Source: Paeniglutamicibacter kerguelensis (GTDB lineage: Bacteria > Actinomycetota > Actinomycetes > Actinomycetales > Micrococcaceae). From it: a stretch of DNA of 64,000 bases. Numbering within the stretch: position 1 is the first letter of the stretch; each line of letters starts with the position of its first letter. The stretch is taken from positions 558,001-622,000 of the forward strand of contig NZ_JAGIOF010000001.1 in assembly GCF_017876535.1 (NCBI RefSeq). Direction: 5' to 3'. The notes beneath the pieces are model-generated. The model was not told the DNA's origin, searched no databases, and saw nothing but the letters and a program-made list of their open reading frames with translations. Made by a program: the position numbers and the translations under genes. Below are positions 1-64,000 of the stretch, in pieces.

Positions 1-817
1 CCAGGCGGACGCGCAGCAGGTCGCCCAGGATAATACGCGAGAAAGTCGCGGGGTTTTCCGCATCCAGCGCCGGGACCATGATGTGGCTGGTCATGATGCT
101 GGCGACGCCGGCGGCGATGGCCGCGGCGAAGGGCACGAGCTCGCGGTCGCGCAGCGTTTCAAGGTCCACGTCGATCGTCGGCAACGCAAGGTGCGAATCG
201 GTGGCGGTGTCCCCGTGGCCGGGGAAGTGCTTGGCGCAGGCTGCGACGCCGGCTTCCTGCAGGCCCCTCACCCAGGCCGCGGTGTGTTCGGCGACCAGTG
301 CGGCGTCGGCGCCGAAGCTGCGCACCCCGATCACGGGGTTCTCCGGGGTGGAGTTCACGTCGGCATCGGGGGCGAGGTTCAGGTTGAAGCCCAGCGCCGC
401 CAGCTCGTCGGCGATCGCCGCGGCCGAGGCCGCCGTGGTCGCGGGGTCGTTGATGCGCCCGAGCACCGCGTTGCCCGGCTGGTTGGAACCGGTGAGGTAG
501 TGCAGGCGGGTGACGTCCCCGCCCTCCTCGTCCAGGGTCAACAGGACGGTGGGCGACGCGGCGCGCAGCCGGCCCATGAGCGCGGCCAGCTGTCCCGGGG
601 AGCTGAGGTTGGTGCCGTAGATGCACACCGAACCCAGCCCGGCACCAAGCGCGGACCCGATCCAGGCAGGCATCGTCGTGCCGGTGAAGCCGGGCATCAG
701 GGTGCCGGCGGCGAGGGCGCGAAGCCCGGCGTCGGACATCGGCGCGGACACGGACACGGACACGGACGACGACAGCGCGTCGGCCGCGGATCCGATGGCG
801 GGGATCGAACGGTTCAT
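1..817 (-). CDS. Glycoside hydrolase family 3 (NagZ-like), 3' end outside window
   Basis: Partial gene, about 272 codons seen, running off the left edge. The protein carries KHFPGHGDT followed by DSH, the signature of GH3 beta-N-acetylglucosaminidases (NagZ type), and an upstream LLTLDEEGG segment typical of the family's barrel. It should release terminal N-acetylglucosamine or a related sugar from oligosaccharides imported by the transporter encoded just upstream. The ATG at 815-817 overlaps the stop of the preceding permease gene (TGATG), so translation is probably coupled. An alternative ATG lies at 737-739, after a short Ser-Val repeat encoded by a hexanucleotide repeat. Family call is firm; exact substrate is inferred. 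Confidence 0.85.
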   Translation of the reverse strand, partial: MNRSIPAIGSAADALSSSVSVSVSAPMSDAGLRALAAGTLMPGFTGTTMPAWIGSALGAGLGSVCIYGTNLSSPGQLAALMGRLRAASPTVLLTLDEEGGDVTRLHYLTGSNQPGNAVLGRINDPATTAASAAAIADELAALGFNLNLAPDADVNSTPENPVIGVRSFGADAALVAEHTAAWVRGLQEAGVAACAKHFPGHGDTATDSHLALPTIDVDLETLRDRELVPFAAAIAAGVASIMTSHIMVPALDAENPATFSRIILGDLLRVRL

Positions 818-1656
818 CAGCCCTTCACCGCCCCGCCGACCAGGCCCGAGGACATCTTGGACTGCACGATCATGAAGAAGATGATCACCGGCACGGCAAC
901 CATCATGGAGGCGGCCATGACCAGGCCCCAGTCGGTTTCGCGGGTCGCGGAGGCCTGCACGAATCCGCGCAGCCACAGCGGCAGCGTCTTCATCTGGTCC
1001 TCGGTCATCACCACCAGGGCGACGGTGAATTCGTTCCACGCCTGCAAGAACGCGTAGACGCCGGAGGCCACCAGCCCCGGGGCCAGCAGCGGGAAGGTGA
1101 TGCGCATGAACGCCTGGGTGCGGGAGAGGCCGTCGACCATGCCCGCCTCCTCGAGCTCGGCCGGGACGCCGGCGACAAAGCCGCGCAGCATCCAGATGGT
1201 GAACGGGATGACCGCGGCGGTGTAGAGCAGGGTCAGGCCCAGCACGTTGTTCAGCAGGCCCACGGAGCTCATCATCTTGTACTGGGCGATGAACATGCCC
1301 TCGGCCGGCAGCATCTGAATCAGCAGCATCGCCAGGATGAAGGACTTGCGGCCCTTGAACTTGAACCGGCTGATCGCCAGTGCGCCCAGGAATGCGACGA
1401 ACAGCGCCACGGCCACGGTGGTCAGCGTGACGCTCAGCGAGATGCCCAGCGCGGCGACGAACTTGCCGTCGGCGAAGACCGCCTTGAAGTTGTCGAACGA
1501 TCCGCCGAAGGGCAGGAACGTCGGGGTGGCCGACTGCAGCACCGCGTTGGGCAGGAAGGACGAGTTGAACATCCAGTAGACGGGGAAGGCCCAGGCCACG
1601 GCGACGGCGAGCGCAACGGCCGTCCAGATGCCGGACGAGATCGATTTAATCCGCAT
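817..1656 (-). CDS. Sugar ABC transporter permease, MalG type
   Basis: A 279-residue inner-membrane permease of the binding-protein-dependent carbohydrate ABC family (MalG/UgpE group). The N-terminus holds one hydrophobic segment followed by PVYWMFNSSFLP, and the cytoplasmic EAA loop is visible as EAGMVDGLSRTQAFMRITFPL, which docks onto the ATPase. About six membrane segments can be counted. It lies one base after the MalF-type gene and overlaps the glycosidase start, so the genes form one operon. No ATPase gene is present here; such systems often share an MsiK/MalK-type ATPase encoded elsewhere. Confidence 0.93.
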   Translation of the reverse strand: MRIKSISSGIWTAVALAVAVAWAFPVYWMFNSSFLPNAVLQSATPTFLPFGGSFDNFKAVFADGKFVAALGISLSVTLTTVAVALFVAFLGALAISRFKFKGRKSFILAMLLIQMLPAEGMFIAQYKMMSSVGLLNNVLGLTLLYTAAVIPFTIWMLRGFVAGVPAELEEAGMVDGLSRTQAFMRITFPLLAPGLVASGVYAFLQAWNEFTVALVVMTEDQMKTLPLWLRGFVQASATRETDWGLVMAASMMVAVPVIIFFMIVQSKMSSGLVGGAVKG

Positions 1657-1657
1657 T

Positions 1658-2632
1658 CTAGTCTTCCTCCTTCATCAGCGAGCGCACGTAGTACCAGCTG
1701 ATGGCAATGGTGATGATGAGCATCAGGATGGACACGGCGCTTGCCGCGCCGAAGTCGCCGGAGCCGACGCCCATTTGGTAGATGTAGGTGCCCAGCAGGT
1801 GGGTCTCGTTGGCCACGCCTCCGGCGTCCTGCAGCAGCTTGATCTGGGTGAACACGCGCAGGTCCCAGATCAGCTGCAGCAGCAACACGATCGAGAGCAC
1901 CGGGGTGATCAGCGGCATGATGATGTACCGGATGCGCTGCATGCCGGTGGCACCGTCCATGGCCGCGGCCTCCAGCACCTCCTCGGAGATCTGGGTCAGG
2001 CCCGCGTAGATGCTCAGCGCCACGAACGGCACGGACATCCACACGACGATGACCAGCGCGATGGCAAAGAAGGTGAGCGGTTCGGCGAGCCAGTTGTGGC
2101 CCTCGGCGTCGAACCCGAAGCGGGTCAGCAGCCAGTTCAGCACGCCGCGGCGCCAGTCGACCAACCAGACCCAGACGGTCATGGCCGCGACCACGGGCAT
2201 GGCCCAGGCCAGCAGCATGGAGATCTGCAGGGCCAGCCTGGCCACGGTGCCCACGCGCTTCATGAGGATCGCCAGGAGGAAGCCGATGACCACCGTCGTG
2301 CCGGCGGCGAGCAGGCAGAAGAGCAGGGAACGGCCCAGGATGACCCAGAAATTCGGGTCGGACAGCAGTGCCGTGTAGTTTTCGAGTCCGACGAATTCGG
2401 GAGGTGCGCCGAATTGCTGCTTCAGCCCGAATTTCTGAAAGCTGGTGTAGACCTGCCAACCCACGGGGTATCCCAGGGCCGCGACCAGGATGATCAGCGT
2501 CGGGGCGATCAACAAGAGCGGCGTCTTGGATCTGCGCTTTTTGACGAGGGGAACGGGGATCTTGGCGCTGGCGGGTTCAACCGGTTGCGGTTGCTGTTGC
2601 TGCGCCGGCGGCGCCGGGGCGTGGGTGGGCAT
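1658..2632 (-). CDS. Sugar ABC transporter permease, MalF type
   Basis: A 324-residue membrane permease, partner of the MalG-type subunit downstream. The N-terminus is Gln/Pro-rich and hydrophilic, followed by a first membrane helix (LLLIAPTLIILVAALGYPV) and the EAA-loop region (EVLEAAAMDGATGMQRIRYIIMPLI). I chose the ATG at 2630-2632. A GTG at 2684-2686 would add 18 residues, but neither start has a strong ribosome-binding site. It follows the binding-protein gene by about 100 bases and ends one base before the next permease. Role: transmembrane channel for an oligosaccharide or amino sugar. Confidence 0.92.
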   Translation of the reverse strand: MPTHAPAPPAQQQQPQPVEPASAKIPVPLVKKRRSKTPLLLIAPTLIILVAALGYPVGWQVYTSFQKFGLKQQFGAPPEFVGLENYTALLSDPNFWVILGRSLLFCLLAAGTTVVIGFLLAILMKRVGTVARLALQISMLLAWAMPVVAAMTVWVWLVDWRRGVLNWLLTRFGFDAEGHNWLAEPLTFFAIALVIVVWMSVPFVALSIYAGLTQISEEVLEAAAMDGATGMQRIRYIIMPLITPVLSIVLLLQLIWDLRVFTQIKLLQDAGGVANETHLLGTYIYQMGVGSGDFGAASAVSILMLIITIAISWYYVRSLMKEED

Positions 2633-2732
2633 GAGCTTCTTACGGCCTTTCGTCTCGGCGGAAGCCGACGTACGGGGGTGCTGCACAAAAGGGATGGCCG
2701 GGGCGAGTCCACGCCCCGGCCATCAACAAGTG

Positions 2733-4121
2733 CTACTTCAGGTTCAGCATCGGGGTGATCTGGGCGTCGTATTCCTTCGCCAGGGCCTCCAGATCCGCGG
2801 TGTCGCGGATCTTGCCGAAGAACTCCTCCAGCTTCAGCGAGGATTCGACCGCTGCCCAACCCGGTGCGGCCGGGGTCAGCTTGGAGTTCGATGCCGAGGC
2901 GATGGCCGCCTTGGCGAACTGGTCCTCACCCATCGAGTCGTTGTTGTCCGAGTTTGCCGGGCCCAGTCCGTTCTTGCCGAGCATGTCCTGGTAGTCCGAG
3001 GAGAAGATGATGCGCATCAGTTCCTTGGCCAGCTCCGGGTTCTGGGACTTGGCGGAAATGCCGATGTTGGATCCGCCGGCCAGAACCGGTGCCGGATTGC
3101 CGTCGTTGCCCGGGAGTACGAAGGCGGAGAACTTCTTGTCGTTCCAGGTGCGGACGTCCTTGCCGGTCTTGGCGTCCTTCTCCATGTCGCCGATCGACCA
3201 GTGGGCCCATCCCGGGGCCATGATGGTGGCCGCCGCTAGCGAGGTCTTGCCGGTCGGCTTGCCCGCTTCGTCTAGGATCTGGTCGGCATCGTTGATGTAG
3301 AGCCACGGGGTGGCGTCCTTGGCGTCGGCCGGGGCCTTGGAAGCGCTCTTGTACAGGTCCTGCAGCTGCGCCAGGCCCTTGAGGGTGTTCGGGTCCGAGA
3401 GGGTCGAGGCCCACGCATCACCTTCCTTCTTGGCCAGTTCGCCGCCGTTGGCGAAGATCCAGGAGATGCCGTTGCGCCAGTCCTGGCCGCCGAGGAAGAA
3501 GCCGGAGAAGTTCTTGATGTCGCGCGGGTTCTTCTCGGTGATGGTCTTCACCGCGGTGTTGTACTCGTCCAGGGTCGTGGGGGTCTCGACGCCTGCTTCC
3601 TTCCACACGTCGCCGCGCTGGAACATGTAGCGCGAGCCCGCGTAGTAGGGGAGTGTGAAGTTCTTGCCGTCCACGGCGCCGGCCTCGACGAAGGACGGGA
3701 TCAGCTTGGCGCCGCCGAGCTCTTCGAACATGTCGGAGACGTCCAGGAAGGCGCCGATGTTGGTGAAGGTCGGGGACTGGGTGTTGCCCATTTCCACGAC
3801 GTCCGGGGTGTTGTTGGCATCGGGCAGCGCGGTGGTCATCTTGGTGACCAGATCGCCCCAGCCCTGCTCCTCGATCTTGAGGGTGGCGCCTGTCTTGGTC
3901 TTGAAGGTGTCCTTCAGGTATGTGCGAAGCTCTTCCGGGGTGTCGGCGCCCGCCAGCCACAGGGTGATGGTCTTGTCCGCGTTGCCTGCCGGATCACTGG
4001 CCGCCGCGGAACCGGCGGAAACCGGCGCGGAGGATGCAGCGGGTGCCCCGCTGCCGCCGCAAGCGGTCAGGGAGAGTGCCGCGGCGGTCGTGAGGGCCGC
4101 AAGCCCAAGGTACTTCTTCAT
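2733..4121 (-). CDS. Sugar ABC transporter substrate-binding lipoprotein
   Basis: A 462-residue extracellular solute-binding protein of the MalE-like family 1. The signal peptide ends in the lipobox LTAC with the lipidated Cys at residue 21, followed by a Gly/Ser/Ala linker, so the mature protein is tethered outside the membrane. The core shows the usual family landmarks (TPDVVEMGNTQ near the start of the hinge, LPYYAGSRYMFQR in the binding cleft). A clear GAAAGGATC ribosome-binding site precedes the ATG. It is the first gene of the operon and lies under a palindrome that is probably the ROK operator. The coupled GH3 glycosidase suggests chito-oligosaccharides or another GlcNAc-containing ligand; this is inferred. 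Confidence 0.93.
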   Translation of the reverse strand: MKKYLGLAALTTAAALSLTACGGSGAPAASSAPVSAGSAAASDPAGNADKTITLWLAGADTPEELRTYLKDTFKTKTGATLKIEEQGWGDLVTKMTTALPDANNTPDVVEMGNTQSPTFTNIGAFLDVSDMFEELGGAKLIPSFVEAGAVDGKNFTLPYYAGSRYMFQRGDVWKEAGVETPTTLDEYNTAVKTITEKNPRDIKNFSGFFLGGQDWRNGISWIFANGGELAKKEGDAWASTLSDPNTLKGLAQLQDLYKSASKAPADAKDATPWLYINDADQILDEAGKPTGKTSLAAATIMAPGWAHWSIGDMEKDAKTGKDVRTWNDKKFSAFVLPGNDGNPAPVLAGGSNIGISAKSQNPELAKELMRIIFSSDYQDMLGKNGLGPANSDNNDSMGEDQFAKAAIASASNSKLTPAAPGWAAVESSLKLEEFFGKIRDTADLEALAKEYDAQITPMLNLK

Positions 4122-4147
4122 TGGAGATCCTTTCGGAAGGGGGAAAC

Positions 4148-4168
4148 GGGTTTACTGCGAGTAATCCC
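4148..4168. promoter_or_regulatory. Palindrome in front of sugar ABC operon, probable ROK operator
   Basis: Nine-base arms GGGTTTACT and AGTAATCCC around a 3-base centre, one mismatch between arms, 27 bases upstream of the binding-protein start. The TTACT/AGTAA core shares the TACT/AGTA half-site motif of the perfect palindrome next to the ROK gene. It probably binds that regulator; no binding data are available here. Confidence 0.55.
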
Positions 4169-4197
4169 ATGCGAAGGGTCGTGCTTGTTACAACGGA

Positions 4198-5349
4198 TCA
4201 GGCCACTCCCAACTGATTCCAAAGAACCATGACCGCGGTGCCGCGCAGGACCACGTCCTGCGGTTCCTTGGCGAGGCGGACTTCCACCAAGGGTGGTCTG
4301 TGCGGAAGCATCCGTTCCACCAGCGTTTTTTCAACGCTTTGGCGCAAGGTCCCTTCCAAGAGGTGTGCCGGTCCGCTGAGGACGACTTCGGCCAAGTCAA
4401 GGGCCCCGACGATGGGCGCCAGTGCCACGGCGAGGCGCTCGCCGGCGATCTGCAGGACGTTTTCGGCGGCGGAGCCGGGGTCTTCCAAGGCCGCGGCTGC
4501 GGCGAGTCCGCGTTCGAGGAAGGGGACCGACAGCCAGGTTTCCAGGCAGCCGCGCTTGCCGCACTTGCACTCGAGGCCGCCGTCGGTGCCGACCACGACG
4601 TGGCCGATTTCCCCGGCTGCCGAGTGAACCCCGCGGGCGCGCTGGCCGTTGACCATGAGCCCGGAGCCCACGCCGCGGCCGACCTTGACCAGGATCATGT
4701 CGTTTGCGCCGCCCCCGAAGGTGAATTCGGCGAGAACCGCTGCATCCGCGTCGTTGGCCACGAGCGTGGGCAACCCGGTCCTCTGTTCGAGCAGTTCACG
4801 CAGCGGAAGGTCTTTCCAGTCCAGGTTGGGCGCGGTGAGCACCACGCCGTCGTGGTCGACGATGCCCGGGGTGCCGACGCCGATGCCAAGCAGCGGCGCC
4901 GTGGCGAGGCCGATGGCCCGGGTTGCCAGGTCGAGCACAAGCTGCGTGACTTCCTGTCCCTTTTCGTCCCCGGTGGTGGTTTCCACGCGGTGCAGGATGT
5001 TTCCATCCAGGTCCAGGACGGCGGCGCGGAGCACCGAGTTTTCTGCGAGGTCCAGACCGATGATCTGCAGCCCCCGGCGGTTTAGATCGACCATGATAGC
5101 GGGTTTCCCGGGTCGGATTTCCTCGGACTGGCCGAGTTCGATGACATGTCCGCGTTCGAGCAGTTCGGAGATCAGGTCCGATACCGTGACGCGGGTCAGG
5201 CCGAGGGTGCGCGAAAGGTCCGCGCGGCTCATCGGGCCCGTTGAATGAAGCGTCTGCAATGCAAGGGACAAGTTGTGTGCGCGGCCGTGTGAAGGCAGCG
5301 CTGCTGCGCCTGATGCCATGCTGCGCAGAGGGTCCCGTGAGGTGTTCAT
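4198..5349 (-). CDS. ROK-family transcriptional repressor
   Basis: A 383-residue NagC/XylR-type regulator. An N-terminal winged helix-turn-helix (MSRADLSRTLGLTRVTVSDLISELLERG, roughly residues 39-66) is followed by a sugar-kinase-like ROK domain with the zinc motif CKCGKRGCLE and preceding GEIGH. It probably represses the downstream ABC/GH3 operon until a sugar or sugar phosphate binds. The start at 5347-5349 has no ribosome-binding site and sits three bases from a perfect palindrome that overlaps a possible -10 element, so the message may be leaderless and the gene autoregulated. It is followed after about 76 bases by the binding-protein gene, which has its own operator-like site. Confidence 0.93.
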   Translation of the reverse strand: MNTSRDPLRSMASGAAALPSHGRAHNLSLALQTLHSTGPMSRADLSRTLGLTRVTVSDLISELLERGHVIELGQSEEIRPGKPAIMVDLNRRGLQIIGLDLAENSVLRAAVLDLDGNILHRVETTTGDEKGQEVTQLVLDLATRAIGLATAPLLGIGVGTPGIVDHDGVVLTAPNLDWKDLPLRELLEQRTGLPTLVANDADAAVLAEFTFGGGANDMILVKVGRGVGSGLMVNGQRARGVHSAAGEIGHVVVGTDGGLECKCGKRGCLETWLSVPFLERGLAAAAALEDPGSAAENVLQIAGERLAVALAPIVGALDLAEVVLSGPAHLLEGTLRQSVEKTLVERMLPHRPPLVEVRLAKEPQDVVLRGTAVMVLWNQLGVA

Positions 5350-5351
5350 GG

Positions 5352-5374
5352 TTGTTAGTAAACTGTACTAACAA
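5352..5374. promoter_or_regulatory. Perfect palindrome at ROK gene start, probable operator
   Basis: Arms TTGTTAGTA (5352-5360) and TACTAACAA (5366-5374) match perfectly around a 5-base centre. The site abuts the ROK start codon. Read on the minus strand it contains a TTACTA-like -10 about 7 bases before the ATG and a weak TTGCGC -35 18 bases further up, compatible with a leaderless, self-repressed promoter. Confidence 0.7.
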
Positions 5375-5574
5375 ACAATGCGCAAGGGTTCGGACCACCA
5401 TTTCCCGCCGCGATCGCATTGTGACGTGGGACAAGTTGCGCGAAATTCGACGTGGACGTCTTCGGGTCGACGCAGCTTCGGGGGAGCCGGCGGGTGGATC
5501 GTTGCGCGTGAGCTTGGCTACAAGCGCCGCGAATTTTCGGCCCGGCGAGTGTCCGGCTGTCACACTTGAAGGTG

Positions 5575-6099
5575 ATGACTACAGCAACCCTCACCGATGC
5601 CAGCACCCTGACGATCCGTCCCGCCGTGGAGGCCGACTACCCGCACATTGCGCGGATCACCGTCGACTCCTACCTGGACGCGGGCCACTTCGATGACCCG
5701 GACCACGAGTACCTGCAGTTCGTGCAGCAGGTTGCCGCGCGTCACGCGGCCTCCGAGATCCTCGTCGCCGAGCGCGACGGCGTTGTCATCGGCTCGGTCA
5801 CCCTGGTGCGCCCGGGCAGCGAGTACGCCGACATCGCGCTGGAAGGCGAACTCGAGTTCCGCATGCTGGTCATCGACCCGGCGGTGCAGCGCACCGGGGC
5901 CGGCCGCGCACTGCTGAACGCGGTGATCGACCGTGCCCGCGAGATCGAGGACGTCCACACCGTCTCGCTGACCACCGGCGGCCACTGGGTTGCGGCCCGC
6001 GCCCTCTACGAGGCCGACGGATTCCACCATGCCTCCGAGCGCGACTGGTACGTGCCGAACACCGAGATCGTCCTGGTCGTTTACACGCTGGCGCTCTAG
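5575..6099 (+). CDS. GNAT family N-acetyltransferase
   Basis: A 174-residue acetyl-CoA-dependent acyltransferase. Motif A is visible as LEFRMLVIDPAVQRTGAGRALL, with the QRTGAG pyrophosphate loop for acetyl-CoA, and the C-terminal beta-strand region YEADGFHH is typical. The acceptor cannot be read from sequence. I start at ATG 5575, which has GAAGG just upstream; the frame is open three codons further to a TTG. It stands alone between the ROK regulator, transcribed away from it, and a strong hairpin at 6131-6180. Confidence 0.85.
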   Translation: MTTATLTDASTLTIRPAVEADYPHIARITVDSYLDAGHFDDPDHEYLQFVQQVAARHAASEILVAERDGVVIGSVTLVRPGSEYADIALEGELEFRMLVIDPAVQRTGAGRALLNAVIDRAREIEDVHTVSLTTGGHWVAARALYEADGFHHASERDWYVPNTEIVLVVYTLAL

Positions 6100-6130
6100 G
6101 CCGGAGCCGGCCCGGCACTGCACTTGAAAC

Positions 6131-6180
6131 CGAGGCTTCCGCGTTCCATCCCATTCGGCGGGTGGAACACGGAAGCCTCG
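6131..6180. terminator. Intrinsic terminator-like hairpin after GNAT gene
   Basis: Perfect 11-base arms CGAGGCTTCCG (6131-6141) and CGGAAGCCTCG (6170-6180). The stem continues inward for seven more pairs with one mismatch. It is followed by TCGTTTA. It probably ends transcription of the acetyltransferase gene. Confidence 0.75.
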
Positions 6181-6312
6181 TCGTTTAACCACCGGAAATG
6201 GGGCCGCGGTTGCGCAACACGCGTGCGCTCCAGGGGGATCGGACGTTGGATTTGGATAGGCTCGAAGGCGTGCGCACCCTGCGTTCCAGCCACCGAGTGA
6301 AGGAAGCCCCCC

Positions 6313-6924
6313 ATGAGCGTCATCCACGAAACGACAATGGTTCCGACAAAGCGCGAGCTGATGGCCGGTTGGCTGCCGAAGCAGGACTGGTTCGAGGGCG
6401 GAGGGACTCCCGTGCTCAGCGTGGCCGGCGGGTTCCGGCTTGACGATCCGGCCGGCGAGGTCGGCCTGGAAATGATCCTGGTGCGCGATTCCGGGCAGGG
6501 GAATCCGGTGCTTTACCACGTCTCGCTGAGCTACCGCGGGGCCGAACTTGCCGGCGCGGAGGAGTACCTGCTGGGCACCAGTGAGCACGGGGTGCTGGGC
6601 ACCCGCTGGATCTACGACGCCGCAGGCGACCCTGTGTGGCAGCGGCAGATGCGTGCCTTGATTTCCGGCGAGGTGCCGGCGCAGCACCAAAACGATTCGA
6701 ATGCGCTCGATGCCACGGTCGCCGTGGTGCTTGCGCCGCAGGCCGACGGACCGGGCGACGTGCAAACCGACGTGCGGGGCGAGGTGCCGCAACCGGCGCT
6801 TGCGGTCATCCGCCGCCCGGAAGCGGGCGGATCGGGCTCCGGGGGAGCGTGTGCATGGGTCAACGCGTCGTGGGCCGATGCCGAGGGCAACATCGTTGCA
6901 GGTGCCGTCGTCGAACTTTCCTAG
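6313..6924 (+). CDS. Maltokinase N-terminal cap-like (CG0192-type) protein
   Basis: A 203-residue soluble protein, often mislabelled as a glucan-branching enzyme or hypothetical. The segments MAGWLPKQDWFEG, MILVRDSGQGNPVLYHVSLSYRG and the later HGVLGTRWIYDAAGDPVW resemble the N-terminal cap domain of actinobacterial maltokinase, here without the kinase domain. Its role is not established. It has a good AGGAAG site before ATG 6313 and stands alone between a terminator and the gatCAB operon. I am fairly sure of the fold group and unsure of function. Confidence 0.65.
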   Translation: MSVIHETTMVPTKRELMAGWLPKQDWFEGGGTPVLSVAGGFRLDDPAGEVGLEMILVRDSGQGNPVLYHVSLSYRGAELAGAEEYLLGTSEHGVLGTRWIYDAAGDPVWQRQMRALISGEVPAQHQNDSNALDATVAVVLAPQADGPGDVQTDVRGEVPQPALAVIRRPEAGGSGSGGACAWVNASWADAEGNIVAGAVVELS

Positions 6925-7099
6925 ACGCGGCGGCAGGCGGGGTTTGCTTTCCGGGTTGGGGCGGCCGTGGGCGTGCCGGCGGCGCGGCGGGTGAATGCGC
7001 AGGCGGGATCACGCATCGACCCGGAAATCCGGCGCTGTTCGGAGCCTCGGGGCGTACTAGACTAGTGGGGAAACCCCATCCGCCCACTTAGGGAGATAC

Positions 7100-7396
7100 A
7101 TGTCTGCCATCAGCCGTGAGGACGTTGCGCACTTGGCGCACCTGGCCCACATTGAGATGAGCGATGCCGAGCTGGACAAGATGACCGGCGAGCTCGGTGT
7201 CATTGTCGAAGCAATCGCGTCGGTGTCCGAAGCCGCGTCCGCCGATGTTCCGGCCACCACCCACCCGATTGCGCTGTTCAACGTCTTCCGCGAGGACGTC
7301 GTCGGTCCGACGCTCACCGCCGAGGAAGCGCTGCTGAACGCGCCGGATTCCACCGACACGCGCTTCAAGGTGCCGGCCATTTTGGATGGAGAGTAA
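7100..7396 (+). CDS. gatC: Asp-tRNA(Asn)/Glu-tRNA(Gln) amidotransferase subunit C
   Basis: A 98-residue GatC, the small subunit that stabilises the GatA-GatB complex. It begins SAISREDVAHLAHLAHIEMSDAEL, the standard GatC helix, and ends with a RFKVPAILDGE tail that packs between the partner subunits. The complex converts misacylated Glu-tRNA(Gln), and often Asp-tRNA(Asn), to the correct amide in the cytoplasm, replacing a glutaminyl-tRNA synthetase. A GGGAGAT site precedes the ATG. gatA starts three bases after its stop, forming the operon gatC-gatA-gatB. Confidence 0.96.
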   Translation: MSAISREDVAHLAHLAHIEMSDAELDKMTGELGVIVEAIASVSEAASADVPATTHPIALFNVFREDVVGPTLTAEEALLNAPDSTDTRFKVPAILDGE

Positions 7397-7399
7397 TTC

Positions 7400-8947
7400 A
7401 TGAACGAGATTATTCGTTACTCCGCAACCGAGCTTGCCGCCAAGCTGCGCGCCGGGGAAATCACCAGCGTGCAGGCCGTGCAGGCCCACCTGGACCGCAT
7501 CGCCGAGGTTGACGGGGGAGAACAGGGCGTTCACGCCTTCCTGCACGTCAACGGCGAAGAAGCACTGGCGGTTGCCGCAGAGGTCGACGCAATCCGTGCC
7601 GCAGGCGGTGCCGCGGCGGAAGCGCTGCACCCGTTCGCCGGCGTGCCGATCGCCGTCAAGGACCTGATCGTCACCAAGGGCCAGCCCACCACCGCGGCAT
7701 CGAAGATGCTCGAAGGCTGGATGAGCCCGTACGACGCCACCGTGATCACCAAGATCCGCGAAGCCAAGCTGCCGATGCTGGGCAAGACCAACCTTGACGA
7801 GTTCGCGATGGGTTCCTCCACCGAGCACTCCGCCTACGGCCCGACCCGCAACCCGTGGGACCTGAACCGGATCCCCGGCGGCTCCGGCGGCGGCTCCGCA
7901 GCGGCCGTCGCCGCGTTCGAGGCACCGCTGGCCCTTGGCACCGACACCGGCGGCTCGATCCGCCAGCCGGGAGCCGTCACCGGCACCGTCGGCGTGAAGC
8001 CGACCTACGGCGGGGTCTCGCGCTACGGCGCGATCGCCATGGCCTCTTCGCTGGACCAGATCGGCCCGGTCACCCGGACCGTGCTGGACTCCGCGTACCT
8101 GCACGAGCTGATCGGCGGGCACGACCCGGCCGACTCGACGTCGCTGAACGAACCGGTTCCGGCGCTGGTTGCCTCCGCCGAGCTGGGCGCCTCCGGCGAC
8201 ATGACCGGCGTGCGCGTCGGCGTCATCAAGGAACTGCAGGGCGAAGGCTACGAGCCGGGCGTGCAGGCACGCTTCGACGAGTCGCTGGAGGCGCTGCGCG
8301 CCGCCGGAGCGGAAATCGTCGAGGTTTCCTGCCCGAACTTCAAGTACGCGCTGGGCGCCTACTACCTGATCATGCCCTCGGAGGTCTCCTCCAATCTGGC
8401 CAAGTTCGACGGCGTGCGCTTCGGCACCCGCGTGCTTCCCACGGAGGGCCCGCTCACGATCGAACGCGTCATGGGTGCAACCCGTGCCGCGGGCTTCGGC
8501 GAAGAGGTCAAGCGCCGCATCATCCTGGGCACCTACGCGCTGAGCGCCGGCTACTACGACGCCTACTACGGCTCGGCCCAGAAGGTCCGCACGCTGATCC
8601 AGCGCGACTTCGACGCCGCGTTCGAGCTCGCCGACGTGCTGATCTCCCCGACCAGCCCGACCGTCGCCTTCGAGCTGGGCTCGAAGACCGGCGATCCGCT
8701 GGCGATGTACCTCAACGACGTTGCCACCATCCCGGCGAACATGGCCGGCGTCCCGGGCATCACCGTCCCGGGCGGCCTGTCCGAGGGCCTTCCGGTAGGC
8801 ATCCAGTTCCTGGCCCCGGCCCGCGAGGATGCCCGCCTGTACCGTGCCGGTGCGGCACTTGAGAAGCTGCTGGAAGACAAGTGGGGCGGCCGGTTGATCG
8901 ACCAGGCCCCCGAACTGTCCGCCGCCACCACTGGAGGGATTGCCTAA
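7400..8947 (+). CDS. gatA: Glu-tRNA(Gln) amidotransferase subunit A
   Basis: A 515-residue amidase-signature enzyme that hydrolyses glutamine to supply ammonia for the transamidation on GatB. The signature [15 protein letters not shown] followed by [13 protein letters not shown] gives the cis-Ser and nucleophilic Ser, and the catalytic Lys lies in GVPIAVKDL. Length is normal for GatA. It sits between gatC and gatB with tight spacing, and the GGAGGG near its 3' end serves as the ribosome-binding site of gatB. Confidence 0.97.
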
Positions 8948-8948
8948 G

Positions 8949-10463
8949 ATGGCCATGCACACCGATGAACTCGTCGACTTCGACGTCGCGCTGGAAAAGT
9001 ACGATCCGGTGCTGGGCTTCGAGGTCCACGTCGAGCTGAACACCAAGACCAAGATGTTCTCCGCGGCACCGAACGTGTTCGGCGATACGCCGAACACCAA
9101 CGTGACACCGGTCTGCCTGGGCCTGCCCGGCGTACTGCCGGTGGTCAACAAGACCGCCGTGGAATACGCGATCCTGATCGGCCTGGCGCTGAACTGCAAG
9201 ATCGCCGAGCGCTGCGGCTTCGCCCGGAAGAACTACTTCTACCCGGACACCCCGAAGAACTTCCAGACCTCCCAGTACGACGACCCGATCGCCTACGACG
9301 GCTGGCTGGACATCGAGCTGGAGGACGGCGAGGTCTTCCGCGTCGAGATCGAGCGCGCGCACATGGAGGAGGACGCCGGCAAGCTCACCCACATGGGCGG
9401 GGCCACCGGCCGCATCCAGGGTGCAGACTTCTCGCTGGTCGACTACAACCGCTCCGGCGTGCCGCTGGTCGAGATCGTCACCAAGACCATCGAGGGTGCC
9501 GGCAAGCGCGCTCCCGAGTTGGCCAAGGCCTACGTCGCGGCGATCCGCGAAATCGTGAAGTCCCTCGACGTGTCCGACGCGAAGATGGAGCGCGGCAACG
9601 TGCGTTGCGACGCCAACGTCTCGCTGATGCTCAAGGGCGCGGATAAGTTCGGCACCCGTACCGAGACCAAGAACGTGAACTCGCTGCGTGCCGTCGAGCA
9701 CGCGGTGCGTTTCGAGATCGAGCGCCACGCGGCGGTGCTGAATTCGGGTGCCGCGATCGTGCAGGAGACCCGTCACTGGCACGAGGACACCCGCACGACG
9801 ACCTCGGGCCGCCCGAAGTCCGACGCCGACGACTACCGCTACTTCCCGGAGCCGGACCTAGTGCCGATCATCACCACGGTCGAATGGGTCGAAGAGCTGC
9901 GAGCCCGCCTGCCGGAGCCGCCGGCCGAGCGCCGCAAGCGCCTGAAGGCCGACTGGGGCTACTCGGATGCCGAGTTCCGCGACGTCGTCAACGCCGGCGT
10001 CACCGAAGCCATCGAGGAGACCATCGCCGCGGGCACCACCGCGGCCGTGGCCCGCAAGTGGTGGATGGGCGAGATCGCACGCCTGGCCAAGAACGCCGAC
10101 GTCGAGATCCTGGACCTGGGCGTCACCCCTGCCACGATCGTCGAGCTGAACTCGCTGATCGAGGGCAAGAAGATCAACGACAAGATCGCCCGCCAGGTGC
10201 TCGAGTTCGTGGTTGCCGGCGAGGGCACGCCCTCCGAGGTTGTCGCGGCGCGTTCGCTGGCCGTCGTCAACGACGATTCGGCACTGGGTGCCGCGATCGA
10301 CGCCGCCATGGAAGCCATGCCGGACGTGGTTGCCAAGGTGCAAGCCGGCAAGCTGCAGGCCATTGGCGCGCTGATGGGCCCGGTCATGAAGGCCACCCGC
10401 GGGCAGGCCGACGCCGGCCGCGTGCGCGAGCTCGTGCTTGAGAAACTCGGCATCGAGGGCTAA
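8949..10463 (+). CDS. gatB: Asp/Glu-tRNA amidotransferase subunit B
   Basis: A 504-residue GatB, which binds the misacylated tRNA, activates its side chain with ATP and transfers ammonia from GatA. The family landmarks LGFEVHVELNTKTKMFSAAPN and RKNYFYPDTPKNFQTSQYD are intact, as are the zinc/catalytic cradle and the C-terminal YqeY-like domain. ATG 8949 is placed one base after the gatA stop, with GGAGGG about 11 bases upstream; the open frame extends to a TTG at 8940. The final third of the gene is overlapped antisense by an unusually long DUF222/HNH reading frame. Confidence 0.97.
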   Translation: MAMHTDELVDFDVALEKYDPVLGFEVHVELNTKTKMFSAAPNVFGDTPNTNVTPVCLGLPGVLPVVNKTAVEYAILIGLALNCKIAERCGFARKNYFYPDTPKNFQTSQYDDPIAYDGWLDIELEDGEVFRVEIERAHMEEDAGKLTHMGGATGRIQGADFSLVDYNRSGVPLVEIVTKTIEGAGKRAPELAKAYVAAIREIVKSLDVSDAKMERGNVRCDANVSLMLKGADKFGTRTETKNVNSLRAVEHAVRFEIERHAAVLNSGAAIVQETRHWHEDTRTTTSGRPKSDADDYRYFPEPDLVPIITTVEWVEELRARLPEPPAERRKRLKADWGYSDAEFRDVVNAGVTEAIEETIAAGTTAAVARKWWMGEIARLAKNADVEILDLGVTPATIVELNSLIEGKKINDKIARQVLEFVVAGEGTPSEVVAARSLAVVNDDSALGAAIDAAMEAMPDVVAKVQAGKLQAIGALMGPVMKATRGQADAGRVRELVLEKLGIEG

Positions 10464-12401
10464 CACCTTCCGACGCCGTGAGGCCCCGGTTCCTTTCCCA
10501 GTGGGAGGAACCGGGGCCTCTTGCTTTGCGGTTTTGTGGCGTTGCGGTGCCGGTGCACATCGTATTTGCAGGGTGCGGCCGTGACTCAGAAGAGCGTTGG
10601 CGCGGTGAAGGCAGGCTGGGGGGTTCCAGTAGGTGTTGCGCCGCGGCTTGTGTTCCGGGTCCATGAACGTGGGCAGGATGGCCGCCGGCAGGCCGTCGTC
10701 GTTGTGGACAATTTCGATCAGGCCTGTGTGGACCCCATGGTGGTGCCCGCTGCACGTGGGTGTTCCGTCCTCAACGCGGGTCAGTCCGCCGAGCTCCCAG
10801 GGTTTGAGATGGTGGATTTCGCAGTGTTCGGGCGGCACCGTGCACCCCGGAACAACGCACCCGCCGTCCCGGGCGAGGATCGCCTGGCGCATGTAGTCGG
10901 GGAAGTACCTTTCCGAGCGCCCCAGGTCCAGGATCTGGCTCTTGCCGTTCATGACGATGGGAATGGCACGGCAATTGCAGAGGTTTTGCCTCAATTCCGC
11001 GGGGCTCAGCTGCTGGCCGTGCCTGGTGATGCCGCTGGTGCTGGCACGTGCCTCGAGCTCGGCCAAGGTGGCGATGATGACCATGTCCGGTGACGGAAGG
11101 CCCGTCGGCTTCTTCGGGTTGCTGGCCCGGCCGTTGGATTTCAGGAGGTTGAGCAGACCCTGCAGGTGGCGCTGTGGGGGAGTGAGTCCGTCGGCCCCCG
11201 GTGCACTTTGGTTGAGGACCTCGAACGGGTCCGACATGGGCGTCGACGTTGCCGGTTGCGGCGTGGGCTGCCCTGACTCGTTTCCGAGCGTGATCGCGGC
11301 AAGTTCCTCGGGAGTGGCCAGGGGTTTGTCGTGGGAAGCCGACGTGGCCAGCAGGAAATCCGGAAAAGTGGTGCGGGTTGCGGTTGCCGGTGTGGATTCG
11401 GAACCGCAGTTGGTGCCATGGGCGGAGGATGCACCTGAATCAATGTCGGGAACCGACGAGCTCCGAGGTGAACCGCCAAACGGGGATTGTCGGAGCAGGG
11501 CGTCGCGGTCTCCGGCCTTTGTGCGGGGGTTATCGGTTTGGGCGCAGAGCGAGAGAATGAATTCGGCATCGCCGGGCAGGGTCCGCAGGAGGAATTCCAC
11601 GGTGCCGGAGTTCATCCCGCGATAGAACAACCCGAGCCTTGAGCGGAGGACTTCCTCGGAGGGCTCGGTGATGTCCTGTTCCAGAGTGCTCTGGATGGTG
11701 CTGAGGAGTCGCTGGGTCGTTCGGGGATCGTGGGTGCGGACAGATTCGAGAACCTGTTCCTCCAATTCGGTGGACAGGGTGACCGGATCCGGCTGCTGGT
11801 TGATGTGAGGGCCAAGCGCATCAAGTTTCTTCGCTGCGGAGCTGATTTCCTTGGGGGAGATGTTGCCCGAGGCGAGTTCGCCGGCAAGCTTGGGGAATCT
11901 TGGCTGCTGCGCGACGCCGTTGACGTCCGTGTGCGGCAGCAGGTTGGCGGCCGATTGCATTCGGTCGCGCGCCTCGAAGAACGGAAGGTGGAACGCGTTT
12001 TGCATGAAGTCGACGGTGTTCTTGAACGTCGGGCGTCCGGAGGGAACGGTGCGGGGATCGTCGGGCAATTGCCTGGCGCCGCTGATGTAGTCGTCCGGGT
12101 CCGTGGCCAGGGTGCGCAATTCGTTCAGCTGCGCCGCGGGCAGCTCATGGACGAGCGTGCGTTGGGCAAGATCGGCAGCAAGGATCTGCGCGTAGGCCGC
12201 TGTCCGCTGGGCCTGCTCCGCCAGCAGCGCGAAGTAGCCTGCACGGGTGGGCGACGACGTGCCCTTGGCGATCCGCGGGCCCAAGGAAGCGGCGATCCGC
12301 AGTGCCGCCGCGTAGGCGCGCAGTTCATCCTCCGGGGTTACCTTGTGCCCCGGGGTGTTGTCGTTGCCGGCAACCGCCGAGATGAATGCGTTCGTTTGCA
12401 T
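9858..12401 (-). CDS. DUF222 / HNH endonuclease domain protein with antisense tail
   Basis: An actinobacterial DUF222-HNH protein. The N-terminal two thirds form the helical DUF222 region. The HNH nuclease module is near residues 500-550 (VPGCTVPPEHCEIHHLKPWELGG, then CSGHHHGVHTG). These genes are common, often multicopy, and of unknown role. The start is uncertain: I use ATG 12399-12401, while TTG 12461 would add 20 residues. The frame has no stop where such proteins normally end. It runs through the gatB terminator and about 606 bases antisense to gatB, giving 847 residues with roughly 200 that are unlikely to be native. The original stop may have been lost by mutation or frameshift. Confidence 0.75.
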   Translation of the reverse strand: MQTNAFISAVAGNDNTPGHKVTPEDELRAYAAALRIAASLGPRIAKGTSSPTRAGYFALLAEQAQRTAAYAQILAADLAQRTLVHELPAAQLNELRTLATDPDDYISGARQLPDDPRTVPSGRPTFKNTVDFMQNAFHLPFFEARDRMQSAANLLPHTDVNGVAQQPRFPKLAGELASGNISPKEISSAAKKLDALGPHINQQPDPVTLSTELEEQVLESVRTHDPRTTQRLLSTIQSTLEQDITEPSEEVLRSRLGLFYRGMNSGTVEFLLRTLPGDAEFILSLCAQTDNPRTKAGDRDALLRQSPFGGSPRSSSVPDIDSGASSAHGTNCGSESTPATATRTTFPDFLLATSASHDKPLATPEELAAITLGNESGQPTPQPATSTPMSDPFEVLNQSAPGADGLTPPQRHLQGLLNLLKSNGRASNPKKPTGLPSPDMVIIATLAELEARASTSGITRHGQQLSPAELRQNLCNCRAIPIVMNGKSQILDLGRSERYFPDYMRQAILARDGGCVVPGCTVPPEHCEIHHLKPWELGGLTRVEDGTPTCSGHHHGVHTGLIEIVHNDDGLPAAILPTFMDPEHKPRRNTYWNPPACLHRANALLSHGRTLQIRCAPAPQRHKTAKQEAPVPPTGKGTGASRRRKVLALDAEFLKHELAHAAGVGLPAGGLHDRAHQRANGLQLAGLHLGNHVRHGFHGGVDRGTQCRIVVDDGQRTRRDNLGGRALAGNHELEHLAGDLVVDLLALDQRVQLDDRGRGDAQVQDLDVGVLGQACDLAHPPLAGHGRGGARGDGLLDGFGDAGVDDVAELGIRVAPVGLQALAALGRRLRQAGSQLFDPFDRGDDRH
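10480..10525. terminator. Terminator of gatCAB operon
   Basis: Perfect 15-base arms (10480-10494 and 10506-10520, GAGGCCCCGGTTCCT and its complement) with an 11-base loop, followed by TTGCTTT. It lies 17 bases after the gatB stop. The convergent DUF222/HNH frame reads straight through it. Confidence 0.88.
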
Positions 12402-12485
12402 GGAACAAGGGTGCGACGGATTGATGCGCAGTGAATTCGACGGGTGCGGGAATGTGGACAACCGGAAGGCCCATGGGCTTTGGTA

Positions 12486-12514
12486 TTGACAGGCAAGTGG
12501 AGACTTGCCTTAAT
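12486..12514 (+). promoter_or_regulatory. Promoter with embedded operator, leaderless regulator gene
   Basis: A perfect TTGACA (12486-12491) and a CTTAAT (12509-12514) are separated by 17 bases. The palindrome AGGCAAGT/ACTTGCCT (12491-12498 and 12503-12510, 4-base centre) fills nearly the whole spacer. Transcription should start at about 12521, which is the GTG start codon, so the message is probably leaderless and self-repressed. Confidence 0.7.
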
Positions 12515-12520
12515 GGGGGT

Positions 12521-12886
12521 GTGGAATTGCTGCTGAAGGCGCTCGCCGACCCGACACGGGCCCGCATCCTTGACGAGCTGGTGGACAGGGACGGGCAAAC
12601 GCTGTTCGAGATTTGCGCCAGGTTGGCCGCGAAGCACGGAATCACGCCGACCCGCCAGGCGATTTCCCAACATCTTGCGGTGCTTGAGGGCGCGGGGCTG
12701 CTGCACAGCGAACGCTCGGGCCGCTACAAGCTGCACTACCTTGACACATCCCCACTACAGGAAATTTCCCGCAGGTGGCCGCAGCGGTCGCCGGCGGGCC
12801 AGCCGGCTTCACCCGACGGCGGTTCGGGCCGTGCCGGAGGGCCGGACAAACAGATTGCATCCTCGTCGGAAAGGACGAAACCATGA
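12521..12886 (+). CDS. ArsR-type winged-helix regulator
   Basis: A 121-residue helix-turn-helix protein starting ELLLKALADPTRARILDELVDRDG, with recognition helix TRQAISQHLAVLEGAGLL, the ArsR/SmtB pattern. No metal-binding Cys pair is seen in the recognition region, so the inducer is probably not a metal. The C-terminus is Pro/Ser/Gly-rich. Start GTG 12521 is chosen because it aligns with the predicted transcription start; the frame is open upstream to 12431, but that would overlap the promoter. Its stop overlaps the next start (ATGA), and the VOC and kinase genes follow, suggesting a self-regulated three-gene unit. Confidence 0.82.
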   Translation: MELLLKALADPTRARILDELVDRDGQTLFEICARLAAKHGITPTRQAISQHLAVLEGAGLLHSERSGRYKLHYLDTSPLQEISRRWPQRSPAGQPASPDGGSGRAGGPDKQIASSSERTKP

Positions 12887-13284
12887 AAATCCACCTCGCC
12901 AGCATTTTCGTTGATGACCAGGCCAAGGGGCTTGAGTTCTACACCAACAAGCTGGGCTTCGAGAAGAAGACCGACATTCCGATGGGCGAGTTCTCTTGGC
13001 TGACGGTCGTCTCCCCGGAGGCCCCGGACGGGGTGGAGCTGGTGCTGGAACCGGCAAACCACCCCGCGGTGGGGCCGTTCCGTGACGCACTGGTGGCGGA
13101 CGGCATCCCCTATACCTCCTTCGCCGTATCCGACGTGAACGCGGAATACGAGCGGCTGACGGGCCTTGGCGTGGTCTTCACCCAGCCGCCGACGGCCATG
13201 GGGCCCGTGACAACCGCGGTGTTCGATGACACCTGCGGGAACCTGATCCAGATCGCCGCGATGGCGCAGACCCCGGGCGAATGA
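12883..13284 (+). CDS. VOC (glyoxalase/bleomycin-resistance fold) protein
   Basis: A 133-residue vicinal-oxygen-chelate protein: MKIHLASIFVDDQAKGLEFYTNKLGFEKK at the N-terminus and VFDDTCGNLIQI at the C-terminus give the two beta-alpha-beta-beta-beta units. Such proteins act as dioxygenase/isomerase-like enzymes or drug-binding proteins. Pairing with an ArsR-type regulator is very common and often means stress or antibiotic response. Starts at ATG 12883 overlapping the regulator stop and ends overlapping the kinase start. Substrate unknown. Confidence 0.85.
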   Translation: MKIHLASIFVDDQAKGLEFYTNKLGFEKKTDIPMGEFSWLTVVSPEAPDGVELVLEPANHPAVGPFRDALVADGIPYTSFAVSDVNAEYERLTGLGVVFTQPPTAMGPVTTAVFDDTCGNLIQIAAMAQTPGE

Positions 13285-14213
13285 ACGCGACGCACCCTGC
13301 CGGACCCAAGCCCGATGCGGATGTGGGTATCGATGAGGAGCTGGTCCGCGCCCTGCTGTCCGCCCGGCACCCGGATCTCGCCGGGCGCGGGTTGGGGTTC
13401 GTCGACGATGGATGGGACAACGCCGTCTACCGGCTGGGCCCGGATTTGGCCGTGCGGTTGCCGAGGCGTGCCGGCGCGAACTCGCTGTTGCTCAACGAGT
13501 TGCGCTGGCTGCCGTTCCTGGCGCCGCGGCTGCCCGTCCCGATCCCGGTGCCTGTCCGCGGCGGCAAGCCGGGGGAGGGCTACCCGTACCACTGGGCAAT
13601 CATGCCGTGGTTCGAGGGCAGGAGCGCGGCAACGGTTTCCCCGCAGGAGCGCGATGGCTACGCGGTCCGGCTTGCCGCGTTTTTCCGGGCGCTGCACGTC
13701 CCGGCCCCGGCCGACGCCCCGAAGAACCCGGTGCGCGGCGTGCCGCTCAAGGGCCGGGATGCAACAGTGCGCGGGAGGCTGGAGGCCTCGGTCCTTGAGG
13801 CTCGCGACGGGTTGCTTGCGCTGTGGGATGAAGGGATCGCCGCGGCCGAGCATCGCGGCCCGCGCCTGTGGGTCCACGGGGACCCGCACCCGCACAACGT
13901 GGTCGTCGGCCCCGGGGACCAGGACGGCGCCGGGCATGCCCCGATCGGGCTGCGGGCCGTGATCGACTTCGGCGACCTGACGGCCGGGGATCCCGCCAGC
14001 GACCTTGCTGTTTGCTGGTTGCACTTCACCGATGCCGGCCGGGAGGCCTTCCGGGGCGCGCTGGCCGACCATGCCCTGTACTCGCCGGGAACCTGGGTGC
14101 GGGCCAGGGCCTGGGCGGTGAACTACGCGTCGTTGATGGCGGCGTTGCCCGAGGCTGATCCGCTGCATGCCGTCGGGGTGCACGGAATCGGGCAACTGCT
14201 TCGAGACGAATGA
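13281..14213 (+). CDS. Aminoglycoside-phosphotransferase (APH) family kinase
   Basis: A 310-residue small-molecule kinase of the APH/choline-kinase fold. The catalytic loop LWVHGDPHPHNVVV and the metal-binding AVIDFGDLTAGDPASDLAVCW are intact, and the N-lobe shows GWDNAVYRLGPDLAVRLPRR. It transfers phosphate from ATP to an unknown alcohol; antibiotic, amino-sugar or metabolite substrates are all possible. ATG 13281 overlaps the VOC stop (ATGA), so it is translationally coupled to that gene. Whether it gives antibiotic resistance cannot be read from sequence. Confidence 0.88.
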   Translation: MNATHPAGPKPDADVGIDEELVRALLSARHPDLAGRGLGFVDDGWDNAVYRLGPDLAVRLPRRAGANSLLLNELRWLPFLAPRLPVPIPVPVRGGKPGEGYPYHWAIMPWFEGRSAATVSPQERDGYAVRLAAFFRALHVPAPADAPKNPVRGVPLKGRDATVRGRLEASVLEARDGLLALWDEGIAAAEHRGPRLWVHGDPHPHNVVVGPGDQDGAGHAPIGLRAVIDFGDLTAGDPASDLAVCWLHFTDAGREAFRGALADHALYSPGTWVRARAWAVNYASLMAALPEADPLHAVGVHGIGQLLRDE

Positions 14214-14497
14214 GAAGCCGCCGGGGAAGCCGGGTCCGGTGCGGCTCATGGTGAATGACGGGATGGTTGGTGCGGGGTCACAAACCGCGGTGATTTCACC
14301 TAATGCGCCTCGACTGGGTAGTGTCTAGCTTTCGATCGGCAAATCATGGCTTGACGTAGACGGTTCCCGCGGTCTTCCGGGGCGGACCGTAGGCCGACCG
14401 GCCCGCGGGATTCGTGGCCTTTGCGCCAGGTGGCGTCAAGCGTTGTACCGTGGACACGTTGTTTCCGGGAATCGCCGTCTCTGGTGGTGCACGGCGG

Positions 14498-14521
14498 CGA
14501 AGTTTCGCCATCGAAACTTCG
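14498..14521. promoter_or_regulatory. Perfect palindrome upstream of second ROK gene
   Basis: Arms CGAAGTTTCG (14498-14507) and CGAAACTTCG (14512-14521) with a 4-base centre, in the otherwise gene-free stretch 14214-14657. A TTTCGAAA core recurs at 15969-15976, just before the promoter of the transporter operon. It is probably the ROK operator; the rest of this gap shows no gene. Confidence 0.55.
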
Positions 14522-14657
14522 GGCAGAAAAAATCTGTTGGCCGGGCGCGGGTATCCTTTGCGCATTACCGGCTGCGGCCGATTGCCGGACATGAAAATTA
14601 CGTCGAGTACGGCACCGAGCCCCGGCTCGGAGGACAGGGAATGAACGAGGGGTGGAC

Positions 14658-15884
14658 ATGCTTGAACGCGATCAAGCGGTCGGCCTGCGCAATGGACGCG
14701 GCCATCGGGGAGACGACCTGCGGCGGCTGAACACCGCCGCCGTCATGAAGCACGTCTTCCATCATCCGGGGACCTTCAGATCCGAGATCGCCGCCCAACT
14801 CGGCCTGAGTGCTGCGTCGGTCACGAACATCACCTCCGTGTTGATCAATGACAACCTCCTGGAGGCGCTGCCCTCGCCCGTGGGAGGGCAAGGCCGTCCG
14901 CGGGTGCCACTGCAAGTGGATCACCGCTCGAGTGCGGTCCTGGGAATCCACCTGGGTCCGCGCACCACGGGCGTGGTTCTCATGGGCCTGGACGGCAAGG
15001 AGCGCGCGGCGGTCCTGGTGCCCCATGCCGGGATGGGACCGGGGGAGTCCATCGACTTGGTGGTGGCTGCCGCCGAGAATTTGGTCGACACCTATGCCGG
15101 CACCTGCACCATCCTGGGTACGGGCATTGCCACGGGTGGCATCGTGGACCGCGAAGCCGGCATTATCGTGGACAACCCGAGTGCCGGATGGCAAAATGTG
15201 CGGGTTATGGACTTATTGCGCGGCAGGCTGCCCTCGCCGGTGATCCTCGACAACAATGCGCGTGCGGCCGCGCAATCCGAGCTGCTTTACGGGAACGGGC
15301 GACGCACCGATGACTTCGTTTTGATGGTCATCACCGCCGACATCGGATCGGTAATGGTCGACAGTGGACGTATTCGTTCCGGGTTTAGCCAGACTGCAGG
15401 TCAAATTGCCCACCTGCGCGTCAGTGATGAGCCGCGGGAATGCCCGTGCGGCCGCACGGGTTGCCTGGCGGTCATGGCCTCGGATGACGCGGTGACTCGA
15501 ACTGCCATCGAACACGGACTGCCCGCCAGGAACATCGATGAGGTCCTGGCGTTGGCCTCGGCGGGTGGCGCCGCGGCCATCGAGATCCTTGAACAGCGAA
15601 ACCGGTACGTAGGTCGCGCCGCGAGTTCGCTGTTGGACATCCACGATCCGGAGCTGCTCGTGGTGGCAGGCACTCCCGCAGAAACACCTGCATTCTTCGG
15701 TTCGCTGATCGCCGAGGTCGGCAAGTATGCGCATGCCGGACATGGCGCCGCGGGACGCGTGGTGCTGTCCTCGGATCACGTATTTTCCCTGTCGCTCTTT
15801 GCCGGGGCAACATTGGTCGATGCCCTGCTAGCCGATCCGCTGGGCGTGCTCGGTTTTGGCGAGGGTGAAGGCTCCCTCTCCTAG
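14658..15884 (+). CDS. ROK-family transcriptional regulator
   Basis: A 408-residue repressor or activator with an N-terminal winged helix (MKHVFHHPGTFRSEIAAQLGLSAASVTNITSVLINDNLL, about residues 29-67) and a ROK domain with the zinc motif CPCGRTGCL. The residue after that motif, usually Glu, is Ala here, so ligand binding may differ from sugar kinases. ATG 14658 has GAGGGG eight bases upstream; the frame is open two more codons. The gene precedes, in the same direction, a Dpp/Opp-type transporter and a Gfo/Idh/MocA oxidoreductase, and probably controls them in response to a sugar. Confidence 0.92.
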   Translation: MLERDQAVGLRNGRGHRGDDLRRLNTAAVMKHVFHHPGTFRSEIAAQLGLSAASVTNITSVLINDNLLEALPSPVGGQGRPRVPLQVDHRSSAVLGIHLGPRTTGVVLMGLDGKERAAVLVPHAGMGPGESIDLVVAAAENLVDTYAGTCTILGTGIATGGIVDREAGIIVDNPSAGWQNVRVMDLLRGRLPSPVILDNNARAAAQSELLYGNGRRTDDFVLMVITADIGSVMVDSGRIRSGFSQTAGQIAHLRVSDEPRECPCGRTGCLAVMASDDAVTRTAIEHGLPARNIDEVLALASAGGAAAIEILEQRNRYVGRAASSLLDIHDPELLVVAGTPAETPAFFGSLIAEVGKYAHAGHGAAGRVVLSSDHVFSLSLFAGATLVDALLADPLGVLGFGEGEGSLS

Positions 15885-15980
15885 GGGGAGGAGCCGATCT
15901 GCCGCTGCAGGAAAGGGCCTAGTCGGCCACCTGAAGCCACTGCAATGCGAATGAGCAACGCGTGAATCTTTCGAAAAATT

Positions 15981-16009
15981 TTGACAGGCCCAGCCGCATC
16001 TGGTTTATT
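15981..16009 (+). promoter_or_regulatory. Promoter of Dpp/Opp-type transporter operon
   Basis: TTGACA at 15981-15986 and TTTATT at 16004-16009 with 17-base spacing give a good vegetative promoter. Transcription would start near 16016, leaving a leader of about 100 bases. A TTTCGAAA palindrome lies 5 bases before the -35. Confidence 0.7.
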
Positions 16010-16115
16010 TTAGAGCGTAAAAAAAGTAGTGAGGGCAATCACAGGCTGTGGTTACCTCGCTTACACCGCCGACCGTTCGGCGGGATACACGGATCATTTG
16101 TACGGGAGGAGCATC

Positions 16116-17708
16116 ATGTCAAAGAAGAAGATGTTGGCAGTAGCAGCAGCTTCGGCGGCGTTCATGTTGGCAGCCAGTGGTTGCGCTGCAGGAACTGGAA
16201 ACAACGCCGGTGCCGAGGGTGAAAAGAAGCTTTCATTCCAGCTCACCGAGCCGAAGTCGCTGGTCCCGCACGAGGATCCGGGAAGCCAGGTCGCCATGGC
16301 CACCTGCGCAAACCTGATGGAAGTCAACACGGAGACCCAGACGCTGGAACCGCTGGCCGCCAAGTCCGTCACCAGCACGGACGCCAAGACCTGGAAGATC
16401 CAGTTGCAGGACGACTGGACGTTCCAGGACGGCGCCCCGGTCACCGCAAACTCCTTCGCCGATGCGTGGAACAAGACCGCCACCGGCTCCAACGCCTGGC
16501 AGGGCAACGGCTACTTCGCAACCTTCGTCGGCTACAAGGACCTGAACCCCACCGACGGTTCCACGCCGAAGGCCGACAAGCTGTCCGGCGTGAAGGTCAT
16601 CGACGAGAACAACCTTGAGGTCACCCTCACCGCGGCAAACGCCGACTTCCCGAAACTTTTGAGCACCTCGGCCCTCTGCCCGCTTCCCGAACAGGCCTTC
16701 AGCGATCCCAAGGGGTACGAAGCCAACCCGATCTCCAACGGCCCGTACCAGTTCGCTTCCTGGAACCACAACGTTGAAGTTGTCCTGGAAAAGTGGGACG
16801 GCTTCAAGGGTGCGGCAGGGTTCTCCGGTGGCGCCGACAAGCTCGTCGGCCAGATCTACACCGCTGTCGACGCCGCATACACCGACATGACCGCCGGCAA
16901 CCTGGACATGATCCGCAACGTCCCGGCCACCATGGTCTCCAAGGCGAAGAGCCAGCTGGGCGAGGAATCCCTCTACGAGGTCAAGACCGGCTCCAAGCAG
17001 TACACGCTGCAGATCCCGGGCTACGTCAAGGGACTTGAGAACCCGGACCTGCGCAAGGCGATCTCGATGTCGATCGACCGCGAGGCCATCGCGACCTCGC
17101 TGCTGCAGGGCTACGCAACGTCCTCCGACTCGCTGGTTCCGCCGTCGCTGGATTCCTACAAGAAGGGTTCCTGTGACTCCTGCACCTTTGACGCTGCCGG
17201 TGCCAAGGCGCTCCTGGAGAAGGCCGGCGGCTTCGACGGCACGCTGATCATCGAGCACAACTCGACCTCCGATCAGCAGTTGGTCCAGGTCATCTCCAAG
17301 CAGATCCAGGACAACCTGGGCATCAAGGTCCAGCTCAAGCCGATGATGGGCACCGAGCTGGAAGCGCGACGCAACGGCAAGAAGCTTGAAGGCGCGGTCT
17401 TCGGCCTGTGGGGTTGGTCCTACAAGAGCCCGGACCAGTACCTGAGCCAGTACGAAACCGGCGGCGACGGCAACGTCACCACCGGCTACTCGAACCCGGC
17501 CGTTGACAAGCTGATGGTCGCAGCCCGTGGCGAGCAGGACGAGGCCAAGTCGGCTGGACTGTACGCCGACGCCGAGGCCCTGATCATGAAGGACATGCCT
17601 TCGATCCCGCTGTTCATTCCGACCGACTTCGGACTTCGCTCCAAGTGCGCCGCGATGAACGATTCGCAGGGCGACCTGCAGTTCTACCGCGCCGGATACG
17701 GCTGCTAA
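16116..17708 (+). CDS. Family 5 (Dpp/Opp-type) substrate-binding lipoprotein
   Basis: A 530-residue extracellular binding protein. The signal peptide ends LAASGC with the lipid-bearing Cys at residue 23. The family 5 features are clear: LEPLAAKSVTSTDAKTWKIQLQDDWTFQDGAPVTANSFADAWN and GPYQFASWN. Family members bind peptides, but many bind oligosaccharides, glycosides or nickel. With a ROK regulator before and a sugar-type oxidoreductase after, a carbohydrate ligand is more likely here than a peptide. ATG 16116 is preceded by GGGAGGAGC. The frame is open further upstream, but that would bury the signal peptide. Confidence 0.93.
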   Translation: MSKKKMLAVAAASAAFMLAASGCAAGTGNNAGAEGEKKLSFQLTEPKSLVPHEDPGSQVAMATCANLMEVNTETQTLEPLAAKSVTSTDAKTWKIQLQDDWTFQDGAPVTANSFADAWNKTATGSNAWQGNGYFATFVGYKDLNPTDGSTPKADKLSGVKVIDENNLEVTLTAANADFPKLLSTSALCPLPEQAFSDPKGYEANPISNGPYQFASWNHNVEVVLEKWDGFKGAAGFSGGADKLVGQIYTAVDAAYTDMTAGNLDMIRNVPATMVSKAKSQLGEESLYEVKTGSKQYTLQIPGYVKGLENPDLRKAISMSIDREAIATSLLQGYATSSDSLVPPSLDSYKKGSCDSCTFDAAGAKALLEKAGGFDGTLIIEHNSTSDQQLVQVISKQIQDNLGIKVQLKPMMGTELEARRNGKKLEGAVFGLWGWSYKSPDQYLSQYETGGDGNVTTGYSNPAVDKLMVAARGEQDEAKSAGLYADAEALIMKDMPSIPLFIPTDFGLRSKCAAMNDSQGDLQFYRAGYGC

Positions 17709-17813
17709 ACAAGCACAACACTTGCGCTGACTGGGGTGCGCCGACGATGACTCGACGGTGCACCCCCGATTCAGAACAGATGCGGCCGGATGGCCGCGAA
17801 AGGAAGCAGTCGC

Positions 17814-18737
17814 ATGCTTGGCTACACAGTACGCCGAATCCTGCAGATGATACCGGTCGTCATCGGCGCCACGTTCATCATCTTTGCACTCACATTCTTG
17901 ATGCCCGGGGACCCCGTCGCGGCACTGACCGGGGCCCGGCCGCTGCCCGAATCCACGGTCGCCCAGATCCGCCTGGCCTACCACCTCGATGACCCCTTCC
18001 TGGTCCAGTACGGCAACTACATGCTCGGCCTGATCCAGGGGAACTTCGGCATCGACTTCTTCGGGCGCCCCATCCTGGGGCTCATCCTCGAACGCCTCCC
18101 CACCACCTTCGCGCTGGCGATGACCGCCTGGGTGCTGAAGCTGGCCATCGGCCTGGCCATCGGCGTCTACGGCGGCCTGCGCCACGGCCGCGCCGGGGAC
18201 CACTTCGCCCTGGTCTTCACCGTGATCTTCCTGGGCATCCCCGGCTTCGTGATCGCCCTGGGTGCACAGACCGTCTTCGGTGTGCAGCTGGGCTGGGTCG
18301 ACCCCGCCGGCATCCGTGCGGGATGGCCGATGGCGTTCATCCTCCCGGCACTGGTCATGGCCGTCGAGGCCTCGGCCGGGCTGGCCCGGCTGACCCGCAC
18401 CTCCCTGGTGGACGTGCTGCGTGCCGAATACCTGCGCACCGCCCGCGCCAAGGGCCTCTCCCCGAACCGGGTCATCTGGGGACACGCGTTGCGCAACGCG
18501 ATGATCCCGGTGGTCACCTACCTGGGCCTGAGCCTGGCCGGCATGCTCGGCGGCGCCGTGCTGATCGAGGCGATCTTCAACATCCCCGGCATCGGGGGAC
18601 TGATGGTCACGGCCATCAACAACAAGGAGGGCACCGTTGTGGTGGGCATCGCCACGATGCTCGTGCTGGTGTACCTAGTCTTCAACCTGCTCGTGGACCT
18701 GCTCTACGGCATCATTGACCCGAGGGTACGGATATGA
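17814..18737 (+). CDS. ABC transporter permease, DppB type
   Basis: A 307-residue membrane permease: MLGYTVRRILQMIPVVIGATFIIFALTFLMPGDP is the standard DppB/OppB N-terminus, and the EAA-like loop YLRTARAKGLSPNRVIWGHALRNAMIPVV contacts the ATPases. About six membrane helices. ATG 17814 has AAAGGAAG upstream; an in-frame start 24 bases earlier is less likely. It overlaps the next permease start by four bases. Confidence 0.94.
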   Translation: MLGYTVRRILQMIPVVIGATFIIFALTFLMPGDPVAALTGARPLPESTVAQIRLAYHLDDPFLVQYGNYMLGLIQGNFGIDFFGRPILGLILERLPTTFALAMTAWVLKLAIGLAIGVYGGLRHGRAGDHFALVFTVIFLGIPGFVIALGAQTVFGVQLGWVDPAGIRAGWPMAFILPALVMAVEASAGLARLTRTSLVDVLRAEYLRTARAKGLSPNRVIWGHALRNAMIPVVTYLGLSLAGMLGGAVLIEAIFNIPGIGGLMVTAINNKEGTVVVGIATMLVLVYLVFNLLVDLLYGIIDPRVRI

Positions 18738-19708
18738 GCCAAAGTACACAGACCAATCCCGGCGCGGACACCGCTGCGGACCCGCTGGCACCGACCAACC
18801 CGATCACGGCCCCGGCCGGCCTGAAGGCCCCGGTTGCCCCGGTGCCGGTCGGCCCGCGCCGGGTTGCCAAGAAAATCAACCGCGGACCGATCTGGCTCAA
18901 GCCCCGCTTCCTGATCTCCGGGTCCATCGTGGCGCTCATGCTGCTCATGGCCGCGTTCCCGCAGTTGTTCGCCGGCTTCGGCGCGGACCCGAACGCGAAC
19001 TGCGACATCATGAACACCAACCAGGCCCCGAGCGCCGAGCACATCTTCGGCGTCGACATCCAGGGCTGCGACTACTACACCAACGTCATCTTCGGCGCCC
19101 GCGCCTCGATCCTGGTCGGCATCGTGGTCACCGCGATCTCCTTCGTGATCTCCGCACTGCTCGGCTCGCTGGCCGGATACTTCGGCGGCTGGGTCGACAC
19201 CATCATTTCCCGCGCTTGCGACATGGCGTTCGGCCTGCCGTTCATCCTGGCCGCGATCGTGGTCCTGCAGCTGTTCAGCGAGCGGACCGTGTGGACCGTC
19301 ATCTTCGCCCTGGCCCTCTTCAGCTGGGCCGGCGGCGTCCGCTTCATGCGCTCCTCGGTCCTGGAGGTCCGCAACCGCGAATACGTCCAGGCCTCCAAGC
19401 TCCTGGGTGCGGGCCACGGGCGGATCATCAAGACCCACATCATCCCCAACTCGCTGACCCCGCTGCTGGTGCTCCAGACCCTGGGCATCGGCGGGGTGAT
19501 CTCCGCCGAGGCGGGACTCACGTTCATCGGCATCGGGCTGACCCCGCCGTCGGTGTCCTGGGGCCTGCAGCTGGCCGCGGCCCGCGAATACATTTCCGCG
19601 GCCCCGCACCTGCTGGTCTTCCCCGCGATTTTCCTGACCATCACCGTGCTTGGCTTCGTGCTCTTTGGCGAGGCGCTGCGCGATGAGTTCGACCCGAAAG
19701 GCAAATAA
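18734..19708 (+). CDS. ABC transporter permease, DppC type
   Basis: A 324-residue permease, partner of the DppB-type subunit. It has a long hydrophilic Pro/Ala-rich N-terminus, then the DppC-specific helix and the EAA loop REYVQASKLLGAGHGRIIKTHIIPNSL. The GADPNANCDIMN and EHIFGVDIQGCDYY stretch in the first external loop is typical of the family. The ATG overlaps the previous stop (ATGA) and the next gene begins one base after its stop. Confidence 0.94.
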   Translation: MSQSTQTNPGADTAADPLAPTNPITAPAGLKAPVAPVPVGPRRVAKKINRGPIWLKPRFLISGSIVALMLLMAAFPQLFAGFGADPNANCDIMNTNQAPSAEHIFGVDIQGCDYYTNVIFGARASILVGIVVTAISFVISALLGSLAGYFGGWVDTIISRACDMAFGLPFILAAIVVLQLFSERTVWTVIFALALFSWAGGVRFMRSSVLEVRNREYVQASKLLGAGHGRIIKTHIIPNSLTPLLVLQTLGIGGVISAEAGLTFIGIGLTPPSVSWGLQLAAAREYISAAPHLLVFPAIFLTITVLGFVLFGEALRDEFDPKGK

Positions 19709-19709
19709 C

Positions 19710-20771
19710 GTGGGCACCCACCAACTTGCGACCCCCGCAGCCAATGCCGCAACGGACCCCGCCGACGACGTGCTGCTGCGCGTGAAGGACCTCGAGGTCG
19801 AATTCAACACCACCCGCGGCATCGCCACGGCCGTGAACGGCATGAACTTCGAGGTCAAGCGCGGGCAGGCGCTGGGCATCCTGGGCGAATCCGGCTCCGG
19901 CAAGTCAGTGACGGCACGGGCCATCATGGGCATCCTGGACATGCCCCCGGCGCACATCCCGCGCGGGGAAATCCTCCTGGAGGGCGAGGACCTGCTCACC
20001 GTGACCCCCAAGCGCCACCGCCAGCTGGTCGGCTCCCGGGTGTCGATGGTCTTCCAGGACGCGCTGACCGCACTGAACCCCGTCCACCCGGTGGGACGCC
20101 AGATCGGCGAGCTCTACCGCGTGCACCGCGGGTACTCCCGCAGGGACGCCAAGGCAGCGGCCATCAAGATGATGGACAGGGTCAAGATCCCCGCCGCCGT
20201 AAAACGGGTGAACGACTACCCGCACCAGTTCTCCGGCGGCATGCGCCAGCGCATCGTGATCGCCATGGCGCTGGCCCTGGACCCGGTGCTGCTGATCGCC
20301 GACGAGCCGACCACCGCGCTGGATGTCACCGTGCAGGCGCAGATCCTGGAACTGCTCAAGGAGCAGCAGGAAGAGCGGAACATGGGGCTGATCCTGATCA
20401 CCCACGACATTTCCGTGGTCAAGGAGGTCACCGACCAGGTTGCCGTCATGTATGCCGGCCGGGTCGTGGAACACGGGCCGACCGCCGAGGTGCTGAACCG
20501 CCCCGGACACCCCTACTCGCGAGGTCTGGCTGCCTCGATCGCGGGGGAGGAGCTCAAGGGCCAGCGCCTGCCGGCGATCCCCGGCACGCCCCCGGACCTG
20601 TTGAACCTGCCGGCGGGCTGCTCCTTCGCCAACCGCTGCTCCTTTGTCACGGACAACTGCCTGGAGAGCATCCCGGCGCTCGAAACGATCGAAGCATCAC
20701 GGCACATCGATACAGCACGGCACAGTGCCTGCTTCCACACCCCGAAGGTCTTGGCCCATGTCAACGTCTGA
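19710..20771 (+). CDS. ABC transporter ATPase, DppD type
   Basis: A 353-residue ATPase. Walker A is GESGSGKS, the signature is FSGGMRQR, and Walker B is [13 protein letters not shown]. The C-terminal oligopeptide-type extension ends with [14 protein letters not shown], the Cys-rich motif that binds an iron-sulphur cluster in some Dpp/Opp ATPases. GTG 19710 is favoured by AAAGG upstream; ATG 19683 in the same frame would overlap the permease gene. It energises the transporter together with the DppF-type ATPase. Confidence 0.93.
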
Positions 20772-21798
20772 AACACTCACCCTCCCCGTCCGCGCGGACG
20801 AAGCCACCGCAACGCCGCTGATGGAGTTGCGCTCGGTCAAGCAGCACTACCCGGTGGCCCGCCACCTGCCGGTCGGCCCGCGCAAGTTCGTCAAGGCCCT
20901 GGACGGTGTCGACCTGTCCCTCGCCGAGGGGGAGACCCTGGGCGTCATCGGCGAATCAGGTTGCGGCAAGTCCACGCTGGCCCGCGTCATGGCCGGGCTG
21001 GAGAAGCCCACGGCCGGCCAGGTGCTCTTCCGCGGCCAGGACATCAACGGGCTCAAGGGCGATGAACGCCGCGAGATGCGCCGGAACATCCAGCTGATCT
21101 TCCAGGACCCGTACTCCTCGCTGAACCCGCGCATGAGCGTGGAGGAACTTGTCGGCGAGCCGTTCGCGATCCACCCGGAGGTCGCCCCGAAGGCCGGGCG
21201 CAAGGCCAAGATCAAGGAATTGCTGGAACTGGTCGGGCTGAACCCCAACCACGCCGACCGCTACCCGCACAACTTCTCCGGCGGCCAGCAGCAACGCATC
21301 GGCATCGCCCGCGGCATCGCGCTGAACCCGCAGATGCTCATCTGCGACGAACCCGTCTCCGCGCTGGATGTCTCGGTGCGCGCCCAGGTGGTGAACCTGC
21401 TCGACGACCTGCAAAAGGAACTGGGCCTGAGCTACCTGTTCATCGCCCACGACCTGCAGATCGTCAGGCACATCTCCGACCGGGTCGCGACCATGTACCT
21501 GGGCCGCGTCGTGGAACTGGGAACGTACGCCGACGTGTACGACCGGACCGGGCAGCCGTACACGCGGGCGTTGATGTCCGCGGCCCCGGAACTGCGCCGC
21601 AACGACGGGACCGACCGGGAACGCATCGTGCTGCAGGGCGACCCGCCCTCGCCGATCGACCCGCCCGCCGGCTGCCGCTTCCACACCCGCTGCCCGATGG
21701 CCCAGGCCATCTGCGCAACCAAGGAACCCGAGCTGGTCCAGATCAGCGACACGCACGTGGCCCGCTGCCACTTCGCCACCAACACCCCAACCAACTAA
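20758..21798 (+). CDS. ABC transporter ATPase, DppF type
   Basis: A 346-residue ATPase. Walker A GESGCGKS, signature FSGGQQQR, Walker B LICDEPVSALDV, and a C-terminal CRFHTRCPMAQAIC Cys motif match DppF/OppF. ATG 20758 lies inside the end of the DppD gene (14-base overlap), showing tight coupling. A small GC-rich hairpin (about 21804-21828) separates it from the oxidoreductase gene and could lower downstream expression. Confidence 0.94.
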   Translation: MSTSETLTLPVRADEATATPLMELRSVKQHYPVARHLPVGPRKFVKALDGVDLSLAEGETLGVIGESGCGKSTLARVMAGLEKPTAGQVLFRGQDINGLKGDERREMRRNIQLIFQDPYSSLNPRMSVEELVGEPFAIHPEVAPKAGRKAKIKELLELVGLNPNHADRYPHNFSGGQQQRIGIARGIALNPQMLICDEPVSALDVSVRAQVVNLLDDLQKELGLSYLFIAHDLQIVRHISDRVATMYLGRVVELGTYADVYDRTGQPYTRALMSAAPELRRNDGTDRERIVLQGDPPSPIDPPAGCRFHTRCPMAQAICATKEPELVQISDTHVARCHFATNTPTN

Positions 21799-21866
21799 AG
21801 CCATGGGTGCGCCCGAGGCCGGGCACCCCTACCGAATTCAAGTTTTTCATTAAAGGAGCAATTTTC

Positions 21867-23045
21867 GTGGATCTCAAAGTAGGCGTCGTCGGGTTCGGAC
21901 TGCGTTCCGGGCTGTACGAGCACGCCCACCGCCCCGGTGCGGGGTCGGTCGTGACCATGGTGTGCGACACCTCCGAACGCGGCCGCGCCGACGCGGCGAA
22001 GAAGCTGCCCGAGGCAAGAATCACCGCCGACCTGGGCGAGCTGCTCGATGCGGGCCTGGACGCCGTGCTGGTGCTGACCCCGGACAACCAGCACGCCGTG
22101 GTTGCCAAGCGCACCCTGGAAGCCGGCATCCCGACGTTCTGCGAAAAGCCGCTGGACGTCACCCTGGACGCCGTGGACGAGGTGCTGGAAACGGCCTTCC
22201 GCACCGGCACCAAGCTGTACGTCGGGCACAACATGCGCCACATGCCGGTGGTCCGCCAGATGCGCGAGATCATCGAATCCGGTGCCATCGGTGCGGTCAA
22301 GGCCGTCTGGTGCCGCCACTTCGTGGGCAACGGCGGCGACTACTACTTCAAGGACTGGCACGCCGAGCGCAAGAACACCACCAGCCTGCTGCTGCAAAAG
22401 GGCGCGCACGACATCGACGTGATCCACTGGCTTGCCGGCGGATACACGCAGCGCGTCTCCGCCGTCGGCGACCTGGCAGTGTACGGGGACGTCGAATCGC
22501 GCCGCGACAACACCGACCGCCGCATGGGGGACTGGTTCTCGCTGGAGAACTGGCCGCCGGCCGAGCAGACGGACCTGAACCCGGTCATCGACGTGGAAGA
22601 CATTTCCATGATGCAGATGACGCTGGACAACGGCGTGCTGGCCTCCTACCAGCAGTGCCACTTCACCCCCGACTACTGGAGGAACTACACGGTCATCGGC
22701 ACCGCGGGCCGCCTGGAGAACTTCGGCGACGACGCGGGCAACCTGATCAAGGTGTGGAACACCCGCAGCCAGGACGGCTACGTGGAGGCCGACCTCGAGG
22801 TGGAAATCGAGGCCGCCGGCGGCGGCCACGGCGGGGCGGACCCGCGCCTGATCGCCGAGTTCCTGCGCTTCGCGGCCGAGGGCGGACCGACCGAGACCTC
22901 ACCGGTCGCGGCCCGCGCCGCGGTTGCCGCGGGCGTGCTGGCCACCGAGTCGCTGCGCACCGACGGATCGGCCAAGGTCGTTCCCGCGCTCGGCGGGGAA
23001 CTGTTGGCCTACTTCGCGGCCAACCAGGAGCGCATCAACGCCTAG
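21867..23045 (+). CDS. Gfo/Idh/MocA family NAD(P)-dependent oxidoreductase
   Basis: A 392-residue sugar or cyclitol dehydrogenase. The N-terminal Rossmann fold begins DLKVGVVGFGLRSGLYEHAH, and the catalytic lysine lies in FCEKPLDV, the family EKP motif. The C-terminal domain forms the substrate pocket. It starts at GTG 21867 behind a strong AAAGGAGC site. As the last gene of the transporter operon, it probably oxidises or isomerises the imported sugar derivative or its hydrolysis product. The exact substrate is unknown. Confidence 0.9.
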   Translation: MDLKVGVVGFGLRSGLYEHAHRPGAGSVVTMVCDTSERGRADAAKKLPEARITADLGELLDAGLDAVLVLTPDNQHAVVAKRTLEAGIPTFCEKPLDVTLDAVDEVLETAFRTGTKLYVGHNMRHMPVVRQMREIIESGAIGAVKAVWCRHFVGNGGDYYFKDWHAERKNTTSLLLQKGAHDIDVIHWLAGGYTQRVSAVGDLAVYGDVESRRDNTDRRMGDWFSLENWPPAEQTDLNPVIDVEDISMMQMTLDNGVLASYQQCHFTPDYWRNYTVIGTAGRLENFGDDAGNLIKVWNTRSQDGYVEADLEVEIEAAGGGHGGADPRLIAEFLRFAAEGGPTETSPVAARAAVAAGVLATESLRTDGSAKVVPALGGELLAYFAANQERINA

Positions 23046-23078
23046 GTCCGCGTCGCAGGACTTGGTCCTGACGTACTG

Positions 23079-23126
23079 AATCGGGGGCTGTCCCACCAGT
23101 TGTTTGTGGTGGGACAGCCCCCGATT
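23079..23126. terminator. Strong bidirectional terminator hairpin
   Basis: Perfect 20-base arms (23079-23098 and 23107-23126) around an 8-base loop, with T residues on the plus side and A residues on the minus side. It separates the convergent oxidoreductase and LysR genes. Confidence 0.92.
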
Positions 23127-23162
23127 TTTCGTGTGTGGAACGGAACAGGCGGACGCGATGCG

Positions 23163-24071
23163 TCAGTGGATCGTGAGTTCGGCCATGGCCTCGCGCATGG
23201 CCTGGACAACCAATTGCACGCTGCGCCGGTGCATGGATTCGGGCCGTGCCAGCAGGTCGATCCGGCGCCGGTTGGCGATGCCTTCCAGCCCGCGCAGCAC
23301 CACCTTTTCGCCCACCGTTGCACCGGCGGTGTACCGCGGAATGATGCCGATGACATCGCCGGACGCGACAAGTGCCGCAACCGTGGCGTAGTCGTTGATG
23401 CGGTGGATGATGTTCGGGGCGGCGCCCGAGACGGCACTGATCGCACCGAGCACGTCGGCGGGGGAGAATCCCTCGCGGCTGACTACCCAGCGTTCGTTGA
23501 CCAGGTCCGCCGGGCGCAGGGTTTGCCGGGAGGCCAGCGGGTGTCCCGCCGGCAGTGCAATGTCCAGCGGTTCGTGCGCCAGCGGCGTGACAACAACCCT
23601 GTCCGTCGGCCAATGCGGGGTGTGGTCCATGCGGTGCGCCAGCACCAGGTCGTAGCGCGCGCTCAGTGCGGGAAAGTCCTGTTGGGCGACGTCCTCGTCA
23701 AAGAACTGCGGCAGGGGTGCGCCCTCGAAGGACAGCTTGCTCAGCAGCGGAGCAAAGAGCGACTGGCCCACCGAGTGGAACCCCGCAACGCTGACCGGCG
23801 CCGTGGAGCTCTCTTGGAATGCGCCTATGGCGGACCGTGCGGCGGCCAGCGAAGAGACCACCGCGGCCCCGGCGGCGGCTAGGACCTGGCCCGCCTCGGT
23901 GAGGACCAGGTTTCGACCCTCCTTGCGGGTGAGCGGCACGTCGATGTTGCGCTGCAGCAGCGCCAGTTGTTGGGAGACCGCGGAGGGCGTGACATAGAGC
24001 GCGCTGGCCACGGCCTTTACGGATCCGAGGTCTCCGAGCTCGCGCAGGATCTGCAGCTGGTGAACTTCCAT
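23163..24071 (-). CDS. LysR-family regulator, divergent from tdh-kbl
   Basis: A 302-residue LysR-type protein. The winged helix-turn-helix lies at residues 1-60 (VHQLQILRELGDLGSVKAVASALYVTPSAVSQQLALLQ), followed by a periplasmic-binding-like effector domain (LDIALPAGHPLASR). It starts at ATG 24069-24071; a farther upstream start is possible but unlikely. Divergent placement suggests that it controls tdh-kbl, perhaps in response to threonine or glycine, and its own expression. Confidence 0.88.
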   Translation of the reverse strand: MEVHQLQILRELGDLGSVKAVASALYVTPSAVSQQLALLQRNIDVPLTRKEGRNLVLTEAGQVLAAAGAAVVSSLAAARSAIGAFQESSTAPVSVAGFHSVGQSLFAPLLSKLSFEGAPLPQFFDEDVAQQDFPALSARYDLVLAHRMDHTPHWPTDRVVVTPLAHEPLDIALPAGHPLASRQTLRPADLVNERWVVSREGFSPADVLGAISAVSGAAPNIIHRINDYATVAALVASGDVIGIIPRYTAGATVGEKVVLRGLEGIANRRRIDLLARPESMHRRSVQLVVQAMREAMAELTIH

Positions 24072-24079
24072 GTAGCAAA

Positions 24080-24100
24080 TTCTAAATCGTTGATTGAGAA
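24080..24100. promoter_or_regulatory. Candidate LysR box between lysR-type gene and tdh
   Basis: Arms TTCTAAATC and GATTGAGAA around a GTT centre, one mismatch, nine bases upstream of the LysR start and about 105 upstream of tdh. Position and size fit a LysR operator. Confidence 0.45.
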
Positions 24101-24204
24101 ACATGTGCATCTTCTAAGGTGTCATCGGGGTGATGCAGGTGACAGACTTGGAACCGATTCCCGTTCGTCAGGGCGCCCGCTCGGGCGCAAGTAAGGAAAA
24201 CACG

Positions 24205-25251
24205 ATGAAGGCACTGTACAAGTCCGGACCGCACGCCGGATTCGAACTCGTTGACCGCCCCGAGCCCGTCACCGGCGACCGCGACGTCAAGATCCGCGTG
24301 ATGACCGCAGGCATCTGCGGCACCGACCTGCACATTCAGGCCTACGACGACGCGGCGAAAGCCATGATCAAGGCCCCGATGATCCCGGGCCACGAGTTCT
24401 ACGGCGAGGTCATCGAGGTCGGCAATGAGGTGTCCGACGTAAAGGTCGGCGACCGCGTTTCCGGCGAGGGCCACGTGGTCTGCGGCATGTGCCGCAACTG
24501 CCGTGCCGGCCGCCGCCAGATGTGCATCAACACCGTTTCCGTGGGCGTGCAGCGCGACGGTGCCTTTGCCGAATACGTCGTCATCCCGGAGACCAACGTC
24601 TGGGTCCACCGCGACGCCTCGATCACCCCGGAACTCGGCGCGATCTTCGACCCGTTCGGCAACGCCGTGCACACCGCGCTGTCCTTCCCGCTGGTCGGCG
24701 AGGACGTGCTGATCACCGGCGCCGGGCCGATCGGCCTGATGGCAGTGGCCGTCGCCCGCCACGCCGGTGCGCGCAAGATCGCCATCACAGACGTGTCGCC
24801 GAACCGCCTGGAGCTGGCCCGCGGCATGGGTGCAGACCTGGCGATCGACGTGTCCAAGATGCGCATCAAGGAAGCCCAGCACGAGCTCGGCATGCTCGAA
24901 GGCTTCGACTTCGGCATGGAAATGTCCGGCCACCCCACCGCGCTGCCGGAAATGATCGAGAACATGAACCACGGCGGCCACATCTCCATGTTGGGCCTGC
25001 CCTCCAGCTCGATCGACATCGACTGGGGCAAGGTCGTCACCCACATGCTGACCCTCAAGGGCATCTACGGGCGCGAAATGTTCGAGACCTGGTACGCCAT
25101 GAGCGCCATGCTGACCTCCAACCCGCAGCTGCGCGAACGCGTTGCCTCCGTGGTCACCGACTACCTGCCGGCCACCGAGTGGGAAGCCGGCTTCGAGGCA
25201 GCACGCTCGGGCCACGGCGGCAAGGTCGTGCTCGACTGGACCGTCTTCTAA
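24205..25251 (+). CDS. tdh: L-threonine 3-dehydrogenase
   Basis: A 348-residue zinc-dependent medium-chain dehydrogenase. The catalytic zinc Cys is residue 38 ([10 protein letters not shown]), followed by GHEFYGEV, and a Cys-rich structural zinc lobe ([15 protein letters not shown]). The Rossmann nucleotide site is [10 protein letters not shown]. It oxidises L-threonine to 2-amino-3-ketobutyrate with NAD+ in the cytoplasm; kbl, 48 bases downstream, cleaves that product to glycine and acetyl-CoA. ATG 24205 has AAGGA upstream. Length and motifs match E. coli Tdh. Confidence 0.96.
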
Positions 25252-25299
25252 ACTTCCCCCCAGCCTCTTCCACATTTCCGCGACTTCCAGGAGAAGCAC

Positions 25300-26499
25300 A
25301 TGTACACCACCATGAAAGACGAACTCGCCGCCGAGCTGGCGCAGCTTCGCACCGACGGCCTGTTCAAGTCCGAGCGCCACATCGATTCGCCGCAGTCCGC
25401 CCGCATTTCCGCCGGCGAGCTCGGCTCCGAGGCCAAGAAGGTCCTGAACTTCTGCGCCAACAACTACCTGGGCTTGGCCGACGACGTCCGCATCATCGAG
25501 GCCGCCAAGAACGCCATGGACGAGCGCGGCTTCGGCATGGCCTCGGTCCGCTTCATCTGCGGCACCCAGGACCTGCACCTGGAGCTGGAGACCGCCGTCT
25601 CCAAGTTCCTGGGCACCGAGGACACCATCCTGTTCTCCAGCTGCTTCGACGCCAACGGCGGCGTCTTCGAGTCGCTCTTCGGCGCGCAGGACGCCATCAT
25701 TTCCGATGCGCTGAACCACGCCTCGATCATCGACGGCATCCGCCTGTCCAAGGCCGCGCGCTTCCGCTATGCCAACCAGGACATGGCGGACCTGGAGACC
25801 CAGCTGCAGGCCGCCGCCGCACTGAACGACGGCAAGGGTGCCCGCCGCACCATCATCGTCACCGACGGCATCTTCTCCATGGACGGCTACCTGGCCCCGC
25901 TGGAAGCCATCTGCGACTTGGCGGACAAGTACGGCGCGCTGGTCATGGTCGATGACTCCCACGCCGTGGGCTTCATGGGCGCCACCGGCGCCGGCACCCC
26001 CGAGCACGCGGGCGTCTCCGAACGCATCGACATCTACACCGGCACCTTCGGCAAGGCCCTCGGCGGCGCGTCGGGCGGCTACGTCTCCGGCCGCGGCGAG
26101 ATCGTCGCGATGCTTCGCCAAAAGGCCCGTCCGTACCTGTTCTCCAACTCGATGGCCCCGGCCATCGTCGCCGCGACGCTCAAGGCGCTGGAACTGGTGG
26201 AGGGCTCGGGCGAGCTGCGCGAGAAGCTCTTCGCCAACGCCACGCACTTCCGCACCCGCATGGCCGAAGAAGGCTTCGACCTGCTCGACGGCGAACACGC
26301 GATCGTCCCGGTCATGTTCGGCGACGCCGTCAAGGCCGCAGAGGTCGCCGGCAAGATGCTGGAGCACGGCGTCTTCGTGACGGCCTTCAGCTTCCCGGTG
26401 GTCCCCAAGGGCGCCGCGCGCATCCGAGTGCAGCTCTCCGCGGCGCACTCGGCCGAGGACATCGAGGCCTGCGTGCAGGCCTTCGTCGCCAGCCGCTAG
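25300..26499 (+). CDS. kbl: Glycine C-acetyltransferase (2-amino-3-ketobutyrate CoA ligase)
   Basis: A 399-residue PLP enzyme of the alpha-oxoamine synthase family. The PLP lysine is in [10 protein letters not shown], and [12 protein letters not shown] contains the Asp and His that hold the cofactor. It splits 2-amino-3-ketobutyrate with CoA to glycine and acetyl-CoA. It follows tdh, and AGGAG precedes the ATG. The operon ends at the hairpin repeat at 26515-26582. Confidence 0.96.
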
Positions 26500-26514
26500 G
26501 CAGCACCGGACAGC

Positions 26515-26582
26515 AACGGGCATCGCCCGCACGCCCGCATCCTTGGGTCCAAGGAACGGGGGGAGTGCGGGCGATGCCCGTT
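26515..26582. repeat. Hairpin repeat copy 1, terminator after kbl
   Basis: Perfect 18-base arms (26515-26532, 26565-26582) with a nested inner stem CCTTGG/CCAAGG in the loop. It stands between the convergent kbl and peroxiredoxin-like genes. A related copy lies at 27288-27347. It is probably a bidirectional terminator derived from a dispersed repeat. Confidence 0.8.
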
Positions 26583-26642
26583 TAAGCAGGTGTCGACGGC
26601 CGTCCCGGCGCGAGGACGGCAATGCGACCGTTGCGGCTCCGG

Positions 26643-27170
26643 TTACCGGTCTTGTTGGAGCTGCGCGAGCAGACGACGCGGATGGGCGGCAGCGTCGGTG
26701 ACGCCGAAATACGCGTGCGTGATCGTGCGGTCGCTGACCACCAGGGTGCTGCGGACATGAAGCAGTTCGCCCTCGAAACCGAAGGTCGGCAGGCCGCAGG
26801 CGGTGGCCCGGGCGAACCCGGGGTCCGAAAGCAGCGGATACGGCAGGTGCAGGCGCTCGACGGCCTCGAGCTGGTACTCGGTGCCCTGGCTGGAGAGTCC
26901 CAGGACGCGGTAGCCTATGGCGGCGAAGTCGGCGGCGAGGTCGCGGAATTCGCAGGCCTCCGGGGTGCAACCCTTGGCGCCGGGAACCTGCGCCCACCCG
27001 CCAGGCTCAACCTCGTCCGGGCGGCCGGTCCGCGGATAAACGAACAGGACGAAGGAACCCGCGGCGAAGTTCATCGGGCCCATCGTTTCCCCTGTGGTGG
27101 ACGGCAAGGAGAGCAGCGGGAACTGTTGCCCGACAAGGTACTCGGCGGAGGTGTCGGTTGGGGTATCCAT
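26643..27170 (-). CDS. Peroxiredoxin (BCP/PrxQ-like) protein
   Basis: A 175-residue thioredoxin-fold protein. GCTPEACEFRD gives a peroxidatic Cys and a second Cys five residues later, the PrxQ/BCP pattern, and FVLFVYPRTGRPDE precedes it. It should reduce hydroperoxides using thioredoxin or mycothiol. The insertion between the YPRTGRP and GCTPEAC parts is longer than in classical BCP. I start at ATG 27168-27170, because upstream codons are not protein-like. It has a close paralogue at 45466-45996. It lies between two copies of a hairpin repeat. Confidence 0.82.
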   Translation of the reverse strand: MDTPTDTSAEYLVGQQFPLLSLPSTTGETMGPMNFAAGSFVLFVYPRTGRPDEVEPGGWAQVPGAKGCTPEACEFRDLAADFAAIGYRVLGLSSQGTEYQLEAVERLHLPYPLLSDPGFARATACGLPTFGFEGELLHVRSTLVVSDRTITHAYFGVTDAAAHPRRLLAQLQQDR

Positions 27171-27287
27171 CGCAACAGTTTGCCACACGGCGGTGGCACC
27201 CCCGGGGCACGCGATCATTTCGGTCGGGTCCGGCGACGCGGTCGAGGCGGCCGTGGTCGCCGCACCCGAGACAGCGCCAGGCAATAA

Positions 27288-27347
27288 CCGGCATCGCCCG
27301 CACTCCCATCCCGGGGTTCCAAGGAGGGGGAATGCGGGCGATGTTTT
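27288..27347. repeat. Hairpin repeat copy 2, terminator of ABC exporter operon
   Basis: Arms CATCGCCCGCA (27292-27302) and TGCGGGCGATG (27333-27343) with a loop that shares TTCCAAGGA and flanking sequence with copy 1 at 26515. It lies just after the stop of the exporter permease on the minus strand. Confidence 0.75.
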
Positions 27348-27363
27348 GTGGAGTTGTGTGGCC

Positions 27364-28128
27364 TCAGCTGATCTTGCGGCGGTAGATGGAGACCGCGAAG
27401 GCGTAGGCGACGACGAGGATGCCGACGAGCCAGGCGAGGGCTATCCAGATGTCCCCGCCGACCGGTTCCTGGGCGAACAGGGACCGGATGGTGTCAACGA
27501 CCGCCGTCACGGGCTGGTTCTCGGCGAACCAGGCGACCGGGCCGGGCATCGTGCTGGTGGGCACGAACGCCGAGCTGATGAACGGCAGGAAGATCAGCGG
27601 GTAGCTGAATGCGCTCGCCCCGTCGACGGTCTTCGCCGAAAGCCCGGCGATCACGGCGATCCAGGTCAGCGCGAGGGTGAACAGGACCAGGATGCCGGCG
27701 ACCGCCAGCCAGGCGGCCACGGACGCCCCGGTGCGGAACCCCATGACCAGTGCGACGCCGATGACCACAGCGACGGAGACCAGGTTCGCCGCCAGCGAGG
27801 TGAGCACGTGCGCCCAGAGCAGGCTGGGGCGCGCGATCGGCATGGACGCAAAGCGCTCGAAGATGCCGCCCTGCAGGTCCAGGAACAGCCGGTATGCGGT
27901 GTACGCGACGCCGGAGGCGATCGTGATCAGCAGGATGCCCGGGAGCATGTAGTTGACGTACGACTCGTCGGACCCGGTGTTGATGGCGCCGCCGAACACG
28001 TACACGAACAGCAGCATCAGTGCGATCGGGGTGACCGCGGTGGTGACGATGGTGTCGGGGCTGCGCAGGATGTGGCGCAGCGAGCGGCCGGTCAGGACGC
28101 CGGTGTCGGCCAGGACGTGGGTGCTCAT
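27364..28128 (-). CDS. ABC-2 type exporter permease (DrrB-like)
   Basis: A 254-residue membrane protein with six hydrophobic segments and the ABC-2 features PGILLITIASGVAYTAYRLFLDLQGGIFERFASMPIARPS and a closing RRKIS. It forms the channel of a daunorubicin-resistance-like exporter with the ATPase gene upstream, whose stop it overlaps (ATGA). The start is ATG 28126-28128. The frame is open upstream inside the ATPase gene, but that part is not protein-like. The substrate is probably a lipid or hydrophobic compound; the exact one is unknown. Confidence 0.9.
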   Translation of the reverse strand: MSTHVLADTGVLTGRSLRHILRSPDTIVTTAVTPIALMLLFVYVFGGAINTGSDESYVNYMLPGILLITIASGVAYTAYRLFLDLQGGIFERFASMPIARPSLLWAHVLTSLAANLVSVAVVIGVALVMGFRTGASVAAWLAVAGILVLFTLALTWIAVIAGLSAKTVDGASAFSYPLIFLPFISSAFVPTSTMPGPVAWFAENQPVTAVVDTIRSLFAQEPVGGDIWIALAWLVGILVVAYAFAVSIYRRKIS

Positions 28129-28955
28129 CGTGGTTCCTTTCCAGCAGGCACCGTCTCGTCGGTGCGGGCGATGTCGGTGTCGGCCGCGCCGGTGTCTCCG
28201 ACGAGGCTGAGGAACACGTCTTCCAGCGAGGGTTGTTTCTCGACGTACTCGACCGTGGCCGGCGGCAGGAGGGCCTTGAGTTCGGAGAGCGTGCCGTTCT
28301 GGATGATGGTTCCCTGGTGCAGGATCGCGATCCGGTCGGCGAGCTGTTCGGCCTCGTCGAGGTACTGGGTCGTGAGCAGCACGGTCGTGCCGCGCTCGGC
28401 GAGCTGCCTGACGGTCTGCCACACCTCCAGGCGCGCCTGGGGGTCGAGCCCGGTCGTCGGCTCGTCCAGGACAATGACCGGAGGGTTGCCGATCAGGCTC
28501 ATGGCGATGTCCAGCCGGCGGCGCATGCCGCCCGAGTACGTCGCTGCCTTGCGCTTGCCCGCATCGGTGAGCGAGAAGCGGGCCAGCAGGTCGTCGGCGA
28601 TCCCGCCCGGGTTCTTCAGGTGGCGCAGCCTGGCGATCAGCACCAGGTTCTCCCGGCCGCTGAGCACCTCGTCGACCGCGGCGAACTGGCCGGTCAGGCT
28701 GATCGACTCGCGCACGTCGCCCGGATTCGCGGCGACCTCGAAGCCGTTGACCGTTGCGGTGCCCGCGTCGGCCTTCAGCAGCGTCGAGAGGATCCTCACC
28801 AACGTGGTCTTGCCGGCGCCGTTCGAGCCGAGCAGCGCGAAGATGCTGCCCGCCTTCACATCGAAGTCGACGCCCCGCAGCACCTGCAGGTCCTTGAACG
28901 ACTTCTCGATGCCCCTCACCCGGATCGCGGGTTCCAGGGCCTGGTCGGTTCTCAT
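28125..28955 (-). CDS. ABC exporter ATPase (DrrA-like)
   Basis: A 276-residue ATPase: Walker A GSNGAGKTT, signature YSGGMRRRLD, Walker B VIVLDEPTTGLDP and a DrrA-type C-terminus (ILHQGTIIQNGTLSELKALL, then SLEDVFLSLVG). It powers the DrrB-like permease downstream. It is third in the order PadR, DUF1048, ATPase, permease, a layout typical of inducible drug-efflux operons in Gram-positive bacteria. Confidence 0.94.
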   Translation of the reverse strand: MRTDQALEPAIRVRGIEKSFKDLQVLRGVDFDVKAGSIFALLGSNGAGKTTLVRILSTLLKADAGTATVNGFEVAANPGDVRESISLTGQFAAVDEVLSGRENLVLIARLRHLKNPGGIADDLLARFSLTDAGKRKAATYSGGMRRRLDIAMSLIGNPPVIVLDEPTTGLDPQARLEVWQTVRQLAERGTTVLLTTQYLDEAEQLADRIAILHQGTIIQNGTLSELKALLPPATVEYVEKQPSLEDVFLSLVGDTGAADTDIARTDETVPAGKEPR

Positions 28956-28980
28956 GTCAGGTTCTCCGTTCCGGGCGCGT

Positions 28981-29367
28981 TCACGCCTCGTCGGCGGGTT
29001 GGTCGGCGGACTCGTTGGCGGACTGGTCGATGGCGTCGTTCAGGCGCTTGCGCTCCTTGTTGATCCACTGGCCGTCCGAGTAGTTCTGGATGAAGGTGTC
29101 CGCGAACTCCACCGGGTCGTCCCCGACGATGTCGCGGATCGGGGTGCCGTCGGCCGCGGCGCCCTCGATCAGGTCGCCGAGGTCCTCGAGCATCTGCATC
29201 ATGACATCGCCCTTGACGATCGATCCGGCGTACATGAAGTAGCGCTCGATCCCGTCGATCGCGGTCCGGTAGCTCGTGGGGAGCGCTTCCTTGCGGGCCT
29301 TGTATTGGCGCCAGCGCTTCTTGTCCTCGAACGACCCGGTGACCAGCTCGATCCATTTTGCTGCCAT
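28981..29367 (-). CDS. DUF1048 protein
   Basis: A 128-residue soluble protein starting AAKWIELVTGSFEDKKRWRQYKARKEALP, then a helical region (DGIERYFMYAGSI) and an acidic tail (ANESADQPADEA). This is DUF1048, regularly encoded beside PadR regulators and drug-type ABC exporters. Its molecular role is unknown. It follows the PadR gene by two bases and precedes the ATPase by 25 bases. Confidence 0.85.
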   Translation of the reverse strand: MAAKWIELVTGSFEDKKRWRQYKARKEALPTSYRTAIDGIERYFMYAGSIVKGDVMMQMLEDLGDLIEGAAADGTPIRDIVGDDPVEFADTFIQNYSDGQWINKERKRLNDAIDQSANESADQPADEA

Positions 29368-29369
29368 GG

Positions 29370-29720
29370 CTATTTTCCTTCTTCCTGCGGGTTTTCAATG
29401 TGGTGGCGGAGCTGTTCGATCCGTTCCGCGAGGAAGCTCCAATTCCTCCAGAACTCTTCGAGGTACTCGCCGCCCAGTGCGTTCAGCGAGTAGACCTTGC
29501 GTGGCGGCCCCTTCTCCGAGGGGACCTTCTCGACGTCGACGAGGCCGCGCTGCTCGACCCTGACCAGCAGGGCGTAGACGGTGCCCTCGACGATGTCGGA
29601 GAACCCTTGGTCGCGGAGCCGGGCCGTGATTTCATAGCCGTATGCCGGCCGCACGGCCAGGATCGCGAGGACAATGCCCTCGAGCGTGCCCTTGAGCATC
29701 TCTGTCGACTGCTTGCCCAT
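29370..29720 (-). CDS. PadR-family transcriptional regulator
   Basis: A 116-residue winged-helix repressor. KGTLEGIVLAILAVRPAYGYEITARLRDQG is the PadR N-terminus, and VEGTVYALLVRVEQRGLV holds the recognition helix, with the wing in RKVYSLNALG. It is the first gene of the four-gene exporter operon and probably represses it until a toxic compound binds. Its start is ATG 29718-29720. The region just upstream holds direct and inverted repeats likely to be its operator. Confidence 0.92.
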   Translation of the reverse strand: MGKQSTEMLKGTLEGIVLAILAVRPAYGYEITARLRDQGFSDIVEGTVYALLVRVEQRGLVDVEKVPSEKGPPRKVYSLNALGGEYLEEFWRNWSFLAERIEQLRHHIENPQEEGK

Positions 29721-29731
29721 GGAACTCTCCC

Positions 29732-29780
29732 TATTGCTACTCAGTATTGCTAACTACCACTAAATAGTAACACTGAATAG
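29732..29780. promoter_or_regulatory. Repeat-rich control region of PadR operon
   Basis: Direct repeat TATTGCTA at 29732-29739 and 29745-29752 (13-base period), and imperfect inverted CTACTCAGT (29737-29745) and ACTGAATAG (29772-29780). The stretch is locally AT-rich and directly upstream of the regulator gene, so it is the likely promoter/operator. Confidence 0.5.
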
Positions 29781-29930
29781 CGATCGCGCAAGAGGGAAGA
29801 TTCTCAGCGTTTTCAGGCGTTCTCCACGCGCCGGCGGGCGGGCACGGCGCCCATCATGCTTGACGGGTCGGCTGCAGGACCGCGCCATCGGTTCTTGTAA
29901 ACCGTCGCCTCCAGCTGGTTGAGTGGCAGC

Positions 29931-30575
29931 ATGACTCGATTGCCTCCAACTTCCGTTTGGCCAGTGGTGCACGGCGAACGTCGCGCACTGTTCGAGGACC
30001 TGCAGGTGCTGGAGCCGCAGCAGTGGCAGACGCCGTCACTGTGTCCCGGCTGGGACGTCCACGATGTCTTGGCGCACCTCATCGATTCGGCGCGGACCAC
30101 TCGCCTTGGTTTTGTGCGCCGCATGGTCGCCGCCGGGTTCGATTTCGATCGTGACAATGCCGTCGGGGTGGCACGGGAGAAGAGGGGAGATCCCAGCCGG
30201 ACGTTGGCCGAATTCGGTGCCGTCCTGCCGCTGACGTCCACGCCGCCCGCTGCGCTGGCCACCCGCCTCGTCGAGTCGTTCGTACACGGCGAAGATATCA
30301 GGCGCCCCTTGGGCATTGACCGGGAATATCCGGCAGGCGAAGTCGCCAAGGCCCTGGCCTACCAAGTGAACACCACCGTGAAGATGGGCGGCGGCAAGGA
30401 AATGGCAGCTGGCTGGCGGTTGGTTGCCGCCGATGCGGACTTCGTGCATGGTTCGGGGCCCGAGGTCACGGGCCGGGCTATCGCGTTGCTTCTGGCCGTG
30501 TCCGGAAGGGCTGTGGATCCGCGGGAGCTGGACGGACCCGGGGCCGGGGACTTCGTGCGTCGGCTTCAGGCCTGA
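29931..30575 (+). CDS. Mycothiol-dependent maleylpyruvate isomerase family (DinB-like)
   Basis: A 214-residue protein of the actinobacterial mycothiol-maleylpyruvate isomerase N-terminal/DinB fold. The metal site starts at WDVHDVLAHLIDSARTTRLGF, and FVHGEDIRRPLG supplies the second His cluster. Members use mycothiol in isomerase or transferase reactions. The substrate here is unknown. I start at ATG 29931; an in-frame TTG lies 12 bases upstream. It is divergent from the PadR operon. Confidence 0.82.
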   Translation: MTRLPPTSVWPVVHGERRALFEDLQVLEPQQWQTPSLCPGWDVHDVLAHLIDSARTTRLGFVRRMVAAGFDFDRDNAVGVAREKRGDPSRTLAEFGAVLPLTSTPPAALATRLVESFVHGEDIRRPLGIDREYPAGEVAKALAYQVNTTVKMGGGKEMAAGWRLVAADADFVHGSGPEVTGRAIALLLAVSGRAVDPRELDGPGAGDFVRRLQA

Positions 30576-30762
30576 CGTTCGCCGGTGTCCGCTTCGGGAG
30601 TTGGAGGCGTTGGAAAGTGCGCACACTCGCAGTTCCGGGAGCCGGCACCATGTGGTCTCCGGCCTACAGCCAAGGGAACCTCGGGTACTTCCGCCCGCGG
30701 CCTTTCTCGGTCATCCTGAAACCGGAACGGCATAGGGCCTTCCGGAGGAGTTAGGGGTAGAC

Positions 30763-31260
30763 ATGTCCTCGAATGGTGCGGACGCGTGGGGGCCACTGAT
30801 TGTGGGGGTCATTCCCAAACAACATCCAGAGGTCATCGCCCAGGCGTCGGTGCTTGCCCGGCAGCTTGATCGTGCCATCATCTACGCCTATGTGGAACCC
30901 AACAGCTATCTGACGGAATGGAACCTCAAGGAAGACATCAGGGACCAATCGTTGCATCCACGCGATGTCGACGAGGACATGACCGCAGATGCAATGGAGA
31001 TCCTCTCCAATATAGAAACCCAGATGTCGGACAGCGCCGCCACGTGGAGCTTGCGAATCCTCGCGGGCGAGATCTGGAAGGCGCTGGCGCGCCTGGCGTC
31101 TGAGACGCAGGCTTCAATGATTATCGTCGGGACCAGGGAGCCCACGTTCGGGGCGCACGTTTCCCAGATGCTCAACGGGGCCACGGCATCTCACCTCACC
31201 GTGCACCAGCACCTGCCGGTTTTGGTGGTTCCGGCCGCCCCTAAGAAGGGGAAGCACTGA
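30763..31260 (+). CDS. Universal stress protein domain protein
   Basis: A 165-residue single UspA domain. The N-terminus PLIVGVIPKQHPEVIAQASVLARQLDRAIIYAYV and C-terminus LPVLVVPAAPKKGKH fit the family, and IIVGTREP followed by SHLTVHQHLPVLVV corresponds to the nucleotide site, although the glycines of the ATP motif are poorly conserved. It may therefore be a non-ATP-binding member. It probably acts in stress survival. The ATG has GGAGG about 15 bases upstream. Confidence 0.85.
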   Translation: MSSNGADAWGPLIVGVIPKQHPEVIAQASVLARQLDRAIIYAYVEPNSYLTEWNLKEDIRDQSLHPRDVDEDMTADAMEILSNIETQMSDSAATWSLRILAGEIWKALARLASETQASMIIVGTREPTFGAHVSQMLNGATASHLTVHQHLPVLVVPAAPKKGKH

Positions 31261-31680
31261 GGCTGGATTCCGCGGGTTCCGCCGCTGTGTCCGCGGCCCT
31301 TCGTATGCCGTGATGAAGAAGCATCAGCCAGATGGCCAATGCGAAGGCCGGAAACATAAAAAGTCCCAGAGCCGCCAAGGTGTTTCCGAGCCCCGCGTTG
31401 CGGAAGAGCCCCGAACTGATCATGGGCGCTACTGCCTGGGCGAGAAAGGAAGGCGGGGCAAGGTGGCCCATGGTCCGGGCACACTGCTCTTGTCCCAAGT
31501 GCGCCGGTGGCACTGTTCCGTTGGCTGTGGAACGCAATCCGGCACCCGCCCCCGTAAGCAGGGGATGGTGATCGTTGGTGCCAATATCCGGATGGCGAGA
31601 AAACCGACGAACTCCGCCATGGCGCCGGACGTGCCTGGGCGCATGGGGGAGCAATTCAAAACAGGTGGGAAACGCCGCAT
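31241..31680 (-). pseudogene. Decayed membrane transporter remnant (MFS-like) after arsC
   Basis: Two frames on the minus strand carry pieces of one membrane protein. MAEFVGFLAIRILAPTIT is in one frame, and GAGAGLRSTANGTV, FLAQAVAPMISSGLF and LAALGLFMFPAFALAIWLMLLHHGIRRA are in another, with a frame change near 31570-31600. The pattern resembles the C-terminal half of a major-facilitator permease. The gene follows arsC in the same direction and may be the dead arsenic-resistance transporter of the operon. The family call is tentative. Confidence 0.45.
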
Positions 31681-31692
31681 GCGGAGTTGGTG

Positions 31693-32121
31693 CTAAGCGA
31701 GCATGCGGTGCTTGAGGTCTTTGACGCGCGCGTGGATGTCATCGCGGACCAACTCCATGCGGGCGCGTCCCTCGATGCCGCGCAGGCTTGGTTCGTCGGT
31801 ATCCCAGATTTCAATCTCGACGCCTTCGACGGCGGGAACTTCGGCCTCGGTTCCGAGGACAATCACGAGCCCGGCGCTCCGCATGTTCTCTTCCGTCAGC
31901 GCCTTCGGCTTTTCCGCGCTGATATCGATGCCCAAATCTTTCAGGACCTCGGCCGACAGTGGGTTGATGGCAGTTCCGGGCTTGGTGCCGGCCGACGTGA
32001 CGGTGATGTCATTGCCGGCTTCGAACTTCATGAGGCCGGCGGCCATTTGGGATTTGCCGCCATTCTTGACGCAGACAAACAAGACGGCAGGCTGAGGTGC
32101 CGCCGGCGAACTGGCGCTCAT
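31693..32121 (-). CDS. arsC: ArsC-type low-molecular-weight phosphatase / arsenate reductase
   Basis: A 142-residue protein of the LMW phosphatase-like arsenate reductase family. The P-loop VCVKNGGKSQMA has the nucleophile Cys17 but Lys23 where the CX5R loop normally has Arg, followed by Ser24. It probably reduces arsenate to arsenite with mycothiol/mycoredoxin as partner, though the Arg-to-Lys change could alter the activity. The start overlaps the arsR stop (ATGA), so the pair is co-translated. Confidence 0.82.
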   Translation of the reverse strand: MSASSPAAPQPAVLFVCVKNGGKSQMAAGLMKFEAGNDITVTSAGTKPGTAINPLSAEVLKDLGIDISAEKPKALTEENMRSAGLVIVLGTEAEVPAVEGVEIEIWDTDEPSLRGIEGRARMELVRDDIHARVKDLKHRMLA

Positions 32122-32510
32122 GGTTGTGGCTTCGGGGTCAGGATTGCGGCCAGGGATTCCAGTGCGCCGGGCACCAACGAATAGTAGGCCCAGACCCCAC
32201 GCTTTTCACGGTTGAGCAACCCCGCCTCAACCAGGATTTTCAGGTGGTGGGAAACCGTGGGTTGGCCCAAGTCCAACGGTTCGGACAGGTCGCAGACGCA
32301 GGTCTCCGCTTCGGGACTGGTCGAGACGATGGAGAGGATGCGCAGGCGGTTCGGATCGGCCAACGCCTTGAATCGTGCGGCCAAGGCTTCAGCTTCCGTT
32401 CCAAGCAGGGATTCCTGACCAATCGACGGAACGCAGCACAGGGATTCCGTTTCACTGCTGGAAGCCATGGGAGTTTCCTCGCTGGTTTCTGTGGCACTCG
32501 GTGTGGGCAT
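32118..32510 (-). CDS. arsR: ArsR arsenic-responsive repressor
   Basis: A 130-residue ArsR/SmtB repressor. The recognition helix is LGQPTVSHHLKILVEAGLL. Cysteines occur as an adjacent pair at residues 25-26 (LCCVP) and as CVC at 71-73 (ETCVCDL). The CVC pair is the classical As(III) site; the N-terminal vicinal pair resembles the separate site known in corynebacterial ArsR. Arsenite binding should release the operator at 32577-32608. A GGAAGG site precedes the ATG. It heads arsR-arsC and a decayed transporter. Confidence 0.9.
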   Translation of the reverse strand: MPTPSATETSEETPMASSSETESLCCVPSIGQESLLGTEAEALAARFKALADPNRLRILSIVSTSPEAETCVCDLSEPLDLGQPTVSHHLKILVEAGLLNREKRGVWAYYSLVPGALESLAAILTPKPQP

Positions 32511-32576
32511 GCGCCTTCCCTAGCCTTCATTCGGCCCCATACGGGCGATTGGAAATCGTCGATATGCGCAACAATA

Positions 32577-32608
32577 CTCGATACATCGATCTTCGTCGAT
32601 GTATCGAG
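32577..32608. promoter_or_regulatory. ArsR operator palindrome
   Basis: Perfect 13-base arms CTCGATACATCGA (32577-32589) and TCGATGTATCGAG (32596-32608) with a 6-base centre, 67 bases upstream of arsR. Long symmetrical ATCGA-rich sites are typical for ArsR repressors. The following 32611-33127 stretch holds no gene I can support. Confidence 0.75.
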
Positions 32609-32610
32609 CG

Positions 32611-33127
32611 TGGAGAGAATTTGCCGTCCATCCGCCTCCGGCTGTGGGGAACCGGAGCTGAAATCCGAGGCTTGCTGCGGACCGCAGCCGGCGGCCATCG
32701 GGTTCGCCACGGGAAGCCCCCTGGACACGCCGAACTGCTCGCCGAAGAAACAGGGCCAAATGCACTTACTGCCTGCGTTTGCCCGGTTGCGCTGGCTTCG
32801 ACGTCGCCGTTGCGCATGACCGTCGCGGAGCAAACCCAAGGCTTAAGCGATGAATGTCTATAGTCAACCCTCCCGACCGCGCAAGGTATCCGGACCAAGT
32901 CGAGCCCGCGCATCGTGCAGCTCCCCGTCGAGCGTCCCTCTTTTAAGGGTTCCCGAGCCCGCACGGAGGGCCGCTCGGCGCTTTGTCCGGAGCCGGCCGA
33001 GGCGGGGATCTTGACGCGGAGAGTCGAAGGAGAGGACGCTCATAATAGGTCCTCCGGCTGCCCCGGACCCAGCAAGACCTTGGCGCCCCAGGTCCACTCC
33101 CATGAACATCCACCAGAGGAGAGCACC
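32611..33127. other. Gene-poor interval between ars operon and ferritin
   Basis: About 500 bases with open frames on both strands but none with protein-like composition, start signals or a recognised motif. It presumably holds the ferritin promoter, which I could not locate; an iron-responsive site is possible but not seen. Confidence 0.4.
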
Positions 33128-33709
33128 ATGAGCACGCAGTTCAACGAGCTGCTGACCCGCCAGGTTGGCAACGAGTTCGCGGCCTCCCAGCAGTACATTG
33201 CCATCGCAGCCTGGTATGACGGGCAAGACCTTCCCCGGCTTGCCAAGCACTTTTACCGCCAGTCGCTCGAGGAACGCAACCACGCGATGATGATGGTCCG
33301 CTACATCTTGGACCGCGGCATCAAGATCACCATTCCCGGAATCGAACCCGTCCGGAACGACTTCGAATCCGCTGAGGAACCACTGGTCCTTGCCCTTGCA
33401 CAGGAGCTTGAGGTCACGGACCGCATCAAGGAACTCTTTGCTGCGGCGCGGGCGGAAAACGACCCCTTGGGTGAACAATTCATGCTGTGGTTCCTCAAGG
33501 AGCAGATCGAGGAGGTCGCCTCGATGTCCACGCTGCTCAACGTCGCCCGCCGGGCGGACAACCTCTTCGATGTCGAGACGTTCCTTGCCCGCGAGCGGGT
33601 GGGCGACGCCGGCCAACAAGGGGGACACCATCATCACCATCACGGAGGCGGCCATGGCGCACCCGCAGGGGATGGGGGGACTCCGGAGGCCGCCGGAGGA
33701 GCGCTCTAG
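33128..33709 (+). CDS. Ferritin with His-rich C-terminal tail
   Basis: A 193-residue non-haem ferritin, similar to actinobacterial BfrB. Ferroxidase ligands are visible at Glu16 and in the ERNH motif (Glu49, His52), with Glu116 and others in the second half. It should form a 24-mer shell that oxidises Fe(II) and stores Fe(III). Residues 161-193 form a flexible Gly/His/Ala tail with six consecutive His (167-172) and His176, which is not part of the ferritin fold. The tail could bind Ni, Zn, Cu or iron. GGAGAG precedes ATG 33128. Confidence 0.93.
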   Translation: MSTQFNELLTRQVGNEFAASQQYIAIAAWYDGQDLPRLAKHFYRQSLEERNHAMMMVRYILDRGIKITIPGIEPVRNDFESAEEPLVLALAQELEVTDRIKELFAAARAENDPLGEQFMLWFLKEQIEEVASMSTLLNVARRADNLFDVETFLARERVGDAGQQGGHHHHHHGGGHGAPAGDGGTPEAAGGAL

Positions 33710-33883
33710 CCTCAATTTTTCATCGAATGCCTGCAGGCCGCCGATTCCGTGATTTTCCCGGGATCCGCGGCCTGCCTGCTTTCCGAGCACGCAAAGATGG
33801 CCATGTCGCTGGCATGGGCGCCGGGTTCCATCTCCCGAAAAGGGGTTTCTTTCTTTTCGAGGGGCGTGCGGCGGGGCAGGTGT

Positions 33884-35320
33884 TCATGTCGCGAGGTGGC
33901 CGTTGCGCCAGCGGTTTCGCAACCTTGTGGTTCCTTCGATGAGTGTGCTGTAGAGGTGTGATTCGGGCACGGATTCGGGGACCAGTAGCCTTTGCCGCCG
34001 GGCACTGCTGATGAGTTTCCCGGCGATCGAAAACAGCTTGTACCGCCACCGCTTCATGTCCCAGACCCCGGCAACGTGGCCTGCCGGAAGGACGGCGAGT
34101 TGCATCATGACACGAGGTTCACCGCAAGCACGGCCAGGTTGGCCCAGAGCTGGTTGGCCGCGAACGCCTTGAATGGCAGCTTTCCCAGGCCTGCGTTCTT
34201 GAGGGTCTTGATGCGGTTTTCGCACCTGGCCCGGGCGCGGTGGCGGGCATCGAGGAATGCGACGTTGTAGCGCGGGGCATTGGTGAGAAACGCCGTGACG
34301 CGGTGCCCGTCGACGTCGAAGAGCGAGACCTTCGCCCCGGGATGCAAGGGTTCGGCCCGCAAATACAGGCACGTTCCTTCGGGGTAGTCCTTGAGCTCGA
34401 TGACCTTGGTCGCGTCGATGACCCACGCGTTGTGTCGCTGGTTCCCGTGCTGGTCCAGTGCCTGCTCCCCGTGTTCCTTGTCATTGATCCAGCCGATGAA
34501 ACGCTCGTTGGGCACCGGCAGCGCGAACGAGGTGGAGAACTGCAGTCCCAAGAAGTGCAGGTGGTGCGGGAATTCGCGGGAGGCCCCGGGCGCTGTCGGT
34601 GCGCACCAGGATCCTCTCGGCGGCCAGGTTGCCCTGCCCGTCGTGCATCTGATCGGGCAGCTGCGCCAAGGCCTCGGCCAGGACGGTGATGTGGTCCTTC
34701 GCCGAATTCGCACCCTTGTTGCCCGGGCGCAGCATCGCGGCCAGGATCTCCCCGGTCCCGTTCTCCTTGCCGTAATCCACCGAGGCAATCATGGGCGCGA
34801 ACCCGTACCCGCCCTTGTAGGTGCCTGCGCTATTTTCCTTCTCGGTATGTGCGGTCACCAGGGGCATATCGATGTTGATCACCAGTGGGTCCAGCCGGGT
34901 GGCCAACGCGGCGGGGTTCCGTTATCCGGCCGCCGCCCAGATCCGGGAACGCAACCGCCGGCCGAGGGTGGAAAAGCCGTGGGCGAACGCCTCGGGTTGG
35001 TCGGCGGCACGCTCCACGAAGCGGGACACGGTCGCGTTCGACGGCACTTGGCCGAAGAGTCCGGGGCTGTTGCGCAGCACGTCCAGGTCCGAGACGTGTT
35101 CCCCGCCGCCGGCGAGCATCACCGCCAGGGAACCAAGGATCCGGCCCGGGCGGTGGATGGCTCGTTCGGGGACGAACTGGGAGAAGCGGTCCTCACACAA
35201 GGCGCCGAAACCGGTCGCATCCAGGAAGGACGTCAGCACGTTCAACCCGGCGTGGGAAACCAGTGACTGGCCGGTCAAAGCCGCCGGAACGGACGGGAAA
35301 ACGCGGGTAGTATTGATCAT
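33884..35320 (-). pseudogene. IS1380-family transposase, broken by frameshifts
   Basis: The transposase of an IS1380-type element, readable across several frames: SLVSHAGLNVLTSFLDATGFGALCEDRF (start at 35320), then RLDPLVINIDMPLVTAHTEKENSAGTYKGGYGF, then SREFPHHLHFLGLQFSTSFALPVPNERF and RARCENRIKTLKNAGLGKLPF, and a last piece WDMKRWRYKLFSIAGKLI. Frame changes fall near 34910-34925, 34590 (an extra C) and 34107. The catalytic region (DMPLVTAH, VRTDSA) is split, so the element is not autonomously active. I could not identify the terminal inverted repeats with confidence. Confidence 0.85.
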
Positions 35321-35395
35321 CGAAAAGGTGAGTCCTGATTTGGGTGGATAAAAGGTGTGGTTACCTCTATTTTCCCAGTTCAGCTCACCTTTTCG
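35321..35395. other. 12-base inverted repeat flanking transposase start
   Basis: CGAAAAGGTGAG (35321-35332) and CTCACCTTTTCG (35384-35395) are perfect complements 51 bases apart, directly before the transposase start. They may belong to the IS end or to a promoter region. Whether they are the element terminus is not clear. Confidence 0.4.
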
Positions 35396-35965
35396 TCGTT
35401 GAAGACGCTTAATGACATCCGCAGCTCATGAAAACGCCAGGCTAGAAACATTCATGTGGGCCGGGACTCCCGAAATCGATCCTGGTGGTTTGCCGTTCGG
35501 CGGGGCCTTGGCCCCGATTCCCTACAGGGATGGGACGGCGGCACCGACTCGACGATCAGGGGTCCCGGTTCTGTGTCGGCCTGTCTGGGATCGGGCGTCC
35601 AAGCCTGAGGCCAGGCGGACAGCACCGGGGCATTAATCCCGGGAATCGCTCTTGGGCTACCCCAAACTCTGGACCGGCGGGGTTCGGCAGGATTCGCTGC
35701 CCGGCGATCTCGGACCGCGGCTGGCGCAACAAAGCCGAAGACGTACCACGGACCAAGGGGCTACCATGTACCTACATAGTGACGATAGCTTGAGCACATC
35801 GGCTACATTTCGCTGCTTGTCATTGGTGAGGCCGAGAACCGCAAGGCCCCGGAAGCCGCCCAAACAGGAAATGGAGCTTCTGAAGCCAAAACTGCCGCTC
35901 CGGGCCGTGGTCACGCGACAAAACGCCTTGGGTTAGTTGCCGCGGCCTGATGAAAGCAGGGTCAC
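35396..35965. other. Gene-poor leader region upstream of terC-like gene
   Basis: About 570 bases without a convincing gene. I looked for a yybP-ykoY manganese riboswitch, frequent before TerC genes, but did not find the conserved pattern. A promoter for the membrane protein must lie here. Confidence 0.35.
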
Positions 35966-37153
35966 ATGACCGTATCGCCCCTCATCTGGGGCATCACCAT
36001 CGTCGTCATTCTGGCGCTGCTCGCATTCGACTACCTCTTCCACATCCGCAAGGCGCACGTTCCCACGCTGAAGGAAGCTGCGGTGTGGTCCTCCATCTAC
36101 GTGGGCATCGCTGTGCTCTTCGGGGTCCTGGTCATGCTCATCGGCGGCGGCACCATGGGGTCGGAGTACTTTGCCGGGTACATCACGGAGAAAGCGCTCT
36201 CCGTGGACAACCTCTTTGTCTTCCTGATTATCATTGCGAGCTTCAGGGTTCCCCGCGAGGACCAGCAGAAGGTGCTGTTGTTCGGCATAGTGTTTTCGTT
36301 GATTGCGCGGACAGGGTTCATCTTCCTGGGCGCGGCACTGATCAACTCCTTCGCCTGGGTGTTCTACATCTTTGGGCTGATCCTGCTGGTGACCGCAGGC
36401 AATCTGATCAGGCCCGGTGCCCACAACCAGGAACAAACGGACAACGTCATGGTCGGCTTGGCCATGCGGTACTTCCACACCACGAGCCACTTCGACGGTG
36501 ACAAGCTGTTCACCATGCATAACGGCAAGAAGGCGCTCACGCCCATGCTGCTGGTGATGCTGGCGATCGGTGGCACCGACATCCTGTTCGCCCTGGATTC
36601 CATTCCCGCGATCTTCGGGCTGACCCAGAATGTCTACATTGTCTTCACCGCAACGGCTTTCTCCTTGATGGGGCTGCGCCAGCTGTATTTCCTGATCGAC
36701 GGGCTGCTGGACCGGCTCATCTACCTCTCATACGGCCTGGCGGCGATCTTGGCGTTCATCGGTGTCAAGCTCGTGCTGCATGCCCTTCACGAGAACAACT
36801 TGCCGTTCATCAACGGCGGCGAGCCTGTCCCGGTCGTCGAAATCAGCACCGACCTGTCCCTGGGCGTGATCATCGGGGTGCTCAGCGTTACCGTCGTGGC
36901 CTCGTTGCTGAGCAAGGCGGGCAAGGCCCAGAATGCCATCAACAACGCCCGCCGGCATGCGATTGACTACCTGGACCTTGACTACACGGCCGATCCCGCC
37001 GAGCGAGAGCGGATCTACCGGCTACTGACCCGGGAAGAGGCGCAGATCCTGGAAATGGACCTGAAATACCGCAACAAGGCCAAGGACATCGACCGGATCC
37101 GCGGACAGATCACAGAGGCCCACCGGCAACACAAGGAGTTCTTGGATCGATAG
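35966..37153 (+). CDS. TerC family integral membrane protein
   Basis: A 395-residue membrane protein. ITEKALSVDNLFVFLIIIASFRVP and LFALDSIPAIFGLTQNVYIVFTATAFSLMGLRQLYFLI are the two TerC signature regions with the Asp residues proposed to bind metal. About nine hydrophobic segments are followed by a charged cytoplasmic tail (about residues 320-395). Family members export manganese or help metalate secreted proteins and are linked with tellurite and pH stress. It is followed by a universal stress protein gene. Confidence 0.93.
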   Translation: MTVSPLIWGITIVVILALLAFDYLFHIRKAHVPTLKEAAVWSSIYVGIAVLFGVLVMLIGGGTMGSEYFAGYITEKALSVDNLFVFLIIIASFRVPREDQQKVLLFGIVFSLIARTGFIFLGAALINSFAWVFYIFGLILLVTAGNLIRPGAHNQEQTDNVMVGLAMRYFHTTSHFDGDKLFTMHNGKKALTPMLLVMLAIGGTDILFALDSIPAIFGLTQNVYIVFTATAFSLMGLRQLYFLIDGLLDRLIYLSYGLAAILAFIGVKLVLHALHENNLPFINGGEPVPVVEISTDLSLGVIIGVLSVTVVASLLSKAGKAQNAINNARRHAIDYLDLDYTADPAERERIYRLLTREEAQILEMDLKYRNKAKDIDRIRGQITEAHRQHKEFLDR

Positions 37154-37224
37154 CGTCGCCCCAGGTGCGTGGAGCCTCCGACCAACCCGAACGCCCGCCA
37201 GCACAACCACCAAGGAGAAACGCA

Positions 37225-37713
37225 ATGAACAACGAAAACACGTTTAATAGTACAAATCCGCTGCCGGAACCGGCATCGAGCAACAGCATCGTTGTCGGCC
37301 ATGACGGATCCAAGGGCGCAAGCCATGCATTCACCATGGCCATGGAGCTCGCAGCGGAACTCTCCGCACCCGTCGTCGTGGTCCGATCCTGGTCGATCCT
37401 GACTGCACCAAAGCCGGCCAAATGGGAATACGGCTACGTGTCCTCGTTTGACGAGTACACCACCGCGGTGCGCGAGGAAATGATTCTCACCCTCAAGGGC
37501 ACCGTCGAAAAGTTCGACAAGGTCCAGGTGGCCTACGAGCCCGTCCACGCACCTCCCGCCAAGAGCCTCATCGAGCACTCGCGGAATGCCCGAATGCTGG
37601 TGGTTGGAACCCGCGGGCACGGCGGTTTCACGGGAATGTTGCTGGGCTCCGTGAGCGAGCAATGTGTGCGCCACGCAGCCTGCCCCGTCCTGGTGGTCCG
37701 GCCTCGGGCTTGA
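37225..37713 (+). CDS. Universal stress protein (ATP-binding type)
   Basis: A 162-residue UspA domain. It begins SIVVGHDGSKGASHAFTMAMELA, and its nucleotide motif VGTRGHGGFTGMLLGSVSEQ conforms to G2XG9XG(S/T), so ATP binding is likely. It differs from the degenerate copy at 30763. ATG 37225 has AAGGAGAAA upstream; the frame is open further but without a ribosome site. The gene follows the TerC gene in the same direction. Confidence 0.9.
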   Translation: MNNENTFNSTNPLPEPASSNSIVVGHDGSKGASHAFTMAMELAAELSAPVVVVRSWSILTAPKPAKWEYGYVSSFDEYTTAVREEMILTLKGTVEKFDKVQVAYEPVHAPPAKSLIEHSRNARMLVVGTRGHGGFTGMLLGSVSEQCVRHAACPVLVVRPRA

Positions 37714-37720
37714 GAACACG

Positions 37721-37762
37721 TCCGCATGGGGCATCCGCCCCCAAATCGATGCCCCATGCGGA
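37721..37762. terminator. Bidirectional terminator hairpin
   Basis: Perfect 15-base arms TCCGCATGGGGCATC (37721-37735) and its complement (37748-37762) with a 12-base loop, between the convergent stress-protein and decarboxylase genes. There is no T-tract, so it may be Rho-assisted. Confidence 0.75.
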
Positions 37763-37781
37763 TCGCCTCAGGCCGGAAGCC

Positions 37782-40517
37782 TCAGGCCCCGGCCGTGCGG
37801 ACCGGGAGCTCGTTGATGATCCGGTACCCCAGGTTCGGGTCAAACCCGTGGATCTCGCGGGTATCGAGGGCCTCCATGTAGGAGAGGATCTCCTTGGTGA
37901 CGACCTGCCCCGGCACGAGGATCGGGAACCCCGGCGGGTAGGGTGTCACGAACCCGGCGGAAACCACCTCGTCCCCGGCGAGGACACGATCGGCCAACTG
38001 GTGCGGCATCAGGTAGCCGCAACTGCCGGTCTTGTAGGTGGTGAAATACGCCGCGCGGATGTCCCCGTCGATCGTTTGGCCGTCGCTGCGGAACCGATCG
38101 GCAAAGCGGCTGAAGTCCGGCAGCGGCGGCGGAGTGCCGATCAATGCCGCGATCTTCTCCGTGCGCGCTTCCAGGGCCAGCGGGCTCAAGTCGGCCCGTT
38201 CGCGCTCAAAGCGCTCGGCGAGCTTGACCAGCACGTCAATGAGGTAGGCCACCGAACTGCGCGAAGTGCCGATGTTGGTCATGAACAGCACGGTGTTCCG
38301 CGAGGTCTTGTTGACCTGGATCCCGTGCAGGTCCATCAGGTACTTGTGCTTGAAGGTGTCGCCGTCCACCCCGGTCCGCCCAATGTGCAGGGTGAGCCGG
38401 CTGGGGTCCACCACGAACTCGTCGGTGCGCCAGGCCTCGTCCATGGCGGCGATCCCGTCCTGCAGCGGCATGGGCCTGCGGGTGGTGCGGAACTCCTCCG
38501 GGATCAGGTCGTGGGTGTTGAGCACCCGGAAGTACTTCTTCAGCAGCGGATGGCGCGCCACCATCCGGGCCACGGACTGGGCCAGGTAGGCCTGGCGCTG
38601 GACCAGCTCGTAGCCCTCCAGCTCGGCCTGGCGCCGGCCGATGTCCAGCGAGGCCAGGATCTGGTAGTTCGGCGAGGTGGAGGTGTGGGTCATGTAGGCC
38701 TCGCGGAAGGTCACCTCGTTGAGGTGGCTGAAGTCCTGGTCGAAGACGTGGATCATCGACCCCTGGCGCAGCGAGGTCAGCGTCTTGTGCGTCGACTGCG
38801 TGGCGTAGACGCGCAACCTGGCCGTCTCCGGGTCGGGCAGCAGCCTGGTGGAGAGCCACGCCTGGTCGTCGACCGGTTGGCCGGTCTCGGGGTCGAAGAG
38901 TGCCTCCCGCTGGGCCTTGGCGCGTGCAATGTATTCGGGATCCTTGAAGTTGGCCTCGAGGGCCCCGGCCGCGGCCATGGCGGTGCGCCGCCGGTAGATG
39001 GGGTGGAACCCGGCGAACGCGAACCAGGCCTCGTCCCAGAGGAAGACCAGGTCCGGCTTGATGGCCAGGCATTCTTCCATCACGCGCTGGACGTCGTAGA
39101 CGATGCCGTCGAAGGTGCAGTTGGTCAGCGTGACCATCTTGACCTCGTCGAGGCGGCCCGCACGGCGGTAGTCAAGCAGCATGCCCTTGAGGGTCTTCAG
39201 CGGCACGGCGCCGTAGAAGGAGTACTCGTCCAGCGGGTAGGCGTCCACGTAGGCGACCTGCGCGCCGGCGAGCATGAGCGCGTAGTGGTGGGACTTGTGG
39301 CAATTGCGGTCCGCGATGACCACGTCGCCCGGGGCAACGATGGACTGGTGCACGATCTTGTTGGCGGTGGAGGTGCCGTTGGTGACAAAGTACGTCCGCC
39401 GGGCCCCGAAGGCGCGCGCCGCCAGCTCTTGGGCGCCCTTGATGGAGCTGCGCGGGTCCAGCAGCGAGTCGAGCCCGCCGGAGGTGGCGGAGGTTTCCGC
39501 GTGGAGCAGGTTCAGGCCGTAGAATTCGCCCATGTCCTTGATCCACCTGGAATTGACCACGGAGCCGCCGCGGGAGATCGGCAGCGCGTGGAAGACCGCA
39601 GCGGGCTTGCGGCTGTGGTGCTGCACGGCGTCGAAGAACGGGGTCTTGAAGCGTTCGGCCACGCCCCGCAGCAGCGAGAGGTGAAGCTCCATGGACTCCG
39701 CGCGGCGGAAGAGCCTGTTGAATCTCCGGCTCGAGGACCCGGCAAGCTCTTCGATGGACACGTCGGCCACCAGGTACAGGTCCAGCTCCGGGCGCAGCTC
39801 CTTGAGCAGGTCGGCCAGCCTCAGGATCCGTTCCCTGGGCGGGAAAACCGCAACGCCGGGGTCGATCAGGGCATCGAGGTATTTGCGCAGGTCGTCACTC
39901 GGCCGGTGCCGGGTCGGCACGGAAAAGCCGGGGCGCAGGATGCAGGCCTGGATGGTGGGGTTCAAGAGCACCGCGATGAGTGCGTCCTCGAGGCTCGGCA
40001 CCACGTTCACGTCGTAGGCGAAGGCGTCGGTGTTCCGGCGCTGGCGGAGCATCTCGGCGACGACATCCTCGCGCAGCGTCTCGGACATGTCGTCGATGAC
40101 CAGTACCTCGAAGCGCGGCCGCGGGTCCGGCGCCCCCGGCCTGGCCGGTTCCAGGACACGGGCGGGGGAATCCTGATCCGCCGCGTGGTCCTCGGGCTCG
40201 GGGTCGAAGCGCGCAAAACCGCGGGTCACGGCCTCGACCAGGGCCAGGGCCGCGGCGTGGTCGTTTTCCTCGATCCGCGCACGAAGCGCCGCCACGTACG
40301 CGCTGCCCGGAACCGCCCAATAGGTTTCGACGGCCTCCAGGACGCGCAGCTGGCGCCGGACCTCGGAGATCAAGCCGTTTTCGGCCTGGGTGGGGTCGGT
40401 GATGCCGTGCAGCTGCTTGGCCGCATAGCCGAGGTATTCCCAAGCGTCGGTGCGCAGCCTCCAGACGTTGCTGGGGGTTGGGTATTCGTCATCAAGTTTC
40501 ACTGCGGGGGCCTTCAC
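37782..40517 (-). CDS. Orn/Lys/Arg decarboxylase family (PLP, class I) protein
   Basis: A 911-residue PLP enzyme of the biodegradative Orn/Lys/Arg decarboxylase family (fold I). The N-terminal response-regulator-like wing (EVLVIDDMSETLREDVV and following) precedes the PLP domain with NGTSTANKIVHQ, LFLWDEAWFAF and the lysine motif ATQSTHKTLTSLRQG. It likely converts a basic amino acid (lysine, ornithine or arginine) to the amine. It is about 150-200 residues longer than the usual enzymes. It is the third gene of a same-strand set with a NylB-like hydrolase and an ATP-grasp protein, so it may supply an amine to that system. Confidence 0.9.
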   Translation of the reverse strand: MKAPAVKLDDEYPTPSNVWRLRTDAWEYLGYAAKQLHGITDPTQAENGLISEVRRQLRVLEAVETYWAVPGSAYVAALRARIEENDHAAALALVEAVTRGFARFDPEPEDHAADQDSPARVLEPARPGAPDPRPRFEVLVIDDMSETLREDVVAEMLRQRRNTDAFAYDVNVVPSLEDALIAVLLNPTIQACILRPGFSVPTRHRPSDDLRKYLDALIDPGVAVFPPRERILRLADLLKELRPELDLYLVADVSIEELAGSSSRRFNRLFRRAESMELHLSLLRGVAERFKTPFFDAVQHHSRKPAAVFHALPISRGGSVVNSRWIKDMGEFYGLNLLHAETSATSGGLDSLLDPRSSIKGAQELAARAFGARRTYFVTNGTSTANKIVHQSIVAPGDVVIADRNCHKSHHYALMLAGAQVAYVDAYPLDEYSFYGAVPLKTLKGMLLDYRRAGRLDEVKMVTLTNCTFDGIVYDVQRVMEECLAIKPDLVFLWDEAWFAFAGFHPIYRRRTAMAAAGALEANFKDPEYIARAKAQREALFDPETGQPVDDQAWLSTRLLPDPETARLRVYATQSTHKTLTSLRQGSMIHVFDQDFSHLNEVTFREAYMTHTSTSPNYQILASLDIGRRQAELEGYELVQRQAYLAQSVARMVARHPLLKKYFRVLNTHDLIPEEFRTTRRPMPLQDGIAAMDEAWRTDEFVVDPSRLTLHIGRTGVDGDTFKHKYLMDLHGIQVNKTSRNTVLFMTNIGTSRSSVAYLIDVLVKLAERFERERADLSPLALEARTEKIAALIGTPPPLPDFSRFADRFRSDGQTIDGDIRAAYFTTYKTGSCGYLMPHQLADRVLAGDEVVSAGFVTPYPPGFPILVPGQVVTKEILSYMEALDTREIHGFDPNLGYRIINELPVRTAGA

Positions 40518-40659
40518 GGCTGCTCCGATTCTAGGGTGCGTCCGAGCCGGACGTCAGTTGGCCAGTAAGAGATTCGGGATCGCCGGGAACAGACAGCGAC
40601 CACCCACGGGCGGGTCGGGAGGAGACGGCCAACCGCCCGTGGGGTAAAAACGGAACCGC

Positions 40660-41847
40660 TCATTCCAGGGTTGCGGCGATCGAGTCGAAGGCCCGCAGGG
40701 TGGCAAAGAGCTTGGCGGCGTCCTGCGGCAGCGGCCAGCTGGACAGCTTCACCCCCACCATCTTTGCGGGCCGGTTGATGTAGATCATCTGCCCGTGGAT
40801 ACCCAGGCAGAGCACCACGTCGTTGCCCGCGTACGGGAACCACATCTGGTTGCGGTACATCCCGCCGGGCATCCGGTTGTCGCCCGGGCTGTTGGAGAAG
40901 GCCTCGCGGGAATCCGGCGCCCCCTCGAGCGTCTGCCCGACCCATGCCTCGGAGAGCACCCGCTCGCCGTTAAGCGCTCGCCCGCCGTCCAGGAACAGCG
41001 ACCCGAAACGGGCCAGGTCGCGCAGCGTGGCGTTGATCCCGCCGTCGAACATCCCGGTGCCGAACTGGTCGATGCCGATCGTGGCATCGGATTCGGCGCC
41101 GATCCTGCCCCACAACACGCGGGACATCAGCTCGGGCATGGACTCCCCGGAAGCAGCCTCGCAGATCCACCCGAGCATGTCCGCCTCGCAGGAACGGTAC
41201 TCGAAGGCCCCGCCATGGGCGGTCTTTTGCCGCAGCGTCATCAGGTACGGGTAGAGGCCGACGGGCCCGGGGGCGGCCGGCGGTGCCCAGCCGATCGCCT
41301 CCTCCAGCATCCGCACCTCGGCGAACGGATCCAGGTAGTTCTCGGAAAACCCGATGCCCGAGCGCATGTCCAGCAGGTCGCGCACCGTGGCCTCGGCATA
41401 ACCGGTGTCGGCCAGCTCCGGTACGTACGCGGTCAGCGGCTTTGCGGGGTCCAACACCCCGGAATCGGCCAGCGCACCGGCGACCGCGCCGATGAGCGAC
41501 TTGCTCACCGACATCAGCAGGTGCGACGTATTGGCCCCCATCTCGCCGAAGTACGCCTCGTTGAGCACCCTTCCGCGGTGCAGCACCATCCACCCGTCGG
41601 TGTCCGTGGCGCCCATGACCGACCCCACGCTCGAGTCCTCCCCGTCCGGCTCGGTGCCCGGCACCGTGATCGAATCCAGATCGCGGTATGCGGCGGGCAG
41701 CGCCACGGCCAGCCCCTGCCCCCGCGAGATCACCGAGGTGGGCAGGAAATCGGCGATGTGCTGAAAGGACCAACGCAGGTTCTCGGGCATCTGCCAGTTT
41801 TTCATGTCCACCCCCGGTGGGAGGTGATCCAGGTTCGTGCCGTCCAC
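40660..41847 (-). CDS. NylB-like serine hydrolase (beta-lactamase fold)
   Basis: A 395-residue serine hydrolase close to 6-aminohexanoate-dimer hydrolase (NylB): RWSFQHIADFLPTSVISRG near the start, catalytic HLLMSVSKS with Ser113 and Lys116 (SxxK), FEYRSCEADMLGWI with the Tyr region, and GIHGQMIYINRPAKMVGVKLSSWP near the end. Such enzymes cleave small amides or esters by an acyl-enzyme. GTG 41845-41847 is chosen because CGGAG lies just upstream and the length then matches NylB. The open frame to an ATG at 42006 would overlap the ATP-grasp gene. There is no signal peptide, so it is cytoplasmic. Confidence 0.85.
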   Translation of the reverse strand: MDGTNLDHLPPGVDMKNWQMPENLRWSFQHIADFLPTSVISRGQGLAVALPAAYRDLDSITVPGTEPDGEDSSVGSVMGATDTDGWMVLHRGRVLNEAYFGEMGANTSHLLMSVSKSLIGAVAGALADSGVLDPAKPLTAYVPELADTGYAEATVRDLLDMRSGIGFSENYLDPFAEVRMLEEAIGWAPPAAPGPVGLYPYLMTLRQKTAHGGAFEYRSCEADMLGWICEAASGESMPELMSRVLWGRIGAESDATIGIDQFGTGMFDGGINATLRDLARFGSLFLDGGRALNGERVLSEAWVGQTLEGAPDSREAFSNSPGDNRMPGGMYRNQMWFPYAGNDVVLCLGIHGQMIYINRPAKMVGVKLSSWPLPQDAAKLFATLRAFDSIAATLE

Positions 41848-41971
41848 TAATGCTCCGTTCCGTGGCCACAGCGGTGCAGCATTGCGCTGCTGCACCGCCA
41901 TGGCGCTTTCGATGCTGCTACTTCGCAGCCTTTCCATTGCCGCAGTGTTGCGGCGTTGCCTGATCCGGGCC

Positions 41972-44680
41972 CTACCCCGGGGTTTTAACCCCGGCACCCA
42001 CGGCATAGTCGGCCGTCACCGCCCCATCCAAAGGCAGCCCGACAAATCCGGACCTGATGCAGTCGATGAAGTGCTTGGCCCTGATGCTCAGCTGCGAGGT
42101 CCCGTTCCTGTCGATCTGCAGCCGGCCCTTGGTGACCAGGATTCCCAGGTCGGCGCCCTTCCAGCGGTAGTCGCCGGGCCCGTAGACGCGCAGGAAGAAC
42201 GCCTCGGACTCGTTTTGCAGCAGGTGCCAGTCAAGGGCCGCCCCGTTGAAGACCAGGGCGCCCGTGGCATCCAGGTAGTACAGGCCGGTGGCCGGGGTCG
42301 CGGTGAGCAGTTCGACCCTGTCCGAGGTTTCCTTGATGATCATGTGGCTCCACACGTCGGCCCCCGAGAGGGCCTCCCAGCGCTCGTTGATCTCGTTGAC
42401 GTCCAGGTCGAAGTCCACGTCCATGTATTCGAGCAGGTGGAAGAGGAACAGCGGGACGTCGGCGTAGGCTCCGGCGGTCACGTTGGTGATGGCGCTGGCC
42501 CCGGAAATGCGCGGGTTCAGCTCGCCCAGGTAGACCTCGTCGGTGTCGAGGTCCACCAGCACGTCGACCTCGAAGAAGCCGCGGTAGCCCTCCACGACCA
42601 GCCGGTCGCCCATGCGCTGGACAAGCTCCATGGCACGGGCGCGCTGCGAGGCGGTGAGGACATCGGGGTGCATTTCATTGCCGCACCAGCCGCCCGGGTA
42701 CGGGGTGAGGTCGCTGTGACCCGCCAGCTCGGCGAGGAACGGGCCCACCACGGTGCCCGAACGCGTGAGCACTGCCTCGACAGCAACCGCCAGGTTGTTG
42801 ATCCGGCGCATGACCTTGATTTCCTCGCCGACGATCTCCTCGGCGTGCTTGTCCCATTCGGCCTCGTTGGCAATGAAGAACGTGGTCTTGCCCGAATCCC
42901 CGTAGGGGGTCTGGACGACCAGTTCGTTCCCGAGCCCGGCCTTGTCGGCCTCCTGGCGCAGGGTCGTCCAGTCGCTTCCCTTGGTCAGGACGTTGGGCAC
43001 GGACGGCACACCGGCCTCGTTGCCGAGCTGGGTGGTGATGATCTTGGAATCCAGCCGTCGGCGGAGCTCTGCCGACGGCAGGATCAGGTCGTACCCAAGC
43101 TCGTTGCAGATCTGCTCGGTTTCCTCGTTGAAGAAGACCATGGCGACCTTCGGGCGCACGCCCGGACGCAGGTCCCTGGCCATGCGGGCCCGGACCTCGG
43201 CGTTGAGCAGCAACCAGTTGTTGATCTCCTCGCCCGATTCGAATTCACGGTACGGCTTGTGCGCGGGGGTGAAGACCCGCGGGTGGGCCCCGTCCCAGGC
43301 GTTGTAGTAGCTGACGTAGGTGAAGTTCCGCACCCAGCGATCCAGGCCCAGCAGGTTGAACGGGGTTGCGCCGATGAAGAAGACGGGCACGTCGTTGGTG
43401 CGGAAGAAGTGGCGGACCTCGGAGATGTTGCGCAGCTTCTGCGGGTGGGTGACCGCCGGTGCCGTGGAGGCGAAGGCTGCATCGGTGCCGATGGTTGCCT
43501 CGGGTGCCTCGGGACCGGTCGGGGTCGCGCGCGGCATGGGCTCCGAGGCCACACGCTTTTCGGCCGGTGCGGCAACGTCCGCGACGCCGGTCTTGGCCGC
43601 GGTCTTGGCTGCCGGCTTCGTGCCGGGTGTCTGGGCGGAAACTGCCACTGGCTTTTCCGCAATCGCGGCCGGCTTCTGTCCGGTAGCCGGCTTGGTGGCG
43701 GTACCGGGGGTTTTCTCGGCCGGCTTCTCGGCCGCAGCCGGGGTGGACAGGGAAGACGTGGTGGCTGCAGCGGCCGGCTTGGTCGCAGCGTTGGCCGTTT
43801 TCACGGTCGCGGCCGTCGTCGCGGCCGCAGTCGTTGCCGTGCCCGTCTTGGTCGCGGTGTCGGTTGCCTTCGCTGCGGGCTTCGCGGCGGTGGCTTGGAC
43901 GGAGGGAGTGGTTGCTGCGGCCGGCTTTCCCGTCGTTGTCGTGCCCGTTTTGGTCGCGGTGTCGGTTGCCTTCGCTGCGGGCTTTGCGGCGGTGGCTTGG
44001 GCCGTGGGAGTGGTTGTGGCCGTGGTTGTTGCGGCCGGCTTTCCCGTTGCGGTCGTCGCAGCCGTAGGCGTTACGGGGCTCGTCTTGGTCGCGGTGTCGG
44101 TTGCCTTCGCTGCAGGCTTCGTGGCGGTGGCTTGGGCCGAGGGAGCGGTTGTGGCCGCGGATGCCGCGGCCGGCTTCTCTGTTGCGGTCGTCGAAGCCGT
44201 AGGCGTTACGGGGCTCGTCTTGGTCGCGGTGTCGGTTGCCTTCGCTGCAGGCTTCGTGGCGGTGGCTTGGGCCGAGGGAGCGGTTGTGGCCGCGGATGCC
44301 GCGGCCGGCTTCTCTGTTGCGGTCGTCGCAGCCGTAGTCGCTACGGGGCCCGTCTTGGTCGCTGTAGAGGTTGCCTTCGTCACGGGCTTCGTGGCGGTGG
44401 CTTGGGTCGATGGAGCGGCTGTAGGTGCGGCTGCCGCAGCTACAGGCTTTGTTGCCGTAGGCGCAGCCATGGTTGGTTTGGCCGCTACTTCTTTGGCCGC
44501 TACTTCGGAAACATCACGGGAGGTCGCGGACACCGGCTGGGAGGCCGCTGCGGTTTTTGCCGAGGTAGAGCCTCCCGCAACTGTGTTCTTGGAAGCCGTG
44601 GATTTAGCCACAATCTTGGTGATCTGACTCGGCTGGCCGATCTTCTTAGTGGCCTTGTTCGCACGTGCGGTCAATGTCAT
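41972..44680 (-). CDS. ATP-grasp enzyme with long repetitive N-terminal tail
   Basis: A 902-residue protein in two parts. Residues 1 to about 400 are low-complexity, rich in Ala, Thr, Lys and Pro (repeats of KPAAKATDTATKT), like histone H1-type tails of actinobacteria. From about 410 there is an ATP-grasp domain: VPVFFIGATPFNLLGLDRWVRNFTYVSYYNAWDG, VVQTPYGDSGKTTFF (phosphate loop), FEVDVLVDLDTDEVYLGELNPRISGASAITN (metal ligands). ATP-grasp enzymes activate a carboxylate and couple it to an amine or another nucleophile. Often called biotin carboxylase in annotations, but no biotin module is seen. ATG 44678-44680 has AAGGAG very close (about one base away), so a TTG two codons on is possible. 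It heads the set with NylB-like and decarboxylase genes. Confidence 0.82.
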   Translation of the reverse strand: MTLTARANKATKKIGQPSQITKIVAKSTASKNTVAGGSTSAKTAAASQPVSATSRDVSEVAAKEVAAKPTMAAPTATKPVAAAAAPTAAPSTQATATKPVTKATSTATKTGPVATTAATTATEKPAAASAATTAPSAQATATKPAAKATDTATKTSPVTPTASTTATEKPAAASAATTAPSAQATATKPAAKATDTATKTSPVTPTAATTATGKPAATTTATTTPTAQATAAKPAAKATDTATKTGTTTTGKPAAATTPSVQATAAKPAAKATDTATKTGTATTAAATTAATVKTANAATKPAAAATTSSLSTPAAAEKPAEKTPGTATKPATGQKPAAIAEKPVAVSAQTPGTKPAAKTAAKTGVADVAAPAEKRVASEPMPRATPTGPEAPEATIGTDAAFASTAPAVTHPQKLRNISEVRHFFRTNDVPVFFIGATPFNLLGLDRWVRNFTYVSYYNAWDGAHPRVFTPAHKPYREFESGEEINNWLLLNAEVRARMARDLRPGVRPKVAMVFFNEETEQICNELGYDLILPSAELRRRLDSKIITTQLGNEAGVPSVPNVLTKGSDWTTLRQEADKAGLGNELVVQTPYGDSGKTTFFIANEAEWDKHAEEIVGEEIKVMRRINNLAVAVEAVLTRSGTVVGPFLAELAGHSDLTPYPGGWCGNEMHPDVLTASQRARAMELVQRMGDRLVVEGYRGFFEVDVLVDLDTDEVYLGELNPRISGASAITNVTAGAYADVPLFLFHLLEYMDVDFDLDVNEINERWEALSGADVWSHMIIKETSDRVELLTATPATGLYYLDATGALVFNGAALDWHLLQNESEAFFLRVYGPGDYRWKGADLGILVTKGRLQIDRNGTSQLSIRAKHFIDCIRSGFVGLPLDGAVTADYAVGAGVKTPG
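43849..44400 (-). repeat. Tandem repeats encoding 45-residue units in ATP-grasp tail
   Basis: The motif GTCGCGGTGTCGGTTGCC starts at 43851, 43953, 44088 and 44223, with a variant at 44358, giving spacings of 102, 135, 135 and 135 bases. The two middle units differ at only a few bases, pointing to recent duplication. Each 135-base unit encodes 45 residues with KPAAKATDTATKT. Confidence 0.9.
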
Positions 44681-45465
44681 ACTCCTTCCATTGGGAGAAC
44701 ACCGAATCTTGCGGAGGCGGGCAACTCCGGACTGCCGGGGAGTGGCGCTTTCCGCGTCTAAGCGGATTGCACCGGAATCCCGGCAATCAGGTGAAATCCA
44801 ACCTCCCCCGAATGTCATCTGTGGCGGGTGCCGCAGATCGACCGGTTCGGGTTCGACGTTTCCATCTTCAAGTCCAGCCAACATAGTGTGATTCAGTGAA
44901 CAACGCGTGTACCCCAGATGACCGTGTCGTGCGTCTCATTCTGACGTAAAGCGGTTGACTTTCACGCCAGCCGGATTTTCGTTCCCATCTGAGTGTGATA
45001 CTGAAGAGCTGAACCGAACGAAGCCATAAAGTGCACTGTTTTTATTAACTCCATTCCGACTAGTAACGATGCGGTTCAACAAGGGGTCTGTGCCCATTTT
45101 TTGGCCGCTCGCTCACGAGTCGCGCCCGCAGATCCCTGACCGGTTGCAGGTATTCGAGAAAATTTTTGTTTGTTACATTCGACATGTCGGTAGTTGACCG
45201 CGAATTGCGGAGTATGACAGACGTTTTGAAAAACGCATAGTAGCCGGATCGCGCCAAAAAGCGGACCTAAGCCCGGGAGGCGAAGCGCCCGCAGCAGAGA
45301 GATAATCCACCGGCGCCATTTCTGGGCAACGGGGCGGCAACTGTTGAATGAATCACGGGATCCGTGCCAGGGTAATCCCTGCCGGGGAACCGCCTCCTGC
45401 AAAGGCGTCGCCATGGCAACGGGTTGACGCGACGCTTCCTTCGATGCCGCGGCGGCTTCGAGGCG
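44681..45465. other. Intergenic region upstream of ATP-grasp gene
   Basis: About 780 bases without a gene I can support; small frames here have no protein-like features. A 10-base palindrome CGACATGTCG lies at 45180-45189. The promoter of the ATP-grasp set must be here, but I could not pick a clear -10/-35 pair. Confidence 0.4.
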
Positions 45466-45996
45466 TCATCGGCCGACTTGGAGTTGGGCAAGGAGCGACC
45501 GTGGGTGTGATGCTGCCTCGGTGACGCCGATGTGCGCGTGAGTAATCGTGCCGTTCTGGACGACAAGGGTGCTGCGCACATGGATCCGGTCGCCTTCGAA
45601 CTCGAACGTCGGCAGGCCCAACGCCGCAGACAATGAGAACCCTGGGTCCGAGAGCAACGGGTAGGACAGGTGCCAACGGCTCACGGCCTCGCACTGGTAT
45701 CCGGTGTCCTGGTTTGAGAGTTCGTAGATGCGGAACCCGATGGCCGCGTAGTCCGCCGAAAGATCGCGGAATTCGCAGGATTCCGGCGCGCATCCTTTTG
45801 CCCATGGGACAAGTGACCACTCGGGTGGTTCGACGCGATCGGGCCGCCCTGTCCGCGGGTAGATGAACAGCACGAATGAACCGATCGAGAATTCGGCCGG
45901 TGAGATTGTTTCCCCGGTGGTTGCCGACAGGGTGAGGGTAGGGAATGCCTGCCCGATCAAATGGTCGGCAGCGGCGCCCGAATGCGAGTTCGTCAA
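45466..45996 (-). CDS. Peroxiredoxin-like protein, paralogue of 26643-27170
   Basis: A 176-residue thioredoxin-fold protein strongly similar to the one at 26643-27170: FPTLTLSATTGETISPAEFSIGSFVLFIYPRTGRPDRVEPPEW, GCAPESCEFRDLSADYAAIGFRIYELSNQ and the RSTLVV, THAHIGVTEAASHPRSLLAQLQ ending. The peroxidatic and second Cys (GCAPESC) are conserved. The start is a TTG at 45994-45996, with little ribosome-site evidence. The gene probably arose by duplication of the other copy. The role is peroxide reduction, inferred. Confidence 0.72.
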   Translation of the reverse strand: MTNSHSGAAADHLIGQAFPTLTLSATTGETISPAEFSIGSFVLFIYPRTGRPDRVEPPEWSLVPWAKGCAPESCEFRDLSADYAAIGFRIYELSNQDTGYQCEAVSRWHLSYPLLSDPGFSLSAALGLPTFEFEGDRIHVRSTLVVQNGTITHAHIGVTEAASHPRSLLAQLQVGR

Positions 45997-46237
45997 ACCA
46001 GTGTCTCATTTGGGCATTCAGGGCTGGGATGGCGGCTCGGCGACGTTATCCAGAACGGGGACCTCGGGCCGCGGCGCCGGTTCTTCCAGGCATTGCCCCA
46101 TGTCTCCGAGAGCGACCGTCCAAAGTGTTGTCCGAGCACTGCGCGTCGACCTTTCCTCCAACGGAAGGTATCGGTTGAGGCGCGTGGTCAAGAGCCCGGG
46201 GTAGTGGGCAGCGTGGCGACGTTCCATTGCTTCAGAG

Positions 46238-46770
46238 GTGTTGTTCAAAGGGTTGCACTTTTTACAACCCCGAAAACACGACGGCAGAAACGTTCGAACT
46301 CGCCTGCGGGCTGTGTGGCGAGCCGTGCGGGAAATACCTCGTGGCGGTGATGGGGACCTGCTGGAGCGGTTCGTCCACTTGAGCGAGCTCGGCCCCGTGG
46401 CCGGGCTGCTCACCGGTCCGGTCTGGGATGAGCTGGTGGCCACGTCCGCGGCCACGGTCGACCAGCACCTCGAGGCGCTGCGGGCCGCAAGGTACCCGTC
46501 GGCGTCGTTGCCATCGACCCGGCCCGGGTGGATGGTGCGCGCCCCTATCGAGTTCCGCTGGTCCGGGACGCCCATGGAGCGAGGCCCGGGCTCATCGAAG
46601 TCGACACCGCCGCGCACTGCGGCCATGGCCGAGGGCGATTTCCTGTATTTGATCACGGGTGTGTCCACGGGGTGGACGGCGAACGCCACGGTGAGGAACC
46701 GGACCCACCGCAACGTCGTGGCCGGTGTCGCCTGGCTGGTTGACTGTCTGCCCGCCGGCCGCCTATGGGC
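46238..46770 (+). pseudogene. Decayed transposase (ISNCY/integrase-core type)
   Basis: Fragments of an integrase-core transposase: VRTRLRAVWRA, then LLERFVHLSELGPVAGLLTGPVWDELVATSAATVDQHLEALR, then TRPGWMVRAPIEF, PGLIEVDTAAHCGHG in another frame, and FLYLITGVSTGWTANATVRNRTHRNVV. The frame changes and the missing C-terminal catalytic part show it is dead. The layout resembles ISNCY/IS1202-like transposases. The 3' end abuts a hemopexin fragment on the other strand. Confidence 0.6.
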
Positions 46771-46775
46771 AGGTC

Positions 46776-46929
46776 CTATTGACCGAAGCTGCCGGGCCAG
46801 CCCCAGTTGGAGATGTGCGCCGGGTAGCCGGGGTCCACGGTGCCGGGTCCGGTGTCGCCACGGGTGACGCGGACGTAGCGGTTGCCGGAAGCATTTCGTG
46901 CCGGAAAACAGTGCGGCGTCGATGGGCAT
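46776..46929 (-). pseudogene. Hemopexin-repeat gene fragment
   Basis: An ATG at 46927-46929 with a strong GGAGGA site begins PIDAALFSGTKCF, then changes frame to SGNRYVRVTRGDTGPGTVDPGYPAHISNWGWPGSFG. This is the pattern of one hemopexin-type repeat with a few bases deleted between the two parts. The rest of the gene is missing; downstream lies the decayed transposase. It looks like a truncated secreted or sugar-binding protein gene broken by insertion. Confidence 0.55.
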
Positions 46930-47249
46930 TGCTTCCTCCTACAATTCATGTCTCCGAAGAATGCCGCCCGGGGTGAAGGATCCATGACAACCAGGTGTTT
47001 GCAGTATCCATTCAGGGCGTTACCCGGGCGTTATATGGCGTCCAAGGAACGCCAGTGAGGCTGCTCCGTCAATCGCCGGGGCAGTCGCTGAGCTGGCACC
47101 GGGATGCCGGCAGAAGCAGGGACTGTGTGCCGAGCACCCCTCCGACATAGACGCTGGCCTTCGTCGCATCTCTGTGGATGATCGACTATTTCCCGGCCGG
47201 TTCGGCGGGTTTCCCGGCCAAGTCTGCGGCCGGTTTCCTGCCGTAATTC
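46930..47249. other. Gene-free interval before hutD-like gene
   Basis: About 320 bases with no supported gene. It contains the ribosome-binding site of the hemopexin fragment at its left edge; nothing else is recognised. Confidence 0.35.
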
Positions 47250-47861
47250 TCAGGGTAGGTCGAGGGAAACCACGGCCATGAACCCGCGGCCGCTGATGCG
47301 CGGCGAGTCTTCCTCGCCGCCGATGACAGTGTCGCGCAGTTCAAGCGCGCGTTCGCTGCCGGCCTGGAGGGCAGCGGCCTTGCCCTGGAGCAAGACGCCG
47401 AACTGCGAGCCGAAGAGGTGCTGCTCGCGCTTCTTGGAAAGCTCGACGATTCTGACATTGCCGCGCACGGCGCCGGTTCGGGTGATGAGGTTCAAGGCCA
47501 GTACCTCGCCGGTGGGCAGTGCGGCACTGGTGGCGCTGCCTCCGTGGAACTTCAGCGGCCGGTAGAGTTCGACGGCCTGCTTGGTCCCGTCGATGCTGAG
47601 CTCGAGCAATTCTCCGGCGATCACCGTCAAAGTGCGGTCAAAACCGTCATAGGGCGTGAAGTCGCCGGCTTTTTCGATGGAAGCCACGCTCAGGCGCCAG
47701 TCCCAGTCGTTGGAGGTATAGGGAACCAAGGTGCCGTCGGCATCGAGTCTGCCCGTGGCGATATCGCGGACTTGGCCTTGTCCTTGGCCCCACGGCTTCT
47801 TGGGTGCGGTTGCCAGGGAAATGATCGCGCCGGTTACCAGCGAAGTATTTGTCGGGCTCAT
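47250..47861 (-). CDS. HutD/Ves-family protein, diverged copy
   Basis: A 203-residue cupin-like protein of the HutD/Ves family. The shared ending, GVLLQGKAAALQAGSERALELRDTVIGGEED and AVVSLDLP, matches the copy at 49380-50003, as do the middle WDWRLSVASIEKAGDF and RTLTVIAG. The conserved WxNGGGxTREI motif is degenerate here (PWGQGQGQVRDI). HutD proteins are linked to histidine utilisation, with a regulatory or housekeeping role that is not settled. It lies after two LysE-type genes on the minus strand. Confidence 0.82.
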   Translation of the reverse strand: MSPTNTSLVTGAIISLATAPKKPWGQGQGQVRDIATGRLDADGTLVPYTSNDWDWRLSVASIEKAGDFTPYDGFDRTLTVIAGELLELSIDGTKQAVELYRPLKFHGGSATSAALPTGEVLALNLITRTGAVRGNVRIVELSKKREQHLFGSQFGVLLQGKAAALQAGSERALELRDTVIGGEEDSPRISGRGFMAVVSLDLP

Positions 47862-47939
47862 GCATCGAGCTTAGTGGGAAGGGAAGGCCCCGACGAGCAC
47901 CACAACACCCATGATGGCGAGCGCTGCAGAGGAAATGCG

Positions 47940-48533
47940 CTACAACCTGACGCCGACCGCGGGGGTCTTGAACCAGGCCACGGCCCGGGCTGCGACGAAG
48001 GTGAGCGCCATGAGATACGCGAATCCAATCACGGTGTACACCAGGCCGAGTAACAACGCAGAACCCAACAGGTTGGAACCGGCCGGGATAAAGGGCGGCA
48101 TCAGGGCCAGAAAAAGCAGCCCGAGCTTGGGGTTCAACGCCGAGGACAACATGCCGGCCCGGAACGACTGCAGGAAAGTGAATTCCCCGGCGTTCGAGGC
48201 GAGCGACCGGGTGGCGATCCGGGCGGTGGCTGAGGTATCACCGGCCAGGAACCGGGCCGTGATGAGGGGACCCAGCCCGAGATAGAGCAGGTACAGGCCG
48301 CCGGCTACGGCGATGCCCTGGTGGATTGCCGGGTAGGTCTTCAACAGTGCCGCGACGCCAAGTCCGGCCAGGGCAGCCCAGCCCATGATCGAAACCATCA
48401 TGCCCATGGCGGAGGCCACTCCGTTGCGCGGGCGGTTCAGGGCGTATCGAAGCAGCAGGAAGGTATCTGGCCCCGGGGAAAGCGCCACCACCAGAGCAAC
48501 CCCTGCAAATCCCAAAAGAGCGGAGAACGGCAT
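47940..48533 (-). CDS. LysE-family exporter with premature stop
   Basis: An amino-acid exporter of the LysE/RhtB family, with LVVALSPGPDTFLLLRYALNRPRNGV, FLQSFRAGMLSSALNPKLGLLFLALMPPFIPAG and AYLMALTFVAARAVAWFKTPAVGVRL. It ends in a TAG at 47940-47942 where its paralogue reads Glu (WLERVSSAALAIMG). The codons after the stop still encode RISSAALAIMGVVVLVGAFPSH to a TAA at 47871-47873. So a nonsense change removed the last membrane helix of a 220-residue protein. It may be inactive or partly functional. ATG 48531-48533. Confidence 0.85.
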   Translation of the reverse strand: MPFSALLGFAGVALVVALSPGPDTFLLLRYALNRPRNGVASAMGMMVSIMGWAALAGLGVAALLKTYPAIHQGIAVAGGLYLLYLGLGPLITARFLAGDTSATARIATRSLASNAGEFTFLQSFRAGMLSSALNPKLGLLFLALMPPFIPAGSNLLGSALLLGLVYTVIGFAYLMALTFVAARAVAWFKTPAVGVRL

Positions 48534-48626
48534 GCCAACCACTATCAGGGTAGGCACTGTCCGGCAGCCATTCGCGAAATGCCACCGGGCGGCCGGCTGA
48601 CTTCCGCAGGGGGAGTCCACCGGTTC

Positions 48627-49292
48627 TTAGTGCGAGGAGAATGCCCCGACAAGCACCACGGCACCCATGATGGCAAGTGCCGCGGAGGAAACACGTTCCA
48701 ACCAAATGCTGACGGCCGGACTCTTGAACCAGGCCATGGCCCGGGCCGCGATGAAGGTCAGCAGCATGAGATAAGCGAAGCCGATCACCGCGAACACGGC
48801 GCCGAGCGTCAACGCGGAGACCAACATGTTGGAACCGGCAGGGATGAATGGCGGCATCAGGGCCAGGAACAACAGGCCGAGCTTCGGGTTCAACGCCGAG
48901 GAGAGCGCCCCCGCGCGGACCGACTGCATGAACGTGAATTCCGTGGTGCCCGCGGCGGTGATGGATCTGGTGGTGGTTCGGGCCGTCGCAGCGGTGGCTC
49001 CGGCCAAGAACCGCGCCTTGACGAAGGAACCGAGCCCCAGATAGAGCAGGTACAGGCCGCCGACTACGGCGATTCCCTGGTGGATGGCCGGGTAGGTCTG
49101 CAGCAACGCGGCGACGCCAAGACCGGCCAGAGCTGCCCAGGCCATGATCGAAACCATCATGCCCAGTGCGGCTGCAACGCCGTTGCGGGGACGGTTCAGG
49201 GCGTAGCGAAGCAACAGAAACGTGTCGGGACCGGGTGCAAGAACAATCACCAGCGAGAGCCCGGCGAAACCAAGAAGTGCGGAAAGCGGCAT
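48627..49292 (-). CDS. LysE/RhtB-family amino acid exporter
   Basis: A 221-residue membrane protein with about six helices: SLVIVLAPGPDTFLLLRYALNRPRNGV at the start, SALNPKLGLLFLALMPPFIPAG in the middle and WLERVSSAALAIMGAVVLVGAF at the end. It should export an amino acid; histidine, lysine or a toxic analogue are guesses. It is complete, unlike its tandem copy downstream, which it resembles over its whole length. ATG 49290-49292 is used; another ATG is nine bases upstream. It lies about 90 bases after the hutD gene. Confidence 0.92.
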   Translation of the reverse strand: MPLSALLGFAGLSLVIVLAPGPDTFLLLRYALNRPRNGVAAALGMMVSIMAWAALAGLGVAALLQTYPAIHQGIAVVGGLYLLYLGLGSFVKARFLAGATAATARTTTRSITAAGTTEFTFMQSVRAGALSSALNPKLGLLFLALMPPFIPAGSNMLVSALTLGAVFAVIGFAYLMLLTFIAARAMAWFKSPAVSIWLERVSSAALAIMGAVVLVGAFSSH

Positions 49293-49379
49293 GCTACCCA
49301 TTATTGGCGTCCGTGGCACTTCGGGGAAAAAGGCGGGTCCCGGTCTGGCGACGGGACCCACGTGTAAGACCCGGTGCCT

Positions 49380-50003
49380 CTACGGCCTGCCCTCTTGCAA
49401 CGAAACCACGGCCAGGAGGCCGCTGCCGGTGATGGCGGGAGCATCTTCACCGCCGCCGACGACGGTGTCGTAGCGCTCCAGAGGCCGATGCTTGGACTCG
49501 CCGGCCAACAACCGTGCCCGGCCCTGAAGCAGCACGCCGAGCTGGCCCGCGAAAAGCTTCCGCGGGTGCTCCGGGGACAGCTCCTCGATGTCTATCTGTC
49601 CGTTTACTGTTCCGCTGCGGGTAATCAGGTTGAAGTCCCTGATCGGCCCGGCAGGCAGCGTCGAACTGGTGGCGGCACCGCCGTCGAACTGCAGCGGCTC
49701 GTACCTGCCCAGCCGCTGCTCGACCCCGTCGATGTTGATCGCCAGACCTTCGCCTTCAATGACAGTCAGGATCCGGGTCATCCCGGCAAATGCCGAGAAC
49801 GGCCCCTCGCTTTCCACGTCGGCAATGCTCAGCCGCCAGTCCCAACCGTCGCCGGGAACGGCTTCCAAGGTTCCCAAGACGCCCAACTTCCCCGAGACGA
49901 TCTGCCGGGTCACCCCGCCGCCGTTGCGCCAGGGTGCGGGACTGATCCCGGAGTAGGCGATGACGGTGCCGGGGGACAGAGACAGGGGTTGTGGGGCATC
50001 CAT
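49380..50003 (-). CDS. HutD-family protein
   Basis: A 207-residue HutD/Ves protein with the canonical PWRNGGGVTRQI motif, WDWRLSIADVESEGPFSAFAGMTRILTVIEG and TVVGGGEDAPAITG. HutD is found next to hut genes in many bacteria, with a proposed role in controlling pathway flux. It lies 32 bases after the hutH stop on the same strand, so it is probably co-transcribed. Its canonical motif contrasts with the diverged copy at 47250-47861. Confidence 0.9.
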   Translation of the reverse strand: MDAPQPLSLSPGTVIAYSGISPAPWRNGGGVTRQIVSGKLGVLGTLEAVPGDGWDWRLSIADVESEGPFSAFAGMTRILTVIEGEGLAINIDGVEQRLGRYEPLQFDGGAATSSTLPAGPIRDFNLITRSGTVNGQIDIEELSPEHPRKLFAGQLGVLLQGRARLLAGESKHRPLERYDTVVGGGEDAPAITGSGLLAVVSLQEGRP

Positions 50004-50035
50004 GGGAATGGTCCTTCGTCGATTGGCGGAGGCGG

Positions 50036-51619
50036 CTAGGCCAGCGGGCTCGGGGCCGCGGCGTTGGCGGCCGCGAGCAGCGTACCATCGGTGACCAGCT
50101 GGAACACCGACTCGATTTCGGGGGAGATGAAGCGGTCGGTGCCAGGCCCCTCGACCTTGGTGCGGATTGCCTCGCGCACCGCGGTGATGACCGGAGAGGA
50201 CTTGCTGGTTGCCAGGCCGCCGTCACGCATGTCCAGCGCCCGGGCGCTGGTGAGCAGCTCGATGGCCAGCACGCGGGCCAGACCGTCGATGGCCTTGCGC
50301 AGCTTGAGGCCTGCATGCCAGCCCATGGAGACATGGTCCTCCTGCATGGCGGAGGACGGGATGGAATCCACGGAGGCCGGAACGGCAAGGCGCTTGAGTT
50401 CGGAGACGATGCCTGCAGCCGTGTACTGGGCGATCATGTGGCCGGAGTCGACTCCCGGGTCATCGGCCAGGAAGGCGTTCAGGCCGTGGCTGCGGGCGGT
50501 GTCCAGGAAGCGGTCGGTGCGGCGCTCGGAGATGGAGGCCAGGTCGGCGACGGCGATGGCCAGGAAGTCCAACACATAGCCCATCGGGGCGCCGTGGAAG
50601 TTGCCGTTGGATTCGACGCGGCCGTCGGGGGTGACGACGGGGTTGTCGATGGCCGAGGCCAGTTCGATGGACGCGACGTTTTCGGCGTGGGCCAGCGTGG
50701 CGCGCACAGCGCCGTGGACCTGCGGGGCACAACGCAGCGAGTATGCGTCCTGCACGCGGGTGAACTTGTGTGCCCCGGCCTTCTGTTCGGCCAGCAGTGC
50801 GGAGCCGGCGAGTACGGTGCGCATGTTGGCTGCCGAGTCGATCTGGCCCGGGTGCGGGCGCAGCGTGTGCAGGTCGGGGGCGAAGACATCATCGGTGCCC
50901 AGCAGGCCCTCGACGCTCATGGCGGCGGAGAGGTCGGCGACGCTGACCAGGTCGTGCAGGTCGGAGGCTGCCATCAGCAGCATGCCAAGCATGCCGTCGG
51001 TGCCGTTGATCAGCGCCAGGCCTTCCTTTTCGGCCAGCACCACGGGCTCGATGCCGGCCGCGGCAAGGGCCGCGGAGGCATCCACGAGTTCGCCGGCGGC
51101 GTTGCGGACCTTGCCTTCGCCCATGACGGCCAGGGCGCAGTGCGAGAGCGGGGCCAGGTCGCCGGAGCAGCCCAGCGAGCCGTATTCGCCGACAACCGGG
51201 GTGATCTGTGCGTTCAACAGCGCGGCGTAGGTCCGGGCGACGACCGGGCGGACGCCCGTGCGACCGGTGGCCATGGTGGAGAGGCGGTTGAGCATCAGGC
51301 CGCGGATGACTTCGCGAGACACCTCGGCGCCGGAGGATGCTGCATGCGAGCGGATCAGCGAACGCTGCAGCTGGGCGCGCAGCTCGATCGGGATCTGCTT
51401 GGTGGCCAGCGCGCCGAACCCGGTGGAGACGCCGTAATGCGGGACGGTGTCGGTGACCAAGGCGTCGATGACTGCGCGGGATTCCTCCATGGCTGCCAGC
51501 GACTGTGCGGAGAGCTCGACCGGGGCGAGGTGGCGGGCGACGTTGACGACTTCGCGCGGAAGCAATGCGCCGGTCGAGACGGTGACTGCACCGGTTGAGA
51601 GGGTGATGCTGGCGTTCAT
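50036..51619 (-). CDS. hutH: Histidine ammonia-lyase
   Basis: A 527-residue lyase that converts L-histidine to urocanate and ammonia. HYGVSTGFGALA is the family start signature, and the prosthetic-group loop is GSLGCSGDLAPLSH, with Cys-Ser-Gly at 151-153 in place of the usual Ala-Ser-Gly that forms the MIO group. Some actinobacterial enzymes share this Cys. IPSSAMQEDHVSMG and SRRTDRF-like segments complete the active site. ATG 51617-51619 has AAGGAA upstream. Divergent from the IclR gene and the rest of hut. Confidence 0.96.
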   Translation of the reverse strand: MNASITLSTGAVTVSTGALLPREVVNVARHLAPVELSAQSLAAMEESRAVIDALVTDTVPHYGVSTGFGALATKQIPIELRAQLQRSLIRSHAASSGAEVSREVIRGLMLNRLSTMATGRTGVRPVVARTYAALLNAQITPVVGEYGSLGCSGDLAPLSHCALAVMGEGKVRNAAGELVDASAALAAAGIEPVVLAEKEGLALINGTDGMLGMLLMAASDLHDLVSVADLSAAMSVEGLLGTDDVFAPDLHTLRPHPGQIDSAANMRTVLAGSALLAEQKAGAHKFTRVQDAYSLRCAPQVHGAVRATLAHAENVASIELASAIDNPVVTPDGRVESNGNFHGAPMGYVLDFLAIAVADLASISERRTDRFLDTARSHGLNAFLADDPGVDSGHMIAQYTAAGIVSELKRLAVPASVDSIPSSAMQEDHVSMGWHAGLKLRKAIDGLARVLAIELLTSARALDMRDGGLATSKSSPVITAVREAIRTKVEGPGTDRFISPEIESVFQLVTDGTLLAAANAAAPSPLA

Positions 51620-51700
51620 GTGCTTTTCCTTCTGAAGATCAGCTGTCAGTGGTCTTGTGCGAGCCAAAAATTTTCTCGCTCTTGCCAATGGGTGAAATTA

Positions 51701-51721
51701 GCGTTTCAATAAGTGAAACGC
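51701..51721. promoter_or_regulatory. Operator-like palindrome between hutH and the IclR gene
   Basis: Arms GCGTTTCA (51701-51708) and TGAAACGC (51714-51721) with a 5-base centre, plus a further TGAAA half-site at about 51692. Its central position suggests IclR control of both divergent hut transcripts. Confidence 0.55.
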
Positions 51722-51828
51722 ATAAGCAGGTTCGGGGCAAGCCCCCGGCCGGTGCGGATTGGTTCAAAAGTGTAAAAAATACTCGCGACCCAGTACACCC
51801 AGAACCATCTTTATTGGAGGATATCCCC

Positions 51829-52575
51829 GTGGCTGAAGCAGCGACCAGGACCGTGGAACGTGCCCTGCAACTTTTGGGGGCAGTATGCGACGCCGGGGCC
51901 GTGTCTCTGGCAGGGGTGGCCCGCGAGACGGAACTTTCCGCTTCAACGGCATTGCGCCTTCTGCGCACATTGGAAAACAGCGGGTTTGTCCGCAAGGACG
52001 AGGACGGCGAATACCGTCCCGGCCTGAGGCTGGTCCAGCTCGGTGCGCAGGCGTTGAGCCACGAGTCCTTGATCCACTTGGCGGCGCCCGCCTTGCAGCG
52101 GCTCGTGGATGCCACGGGGGAGTCGGCCTATCTTTCGGTGCGCGGACACCACGGCACGGGCAACGACCATGCGGTCTACCTGGCCATCGCGGAGGGCACC
52201 CACTCGGTGCGCCACGCCTCGTGGGTGGGTCGCAGCGTGCCGTTGGCGGGGTCAAGCCTTGGTGTGGTTTTTGCCGGGCAGACCCCCGAATGCGGTTACG
52301 CGGTTTCCGATCGCGGCGTCGAAGAAGATGTCACGGCGATCGCTGCCCCGCTCCGGCAGTTGGGCGCGCCCGGGGCCATCGACCATACCGGCCCGGTGGC
52401 AGCCATCTCGGTGGTGGCTCCGAGCTACCGCATGACCCCCGAGGGGATCGCGCGCATCGGAGGATTGGTTGCCGCCGAGGCTCGCGCACTCTTTGGGGCC
52501 GGCGCGGCAAACCCTTCAGTGGACCAACCCGCAACAACCATCGAGCAGCAACCTGCACTCACCAACCATCAGTAA
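51829..52575 (+). CDS. IclR-family regulator of hut genes
   Basis: A 248-residue IclR-type regulator. AEAATRTVERALQLLGAVCDAGAVSLAGVARETELSASTALRLLRTLENSGF is the winged helix, and the effector domain follows (ESAYLSVRG, HSVRHASWVGRSVPLAGSSLGVVFAG). GTG 51829 sits behind TTGGAGGAT; the frame is open upstream but includes the operator region. It precedes hutU by 51 bases and is divergent from hutH. It probably senses urocanate or histidine. Confidence 0.92.
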   Translation: MAEAATRTVERALQLLGAVCDAGAVSLAGVARETELSASTALRLLRTLENSGFVRKDEDGEYRPGLRLVQLGAQALSHESLIHLAAPALQRLVDATGESAYLSVRGHHGTGNDHAVYLAIAEGTHSVRHASWVGRSVPLAGSSLGVVFAGQTPECGYAVSDRGVEEDVTAIAAPLRQLGAPGAIDHTGPVAAISVVAPSYRMTPEGIARIGGLVAAEARALFGAGAANPSVDQPATTIEQQPALTNHQ

Positions 52576-52626
52576 GCAGCAAGAAAAGTACCCATCCAGC
52601 AACACCAGGACCAGGAGAACAGATCC

Positions 52627-54306
52627 ATGAGCTTCACCCAGCACGATCCCACACGCGTCATCCGAGCCCCGCGTGGCACCACACTTACAGCAAAGTCATG
52701 GGCCACCGAGGCCCCGCTGCGCATGCTGATGAACAACCTCGACCCGGAGGTCGCCGAGCGCCCCGAAGACCTGGTCGTTTACGGCGGCACCGGCCGTGCG
52801 GCACGATCCTGGGAGGCCTACGATGCGATCATCAAGACGCTGACGGACCTGGAAGAGGACGAGACGCTACTGATCCAGTCGGGCAAGCCGGTCGGTGTCT
52901 TCCGCACCAACAAGTGGGCCCCGCGCGTGCTGATCGCCAACTCCAACCTGGTGGGGGACTGGGCCACCTGGCCCGAGTTCCGCAAGCTCGAGGCCGAGGG
53001 CCTGATGATGTACGGCCAGATGACCGCCGGATCGTGGATCTACATCGGCACCCAGGGCATCCTGCAGGGCACCTATGAGACCTTCGCCGCGATCGGCGTG
53101 AAGCGCTTCAACGGCACGCTGGCCGGCACCCTGACGCTGACCGGCGGCTGCGGCGGCATGGGCGGTGCCCAGCCGCTGGCCGTCACCCTGAACGGCGGCG
53201 CCTGCCTGATCGTCGACGTTTCCGAGGAGCGCCTGCGCCGCCGCGCCGGCAAGCGCTACCTGGACGAGGTCGAGCTGGACCTGGACACCGCCCTGGCCAA
53301 GGTCACCGCCGCGAAGACCGAGGGCCGTGCGCTCTCCGTCGGCTACGTGGGCAACGCCGCCGAGGTCTTCCCGGAACTGCTGCGCCGCCAGGAGGCCGGC
53401 GAAATCGCCATCGACATCGTCACCGACCAGACCAGCGCGCACGACCCGCTGAGCTACCTGCCGGTCGAGTACACGCTGGAGCAGTGGGACGCCGAAGCAC
53501 AGGCCGATCCGGTGGGCTTCACCAAGAAAGCACAGGTTTCCATGGCCCGCCACGTGGAGGCGATGGTCGGCTTCCAGGACATCGGCGCCGAGGTCTTCGA
53601 CTACGGCAACTCCATCCGCGACGAGGCCCGCCAGGGCGGCTACGACCGCGCGTTCGAATTCCCGGGCTTCGTCCCGGCCTACATCCGTCCGCTCTTCTGC
53701 GAGGGCCTGGGCCCGTTCCGCTGGGTTGCACTCTCCGGGGACCCGGAGGATATCCGCGTCACCGACGAGGCGCTGAAGGAACTCTTCCCGGAGAACGAGC
53801 ACCTGCACCGCTGGCTCGACGCCGCCCAGAAGCACGTCGAGTTCGAGGGCCTGCCGGCCCGCATCTGCTGGCTGGGCTACGGTGACCGCGCCAAGGCCGG
53901 TGTGCTATTCAACAAGCTGGTTGCCGAGGGCAAGGTCTCCGCGCCGATCGTGATCGGCCGCGACCACCTCGACTCGGGTTCGGTGGCCTCCCCGTACCGC
54001 GAGACCGAATCCATGAAGGACGGCTCGGACGCCATCGCAGACTGGCCGCTGCTCAATGCCCTGACCGCCACCAGCTCCGGCGCCACCTGGGTCTCGATCC
54101 ACCACGGGGGAGGGGTCGGCATCGGCCGGTCCATCCACGCAGGACAGGTATCGCTGGCGGACGGCACCGAGCTGGCCGCGGCCAAGCTCGAGGCGCTGCT
54201 GACCAACGACCCGGGCATGGGCGTGATCCGCCACGTGGATGCCGGCTACGAGCGCGCCATCGAGGTCGCGCACGAGCGCGGCGTGCGCATCCCGATGTCC
54301 GAGTAA
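52627..54306 (+). CDS. hutU: Urocanate hydratase
   Basis: A 559-residue NAD+-dependent enzyme that hydrates urocanate to imidazolonepropionate. The NAD region is [19 protein letters not shown], and [19 protein letters not shown] plus [20 protein letters not shown] and [15 protein letters not shown] are strongly conserved in the family. Length is normal. It follows the IclR gene and is followed by a perfect 17-base hairpin before the M20 gene. Confidence 0.97.
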
Positions 54307-54348
54307 CACCGGACCCGGCAGAATAAACAGGGCACAACCAACCGGCGG

Positions 54349-54392
54349 CAACGACATGCGGGCGCAGCAACGGCCGCGCCCGCATGTCGTTG
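54349..54392. terminator. Hairpin between hutU and M20 gene
   Basis: Perfect 17-base arms CAACGACATGCGGGCGC (54349-54365) and its complement (54376-54392), loop of 10, no T-tract. It may partially terminate transcription after hutU or stabilise the upstream message. The downstream genes could need readthrough or their own promoter. Confidence 0.7.
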
Positions 54393-54450
54393 CAACCTCC
54401 GGCCCGCCGAAGAAGACCCCCCGAACCCGTTGAAGACGAACGCGTGCGAG

Positions 54451-55743
54451 ATGAAAGAGACGACAAACCCAGTGAGCACAGTAAATTCCCTGTTGGCAGC
54501 AATCAGCGACGAGGGGCGGGACGCCAAACGCGGCGGATACTCGCGCCCGGTGTACTCGTCCGCCGAGATCACGCTGCGCGAATGGTTTGTCGCCGAAGCC
54601 GCGGCCCGCGGCCTTGAGGTCTCCACCGATGCCAACGGCATCATCTGGGCCTGGTGGGACCTTCCCGGCTCCGCCAGGGACTCCGACTCCCGCCGCGGCG
54701 CCCTGGTCACCGGCTCGCACCTGGACTCCGTGCCCGGAGGCGGCGCCTTCGACGGGCCGTTGGGTGTGGCAAGCGCGCTGGCGGCCTTCGACGTGCTTGC
54801 AGCACGCGAGGCCAGCGGCGACCTGCAGCGCAACAGGGCGCTGGCCCTCACGGTCTTCCCGGAGGAGGAGGGGTCGCGCTTCGGGGTCGCCTGCCTGGGC
54901 TCGCGGCTGCTCACCGGCGCGATCGACCCGGCCAAGGCGCTGAGCCTGCGCGATGCACAGGGCAACACCTTCGCCGACGTTGCCGCGGCCAATGGACTGG
55001 ACCCGGCGCTCATGGGCAGGGACGAGGCGACGCTCGCCCTGATCGGCGACTTCATCGAACTGCACGTGGAGCAGGGACGCGGGCTGAACACCGAGGAATT
55101 CACCGACGCCGCGGGCCGCGGGCCGGCCGTGGCAATCGGCAGCTCCATCCTGGGGCACGGGCGCTGGCGGCTGAGCTTTTCCGGCCAGGGCAACCACGCG
55201 GGCACCACGCTGATGATCGACCGGGCGGACCCCATGGTTGCCGCAGCCCAGCTGGTGGTCAAAGTCCGCGAGGTCGCACGTTTGCAGGCCGACGCCCGGG
55301 CCACCGTCGGAAGGCTGGAACCGGTCCCCGGCGGCACCAACGTGATCGCCTCTCGCGTCGATCTCTGGCTGGACGTGCGCCACCCGGACGACGCGGTGAC
55401 GGCCATGCTGGTGGAAAAGATCCACGGGCAGGCGCAGAAGATCGCCGCGTTCGAGGGCTGCTCGGTGGCGCTCACCGAGGAGTCCCTGTCCGGGACCGTG
55501 AACTTCGACCCGGCGCTGACCCGTGCGCTGGAGAAGTCCGTGCACCGGCTCGTCCCCGGGGCCCCGTTGCTGCCCACCGGTGCCGGGCACGACGCCGGGG
55601 TGCTGGCCGCTGAGGTTCCCTCCGGCATGATCTACGTGCGCAACCCCTCGGGCATCAGCCACTCGCCGGAGGAATACGTGGAGCACGACGATGCCGATGC
55701 CGGCGTTGCGGCGCTCGCCGACGTCCTGGAGGACCTGCTGTGA
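54451..55743 (+). CDS. M20-family amidohydrolase in hut operon
   Basis: A 430-residue metallohydrolase of the allantoate amidohydrolase/N-carbamoyl-amino-acid hydrolase group: GSHLDSVPGGGAFDGPLGV (metal His and bridging Asp), FPEEEGSRFG (Glu base), IELHVEQG and PTGAGHDAG. Such enzymes cleave N-carbamoyl, ureido or formimino-type groups with two zinc or manganese ions. In this place, between hutU and hutF, and with no hutG, it may hydrolyse N-formylglutamate (or formiminoglutamate) to glutamate. ATG 54451 is preferred; a TTG lies 21 bases upstream and a GTG 21 downstream. Confidence 0.88.
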   Translation: MKETTNPVSTVNSLLAAISDEGRDAKRGGYSRPVYSSAEITLREWFVAEAAARGLEVSTDANGIIWAWWDLPGSARDSDSRRGALVTGSHLDSVPGGGAFDGPLGVASALAAFDVLAAREASGDLQRNRALALTVFPEEEGSRFGVACLGSRLLTGAIDPAKALSLRDAQGNTFADVAAANGLDPALMGRDEATLALIGDFIELHVEQGRGLNTEEFTDAAGRGPAVAIGSSILGHGRWRLSFSGQGNHAGTTLMIDRADPMVAAAQLVVKVREVARLQADARATVGRLEPVPGGTNVIASRVDLWLDVRHPDDAVTAMLVEKIHGQAQKIAAFEGCSVALTEESLSGTVNFDPALTRALEKSVHRLVPGAPLLPTGAGHDAGVLAAEVPSGMIYVRNPSGISHSPEEYVEHDDADAGVAALADVLEDLL

Positions 55744-56999
55744 GCCACTCAGCCAACTCCGGCGCCAAAACCGTGCGGGTTCCCGCGCCGGTCAACGCGC
55801 ACTCCCACGCATTCCACCGGATCCTTCGCGGCCGAACCCACGAGGGCGCCGACGGGGGAGCCGGGACCTTCTGGACCTGGCGCGAGCACATGTACCGCTA
55901 CGCCCATGCGCTGACCCCCGCCGGGTACCAGCAGCTTGCCACCGCCGTCTTCGCGGAGATGGTGGCCACCGGGTACAGCGCCGTGGGGGAATTCCACTAC
56001 CTGCACCACCAATACGACGGGACGCCCTACGGGGCGGAGGGCTCGGACACCGAGCCGCACGCCATGGAACTGGCACTGGGCCGGGCAGCCCTGGCCGCCG
56101 GCATCCGCCTGGTGCTGCTTGACACCTGCTACCTGCAGGGCGGGTTGGCTGCCGATGGATCGGTGCTGCCGCTCGATCAGACCCAGCAACGCTTCAGCGA
56201 CGGAACCGCCGCCGCGTGGCTCGAACGCCACGGCCGCCTGGCAATCGCGTTGAAGGAACTCGATGCCGGGGCCGGCTTGCTCACCTTGGGCGCCGCCATC
56301 CATTCGGTGCGCGCGCTGGCCCCCGCCGACCTGGAAACGATCGCCTCCATGCTGGACCTCGCGCTGCCGCTGCACGTGCACCTCTCCGAGCAGCCCGCGG
56401 AAAACCACGCCTGCCAAAACGCGTACGGGATGACACCCACCGGGTTGCTGGAACATGCCGGATTGGTGGGCGCGCGGCTCTCGGCGGTGCACGCCACGCA
56501 CCTGAGCGATGCCGACATCGCGGCGCTGGGTCGCGGCAACGCCGGCATCGTCATGTGCCCCACCACGGAGGCGGACCTGGGCGACGGGATCGGCCCGGCC
56601 CGCGAGCTTGCCGACGCCGGTGCAAGCATCTGCCTGGGAAGCGACCAGCACGCGGTGCTCGACCCCTACCTGGAGCAGCGCGCGCTGGAACACGGGGAGC
56701 GGCTGCGCAGCGGACAGCGCGGACGCTTCTCGCCCACGGAAATTTCGGCGGCTGCCCGCGAGGCCGGTCTGCGCTCGCTGGGCCTGCCGGACAACGGTGA
56801 CCACATCGTCGTGGCCACCGACTCGGTCCGCACCGCCGGATCCCGTCCCGCACAGCTCCCGCTCACCGCCACCGCCGCGGACATTGCGGAGGTCCACATC
56901 AACGGGGAACTGGTTGCCGTCAACGGCATCCACACCCGGCTGGGCGATCCCGCCGCACTGTACGCAGCCTTCTTCGACACCCATCCGGAGTTTTCATGA
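55740..56999 (+). CDS. hutF: Formimidoylglutamate deiminase
   Basis: A 419-residue amidohydrolase that removes ammonia from N-formimino-L-glutamate, giving N-formyl-L-glutamate. The metal motif is PVNAHSHAFHR at the N-terminus, with LHVHLSEQPAE and the Asp region CLGSDQHAVLDPYLEQRALEHGERL. GTG 55740 overlaps the M20 stop (GTGA). Its presence shows the pathway runs through formylglutamate rather than direct hydrolysis to formamide. hutI overlaps its 3' end. Confidence 0.94.
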   Translation: MSHSANSGAKTVRVPAPVNAHSHAFHRILRGRTHEGADGGAGTFWTWREHMYRYAHALTPAGYQQLATAVFAEMVATGYSAVGEFHYLHHQYDGTPYGAEGSDTEPHAMELALGRAALAAGIRLVLLDTCYLQGGLAADGSVLPLDQTQQRFSDGTAAAWLERHGRLAIALKELDAGAGLLTLGAAIHSVRALAPADLETIASMLDLALPLHVHLSEQPAENHACQNAYGMTPTGLLEHAGLVGARLSAVHATHLSDADIAALGRGNAGIVMCPTTEADLGDGIGPARELADAGASICLGSDQHAVLDPYLEQRALEHGERLRSGQRGRFSPTEISAAAREAGLRSLGLPDNGDHIVVATDSVRTAGSRPAQLPLTATAADIAEVHINGELVAVNGIHTRLGDPAALYAAFFDTHPEFS

Positions 57000-58207
57000 G
57001 CACCGCACCGAACAGCACACTGATTACAAACATTGCGGAGGTCTTCACCGCCGACGCCACGCAATCGGTAATCCGCGACGCGGCAATCCTCGTCGAGGGT
57101 GAAAACATCGCCTGGATCGGCCCGCTCGCCGACGCCCCGGAAGCGGACATCGTGATCGACGCGGGCCACCGGGCGGCGCTGCCGGGCTGGGTGGACTCGC
57201 ACACGCATCTGGTCTTTGCCGGGGACCGCAGCCAGGAGTTCGTGGCCCGCATGGCGGGACAGGACTACGCGGCCGGCGGCATTGCCGTCACCACGGCCGC
57301 CACCACTGCCGCCAGCGACTATGACCTCACCCGATTGGTCATGGGCCGGGCCGCAGAGGCCCTTGCCGGCGGCACCACCTACCTGGAAACCAAGACCGGC
57401 TACGGGCTCAGCGTGGAGGAGGAAGCTCGGCACGCCCGCATCGCCTCGACAGTGGCGGACCAGGTGACGTTCCTGGGGGCGCACCTGGTTCCCGCCGGGA
57501 TGGACGCACAGGAGTACACGGACATGGTCTGCGGGGAAATGCTGGAGCGCGTGGCCCCCTACGTGCAGTTCGCCGACGTCTTCTGTGAGCGCGGCGCCTT
57601 CAACGAGGCCCAATCCCGCCAGGTGCTCGAGGCCTGCGCCAAGGCCGGGCTGGGGCTTCGCGTCCACGGCAACCAGCTGGGCCCGGGCCCGGGAACCCTG
57701 CTTGCCGTCGAATTCGGCGCCAAGAGTGTCGACCACGTGAACTACCTCGATGACGCGGATGTGACGGCGCTCGCAGGTTCCTGGAAGGGCTGGGACGCGG
57801 CAACCCGCACCGGCACCGCGGGGACGGTTGCCACCTGCCTTCCGGCCTGCGACCTGTCCACCCGCCAGCCCCTGGCTCCGGGCCGCGAACTGATCGACGC
57901 CGGCGTCCAGATCGCGCTCGCCTCCAACTGCAACCCGGGCACGTCGTACACCTCGTCGATGGCATTTTGTGTGGCCACAGCCGTATTGCAGATGCGACTG
58001 AGCATCGAGGAAGCCATCACCGCGGCCACCTACGGGGGAGCGCTGGCCCTGGGCGTGCAGGACCGGGTGGGGTCGCTGGAGGTGGGAAAGCGTGCGGACA
58101 TCCAGTTGCTCAATGCGCCAAGCGTCGCGCACCTTGCTTACCGACCGGGCATGAATCTCACGGGGCCCGTCTTCCGGGCAGGGGTTCTGGCGGCAGGGAA
58201 ACTTTAG
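56996..58207 (+). CDS. hutI: Imidazolonepropionase
   Basis: A 403-residue amidohydrolase opening imidazolone-5-propionate to N-formimino-L-glutamate. Metal site VDSHTHLVFAGDRSQEF, then KTGYGLSVEEEARHARI, HGNQLGPGPGTLLAVEFGAKSVDH and ASNCNPGTSYTSSM. The ATG at 56996 overlaps the hutF stop (ATGA). It completes a hutU-M20-hutF-hutI run with tight translational coupling. Confidence 0.96.
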   Translation: MSTAPNSTLITNIAEVFTADATQSVIRDAAILVEGENIAWIGPLADAPEADIVIDAGHRAALPGWVDSHTHLVFAGDRSQEFVARMAGQDYAAGGIAVTTAATTAASDYDLTRLVMGRAAEALAGGTTYLETKTGYGLSVEEEARHARIASTVADQVTFLGAHLVPAGMDAQEYTDMVCGEMLERVAPYVQFADVFCERGAFNEAQSRQVLEACAKAGLGLRVHGNQLGPGPGTLLAVEFGAKSVDHVNYLDDADVTALAGSWKGWDAATRTGTAGTVATCLPACDLSTRQPLAPGRELIDAGVQIALASNCNPGTSYTSSMAFCVATAVLQMRLSIEEAITAATYGGALALGVQDRVGSLEVGKRADIQLLNAPSVAHLAYRPGMNLTGPVFRAGVLAAGKL

Positions 58208-58251
58208 GCCCTGCTTCGTGTCGGCAAGCGCCTTCGTGATAAACAGGGAGC

Positions 58252-58749
58252 ATGGCTATTACTGCATTCAAAGGAACCCCCGTCCAGACCATCGGCGAGC
58301 TGCCGGCCGTTGGCGCCCTGGCTCCCGAATTCGCCCTCACCGGCACCGACCTCAGCGATGTGACCAGCGAAAACCTGCGTGGCAAGCGCGTAGTGCTGAA
58401 CATCTTCCCGTCCGTGGACACCGGCACCTGCGCCGCCTCGGTTCGCCGCTTCAACGAACTTGCAGCCGGCCTGGACAACACCACCGTCGTGTGTGTTTCC
58501 GCTGACCTCCCGTTCGCCCTGGGCCGTTTCTGCGGTGCCGAAGGCATCGAGAACGTCGTTCCGACCTCCGTCTTCCGCTCCGACTTCGGCGCTGACTTCG
58601 GCCTGACCCAGATCGAGGGCCCGCTGCGCGGCCTGCTGGCCCGCGCCGTCATCGTCCTGAACGAAGACGGCGAGGTGATCCACAACGAGGTCGTTGAGGA
58701 AATCACCATCGAGCCGAACTACGATGCAGCACTTGCCGCACTCGTCTAA
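58252..58749 (+). CDS. tpx: Thiol peroxidase
   Basis: A 165-residue Tpx-type peroxiredoxin. The peroxidatic Cys is residue 60 ([15 protein letters not shown]) and the resolving Cys is 94 ([11 protein letters not shown]), as in E. coli Tpx. It reduces hydroperoxides using thioredoxin. ATG 58252 has AGGGAGC upstream. It is a single gene between hutI and a terminator. Confidence 0.96.
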
Positions 58750-58767
58750 TTCCCGGTAGTAACCGCG

Positions 58768-58833
58768 GAAAGCGCCAGCCGGCGCAGCCACCACCGTAAC
58801 CGGTGCGGCTGTTGCCGACTGGCGCTTTCTCAT
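58768..58833 (+). terminator. Terminator after tpx
   Basis: Arms GAAAGCGCCAG (58768-58778) and CTGGCGCTTTC (58819-58829) form a stem with an additional partly paired inner part, followed by TCATTT. Confidence 0.8.
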
Positions 58834-58928
58834 TTAACGATTCGGGGAAGTCTGCGCGGGTGGCGCATGTCCGCGGCAGCAAAGGGGACGAACTCCGGCG
58901 GATCCAAGACACGAAGCAATGAGAGTTT

Positions 58929-58970
58929 TTATGATCGCTAGACAAGTTAAACGATCATAAGCAATCATAG
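58929..58970. promoter_or_regulatory. Operator region of galactosamine/tagatose-type operon
   Basis: Perfect inverted arms TTATGATCG (58929-58937) and CGATCATAA (58952-58960), plus a direct half-site CAATCATAG at 58962-58970, ten bases from the second arm. Located 62-100 bases upstream of the SIS gene. It is AT-rich relative to surroundings and probably binds a DeoR- or GntR-type repressor encoded outside the window. Confidence 0.6.
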
Positions 58971-59031
58971 ATGTGAAGATCTTGCCATTCCCGGCCGCCG
59001 TGGGCGACCGGGGCCACAGAAGGAGACTGTC

Positions 59032-59940
59032 TTGAGCGACAACAACCAGCTCGGTTACCACATGGATATCGAACTCACCTCGCAGCCGGAAATGTGGGAG
59101 CGAGCGATCGCCCAGGCCAAGGCGGAGAACCTGCTGCCCTCCGATGGCGCCCGCGTGGCAGTCGTCGGTTGCGGCACCTCCTGGTTCATGGCGCAGTCCT
59201 ACGCCACCGCCCGCGAGGCAGCAGGCAAGGGCGTCACGGATGCCTTCGCCGCCTCGGAGGCCTTCATTGCCACCCGAGACTACGACGTTCTGGTTGCAAT
59301 CACCCGCTCGGGCACCACCTCCGAGGTGCTGGCCCTGCTGGCCGAGTTGGATGGCTCCATCCCGACCGTCGCCATCATCGGCGATACGAGCTCCCCGATC
59401 GTTTCCAAGGTCGATGCCGTTGTTGAGCTGCCCTACGCCGACGAGGAATCGGTGGTGCAGACCCGCTTTGCCACCACCGCGCTGGCCTACCTGCTCACCA
59501 GCGTCGGCGTCGACCTGACCGACGCCGTGGCAGATGCCCGCGCCGCGGTCGCCGCCGAGACCCCGGCGGAGCTGATCGACGCGGAGCAGTTCACCTTCCT
59601 GGGACGCGGCTGGACCGTCGGGCTGGCCCACGAGGCAGCACTGAAGATGCGCGAGGCGGTCCAGGGCTGGACCGAGTCCTACCCGGCCATGGACTACCGC
59701 CACGGACCCATTTCCATCGCCGCGCCCAACCGCGTGACCTGGATGCTGGGTGAGGAGCCGGAAGGATTGGCCGGGGACATGGTTCGCACCGGCGCCCTGT
59801 ACCTCAACAACGAGGTGCACCCGCTGGCGGAGCTGGCCCGCATCCACCGCGTCACCCTGGACCGTGCCCGCGCCCGCGGCATGAACCCCGACGCCCCGCG
59901 CAACCTGACGCGCTCCGTCATCCTCACCGAAGACGCCTAA
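59032..59940 (+). CDS. SIS-domain sugar-phosphate isomerase/deaminase (AgaS/FrlB-like)
   Basis: A 302-residue double-SIS protein: RVAVVGCGTSWFMAQSYA at the first phosphate site, AITRSGTTSEVL, then FLGRGWTVGLAHEAALKMREAVQGWTESYPAMDYRHGP. This is the pattern of GlmS-C-domain, AgaS and FrlB proteins, which deaminate or deglycate amino-sugar phosphates. In an operon with tagatose-type kinase and aldolase it likely converts galactosamine-6-phosphate to tagatose-6-phosphate and ammonia. TTG 59032 has AGGAGA eight bases upstream. It is first in the operon. Confidence 0.88.
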   Translation: MSDNNQLGYHMDIELTSQPEMWERAIAQAKAENLLPSDGARVAVVGCGTSWFMAQSYATAREAAGKGVTDAFAASEAFIATRDYDVLVAITRSGTTSEVLALLAELDGSIPTVAIIGDTSSPIVSKVDAVVELPYADEESVVQTRFATTALAYLLTSVGVDLTDAVADARAAVAAETPAELIDAEQFTFLGRGWTVGLAHEAALKMREAVQGWTESYPAMDYRHGPISIAAPNRVTWMLGEEPEGLAGDMVRTGALYLNNEVHPLAELARIHRVTLDRARARGMNPDAPRNLTRSVILTEDA

Positions 59941-59964
59941 GAAAAGACCGGGGTGCCACACACC

Positions 59965-60894
59965 ATGACTCCTCCGTACCTGCTCTTTGACGTGGGTGGC
60001 ACCGACATCAAGTCGGCGTTGTCCGATGATGCGGGAAACCTGATGGGCATCCGCCGGGTCCCCACCCGCCGGGGCACCGCCAACCCGGCCGAATCGCTGG
60101 TCGACCAGCTCCACGGACTGGGTGCCGAACTCCTTGCGGAAACGCCATCGGTTCGGCCCGAAGCCGTGGGCTTGTTGGTCTGCGGCATCGTCGACGAGGC
60201 ACAGGGGCTCGGCGTGTTCTCCGCGAACCTCGGCTGGCGCGACGCCCCGCTGCGGGAGATGACGTCAAACGCCTTTGCCCTGCCCGTGGGCTTCGGCCAC
60301 GACGTGTCCACCGCCGGTGCAGCCGAACTCCAGTTCGGTGCCGGGGCCGCGTTGGGAACCAAGGTCCGCAACGCGGTCATGCTGGTCATCGGCACGGGCA
60401 TTGCCGCTGCGCTCTTTGTCGACGGGCGTCCGCTCTCGGCCGGAGGGTATGCGGGGGAGCTGGGCCACTCGGCCGTGCCCGGCGGGTTCGAGTGCCCCTG
60501 CGGAGCACATGGTTGCCTAGAAACCATTGGTTCGGCCGGCGCCATCGCCAAAAGGTATTCGCTGGCCAGCGGCACGCCGGTGCGCGGGGCCCGCGAGGTG
60601 CTGGAGGCCATGAACGCCGGAGATCCGATTGCGGCAAGGATCTGGAACGAAGCGATCGAGGCGGTTTCCTTCTCAATTGCGCAGCTGTGTGCCTCGATCG
60701 CGCCTGAGGTCGTCATTATCGGCGGCGGACTGGCCCAGGCCGGCGAGGCATTGCTGGAACCGCTGCGCCGCTCGGTTCGCGGCAAGCTCTCCTACCACCG
60801 CGAACCGCTCATCGTTCCGGCGCAATTGGGCGAGGATGCTGGCCTGCGCGGCGCGTTCCTCAAGGCCAAGGAAGCCCGGGGGGCCGGGGCGTGA
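59965..60894 (+). CDS. ROK-family sugar kinase
   Basis: A 309-residue kinase of the ROK group without a DNA-binding domain. LLFDVGGTDIKSALSDDAGN is the phosphate-1 loop, GYAGELGHSAV the conserved GExGH region, CPCGAHGCLET the zinc motif, and VVIIGGGLAQAG the adenosine motif. It probably phosphorylates the imported amino sugar (GalNAc, galactosamine or related). ATG 59965 is chosen; a GTG 12 bases earlier is possible. The 3' end overlaps the PfkB gene (GTGA). Confidence 0.88.
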   Translation: MTPPYLLFDVGGTDIKSALSDDAGNLMGIRRVPTRRGTANPAESLVDQLHGLGAELLAETPSVRPEAVGLLVCGIVDEAQGLGVFSANLGWRDAPLREMTSNAFALPVGFGHDVSTAGAAELQFGAGAALGTKVRNAVMLVIGTGIAAALFVDGRPLSAGGYAGELGHSAVPGGFECPCGAHGCLETIGSAGAIAKRYSLASGTPVRGAREVLEAMNAGDPIAARIWNEAIEAVSFSIAQLCASIAPEVVIIGGGLAQAGEALLEPLRRSVRGKLSYHREPLIVPAQLGEDAGLRGAFLKAKEARGAGA

Positions 60895-61826
60895 TCCTGA
60901 CGATTACCCCGAACCCCGCGGTCGATGAAACCTACGGCCTCGAAGTCCTGGATGTCGGCGGAACCAACAGGGTCGATGCCCCGTTGCGCAGGGCCGGCGG
61001 CAAGGGCCTGAACGTTGCCCGTGTCGCCCATGCCCAGGGCGTCCCCGTTATTGCATTGGCGCCCGTGGGCGGGCCCAACGGGCGGGTGTTCACCAGGGAA
61101 CTTGAAGCCTCCGGTGTCCGGCATTCGCTGGTTCCCGTGGCCGTGGAAACCAGGCGCAGCTTCACCCTGGTCGAACACGCCACCGGACGCACCACCGTGG
61201 TCAACGAACGCGGCGGCGCGCTGGACGCGGCAGAGTGGGAAGCCGTTCGCGCGCGGATTATCGAGCTGCTGGACCATGGCGTCACCGTTCTTGCCGCTTC
61301 CGGGTCGCTGCCCGAGGGTGCCGACGGCGATTTCTACCCGTGGTGCGTGCGCGAAGCCGAACGCCGCGGCATCCCCAGCATCATCGATACCTCCGGACCG
61401 GCGCTGCTGGCCGCGGCCCGCGCCGGCGCCACCGTGCTCAAACCCAACCACCACGAGCTGCGGGAGATCACCGGCACCGATTCGTTGGATGCCGGCGCCG
61501 CGATCCTGCTGGAAGCGGGTGCCAGGCACGTCTATGCAAGTGCCGGCGAGGAAGGGCTGCTCCATTTTGCCGCCCAAACCCCGGGGCAATGGGCTTCCGC
61601 CCGACTGCCCGAACCCCTGGTGGGCAACCCCACCGGCGCCGGGGATTCGGTGGTTGCCGCCATCGCCGTGGGGCTGCACCGGCGCGAGGACCACGATTCG
61701 GTGATTCTCTCCCGCGCGGCTGCCTGGTCCGCCTCCGCCGTGCTCATGCCGACGGCCGGGGAGCTGCATGACTCGCACGCGGAATTGGCCCAGGCGCTCA
61801 TTCTTACCTCCTCAACCGCGCGCTAG
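60891..61826 (+). CDS. PfkB-family hexose-phosphate kinase (tagatose-6P/1-PFK type)
   Basis: A 311-residue PfkB kinase: ILTITPNPAVDETYGLEVLDVGGTNRV, RAGGKGLNVARV and the catalytic GNPTGAGDSVVAAIAVGL, with Asp as base. Members phosphorylate fructose-1-phosphate, tagatose-6-phosphate or hexose-6-phosphates. With a tagatose-bisphosphate-type aldolase next to it, tagatose-6-phosphate kinase is most likely. It starts at GTG 60891 inside the ROK stop. Confidence 0.9.
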   Translation: MILTITPNPAVDETYGLEVLDVGGTNRVDAPLRRAGGKGLNVARVAHAQGVPVIALAPVGGPNGRVFTRELEASGVRHSLVPVAVETRRSFTLVEHATGRTTVVNERGGALDAAEWEAVRARIIELLDHGVTVLAASGSLPEGADGDFYPWCVREAERRGIPSIIDTSGPALLAAARAGATVLKPNHHELREITGTDSLDAGAAILLEAGARHVYASAGEEGLLHFAAQTPGQWASARLPEPLVGNPTGAGDSVVAAIAVGLHRREDHDSVILSRAAAWSASAVLMPTAGELHDSHAELAQALILTSSTAR

Positions 61827-61871
61827 CCGTACAGGCAGCGCGCCTTCTCTCCTTGAAAGGACACACCCACA

Positions 61872-62720
61872 GTGCCTCTGGTCAACACCGCAGAAATCAT
61901 GAATGCAGCCCGCGCCTCGAACATCGGCCAAGGCGCCTTCAACGTCATCCACTTGGAAAGCGCCGAGGCGTTGATCCGCGGCGCCGAGCTGGCACAAACC
62001 CCGGTGATCCTGCAGATTTCCGAAAATTGCGTGAGCTACCACGGGGGGCTTGAACCCATCGCGTTGGCCACGCTTGCCGCGGCACGCAATGCCGGCGTTC
62101 CGGTTGCCGTCCACCTCGACCACGCCGAATCCGAAGACCTGGCCCGCGCGGCGGTTGACCTGGGCTTCGGCTCGATCATGTTCGACGGCGCCCACCTGGA
62201 CTACGGCCAAAACGTTGCGGCCACCAGGCGCGTGGCTGAATACGCCCACGCCGCGGGCGTCTACGTCGAGGCCGAACTCGGCAAGATCGGCGGCAAGGAC
62301 GGTGCCCACGCACCGGGCGTGCGGACGGATCCGCAGGAAGCACTTTCCTTCGTGGGTGCCACGGGCGTCGATGCCTTGGCCGTGGCAGTGGGTTCGTCCC
62401 ACGCCATGCTTGATCGCTCGGCGGCGCTGGACATCGAATTGATCGCCAGCATTCGCGCGGCCCTTGACGTGCCGTTGGTGCTTCACGGTTCCTCGGGCGT
62501 GAGCGATGAAAACATCGTTGCCGCCATTGACGCGGGCATGACCAAGATCAACGTATCCACACACCTGAACGGCTTCTTCACCCGCGCCATTCGCCAATAC
62601 CTCGAGGAGAACCCGACGGTGGTGGATTCGCGCAAATACCTTGCACGCGGCCGTGACGCAATGGCGCAGGAAACCGACAGGCTTTTGACGCTTTTCGCGG
62701 GAACGCGCGTTAAGGCCTGA
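61872..62720 (+). CDS. Class II aldolase (tagatose/fructose-bisphosphate type)
   Basis: A 282-residue zinc-dependent ketose-bisphosphate aldolase. VAVHLDHAES supplies the first zinc His and catalytic Asp, VEAELGKIGGKDG a second ligand region, and LVLHGSSGVSDENI the third His. It cleaves tagatose-1,6-bisphosphate (or fructose-1,6-bisphosphate) to triose phosphates. GTG 61872 has GAAAGGA upstream. It ends the sugar-catabolism operon. Confidence 0.9.
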   Translation: MPLVNTAEIMNAARASNIGQGAFNVIHLESAEALIRGAELAQTPVILQISENCVSYHGGLEPIALATLAAARNAGVPVAVHLDHAESEDLARAAVDLGFGSIMFDGAHLDYGQNVAATRRVAEYAHAAGVYVEAELGKIGGKDGAHAPGVRTDPQEALSFVGATGVDALAVAVGSSHAMLDRSAALDIELIASIRAALDVPLVLHGSSGVSDENIVAAIDAGMTKINVSTHLNGFFTRAIRQYLEENPTVVDSRKYLARGRDAMAQETDRLLTLFAGTRVKA

Positions 62721-63045
62721 TTGCACCCGGCATATGTCCCGCTTGGCGATCAAGGCGGGGACACGCATTTGCCGGGCAACGCGCAAATCACGGGTAAATG
62801 CGACTCTGATATGGGGCGTAATCGACGAACCGTGCATTCGAGGCCTGGAGGCGGGGCATTTTTTGGCGCAGCGGAGAAAGTGGCCGATTTGTGACCAACA
62901 CTGCTTGACCGAGTGGCGATCGTCACAGCATAATCAGGTTACATGTTCTTTATTGCTCGTTCTGGATGCAAATAAAGCACATAACATCAGGCCGAGTTGA
63001 CAGTAAGTGCAATGCGCGGATGTCGACCTCACGGAACGAGGATCA
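62721..63045. promoter_or_regulatory. Intergenic control region with inverted repeats before SBP gene
   Basis: No gene here. It holds TGTTCTTTATTGC (62944-62956) and GCAAATAAAGCACA (62968-62981), near-perfect inverted half-sites resembling DeoR/AgaR-type boxes, and a TTGACA at 62997-63002 with a weak -10 downstream. It likely controls the binding-protein gene. Confidence 0.5.
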
Positions 63046-64000
63046 ATGAAGAAGCACAATCTCCGAGGAGCGGTAGTCGCAGGCGCGGCCGCCGCAGCAC
63101 TGTTGCTGACCTCTTGCGGTTTTGGCGGGGGATCAACCACTGGCAGCGCGGCCAGCGGCTCCTCCGGCGCAGCAGCCGGCGCCGTCACCACCCTGGACAT
63201 GATGGTTCCGAGCTACGGCGACAACACCAAGGCGCTGTGGGAAAAAGTCATCAAGGACTTCGAGGCAGCCAACCAGGACGTCAAGGTCAACCTTGAAATG
63301 CAGTCCTGGGAAAACATTGAAGGCGTGCTGAAGACCAAGATCCAGGGCAACAAGGCTCCGGACATCTACAACGGCGGCGCATTCGCCGAGTTTGCGGCCG
63401 AAGGCCTGCTGGCGCCGGCCACCGACATTGCCTCCGAGGCAACCATCGCCGACTTCCATCCTTCCTTCGCCGAGAACGAGAAGGTCGACGGCACCCAGTA
63501 CGGCCTGCCACTGATCGCCTCGGCCCGCGCGCTGTTCTACAACAAGGCGCTCATGAAGGAAGCCGGCGTCGCGGACGTTCCCAAGACCTGGGACGAGCTC
63601 TACAACGCCGCCAAGGCCGTGGGCGAAAAGACCAAGTCCGCAGGCTACGGAATGCCTTTGGGCAACGAGGAAGCCCAGGGCGAATCGATGATCTGGTTCG
63701 CCGGCAACGGCGGCAACTTCGGCAACGCCACGGCAATCGAGGTCAACACCCCGGTGAATCTCGAGGCCACCGACTTCATGCAGAAGATGATCAAGGACGG
63801 GGTCACCCAGAAGGATCCGGGCGCCACCCAGCGCACCCCGATGCTGAACACCTTCATCCAGGGCAAGATCGGCTTCGCATACGGGTTGCCGCAGACCATT
63901 GGCCAGATCAAGAAGGAAAACCCTTCCCTTGAGTACGGCATCGCACCTGTTGCCACCAAGACCGGCGCCCCGGCAACCCTCGGTGTTGCCGATCGCCTGA
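63046..64000 (+). CDS. Sugar ABC transporter substrate-binding lipoprotein (partial)
   Basis: The first 318 codons of a family 1 extracellular binding protein, running off the right edge. The signal peptide ends LLLTSC with the lipid Cys at residue 24, followed by a Gly/Ser linker. The core includes VKVNLEMQSWENIEGVLKTKIQGNKAPDIYNG and ALFYNKALMKEAG, typical of MalE-like proteins. The upstream aldolase/kinase operon suggests GalNAc, galactosamine or a related oligosaccharide as ligand. GAGGATCA precedes ATG 63046. Confidence 0.92.
   Translation, partial: MKKHNLRGAVVAGAAAAALLLTSCGFGGGSTTGSAASGSSGAAAGAVTTLDMMVPSYGDNTKALWEKVIKDFEAANQDVKVNLEMQSWENIEGVLKTKIQGNKAPDIYNGGAFAEFAAEGLLAPATDIASEATIADFHPSFAENEKVDGTQYGLPLIASARALFYNKALMKEAGVADVPKTWDELYNAAKAVGEKTKSAGYGMPLGNEEAQGESMIWFAGNGGNFGNATAIEVNTPVNLEATDFMQKMIKDGVTQKDPGATQRTPMLNTFIQGKIGFAYGLPQTIGQIKKENPSLEYGIAPVATKTGAPATLGVADRL

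Follow-up and report, generated by a model that had tools for sequence, protein, structure and literature searches.

A conserved gene pair for an ATP-grasp protein and a NylB-like amide hydrolase, with a frequent decarboxylase partner, as a possible amide-protection module of amine breakdown in Paeniglutamicibacter kerguelensis and its relatives

Three genes encoding an ATP-grasp enzyme, a hydrolase related to the nylon-oligomer hydrolase NylB and a pyridoxal phosphate (PLP)-dependent decarboxylase follow one another within a stretch of 64,000 nucleotides from the Paeniglutamicibacter kerguelensis genome (hereafter the window), which raises the question of what they might do together. The initial annotation had placed them in one operon whose products could make and break an amide. 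The three minus-strand ORFs and the two gaps between them were confirmed as first described (Table 1), and matches to NF005096, to PF00144 and NylB, and to PF01276 agree with the family assignments made there (ATP-grasp, NylB-type hydrolase and Orn/Lys/Arg-family decarboxylase). The open frame of the ATP-grasp gene runs on to position 44884, and that of the hydrolase gene starts at position 42006.

Table 1. Features of the three-gene locus, given as positions in the window
Feature	Position	Strand	Remarks
ATP-grasp ligase gene (putative), 902 aa	41972..44680	minus	ATG at 44680, stop ends 41972
N-terminal tail of the ATP-grasp protein, 401 aa, low-complexity Ala/Thr/Lys/Pro	43478..44680	minus	102- and 135-bp tandem repeats
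Catalytic ATP-grasp core	41972..43477	minus	E-x-N-P-R-I-S-G-A-S replaces biotin-carboxylase N-P-R-I-Q-V-E-H
First spacer, 124 bp	41848..41971	minus	Strong hairpin, without U tail
NylB-like serine amide hydrolase gene, 395 aa	40660..41847	minus	GTG at 41847, beta-lactamase family PF00144
Second spacer, 142 bp	40518..40659	minus	Hairpin; promoter-like site 40557-40528
Rv2531c-type group III (Orn/Lys/Arg family) PLP decarboxylase gene, 911 aa	37782..40517	minus	GTG at 40517

The proposal of a single operon is borne out in part. In neither spacer did a consensus scan reveal a minus-strand terminator with a U tail, and the gap between hydrolase and decarboxylase genes, measured to the first aligned residue, is only 13–60 bp in six Paeniglutamicibacter-type loci (L055-L058, L061, L062). 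Against a common transcript stand the hairpins, which are strong in both spacers (folding z −4.6 and −2.45), and the promoter-like site just upstream of the decarboxylase gene.

The ATP-grasp protein matches the profile NF005096, named ‘biotin carboxylase’, with 718.4 bits (cut-off 684). Its core keeps the N-P-R-I motif, and the following S-G-A-S aligns to Q-V-E-H of pyruvate carboxylase, which we take to be the catalytic stretch of biotin carboxylase. S325, G326 and A327 are invariant in an alignment of 43 sequences, comprising the window protein and those of 42 of the 80 named loci; L082, which holds a stop in this stretch, and L085, L088, L120 and L129 were omitted. Judged by this motif, the protein is not a carboxylase despite its profile name. 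The predicted structure is an ATP-grasp fold (pLDDT 85.9) about equally similar to PurK, biotin carboxylase, PurD, PurT, PylC and a peptide ligase, and because these similarities are tied the fold cannot select a substrate for the ligase. The likely reaction of the protein is the coupling of an acid with an amine. Its Lys-rich tail was considered as the ligase substrate and set aside, as the length and composition of the tail vary widely. A scan of viral contigs revealed no relatives of the ATP-grasp protein.

NylB, the 6-aminohexanoate-dimer hydrolase encoded on a plasmid of Arthrobacter KI72, is the classic example of a ‘new’ enzyme that degrades nylon, and its evolutionary origin has long been debated. 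No NylB plasmid appeared among the 40 of 175 matching records that were listed. The window hydrolase belongs to the same sequence family (PF00144, E 1.8e-33; NylB structures in the PDB, E 1.5e-70) and carries the Ser-x-x-Lys motif and the equivalents of Tyr215, Tyr170 and Trp186. The equivalents of Ser112, Lys115, Tyr215, Tyr170 and Trp186 are present in 103 of 103 hydrolase sequences, a set in which some genomes are counted twice owing to two records of the same genome, and from which NylB-like matches that were short or of at most 45% identity, as well as one L117 match holding a stop, were excluded. The window protein differs from NylB in having Glu for Asp at position 181 and Asp for Asn at position 266, and in having a ligase gene as its partner. 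Within the same set position 181 is always acidic (Glu in 99, Asp in 4), and position 266 is Asp in 102 sequences and Asn in one. Asp181 and Asn266 of NylB are reported as important for dimer hydrolysis (PMC7019077). An acid at position 181 would suit a substrate bearing an ammonium group, and the NylB-like protein probably splits an amide of the type that the ligase would form.

The pairing of these two genes is highly conserved. Within about 500 bp downstream of the ATP-grasp gene and on the same strand, an amide hydrolase gene comes next in 94 of 103 loci, with distances taken between aligned ends; it is NylB-like in 76 and belongs to the C45 (AAT) Ntn-hydrolases in 18. These loci comprise 80 named loci (kept of 138 confirmed), 14 of the plasmid places found and 9 of 15 further ligase matches of a phylum sample, and they are not independent, since many stem from related Brevibacterium, Mycobacterium or Rhizobium. 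For the named loci alone the figure is 72 of 80. Two of the remaining loci end at the place of the hydrolase and seven differ: Microlunatus (L117) shows the order NylB-like hydrolase, copper amine oxidase, ATP-grasp; L120 has both hydrolases on the strand opposite to the ligase; the hydrolase of L125 lies 6 kb off on the opposite strand; the C45 gene of L164 is convergent with the ligase gene; and in L079, L081 and L084 the 10 kb fetched to either side of the ligase contain neither hydrolase family.

In plasmid-borne loci of Alphaproteobacteria and Betaproteobacteria the gene after the ligase is a C45 match in all 14 cases read, the one in L148 being truncated by an insertion element. The C45 enzymes share amide hydrolysis with the NylB-like proteins and take their place beside the ligase in these lineages; the two families are nevertheless unrelated, and the C45 gene is absent from the window locus. 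AzsT, a member of the C45 family, is reported to remove a succinyl amide (PMC10445470). That amide hydrolases of two unrelated families occupy the same position argues that amide hydrolysis is the function required next to the ligase.

Co-occurrence of the genes was analysed across 149 genomes from the taxonomic family of the window. The ATP-grasp gene exceeds the cut-off in 23 of them and is present as interrupted copies in another, G022; exactly these 24 genomes contain the NylB-like gene with at least 50% identity, while G137 has a further NylB-like match of 25% identity. The NylB-like gene is a neighbour of the ATP-grasp gene in every one of the 23 family loci read, which come from G022 and from the 22 genomes other than the window's that exceed the cut-off. 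In G022 (L054) the two ATP-grasp copies are both interrupted, as is one of its two NylB-like copies. The decarboxylase (E 1e-80 or better) was found in 27 family genomes, namely 22 of the 24 with the ligase and 5 others, one of which holds only a fragment. Fisher’s test for co-occurrence of ligase and decarboxylase gives 1.8e-19, with kinship ignored. All three genes are lacking in G094, which belongs to the same genus as the window. Among 396 genomes sampled across the phylum the ATP-grasp gene is present in 15, the decarboxylase in 9 and both in 5.

The decarboxylase is less constant at the locus itself. Within the fetched stretch of the 80 named loci the NylB-like gene was detected in 75 and the decarboxylase in 14, on the ligase strand in 10 and convergent in 4; it was not seen in the other 66. 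On the proteobacterial plasmids it lies directly upstream of the ligase and C45 genes in 10 of 14 loci and is in pieces in L145 and L148, and the gene order of the module varies between lineages. The linkage of the genes is robust and reaches far beyond the species; a restriction of the gene set to this species, which the initial annotation had named as a refutation, was not found. The ligase-hydrolase pair is the stable core and the decarboxylase a frequent but not constant partner. The initial interpretation is supported in part: the nearly invariable pairing of the ligase with an amide hydrolase fits the making and breaking of an amide. The absence of the decarboxylase from most named loci counts against the fuller reading given below.

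The decarboxylase matches PF01276 with 239.6 bits (E 6.9e-71, cut-off 27) and the C-terminal domain PF03711 with 24.5 bits (cut-off 24.2). Its closest solved relative, aligned over the full length, is PDB 9n0n/9n0o (E ~1.7e-229). K578, presumably the PLP lysine, lies in S-T-H-K and is aligned to PDB 9n0o and 6q6i. In a review, 9n0n/9n0o is identified as Rv2531c, a probable amino acid decarboxylase whose activity is not clarified (PMC12910592). The window enzyme probably makes the amine; sequence similarity does not discriminate Arg from Lys or Orn as its substrate.

Genes surrounding the pair in relatives were clustered over 85 loci, cluster names resting on one or a few scanned members each. 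Aldehyde dehydrogenase (22 members, 11 groups), amino-acid permease (12 members, 8 groups) and an aminotransferase cluster including GABA transaminase (10 members, 7 groups) recur, besides smaller clusters of carbon-nitrogen hydrolase, agmatine deiminase, copper amine oxidase, agmatinase and NAD-glutamate dehydrogenase. GABA transaminase genes fall within 8 of 33 chromosomal loci compared to 0.24 expected with kinship ignored, an excess that is overstated because the control loci were picked once the neighbour clusters were known; they were 36 loci less three on plasmids, with contigs matched by coordinates. In a locus of Propionibacteriaceae (L090) the genes run in the order amine oxidase, aldehyde dehydrogenase, permease, agmatinase-type, ATP-grasp and NylB-like, identified mostly by clustering. 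Two plasmids (one from Shinella and one labelled Roseateles) carry genes for a permease, agmatinase, 5-guanidino-2-oxopentanoate (ketoarginine) decarboxylase, aldehyde dehydrogenase, ATP-grasp protein, C45 hydrolase, D-amino acid dehydrogenase and racemase. In the six Paeniglutamicibacter-type loci none of the aldehyde dehydrogenase, permease, aminotransferase, amine oxidase and agmatinase clusters was found; two of the window’s own flanking proteins were scanned. The window genome does encode a copper amine oxidase, and a single GABA transaminase exceeds the cut-off there, but the two genes lie more than 2 Mb from the locus. The neighbourhoods elsewhere point to arginine, agmatine, putrescine and GABA, or in some Micrococcaceae to the vicinity of hut genes, and lend no support to lysine, cadaverine or 6-aminohexanoate, which had been suggested as substrates.

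The E. coli Puu pathway breaks down putrescine by a gamma-glutamyl-putrescine route, using a permease, ATP-dependent acylation of the amine, oxidation, an aldehyde dehydrogenase, amide hydrolysis and a GABA transaminase. Our main reading, to which we assign a probability of roughly 0.5, is that the locus serves the breakdown of amines or omega-amino acids as an amide-protection module with a similar logic, as matching roles recur beside the ligase-hydrolase pair in some relatives. The decarboxylase would make an amine, with arginine to agmatine as a first guess. The ATP-grasp enzyme would activate a carboxylate with ATP, probably that of an amino acid (glutamate, for example), and attach it to the amine. 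Oxidation of the amine thus protected would follow, carried out in relatives by a copper amine oxidase or by a transaminase together with an aldehyde dehydrogenase encoded beside the pair. Finally, the NylB-like hydrolase, or C45 in other lineages, would cleave the amide and free an omega-amino acid (GABA), which could pass to GABA transaminase. We infer the amide ligation, the order of the steps, the oxidation between ligation and hydrolysis, and the choice of acid and amine. The best available reading, and a likely one, is that an ATP-dependent ligase makes an amide and is paired with a hydrolase that cleaves amides; a Puu-like amine route in all these details is less likely than not.

Compared to Puu, the presumed ligase at this locus is an ATP-grasp protein whereas PuuA is glutamine-synthetase-like, and the amidase is NylB-like (C45 elsewhere) and not of the PuuD type. 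Genes for the amine oxidation and aldehyde dehydrogenase roles lie beside the pair in other lineages and were not seen in loci of the window genus. A GlnA2/GlnA3 version of the gamma-glutamyl-putrescine route is described in Streptomyces. Among the matches listed from the open-licence literature, no paper dealt with an ATP-grasp ligase of this kind or with one in polyamine or agmatine breakdown, and none described a system with this set of genes, in line with the first reading of the locus. A so far undescribed route of acyl-protected amine catabolism in Actinomycetota and Proteobacteria, with the ATP-grasp enzyme in the role of PuuA and the NylB-like or C45 protein in that of PuuD, is conceivable, albeit rather doubtful. 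If it exists, relatives of NylB would have a natural role, and NylB would belong to a family that naturally cleaves amides of biological amines, of the omega-aminoacyl or gamma-glutamyl type. It would also provide a function for a widespread protein mislabelled as biotin carboxylase and for the unassigned Rv2531c-type decarboxylase family, and would show that hydrolases of two unrelated families can substitute for one another next to the same ligase.

Instead of protecting an amine for its breakdown, the pair could make and salvage an amide product, such as a storage, export or signalling compound. This would fit the Rhizobium loci, where genes for an ABC transporter, an amidase and a second NylB-like hydrolase follow the pair, and Roseobacter, in which the corresponding transporter is labelled oligopeptide/dipeptide. 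It would also fit Brevibacterium (20 of the 80 named loci), in which the pair is present and amine-catabolism clusters were not seen, and the extra NylB-like copies found elsewhere in some ligase-bearing genomes. The catabolic neighbours in several lineages (amine oxidase, aldehyde dehydrogenase, GABA transaminase, agmatinase and agmatine deiminase) speak against such a product, which we consider unlikely. In the Rhizobium loci the module genes adjoin nifH. A sigma-54 (nif) promoter before these genes was rejected as a candidate, since each locus offers a single, mismatched site, which sits among the nif genes at the distal end and which chance alone would be expected to produce.

The decarboxylase of several Micrococcaceae lies near histidine-degradation genes, which makes histidine or histamine a live alternative: the enzyme would act on histidine, the ligase would form a compound such as an aminoacyl-histamine or another amide of a histidine-derived compound, and the hydrolase would release it. 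The gene hutH is found 9.5–18 kb from the decarboxylase gene in all seven genomes of the window genus having the decarboxylase, and at only 0.4, 1.2 and 5.3 kb in G095, G127 and G038. Among ten stretches read around decarboxylases apart from the ligase, L151, L152 and L154 have HutH-like or urocanase genes nearby, and in L153 a HutG gene adjoins the decarboxylase gene. In flies, enzymes related to the C45 family are known to cleave beta-alanyl amines of histamine and dopamine. To our knowledge, however, the group III family acts on Arg, Lys and Orn and not on His. Moreover, outside Micrococcaceae the ligase neighbours are agmatine, putrescine and GABA genes, and other Micrococcaceae with the ligase-hydrolase pair have the decarboxylase far from hutH (e.g. 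G027, G055, G019). We regard the histamine route as quite improbable.

That the three genes are mere neighbours without a common function could be concluded from the decarboxylase missing near most ligase loci and from the hairpin and promoter-like site in the spacer before its gene, but this is very improbable given that ligase and hydrolase occur in the same 24 genomes, 22 of which have the decarboxylase, and that the genes stay together under several different orders. A true biotin carboxylase, as annotated, is barely credible, for name and score of NF005096 and the biotin carboxylase-like fold are outweighed by S-G-A-S in place of Q-V-E-H and by an amide hydrolase as the usual gene partner.

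For the extra NylB-like copies mentioned above, nine neighbourhoods were read, and no clear pathway emerged from them. Genes near these copies encode an amino-acid permease and a DJ-1/PfpI protein, an amidohydrolase, FAD oxidoreductases and other proteins.

The ATP-grasp protein carries a long N-terminal tail rich in Ala, Thr, Lys and Pro, whose coding sequence contains tandem repeats (see table). Tails of similar composition, 211-440 residues in length, are present on the ATP-grasp proteins of six loci of the same genus. Long, Ala/Lys-rich tails were also found in two Brevibacterium loci (L085 and L088), and in many other loci the tail is shorter. The spacer between the ATP-grasp and NylB-like genes can form a strong hairpin, which lacks a U tail.

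Features of the locus, its genome and the surrounding window
Feature	Position	Strand	Remarks
Ala/Thr/Lys/Pro tail of ATP-grasp protein, 401 residues	43478-44680	-	tandem repeats of 102 and 135 bp
Strong hairpin, ATP-grasp/NylB-like spacer	41848-41971	-	17-bp stem, z -4.6
NylB-like paralogues elsewhere in the genome	G000:C1:1863002 (L205), G000:C1:4009779 (L206)		75% and 53% identity
First similar pair	47250-47861, 49380-50003		in tandem region 47250-50003
Second similar pair	47940-48620, 48627-49361		in tandem region 47250-50003

Within the 149-genome sample of the family, NylB-like copies of at least 50% identity are confined to genomes bearing the ATP-grasp gene. A congener (G022, locus L054) carries two adjacent ATP-grasp and NylB-like sets. 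Interruptions affect both copies of the ATP-grasp gene and one of the two NylB-like genes; the adjoining decarboxylase match is unbroken.

At three mycobacterial ATP-grasp loci (L079, L081, L084) neither a NylB-like nor a C45 gene was found within the fetched 10 kb on each side; the next gene encodes a PucR-type regulator, identified by scanning the L084 copy. Upstream in L084 lies a gene for a Zeta-toxin-like kinase. On two Rhizobium leguminosarum plasmids (L138, L139) nifHDKEN adjoins decarboxylase, ATP-grasp and C45 genes, after which come ABC transporter and amidase genes, a regulator gene of the MurR/RpiR type and a gene for a NylB-like hydrolase.

Elsewhere in the window, two pairs of similar genes are arranged in tandem. 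Judged from their translations, we take the first pair to encode a HutD-like protein and the second a LysE-like exporter.
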